Shown piece by piece: positions 1 through 13,439 of a stretch of 13,439 bases of DNA. The position numbers and the translations under genes are program-made. Origin of the DNA: Gammaproteobacteria bacterium (GTDB taxonomy: Bacteria > Pseudomonadota > Gammaproteobacteria > Burkholderiales > Thiobacillaceae). The DNA is taken from the NCBI GenBank assembly GCA_018820745.1, contig JAHJNP010000234.1, forward strand, positions 1 through 13,439, in the 5' to 3' direction. The notes under the pieces are model-generated. The model was not told the origin of the DNA. It was given only the letters and a program-made list of their open reading frames with translations, and did not search any database. Each line of letters opens with the position of its first letter. Within the stretch, counting starts at the first letter, position 1.

Positions 1-165
1 ATCGACACCCCGCGCGGCGAGGGCGGCTTCGGCTACGACCCGTATTTCCTCGTCCCCGAATTCGGCAAGACCGGCGCGGAGCTCGGCGACGATCAGAAGA
101 ACGCCATCTCGCACCGTGGCCAGGCCTTGCGCGAACTGGCCGACAAGCTGAAGCGGCTTGGCTGA
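1..165 (+). CDS. rdgB: RdgB/HAM1 non-canonical purine NTP pyrophosphatase, 3' end only
   Basis: The window opens in frame inside this gene, and 54 codons run to TGA at 163-165. The family hydrolyses dITP, XTP and dUTP-like nucleotides to monophosphates, keeping deaminated purines out of DNA. The C-terminal hallmarks are visible: [11 protein letters not shown] (residues 7-17 of the fragment), the substrate-binding loop of the family, and SHRGQAL near the end, the conserved purine-specificity SHR motif. The end, just after KLKRLG, is normal for the family, so the 3' end looks intact. The stop codon overlaps the proposed start of hemW by 8 bases, suggesting co-transcription and coupled translation. 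The N-terminal two thirds lie outside the window. Confidence 0.95.
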
Positions 166-1336
166 GGCTGTCATTCATTTCGCCGGCAGTGGTCTGAAAG
201 TCCAGCCGCCGCTGTCGCTCTACATCCACCTGCCGTGGTGCGTGAAGAAGTGCCCGTATTGCGACTTCAACTCGCATGCCGCGCAAGGCATCCCCGAAGC
301 CGCCTACATCGATGCGCTGCTGCTCGACCTGGAGCGCGCGCTGCCCGATATCTGGGGGCGCAGGGTCCAAACGGTGTTTTTCGGCGGCGGCACCCCCAGC
401 CTGTTTTCAGCGGAGGGGATCGACCGCATCCTGACCGGCGTGCGCACGCTGACGCAATTGGCACCTGGCGCGGAAATCACCCTGGAGGCCAACCCGGGGA
501 CGGTGGAGGCCGACAAGTTCGCCGGTTTTCGCGAAGCGGGCGTCACACGGGTGTCGCTCGGCATCCAGAGCTTCAACCCGCGTCATCTCAAGGCGCTCGG
601 GCGCATCCACGACGATGCCGAAGCGCGCCGCGCGGCTGAGCTTGCCGCCACCCATTTCGACACCTTCAATCTCGATCTGATGTACGCGCTGCCGGGGCAG
701 ACGCTGGCCGAGGCGCTGGCCGATCTCGATACTGCGCTGACGTTCAGGCCACCGCATCTGTCCGCCTACCATCTCACGCTGGAACCCAACACGCCGTTCG
801 GCCATACTGCGCCGCCCAAGCTTCCGGATGACGATCTTGCCGCCGACATGCAGTTGGCGATCGAAGCGCGGCTGGCCGAGGCGGGCATGCAGCACTACGA
901 GACCTCGGCCTATGCGCAGCCGCATCACGCCAGCCGTCACAACCTCAACTACTGGCAGTTCGGCGACTATCTCGGCATTGGCGCAGGCGCCCATTCAAAA
1001 CTAAGTTTCCACGACCGCATCCTGCGGCAGATGCGAACCAAGCATCCGCAGCAATACATGGATGCGGTGGCGCAGGGCGCGCACATCGCCGATACCCGCA
1101 TGCTTACGCGCGCCGACCTGCCGTTCGAGTTCATGATGAACGCCCTGCGACTCAACGAGGGCGTGCCTGCCGCGCTGTTCGACGAGCGCACCGGCCTGCC
1201 GCTGATTGTCTGCGCGTCCACACTCGAACGCGCACGAAGTCAGGGTTTGCTGGAACGCGGCCCGACCCGGCTCAAGCCGACGCAGCATGGGCAGCGCTTT
1301 TTGAACGATCTGCTGGAATTGTTTTTGCCGGACTAA
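158..1336 (+). CDS. hemW: HemW, radical SAM haem chaperone (formerly called HemN-like oxygen-independent coproporphyrinogen oxidase)
   Basis: A 392-residue radical-SAM protein. Cys28, Cys32 and Cys35 form the CxxxCxxC cluster site in [15 protein letters not shown], which is typical of HemW. GGGTPS (76-81) is the SAM-binding glycine motif, followed by LEANPGT (109-115), VSLGIQSF (132-139) and [10 protein letters not shown] (173-182), all conserved in the HemN/HemW family. HemW binds haem and is thought to deliver it to respiratory enzymes; genuine HemN makes protoporphyrinogen IX and is longer at its N-terminus. The start is uncertain. TTG at 158 is the first in-frame candidate and overlaps rdgB, but it has no clear ribosome binding site; the conserved region begins only at PPLSLYIH (residue 17), so a rare start near 194 (CTG) cannot be excluded. 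Its stop lies 13 bases from the stop of the convergent GH65 gene, with no obvious terminator between. Confidence 0.93.
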
Positions 1337-1349
1337 CTGAGCTGGCGCC

Positions 1350-3862
1350 TCACTCGCCATGGGGCAGCGTTTTCGACTCGGTGGTGGCATCGTCGGATGC
1401 CCGTGCTGAGCGGTTCTCGTCGCGATCGCGCTCCTCTGGCTTGAGCAGGCGGAATTCGTAGGTGTCGCCGGGCGCGACATCACGAAAACGGCCGCGATAG
1501 GCGACGGTGATAAGGGCGGCAGTCAGGGCGCGGCTGGAGATTCTGAGTCTGTCGTGGTCCACCTCGATGTCGAGCATCTGCCGCCGGTAGCGCAATCGCA
1601 CCTTCACGCACCCGAGGTCGGCCGGCAGCGCAGGGTCGAAATGCAGGATGTTGGCGCGCATCTCGATGCCCAGGTAGCAGCGCTGAATCAGGTCGATGGT
1701 GCCGGCCATCGCGCCGACGTGGATGCCCTCCGGCGTCGTGCCGCCCTGAATGTCGGTGATGTCGCTGTCGAGTGCGCGCTGGAAGAGGTGCCATGAGGCG
1801 GGACGGTCGGATCGCGCCAGCACCCAGGAATGCGCGACCCTGCTCAGCGTCGAGCCGTGCGAGGTGCGCGCGAGATAGTAGTCGACGTTGCGGGGGATGG
1901 TGTCATGGTCGAAGGGATAGCCGAGCTGCTCGAACAAAAGGCTCAATTCGTCGGCAGAAAACAGATAGAACAGCATCAAGACGTCAGCCTGCTTGGAGAC
2001 TTTGTAGCGGTTCGGCGTATCGTCTTCGGCCTCCAGAATGCGGTCGAGGCGCTGGATGTCGCCGTATTTCGCCTCATAGGCCTTCCAGTCGAATTCATCG
2101 AGGCTGTCATAGCCTTCGAACTGGCTGATGATGCCCGCCCCGTGAAACGGCACGCGGAGCTTGCGGCTGATGTCCCGCCACCGTTCGGTCTCTTCGGGCC
2201 GCAGGCCGACGCGCTCGCAAAGCCTCCGGCCATGAATCCTGGGCAGCAGATCGAGAACATCGCCGGCCCGGCTCAGCACCCATGCCGCCATCACATTGGT
2301 ATACGCGTTGTTGTCGAGGCCGCCTTCCTGCCCGGGATAGGCCGTGTGGTACTCGTCAGGCCCCATGACGCCCTTGATCTCGTAGCGGTCGATCGCGGCA
2401 TTGTAGGTGGCGATGCTTGCCCAGAACCGCGCGATCTCAAGCAGCATTTCTGCGCCGTAGGCATACAGGAACTCGTGGTCGTCGGTGGCCTGATGGTATT
2501 GCCAGATGTTGTAGGCGATTGCCGCATTGATGTGGCGTTGCCGATGGGTGCTGTCGGGAAGCCAGCGGCCCGATTGCGGGTTCAGGTGAAGCCGCTGGCT
2601 TTCCTCCCGCCCGGTGCTGCCGCTTTGCCACGGGTACATGGCGCCTGCGTAGCCGGCTTCGCGCGCCGCGCGCCGCGCTTCCGGAAGCCGCCGGAAGCGG
2701 TAGCGCAACAGCGCCCGCGTGAGGATGGGCATGCGGAGGGTGAGAAAAGGGAAGATGAAGAGTTCGTCCCAGAAGATGTGTCCGCGGTAGGCTTCGCCAT
2801 GCCAGCCCCGCGCCGGCAAGCCGGCGTCGCGCTCGGTCGTATGGACGGATACCGTCTGCAGGAGGTGGAAGATGTAGACCCGGAGCTTGAGCTCTGTCTC
2901 CCGCTCCGCATGATCCTCGAGCGCGATGTCGCAGTCATCCCATAGATGCTTCCAGGCAAGCGCGTGTGGTGCGAGGAGTTCGTCGAACCGGTCGGCATGG
3001 GCAAGCGACCGCTTCGCTTCGAGGCCGGCCTCGGAAATCGCCTGGTCGAGGGAGGTATGAAAGGCGACGATCTTTTCGACGACGATGCGCTCGCCCTTTT
3101 GCACCGCGCAGGCGATGTCCTGCCTGACCTGATCCTTCAGGACATCGCTGTGGCGCTCGGTGTCGATCTCGACATCGTCCCGGTAGAGCCGCGTGCAGGC
3201 GGCTTGCGCAACCTGGATCAGGGACTGATTGGTGCGGACGCGGAGGAAAAGGGTGTCGGCCCCCAGATGATGCAATTCCAGGGTCTCGAGGTGGCGGCTG
3301 GCGAGACCGCGATACCGCTCCACGCCGCTGTTGGTGATCGCAGCGTCGAGGGCGGTACGGACCGTAATGCGCCCCGACCAGTTCTCGGCCGCAAGTTCGA
3401 CCGCCAGCCCGGCGAGGTGGGGATCGGCCATGCTGACAAGGCGACGCTCGCTCCAGCGTGTCGTCCGGCCGAGACTGTCGCGAAACCGCAGGTCGCGATG
3501 CATCAGGCCCGCCTTGAGATCCAGCGCCTGGCGATAGGAGAGGATCTCGACATCATCCAGCCGGAACCATTCGCCGTCGTCGATTTTGAACGTCAGCGGC
3601 AGCCAGTTCGGCAGGTTGACGAGATCCTCGTTCTCCACCTTGTGCCCGGCGATCTCGGTCGTGAGCCGGTTGTAACCGCCGGCCAGATAAGTGCCCGGAT
3701 AGTGCACGTCGTCGGCCGGCGAGTCTGTGGCGGCGCCGCGGGACGCGAAGTAGCCGTTGCCGAGCGTGCACAAAGCTTCGCGCAGGCCCTCCTGCTCCGG
3801 CTCGTAGGCATCATAGACGAGCATCCAGTCGCTCATCCCGTGTGCCGCGCTTGCGTTCGATT

Positions 3863-3866
<4 letters not shown>
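1350..3866 (-). CDS. Glycoside hydrolase family 65 protein, probable disaccharide (trehalose/kojibiose/maltose-type) phosphorylase
   Basis: An 838-residue protein, full length for GH65. These enzymes cleave alpha-glucosidic disaccharides with inorganic phosphate, giving beta-glucose 1-phosphate and a sugar. The N-terminal beta-sandwich contains LGNGYFASRG (residues 35-44). The (alpha/alpha)6 barrel contains GWHGEAYRGHIFWDE (354-368), MYPWQSGSTGREES (410-423) and MGPDEYH (501-507), where Glu505 is the expected general acid. KQADVLMLFYLF and HGSTLS further on match the conserved substrate and phosphate-binding region of GH65 phosphorylases, which favours a phosphorylase over a hydrolase. The ATG at 3866 overlaps the stop of the upstream HAD-OtsB gene in an ATGA, so translation is probably coupled. 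The upstream beta-phosphoglucomutase-like domain would suit conversion of beta-glucose 1-phosphate to glucose 6-phosphate. The exact disaccharide cannot be read from sequence. The charged C-terminal tail (after about residue 810) looks non-conserved. Confidence 0.88.
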
Positions 3867-5482
<1,616 letters not shown>

Positions 5483-5618
5483 GCGCCGTCTCCCGTCGGG
5501 CGGCACGCCCACCGGGCGCGCACTGCGATCGCCCGCTTTCCGGGCGCCCGGGCTTCGGTCATCTGGTTTCCCCAATAGCGGTCACGATCAAGCCATGCTG
5601 TGGATTGACTCCTTTATG

Positions 5619-5646
5619 ACTATAGGAAACCGGGAACCGGTCTGAA
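5619..5646 (-). promoter_or_regulatory. Weak sigma-70-like promoter candidate for the HAD-OtsB/GH65 operon, with palindrome in the spacer
   Basis: On the minus strand TTCAGA (5641-5646, four of six matches to TTGACA) and TATAGT (5619-5624, five of six to TATAAT) are 16 bases apart. The spacer contains the interrupted palindrome ACCGG-GAA-CCGGT (5629-5641), where a repressor would overlap RNA polymerase. Transcription would start near 5612, leaving about 130 bases of leader before the ATG at 5482. Both the boxes and the palindrome are short, so this is a candidate only. Confidence 0.3.
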
Positions 5647-5831
5647 GAACATGGACGCCAAATGGCCGCAGGCCAGCTTTTCGTGACGAGGCAGGCGCGG
5701 CCGTGCGGCGTGAACGGATGTCATGGCCCCTGCGCGACCGGCTCGTCGCCGAGCAGATCAGCCGGCAGGCCCCGGATGAGGGAATGGCGCAGCATCTGTT
5801 TCGTGACTGCTGGTCTCGATGCCGGGGGATA

Positions 5832-5863
5832 AGGGCAAACCGCTATACGGATGGCTTTGCCCT
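5832..5863 (-). terminator. Terminator-like hairpin downstream of the ilvE/zinc-finger genes
   Basis: Perfect 8-base arms, AGGGCAAA and TTTGCCCT, enclose 16 bases, 30 bases after the zinc-finger stop codon on the minus strand. Two further GC pairs can form past a one-base bulge. No U-tract follows (the next bases are TATCCCCC), so if it terminates transcription it does so weakly; it may instead protect the 3' end of the message. Confidence 0.35.
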
Positions 5864-5892
5864 CGCCAGGAAAGGCATCATTTCATTTCAAT

Positions 5893-6096
5893 TTAATGAT
5901 GCCCGCTGCTGGGTTTGCCTTTCAAGCGATAGAGCGTGCCGCAATAGGGGCACAGCGCTTCGCCGCGCGACTCGATGGGCAGGTAGACGCGCGGATGCGC
6001 ATTCCAGTCCGCGTGCTGGGGCATCGGGCAGTGCAGGGGCAGGTCGCCCTCGGTGACCTCGATGACGCGCTGGGTATTGTCTGGCCGCTCGCTCAT
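5893..6096 (-). CDS. Small CHCC-type zinc-finger protein (zf-CHCC family)
   Basis: A 67-residue cytoplasmic protein, full length for this family. Cys23 in LHCPMP, His34 in AHPRVYLPI and the CPYC pair (Cys49, Cys52) followed by GTLYRLKG give the C-H-C-C zinc-ligand pattern shared with the mitochondrial complex I subunit NDUFS6. The bacterial members have no firmly established function that I know of. The ATG at 6096 lies 11 bases after the ilvE stop, so the two are almost certainly one transcript; the ribosome binding site (GCGAG) is weak, which fits translation following on from ilvE. The tail GKPSSGHH is not conserved-looking. Confidence 0.88.
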   Translation of the reverse strand: MSERPDNTQRVIEVTEGDLPLHCPMPQHADWNAHPRVYLPIESRGEALCPYCGTLYRLKGKPSSGHH

Positions 6097-6107
6097 GCTG
6101 ATCTCGC

Positions 6108-7031
6108 TTATCTGACCGGGGTGAGCCAGTCGGTGTGAGCCGCGGCACGGCCATGCACGCAGTCGAAATACATCGCCTGCAGCCTGGTGGTGATGGGGCC
6201 ACGGGTGCCTTCGCCGATCGTCCGGTTGTCGAGCTCGCGGATCGGCGTGACCTCGGCTGCGGTGCCGGTGAAGAAGGCCTCGTCGGCGCTGTAGACCTCG
6301 TCGCGGGTGATGCGTTTTTCAACCAGCGGCAGGCCGATTTCGGCGGCAAGCGTGATGATGGTGTCGCGGGTGATGCCTTCCAGCGCGCTGGTCAAGTCCG
6401 GGGTAATGAGCTTGCCGTTGCGGATGATGAAAACGTTCTCGCCCGAGCCTTCGGCGACAAAGCCGTCGACGTCGAGCAGCAGCGCTTCGTCGTAGCCGTC
6501 CGTCTCGGCTTCCTTGTGCGCCAGGATGGAGTTCATGTAGTTGCCGTTGGCCTTGGCCTTGCACATGGTGACGTTGACGTGATGGCGCGAGAACGAGCTG
6601 GTTTTGACGCGGATGCCGCGCTCCAGCGCTTCCTGTCCCAGATAGGTGCCCCACGGCCAGGCGGCGACGATGAGATGCACCGACAGGTTCTTGGCGGAGA
6701 TGCCCATGGCTTCGGAACCGAGAAACGCCATCGGGCGCAGATAGCCCGATTCGAGCCCGTTCTCGCGCACCACGGTGCGCTGCGCTTCGGAGATCGTGTC
6801 CTTGTCGAACGGCAGCTTCATGCCGAGGATATGGGCGGAGCGGAACAGCCGGTCGGTGTGTTCCTGCAGGCGGAAAATCGCCGTGCCCTGTTCGGCCTTG
6901 TATGCACGCACGCCCTCGAAAACGCCCATGCCGTAGTGCAGGGTGTGGGTGAGGACGTGGGTGGTGGCGTCGCGCCAGGGAACGAGTTTGCCGTCGTACC
7001 AGATGACGCCATCGCGGTCGGCCATGGACAT
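6108..7031 (-). CDS. ilvE: Branched-chain amino acid aminotransferase (class IV PLP-dependent)
   Basis: A 307-residue cytoplasmic enzyme catalysing the last, reversible step of valine, leucine and isoleucine synthesis with glutamate as amino donor. It begins with the family's typical start, IWYDGKLVPWRDA (residues 10-22), then HYGMGVFEGVRAY (32-44). Lys160 in KAKANGNYMNS is the expected PLP Schiff-base lysine (Lys159 in E. coli IlvE), and Glu194 in VAEGSGENVF is the residue that contacts the PLP ring nitrogen. GITRDTI and FFTGTAAEVTPI complete the family pattern. ATG codons occur at 7031 and 7025; AAGAGA about 9 bases before 7031 favours the first. A minus-strand TAAAAT (7065-7070) just upstream may be a -10 box, but I find no good -35. 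The CHCC zinc-finger gene follows in the same transcript. Confidence 0.95.
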   Translation of the reverse strand: MSMADRDGVIWYDGKLVPWRDATTHVLTHTLHYGMGVFEGVRAYKAEQGTAIFRLQEHTDRLFRSAHILGMKLPFDKDTISEAQRTVVRENGLESGYLRPMAFLGSEAMGISAKNLSVHLIVAAWPWGTYLGQEALERGIRVKTSSFSRHHVNVTMCKAKANGNYMNSILAHKEAETDGYDEALLLDVDGFVAEGSGENVFIIRNGKLITPDLTSALEGITRDTIITLAAEIGLPLVEKRITRDEVYSADEAFFTGTAAEVTPIRELDNRTIGEGTRGPITTRLQAMYFDCVHGRAAAHTDWLTPVR

Positions 7032-7129
7032 GGTGAAAAATCTCTTAACGAATGGAAAACGCCGATTTTACCGGAATCCGGGCGCGGCGAGGCGGCCGCA
7101 TTGTGGCACGGTGCGGCCACACGGGAGAC

Positions 7130-7175
7130 AAAAAATACGACGGAAAGGGGCGGCTTTCACGCTGCGGCTGGCCCC
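7130..7175 (-). terminator. Possible weak terminator after the mutY/DsrC-like genes
   Basis: On the minus strand GGGGC (7171-7175) and GCCCC (7147-7151) can pair across a 19-base loop that may pair further internally, and a run of six T occurs about 11 bases later (7130-7135). The distance between stem and T-run is too great for a textbook terminator, so support is weak. The rest of the gap 7032-7309 contains only short inverted repeats, for example GTGGC/GCCAC at 7103-7120. Confidence 0.22.
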
Positions 7176-7309
7176 GCTCGCCAGTTTGCGACGAGCCGGC
7201 GCGTTTCGGCAATTACCTGCGGGATCTGGGTGTGCGCCGGTGTTCTGCGAGAGCGTGACTGCGAATCTGGCGCAGCCATTCTCGTGTCATCGCCGCATAG
7301 CCCGCAGAC

Positions 7310-7618
7310 TTACATGTAGGTCTTGGCTTCCTCGCCCGGATTGGGCAGTCCGGCGAGCCGCCATGCCTCGCGCGGGCCGGGAAACAGCTGCTGCATGCAG
7401 TCGGCACTCTGTCCGGTGAGGTGGCAGACGTGGCTCAGCGCGGTCACGCTGCCGTGCTTGGCGTACTCGCGCCGCAAAGCAAGCAGCAGGCCGATCTGCA
7501 ATTCGCTGAGTTCACCGAGGCCGTCGTTCCGGGCAATGCGGTTGGCCAGACTCTCGCTCCACATGGCCGGGTCGAGCAGGAAACCGTCGGGATCGAAGAT
7601 GGCGGGGGACATGTTCAT
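7310..7618 (-). CDS. DsrC/TusE-family protein lacking both conserved C-terminal cysteines (RspA-like)
   Basis: The 102-residue product matches the DsrC/TusE fold signature: DPDGFLLDPAMW (9-20) corresponds to the family's D-x-DG-[FY]-L-x-x-x-x-x-W opening, then a helical middle, then QQLFPGPREAWRLAGLPNP (76-94), equivalent to LF--GP--QAC-IAGLP-P in DsrC. DsrC carries sulfur on a penultimate cysteine (CysA) and forms a trisulfide with a second cysteine ten residues earlier (CysB); TusE keeps CysA for tRNA 2-thiolation. Here the CysB position is Trp86, the CysA position falls on Glu97, and the tail is EAKTYM. The only cysteines are Cys65 and Cys74. Sulfur-carrier activity is therefore unlikely, and a regulatory role is one possibility. 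ATG 7618 is chosen for AGGA seven bases upstream; ATG 7645 in frame lacks a spaced ribosome site, and an AT-rich TATATATA lies just before it. It follows mutY by 83 bases. Confidence 0.78.
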   Translation of the reverse strand: MNMSPAIFDPDGFLLDPAMWSESLANRIARNDGLGELSELQIGLLLALRREYAKHGSVTALSHVCHLTGQSADCMQQLFPGPREAWRLAGLPNPGEEAKTYM

Positions 7619-7701
7619 GGCAGTTCCTGTGGCAGACGGGCTCATGAAATATATATAGCACCCCCTCCGGAGACAGCCAGGCATATGCCGCCGCCCCGTG
7701 T

Positions 7702-8736
7702 TCAGGCGCGGCCGAACTGGGCCACCAGTTGGCGTACCGGCGTGGGCAGCGCCGCATTGAGCGCGTCGGCCGGGGTCAGCCAGATCTGGTCGGGCCGCGA
7801 GGCCTGGCGCGGCGCAAGCTGCAGTTGGATGGGTTGGATATGCAGCTTGAAGTGGGTGAAGCTGTGGCTGAATCGCGGCAGCGCCTGCTGCGCGAGCGTG
7901 GTGAAGCCGAAGCGGTCGCGGCAGTGGGCTGCGACATCGGCGTCCGGGGTGAGCTCGGGCAGGCTCCACAAGCCGCCCCATATGCCCCGTGCAGGGCGTT
8001 TCTCGAGCATCAGCTCGCCCCGGTCGAGCAGCAGCAGCATCAGCACCTGCTTTTCGGGGAGGACTTTTTTGGGGCGAGGCGCTGGCAATTCGGCGGTTCG
8101 GTGCTGTTTAAATGCAACGCAATCGGTGCTGACCGGACACACCGGGCAGGCGGGTCGGCTGCGCGTGCAGGCGAGCGCGCCGAGATCCATCATGCCCTGG
8201 GTGTAGGCCTCGATGGCGTTGCGCGGAAGATGCGACTCGGCCAGCTGCCAGAGCGCCGCTTCAACGTTCCTGTCGCCGGGCCAGCCGGCAATTCCGCCGT
8301 GGCGCGCCAGCACGCGTTTGACGTTGCCGTCGAGAATGGCGCCGCGCTGGCCGAACGCCAGCGCGGCGATGGCGGCGGCTGTCGAGCGCCCGACGCCAGG
8401 CAGCTGCGCGATGACGTCGGCCGCGGCCGGAAATATTCCATTATGGCCATTGGCGATGGCGCGCGCGGCGGCAAGCAGGTTGCGCGCGCGGCTGTAGTAG
8501 CCGAGTCCGCTCCACAGTGCGAGCACGTCGTCCTCATGCGCCGCAGCGAGGGCGGGCAGATCGGGGAAGCGCGCGACAAAGCGCTCGAAGTAGGGGATGA
8601 CCGTGGCCACCTGGGTCTGCTGCAGCATGACTTCCGACAGCCAGATGCGGTAAGGATCGCGGGTGGACTGCCAGGGCAGGGCGTGGCGGCCGTGGCGCTG
8701 TTGCCAGCGGATGATGCGGGAGGCGAATGATGTCAC
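7702..8736 (-). CDS. mutY: A/G-specific adenine DNA glycosylase MutY
   Basis: A 344-residue repair enzyme that removes adenine mispaired with 8-oxoguanine. Glu35 in WLSEVMLQQTQV and Asp136 in ILDGNVKRVLARH are the catalytic residues, LPGVGRSTAAAI (112-123) is the helix-hairpin-helix, and Cys190, Cys197, Cys200 and Cys206 form the C-x6-C-x2-C-x5-C [4Fe-4S] site. The C-terminal part (about 220-344) is the NUDIX-like 8-oxoG recognition domain, with KRPARGIWGGLWSLPE and FSHSFTHFKL. Length and the PW motif at residue 21 fit a start at GTG 8736. That codon has no separate ribosome binding site and lies inside a 10-base-pair hairpin (8733-8758), which may limit translation. The DsrC-like gene follows on the same strand. 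Confidence 0.95.
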   Translation of the reverse strand: MTSFASRIIRWQQRHGRHALPWQSTRDPYRIWLSEVMLQQTQVATVIPYFERFVARFPDLPALAAAHEDDVLALWSGLGYYSRARNLLAAARAIANGHNGIFPAAADVIAQLPGVGRSTAAAIAALAFGQRGAILDGNVKRVLARHGGIAGWPGDRNVEAALWQLAESHLPRNAIEAYTQGMMDLGALACTRSRPACPVCPVSTDCVAFKQHRTAELPAPRPKKVLPEKQVLMLLLLDRGELMLEKRPARGIWGGLWSLPELTPDADVAAHCRDRFGFTTLAQQALPRFSHSFTHFKLHIQPIQLQLAPRQASRPDQIWLTPADALNAALPTPVRQLVAQFGRA

Positions 8737-8758
8737 CCCGGCAGGGTAGCCGGGGTGA
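8733..8758 (-). promoter_or_regulatory. Perfect hairpin enclosing the mutY start codon
   Basis: TCACCCCGGC (8733-8742) and GCCGGGGTGA (8749-8758) are exact reverse complements around a six-base loop. In the minus-strand message the 3' arm contains GGGG and the GUG start of mutY (8734-8736), so folding would hide the initiation region. No T-run follows, so it does not look like an intrinsic terminator for the upstream DUF1631 gene, although it could act as a 3'-end barrier. Confidence 0.5.
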
Positions 8759-8826
8759 TCGGGGGAATCAATGGGGTGTTGCCCGCGAAGGGGGGAACGT
8801 GGTCACACAGACACCAGGGGCCTGGA

Positions 8827-8862
8827 ACTCCGATCCATTACGTGCTGAAGTACGTGCGGAGT
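8827..8862 (-). terminator. Compound hairpin downstream of the first DUF1631 gene
   Basis: Outer arms ACTCCG (8827-8832) and CGGAGT (8857-8862) enclose a second stem, ACGTGC (8840-8845) with GTACGT (8850-8855) around the tetraloop TGAA, one pair being G-T. It lies 23 bases after the DUF1631 stop on the minus strand. No U-tract follows, so it is only terminator-like. The short direct repeat TACGTGC (8839 and 8851) forms part of it. Confidence 0.3.
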
Positions 8863-8885
8863 CGTATGCGTCGACAAGCCGGCGT

Positions 8886-11090
8886 TCAGGCGTGGCCGAG
8901 TTTCTGGCGGAACAGGTTCATCAGCTTGCCGAACGCCGATTCGGTGATGGATTTGCGCTCGACCAGCACCGCTTCGCCACGGCGAAGCTTGTCAGCCAGG
9001 CGGAGCTGGCTGATGGAAAAGCTGTTCATGCCGTCCTGATCCGAGAACAAATAAGTGTTCTTGATGCTGCTGGCCCAACCCAGCCGTGCCCAGCGGAAGG
9101 TGCCGTCGTCGTAGTGGAATTCCACCCAGTCGCCCTTGTTCAGGGAGCGGGCACGCAGGGTGAATTCATCCTCCACTTCGGGTGCGGCAGGAGCGGCCTC
9201 GGATGCAGGCGCTGGTGTGGCGGCCTCAGTGGCTGCCGGGGCAGGGGTCAGTTCCTCGATCGATTCGGGCGTGATGTCGGGCAGCGGCACCGGCTGGGCA
9301 TTGGGCCGTACCGCGTTGGCGTGCAGAATGACCAGGGTGGCGAAGAACCGGTCGGACAGCTTTTGCGGCAGATCGATCTCCGCCACGCCTTCGCGCAGCC
9401 GTTTCAGCAATCCGGGCAGAATGCGCACCAGCATCAGCCGTGCGTCCATGTCGGCCTTGGACTGCACGCTCCATACCAGTTCGCGCATGGTTTCGACATG
9501 GCTGTTGAAATGCGCGCCCTGCTCGCCTTCGTTGACGTAATCCAGGGTCAGCAGCTGGGCCCAGTCGCGCCGCAGAAATTCACGCAGGGCTTCCACCACC
9601 GGCTGCTCCTTGAGCGCGCGATTGATGAAGTCGTGCACGACCACCGGCGCGAGCTCTGCGCGTTCGGACTGCTTGATCTGGGCGATGTCCTGCTGCAGGC
9701 TGGCGTCGACGATTTCTTCCAGCGTGTCTTCCAGCTGGCTGCCCATCGCTTCCAGTTCCGCGGCGGCGGAATCGAATACGGTGATGTCCTGCTCGAAGCT
9801 GTCGAGCACCCGGCTGACGACTTGAGAAATGGCTTCCAGCCGCGCATTGCCTGCCTCGTTGTCGGGCAGGTGGACGGCCAGCGTGGCGATCCCATCCAGC
9901 ATGCGGCGGACCGGATGATTCGATTGCGAGAAAAAGTTGCGGTCCAGCATCGCCGCCTTCAGCACGGGAATCTGCAGGCGTGCGATTTGCGCCTTGAGAT
10001 GGTCCGGGATGGCAGCATCATCGAACACCACATCGAATAGCATCGCCACCGCGTCGACCAGTACCGCGTCGAGTGGACTGGCAGCCTGCATGACCGGACT
10101 TTGCTGCAAGCTGCGCAGCACGTTCTGGATGGTGGCGGCTTCCAGCAGGGGCAGTTCGAAGCGGCCGCCACCGGGCAGCATCATGGTGCCGGTTTGCAGC
10201 TGGCCGAGCGAGTCGAGCAGGCTGAACCCGGCCAGCCCTGCCGACGCGCCCCCCATCCCTCCCGCTGCGCTGCCGCTGTGCGCCAGTTGCTCGAACAGAT
10301 TGAACATGTCGCCGCCCGTCTGCCCCTGCATGGCCGGGGCCGGACCGGCTGCCCCGGCGCTGTTTGGGGTTGTGCCTTGCGCCCGGCTTTTCGCGCCGAC
10401 CTTGAGGTCTGGCAGGATGCCACGGTCGATCAGGTAACGGTTGATGGATTGGTAGATGTGCGCGAGTTCGGTGGTCAGCACCAGATCGAACTGGTTCAAC
10501 AGCACGATCCGGATATTCTGTTCAAGCTGCATGCGGGCGATGCCATTCAACAGCGCTTCGCACAGTACACGCGGGCCGAGCGGGCTGTCGTTTTCAGCCA
10601 GGTCTGAGCGGCCCAGCAGATGGGCGATGCGGGCATCCAGGGCGACCAGCTCTTCGGCGCAGTTGTAACGCAGTCGTGAGGTGGCTTTGTCGACCGCCAG
10701 CGTGATTTCGAAATCCTGGTCGTCGACCAGGGACAGCTCGGACAGTTCGGCGCCGGCGGACTTTTCACGGTTGTGGGAAAAATCGTTGAAGGTCTGGCAA
10801 TAGGCATCCTTGCAGGCGCTCAGCAATTCATTGGTTCGTGTGTTGAGGATGCCCTGGGCGCTGTAATAAGAATTGCGCGTGTCCAGCAGCGGCGAACGAT
10901 CGGCCATCGCCAGCAGGGTGTTTTCCATTGCCTCGGACTGGCGGGTCAGCACACGGGTCGCACCTTCGATCAGCAAGTCGCGGCAGCCGTGCAGAATCGA
11001 CAGGGCCTCGGCGGAGACTTGCGCGCGGCGTGAACGCTCAAACTGACTGAGGTTAACTACGACTGAATTTTCTGGCATTTCGCGCTCCAT
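8886..11090 (-). CDS. DUF1631 family protein under sigma-28/c-di-GMP riboswitch control
   Basis: A 734-residue protein of the DUF1631 family, whose biochemical function I do not know. Visible parts are: an N-terminal helical region (about 10-230) with ELSLVDDQDFEI (116-127) and LGPRVLCEAL (171-180); a Gly/Ala/Ser-rich linker (about 235-295); a conserved core (341-399) with VLVDAVAMLFDVVFDD, LKAQIARLQIPVLKAA and NHPVRRMLD; a long charged helical segment (400-590), possibly coiled coil; a Pro/Ala-rich linker (about 600-640); and a C-terminal beta-rich module (652-725) starting KGDWVEFHYDDG. There is no signal peptide or membrane segment, so it is probably cytoplasmic. A PilZ-type RxxxR...[DN]xSxxG pattern is not seen, so direct c-di-GMP binding is not supported. 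Start: ATG 11090 has GAGGTG six bases upstream; ATG 11078 is also possible (GGAG before it), whereas ATG 11147 and the upstream extension lie in the riboswitch leader. Confidence 0.85.
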   Translation of the reverse strand: MEREMPENSVVVNLSQFERSRRAQVSAEALSILHGCRDLLIEGATRVLTRQSEAMENTLLAMADRSPLLDTRNSYYSAQGILNTRTNELLSACKDAYCQTFNDFSHNREKSAGAELSELSLVDDQDFEITLAVDKATSRLRYNCAEELVALDARIAHLLGRSDLAENDSPLGPRVLCEALLNGIARMQLEQNIRIVLLNQFDLVLTTELAHIYQSINRYLIDRGILPDLKVGAKSRAQGTTPNSAGAAGPAPAMQGQTGGDMFNLFEQLAHSGSAAGGMGGASAGLAGFSLLDSLGQLQTGTMMLPGGGRFELPLLEAATIQNVLRSLQQSPVMQAASPLDAVLVDAVAMLFDVVFDDAAIPDHLKAQIARLQIPVLKAAMLDRNFFSQSNHPVRRMLDGIATLAVHLPDNEAGNARLEAISQVVSRVLDSFEQDITVFDSAAAELEAMGSQLEDTLEEIVDASLQQDIAQIKQSERAELAPVVVHDFINRALKEQPVVEALREFLRRDWAQLLTLDYVNEGEQGAHFNSHVETMRELVWSVQSKADMDARLMLVRILPGLLKRLREGVAEIDLPQKLSDRFFATLVILHANAVRPNAQPVPLPDITPESIEELTPAPAATEAATPAPASEAAPAAPEVEDEFTLRARSLNKGDWVEFHYDDGTFRWARLGWASSIKNTYLFSDQDGMNSFSISQLRLADKLRRGEAVLVERKSITESAFGKLMNLFRQKLGHA

Positions 11091-11096
11091 GGGGAT

Positions 11097-11102
11097 CACC
11101 TC
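11097..11102 (-). promoter_or_regulatory. Ribosome binding site that fixes the DUF1631 start
   Basis: GAGGTG on the minus strand ends six bases before ATG 11090, close to the ideal sequence and spacing. It rules out the longer reading frame that runs back through the riboswitch, and it would be the natural target for riboswitch control of translation. Confidence 0.7.
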
Positions 11103-11158
11103 GCGGTTCGGCGGCTGGCTGACCAGGAAACGGGGTGGCTTGCGCATGACCGGAAACG

Positions 11159-11256
11159 GCCGGCGGTCCCGCTGTCTCAGTCCCCTGCTGCGGGGATTGA
11201 GACCGGTAACTTTGCGTCCCCGCCTCGCGGCGGGTTTGCCCTGTTCGGTGGTCGGC
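11159..11256 (-). ncRNA. Cyclic-di-GMP-I (GEMM-I) riboswitch aptamer
   Basis: The minus strand carries the GEMM-I conserved parts in order. ACAGGGCAAACC (11244-11233) leads into stem CCCGCC (11234-11229) / GGCGGG (11224-11219), capped by the GNRA tetraloop GCGA (11228-11225); then GGGACGCAAAG (11220-11210), both blocks matching the Vc2 riboswitch as I remember it. The second stem is GTCTCA (11203-11198) with TGAGAC (11179-11174), an internal loop, then TCCCC (11196-11192) with GGGGA (11185-11181); it is followed by AGCGGG (11173-11168), again as in Vc2. The GNRA loop should dock into the second stem. The closing P1 helix is poor: only GCCG (11256-11253) with CGGC (11162-11159) is found. The AGGG element carries G rather than A at what I take to be the site separating c-di-GMP from cGAMP binders. 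About 70 bases separate it from ATG 11090, with no U-run terminator, so translational control is more likely. Confidence 0.92.
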
Positions 11257-11295
11257 GATAGTGTCAAAAAGTCGACATACAGCCGCACAACTGAT

Positions 11296-11322
11296 CTATC
11301 GGCCAGGATGGGTAAAACTTGA
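11296..11322 (-). promoter_or_regulatory. Sigma-28 (FliA) flagellar-class promoter
   Basis: On the minus strand TCAAGTTT (11322-11315), an 11-base spacer (11314-11304) and GCCGATAG (11303-11296) match the enterobacterial FliA consensus TAAAGTTT-N11-GCCGATAA at 14 of 16 positions with exact spacing. Transcription would start near 11289, about 30 bases before the riboswitch aptamer, giving a 200-base leader. It begins 18 bases after the stop codon of the second DUF1631 gene, so the downstream gene can be expressed independently. Confidence 0.8.
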
Positions 11323-11340
11323 GCGTGCAGATTGAAAATG

Positions 11341-13341
11341 TCAGCCGTGGCTGGCCGTCAAATCTGCTTTGAGATGCAGCATGGCTTTGCGGGTGATTGA
11401 CTGCTCCGGCATCCGCGCGCGGCCAGCCCGCATCACGGCTGCGAATTGCTCGCAGTCGAGGGAAACATGGCGTCCGCCGGTGCTGTCGCATAACAGTAGG
11501 TGGCCATTCACGCCGACCCAAGCCACGCGTGCGGCCGTCAGGCCCTCGTAAGCTGGCTCGAAGTCCACCCAGTCGCCTTCGCGCAATGGCCGTATCTGTT
11601 GCAGGGCGGGATCATCGCCCGCAAGCTGGTGGGCGAACGATTCGATCTGCTCCCGCGAGACGCGGCGCGGCGTAAATGCGCTGACCACCCTTTCGCGTTG
11701 TCCCAGGGCGGGGCGAATCCAGCATTCCTGGGTGGCGGTGATGGCGCTGAAGAAATCTTTCAATTGCGCAGGCTCGGCCCTTTGCGCCAGCAGTCCGTGA
11801 CGCAAAGCGGTGTTGATGGACGGGATCGATTGCAAGCGGGATTCCCGCGTGGCGTCGCTGTCCGGCGCCTGCAAACTGAGAAAAAGCTGTTGCAGGATGC
11901 GGCAGGCCGCGCGCCAGTCGGGTCCCTCGCCGGATTCGGCCACATACAACGAGGCCATGTGCGGCACCCAGGCCGCTTCCAGCCGCCGCAACACCGATTC
12001 CGGGGCTGGGTAGCGTTCGGTCAGGTCGCGCAGGTTTTCCAGCGCTAGCAGAGTGCCCAGCTCCTGGCGTTCGATGTGCTCCAGAAGCGCCACCTCGGAA
12101 GCCAGCCCGGCACTCGAACGTGCCTCTTCGTCGGTCAGCCAGGCGACCAGGCTGCTGTGCGCATGTGCAAAAGCCTCGGCGGGATGCCCAGGGTCGCGGA
12201 GGATGGCGGCGCAGGCGGACTGGACCTGCCCGAGCGCAGGGGCGTGCGAGTGGGCGTGCCCGGGAAAGCGGCGCGAAAACAGGCCCACCAGATCGATCAG
12301 CTGGCGTGCCGGATGCTGGTCGTCGCTGAAAAAATCGGGCGCAGCGAGGGCGGCCCGGAGGGCCGGGATTTGCAGGTGCGCGATTGCAGCCTTGAAATGC
12401 GGCGATAGGCCCGGGTCATCGAGGATGAACCCGAACAGTCCGGCAACGGCATCCAGCACCGCGAGGTCCAATGCGCCCATGCCTGCATGACGAGCACGCT
12501 GCTGCAATTGCTGCAGTGTGCTCGCAGAGGGGGCTGGCGGTGTGTACGGCACGCTCGGCAGGCGGTTTTGCCAATCTTCCAGGTTGTCGACCAGTCGGTG
12601 CGGCATGGGCGGCAACCCGCCCGCCGGTGCGGCCACAGACTGGATATGTGCCAGGATGGCCTGCCCGGCATCGGCTTGCGTGTTCCGGGGCAGGGGGGCT
12701 GCGCGGGCGACAGGAAGCTCAGGAATGTCCTGCGCGCCCAGAAACTGATTGAGCGCCGTGTAGGTGTTTTTCAGCGTGTCGAGCAAGGGGGCGGTGGCAC
12801 ACTGGAGCAGGAGGGTGCCGCACGCCGAGTCGATGTCCAGCGTATCGAGTGCGCGCGACAGCGCGCGCACGACCGGTAGCGGACCATAGGCGTCGGGACG
12901 GGCCGGGTCTTCCGATGCTGCCCGTCGCACCGCCTGCAAGCGGCCGAACAACAGCAACATGTCGGCACGCAGGGCGTCGGTCAGCTGGGCGGCGGCTTTT
13001 TCTTCCGCCAGTTGCCGCTTGAGCGCGTCGTCATCCAGCAGTTGCAGTTCGGCCGGACGGCTGCCATGGCGCCGGGCAAACGTCTCGGGGCGGGCGAGGT
13101 GAAGATGGAACTGATCGGCAAACGCGGTGGACAGGGTGTCCGGGCTGGTATCGAGCCAGTCCAGGCAGGTCTGCCCGGTTGCGATGGCGGCAGGCGACAT
13201 CTGCGCCGTAATGGCGCGCAAAACGCTGCCCTGAAGCGGGGCATGGCAGCGCTGGAAAAAATTGCCCAGCGCCTGCGTCATGCGTGCATCGGCTTCGGAT
13301 AGCAGCGCAGCAGGAGTCAGGGAAGTCGATTGGATATTCAT
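11341..13341 (-). CDS. Second, diverged DUF1631 family protein
   Basis: A 666-residue paralogue of the neighbouring DUF1631 protein. The relation shows most clearly in the core (292-350): LAVLDAVAGLFGFILDD, FKAAIAHLQIPALRAAL and QHPARQLID align with VLVDAVAMLFDVVFDD, LKAQIARLQIPVLKAA and NHPVRRMLD of the neighbour. It also appears in the C-terminal module starting EGDWVDFEP (588-596), with an ITRKAML end matching ITESAFGKLM. The N-terminal third (1-200) is Ala/Leu/Gln-rich and little conserved, and the linkers are shorter. No signal peptide or membrane helix is seen; it is probably cytoplasmic, function unknown. ATG 13341 has only AAGG two bases upstream, a poor ribosome site, so expression may be low or the start wrong (ATG 13281 is the next in frame). 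Neither a sigma-28 promoter nor a GEMM element is seen in the 98 bases upstream. Its stop is 251 bases before the next gene. Confidence 0.8.
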   Translation of the reverse strand: MNIQSTSLTPAALLSEADARMTQALGNFFQRCHAPLQGSVLRAITAQMSPAAIATGQTCLDWLDTSPDTLSTAFADQFHLHLARPETFARRHGSRPAELQLLDDDALKRQLAEEKAAAQLTDALRADMLLLFGRLQAVRRAASEDPARPDAYGPLPVVRALSRALDTLDIDSACGTLLLQCATAPLLDTLKNTYTALNQFLGAQDIPELPVARAAPLPRNTQADAGQAILAHIQSVAAPAGGLPPMPHRLVDNLEDWQNRLPSVPYTPPAPSASTLQQLQQRARHAGMGALDLAVLDAVAGLFGFILDDPGLSPHFKAAIAHLQIPALRAALAAPDFFSDDQHPARQLIDLVGLFSRRFPGHAHSHAPALGQVQSACAAILRDPGHPAEAFAHAHSSLVAWLTDEEARSSAGLASEVALLEHIERQELGTLLALENLRDLTERYPAPESVLRRLEAAWVPHMASLYVAESGEGPDWRAACRILQQLFLSLQAPDSDATRESRLQSIPSINTALRHGLLAQRAEPAQLKDFFSAITATQECWIRPALGQRERVVSAFTPRRVSREQIESFAHQLAGDDPALQQIRPLREGDWVDFEPAYEGLTAARVAWVGVNGHLLLCDSTGGRHVSLDCEQFAAVMRAGRARMPEQSITRKAMLHLKADLTASHG

Positions 13342-13362
13342 GGCCTTGTCACAATAACGGCC

Positions 13363-13439
13363 ATGGCTTACGAATTATTGAACTGTGGCCAGCCGGATGA
13401 TATGTCTGCAAGCCGTGAGTGGAGCGGGCGAAGGGAATC
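13363..13439 (+). CDS. Possible 5' end of a divergent gene (partial, unidentified)
   Basis: An ATG at 13363 opens a plus-strand frame of 25 codons that runs off the window without a stop, starting MAYELLNCGQPDDMSASREW. It sits 21 bases from the divergent DUF1631 start, a position where a real gene start would be expected. There is no strong ribosome binding site, and an inner ATG at 13402 is also possible. I do not recognise the product; 25 open codons in GC-rich DNA can be chance. Confidence 0.35.
   Translation, partial: MAYELLNCGQPDDMSASREWSGRRE

Follow-up and report, generated by a model that had tools for sequence, protein, structure and literature searches.

In E. coli, the messenger c-di-GMP acts on or through protein at ycgR and yhjH. 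Sites at both genes for the flagellar sigma factor FliA are tabulated in PMC4183435. A like combination, a flagellar sigma factor at a c-di-GMP-linked gene, is proposed for the locus described here, where the mRNA leader would also read c-di-GMP. The RNA itself belongs to the c-di-GMP-I (GEMM-I) riboswitch class (RF01051/RF03167, clan CL00126), which it resembles in sequence, three-stem layout, GNRA-capped P2, pocket strands and leader position. It differs from that class in its target, a family without known function (DUF1631), in the FliA-type promoter that would drive the leader and, in Thiobacillus, in a genus-specific anti-aptamer strand. DUF1631-GGDEF-EAL fusion proteins have the DUF1631 region in common with the protein encoded here, which is DUF1631 alone; among the matches listed, none of the five complete fusions that were scanned had a riboswitch in the 1 kb upstream. 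The riboswitch is thus a member of a well-known class, with an uncharacterised target and a new regulatory setting.

The window, a stretch of 13,439 nt analysed as a whole, comes most likely from a Thiobacillus bacterium in which an RNA switch appears to read c-di-GMP between a flagella-type promoter and a DUF1631 gene; the arrangement suggests a role for the DUF1631 family in the decision to swim or to settle. The features of the locus are collected in Table 1.

Table 1. Elements of the riboswitch leader and the two DUF1631 genes on either side of it.
Feature	Position	Strand	Basis
Gene A (666 aa), DUF1631 paralogue preceding the leader	11341..13341	-	PF07793, 229.1 bits
Sigma28 (FliA)-type promoter: TCAAGTTT, 11 nt, GCCGATAG	11296..11322	-	FliA-site matrix, 22.8
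5' flank GCCGACC, anti-aptamer partner	11250..11256	-	7-pair helix counted on 46 leaders
c-di-GMP-I (GEMM-I) aptamer	11158..11250	-	RF03167, 62.8 bits; RF01051, 60.4 bits
Pocket strand GAACAGGG inside aptamer, second anti-aptamer partner	11239..11246	-	duplex register
Anti-aptamer strand CCCCGTTTCCTGGTCAGC	11118..11135	-	duplex with flank and pocket strand, 46 genus leaders
Shine-Dalgarno site GAGGTGA	11096..11102	-	sequence and genus leaders
Gene B, DUF1631 protein, 734 aa, controlled gene	8886..11090	-	PF07793, 572.6 bits (cut-off 33.7)

On its strand (minus, 11250-11158), the aptamer contains ACAGGGCAAACC, a stem with a GCGA cap, GGGACGCAAAG and a trailing AGCGGG. Both conserved single-stranded blocks and the GNRA-capped P2 are therefore in place, as the original prediction had read from the letters, and the columns of the blocks are largely invariant over 46 genus leaders. 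Two covariance models matched above their cut-offs, RF03167 (c-di-GMP-I-GGC) at 11249-11158 minus (62.8 bits, cut-off 59, E 4e-13) and RF01051 at 11250-11159 minus (60.4 bits, cut-off 35); after clan filtering, this was the only Rfam match at gathering level within the window. The better-scoring model was RF01051 in 18 and GGC in 2 of 20 DUF1631 loci picked for having a riboswitch, and RF01051 in 9 and GGC in 10 of the 19 positives among the 20 closest named DUF1631 loci. Since the winner switches between relatives, the GGC label was taken as uninformative and no separate subclass was read into it.

Gene B, which the original prediction had named as the target, gave a strong DUF1631 match (Table 1). 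Its start is likely the ATG at 11090, preceded by GAGGTGA and lying 68 nt past the aptamer. A longer mechanical ORF begins at GTG 11288 and would code through the aptamer; this start is unlikely because the indels among genus leaders are not multiples of three. Genes A and B form a tandem DUF1631 pair with the riboswitch leader between them. Aptamer and target thus stood as first proposed, and the tandem setting, the sigma28-type promoter and a possible anti-aptamer are added to them here.

The AlphaFold2 model of the gene B protein consists of a helical body and a C-terminal barrel (about 640-712), the latter with weak structural matches to TraI and to Tudor/SH3-like chains; no PilZ chain was among the structural matches listed for it, a result that carries no weight against a PilZ-like fold. 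A Pfam scan at E 0.001 returned PF07793 alone, with no PilZ domain, and DUF1631 was not treated as a plain PilZ protein. The PDB held no sequence relative of DUF1631 at E 1. PacR (NCBIfam NF058594) matched the gene B protein at 154.6 bits, below its curated cut-off of 1200. Within the papers searched under the names DUF1631 and PF07793, there was no mention of PF07793, and DUF1631 was met only in papers unrelated by title.

The pairing of riboswitch and DUF1631 was followed through 56 genomes of the genus (most likely Thiobacillus), 53 with a c-di-GMP-I match and 55 with DUF1631. For linkage, 51 top DUF1631 matches of 342 bits or more were counted, a few of them cut by contig ends, and 46 had a riboswitch upstream, its end 136-164 bp from the PF07793 match in 44 and 371 and 966 bp away in the other two. 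Among the named DUF1631 loci (the best 80 of 550 confirmed), of which Thiobacillus records were the closest, the element recurred at 52, successive batches of 20 giving 19, 17, 7 and 9; it was found at none of the 11 loci within these 80 titled Gammaproteobacteria, Thiocapsa, Thiocystis, Marichromatium, Chromatium, Thiohalobacter or Thiogranum. In the order, 200 genomes were searched with RF01051 and PF07793, and DUF1631 was found in 84. Of 133 c-di-GMP-I matches, 32, in 32 genomes, were followed at a distance of at most 1 kb by one of the 150 DUF1631 matches listed; because these are the listed matches, with at most five candidates scored per genome, the pairing counts are no census. Among the matches listed, 23 of the 31 DUF1631 matches of at least 550 bits had a riboswitch within 1 kb upstream, and a riboswitch no more than 1 kb downstream of DUF1631 occurred just once, in the window itself, after gene A. 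The identity of the aptamer and its association with DUF1631 are close to certain.

Sixteen E. coli FliA sites picked from a table in PMC4183435 made up the matrix on which the promoter was scored, with spacings of 10-12 nt. The site ahead of the aptamer, whose -35 box lies 18 nt past the gene A stop, scored 22.8, the best of 80,466 position/spacing combinations in the window (next independent site, 13.3); the E. coli sites score 15.9-29.3 on their own matrix. All 46 genus leaders had a best sigma28-type site of 13.4-29.3, against a control maximum of 12.1 over 336 DUF1631 coding stretches, and its position was constant, 50-56 nt ahead of GGCAAAC. Outside the genus, 30 order leaders were scored: ten, from three more family groups, had sites of 16.7 or more, and the other 20 stayed below 12.

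FliA was over its cut-off in 55 of the 56 genus genomes, including the window's own (G000, C39:6100-6765, 271.5 bits, cut-off 189.6), and flagellin was found in 45; in the one genome with no FliA over the cut-off (G204, 75% complete), riboswitch and DUF1631 were not found either. Across the order, DUF1631 occurred with FliA in 69 genomes and alone in 15 of 84, FliA alone in 69 and neither in 47 (Fisher p 6e-4, with genomes counted regardless of kinship). FliA was present in 28 of 32 order genomes with a linked riboswitch-DUF1631 pair, in 67 of 81 with any c-di-GMP-I match, in 12 of 12 with a sigma28-type leader and in 16 of 20 whose DUF1631 leader is without such a site. A FliA-consensus pattern gave eight sites in 7 of the 56 genus genomes, four of them in the DUF1631 leader, and one with the reversed control. 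Three of the non-leader sites had no obvious flagellar gene nearby, as judged from ORFs, and the fourth, in the window's own genome, lies inside a reading frame. The flagellin promoters of the genus read TTAACTTT-11-GACGATTC. Of 30 flagellin genes fetched, 27 had sufficient DNA upstream, and this was the best match in 22 of them; the four scored on the E. coli matrix gave 11.6. Because these promoters are a weaker variant, the use of FliA at the leader is inferred; sigma28 control is likely. The conserved TTAACTTT-11-GACGATTC motif upstream of the flagellin genes (L274-L303) is itself a possible genus-specific FliA site.

In the unconstrained fold of the window leader, CCCCGTTTCCTGGTCAGC, 22 nt past the aptamer, pairs with the 5' flank and the pocket strand. 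The native spacer of each leader was compared with 200 dinucleotide shuffles of it. In every one of the 46 genus leaders the duplex was more stable than the shuffles on average; z had a mean of -2.33, was below -1.5 in 36 leaders and came to -2.09 in the window. Most leaders kept the same register (G213, G220 and G243 differ). Pairing with the pocket alone was weaker (genus mean z -1.26, below 0 in 43/46; window, -0.43). The 7-pair flank helix had 89.4% of its cells paired over the 46 leaders, as against 1.6-40.6% when slid by 1-3 columns, and two-sided changes were seen in three of the seven pairs (in G247, G226, G232 and G219). Four of five covariation measures exceeded nearly all column shuffles; the fifth, how many pairs changed on both sides, was unremarkable (102/500 shuffles), and RNAalifold gave no useful consensus on the leaders. 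The flank helix and the 3-pair P1 are compatible, and together they give a Shine-Dalgarno openness of 0.47, the same as with the flank helix alone. Exclusion of the bound aptamer thus rests on the weaker pocket pairing, which the models predict to be incompatible with it. Relative to the free ensemble, the bound-like fold cost 10.1 kcal/mol for native and 10.3 for shuffled spacers (p 0.59); in this energy model the anti-aptamer is therefore not needed to disfavour the aptamer. The pairing was not seen outside the genus, where 32 order leaders (two of them of the genus) had a mean z of -0.02 and five below -1.5, as in the control; as a general feature of DUF1631 leaders the anti-aptamer is unsupported.

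Access to the Shine-Dalgarno site was compared between a bound-like fold, with P1 forced and the pocket kept open, and the anti-aptamer fold, with the flank helix. Opening the site took more energy in the bound-like fold for 43 of 46 genus leaders (mean 2.07 kcal/mol), which points to an OFF switch. The opening cost, bound minus free, was 1.45 kcal/mol for native against 0.46 for shuffled spacers (p 2e-6) and exceeded 0.3 in 34 of 46 leaders, as it did in 48% of shuffled ones; for the window leader it is small, 0.75 kcal/mol. Over 32 of the 46 leaders the unpaired fraction of the site showed a weak effect: 0.36 in the free fold, 0.29 once P1 was forced, with a decrease in 25 of the 32. The spacer pairs with the Shine-Dalgarno site no better than its shuffles do (mean z +0.49, 13/46 below 0), and a simple anti-Shine-Dalgarno strand in the spacer was rejected.

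The reading we favour, with modest assurance, is a two-input control of gene B in which a FliA-type promoter is followed by a c-di-GMP-I aptamer acting as an OFF switch on translation. When the flagellar regulon is on, the sigma28-type promoter would start the transcript, and the aptamer would then decide on translation of the gene B message. Without c-di-GMP, 11135-11118 would fold back and pair with both the pocket strand and the 5' flank, the Shine-Dalgarno region would be easier to open and gene B would be ON. With c-di-GMP, P1 and the pocket would form, the anti-aptamer strand would be set free, the ribosome site would become harder to open and gene B would be OFF. Cells that are motile and low in c-di-GMP would thus make the DUF1631 protein, which may act on the motile/sessile switch. 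By the folding models, OFF is the probable direction.

The same aptamer and target could instead work as an ON switch, c-di-GMP opening the leader and DUF1631 serving the sessile state. This is rather unlikely, even though riboswitches of both signs are described for cyclic dinucleotides in PMC9262584 and the other targets in the order would suit it: of ten further ORFs scanned downstream of riboswitches, three encode secreted S8 proteases and two gave no match, and the remaining five encode a PilZ-containing response regulator, an EAL protein, a GspH pilin-like protein, one PKD protein and one DUF4124 protein. The predicted hiding of the Shine-Dalgarno site in the bound-like fold of 43/46 leaders and the sigma28-type promoter in the leader speak against it, as do decay of the aptamer without loss of the gene in three species and loss of the leader in a fourth. 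Five of the 51 genus matches are without the riboswitch, one of which (G231) begins at a contig edge. In G201, G240 and G246 (L185-L187), the promoter and remnants of the flank and pocket strand are kept, below Rfam recognition, and the rest of the aptamer is gone; in G203 the leader is lost. The DUF1631 frames of these four have no stops, as expected if loss of the switch leaves the gene on; the natural losses fit an OFF switch without proving one.

Control of transcription, for example through Rho-dependent termination or RNase access, in place of translation initiation is an unlikely alternative to the translational OFF switch. The lack of enriched spacer pairing with the Shine-Dalgarno site suits it; against it, no intrinsic-terminator-like site was found in 10950-11450, which says nothing on Rho, and the predicted change in Shine-Dalgarno access is larger than with shuffled spacers.

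We take position 20 of the aptamer to be one of the three G's of the pocket CAGGG. All three candidate positions are G, so the A at position 20 that marks the cGAMP-selective GEMM-Ib is absent; G20A goes with cGAMP binding according to PMC6274999. Another cyclic dinucleotide, such as 3',3'-cGAMP, is accordingly a most improbable ligand, although the top Rfam label is the GGC variant, for which ligand data were not found in the portions consulted of papers naming it (PMC12452182 and PMC9943018 among them), since the pocket reads ACAGGGCAAACC without G20A and the GGC label gives way to RF01051 in relatives. The ligand is presumably c-di-GMP.

The original prediction had linked DUF1631 to c-di-GMP physiology, and beyond the conserved riboswitch this link gains independent support from protein architecture: some DUF1631 paralogues are fused to GGDEF-EAL, and some of these fusions have an N-terminal PilZ domain. 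The odds are even that betaproteobacteria have in DUF1631 a so far unrecognised c-di-GMP family linked to the flagellum, one that is made under an AND-NOT gate (c-di-GMP low, FliA on) and whose paralogues join the same module to PilZ, GGDEF and EAL. If so, one leader would read both halves of the motile/sessile decision, by its promoter and by its riboswitch. Riboswitch, flagellar-type promoter and fusions to c-di-GMP enzymes together give DUF1631 a testable place in the motile/sessile switch. The window's own genome also holds DUF1631 paralogue fragments at contig ends (L081, L082 and L078, on C385, C207 and C308), two of them with GGDEF and EAL.

Several further features were recorded. In the window, a weaker sigma28-like site (TCAATAAT-12-GCCGTTAT, 13.3) lies at 13381-13354 minus, just upstream of the gene A ORF start at 13341. 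The ORF at 7310-7981 minus is DsrC-like (PF04358) in its C-terminal half; its true start is probably internal, because its N-terminal half overlaps a HhH-GPD/NUDIX gene at 7702-8736. No tRNA gene was found in the window; in some relatives (L042, L046, L047, L058 and others) one lies a few hundred bases 5' of the riboswitch. A second c-di-GMP-I riboswitch of the window's own genome (L079:1159-1263, contig C423, 64 bits) has no sigma28-type site upstream (best 4.8) and precedes a small Cys-rich ORF, starting at about 1364, and then other small ORFs. Another riboswitch group of the genus comprises L087, L088, L089, L092, L095, L096, L098, L100, L101, L104, L105 and L110. The ORFs behind two of these, L092 and L096, were scanned and encode S8 subtilase proteins, and several members of the group carry a weaker sigma28-like site of the TAAAGTCT-11-GTCGTTAC type 17-21 nt before GGCAAA.
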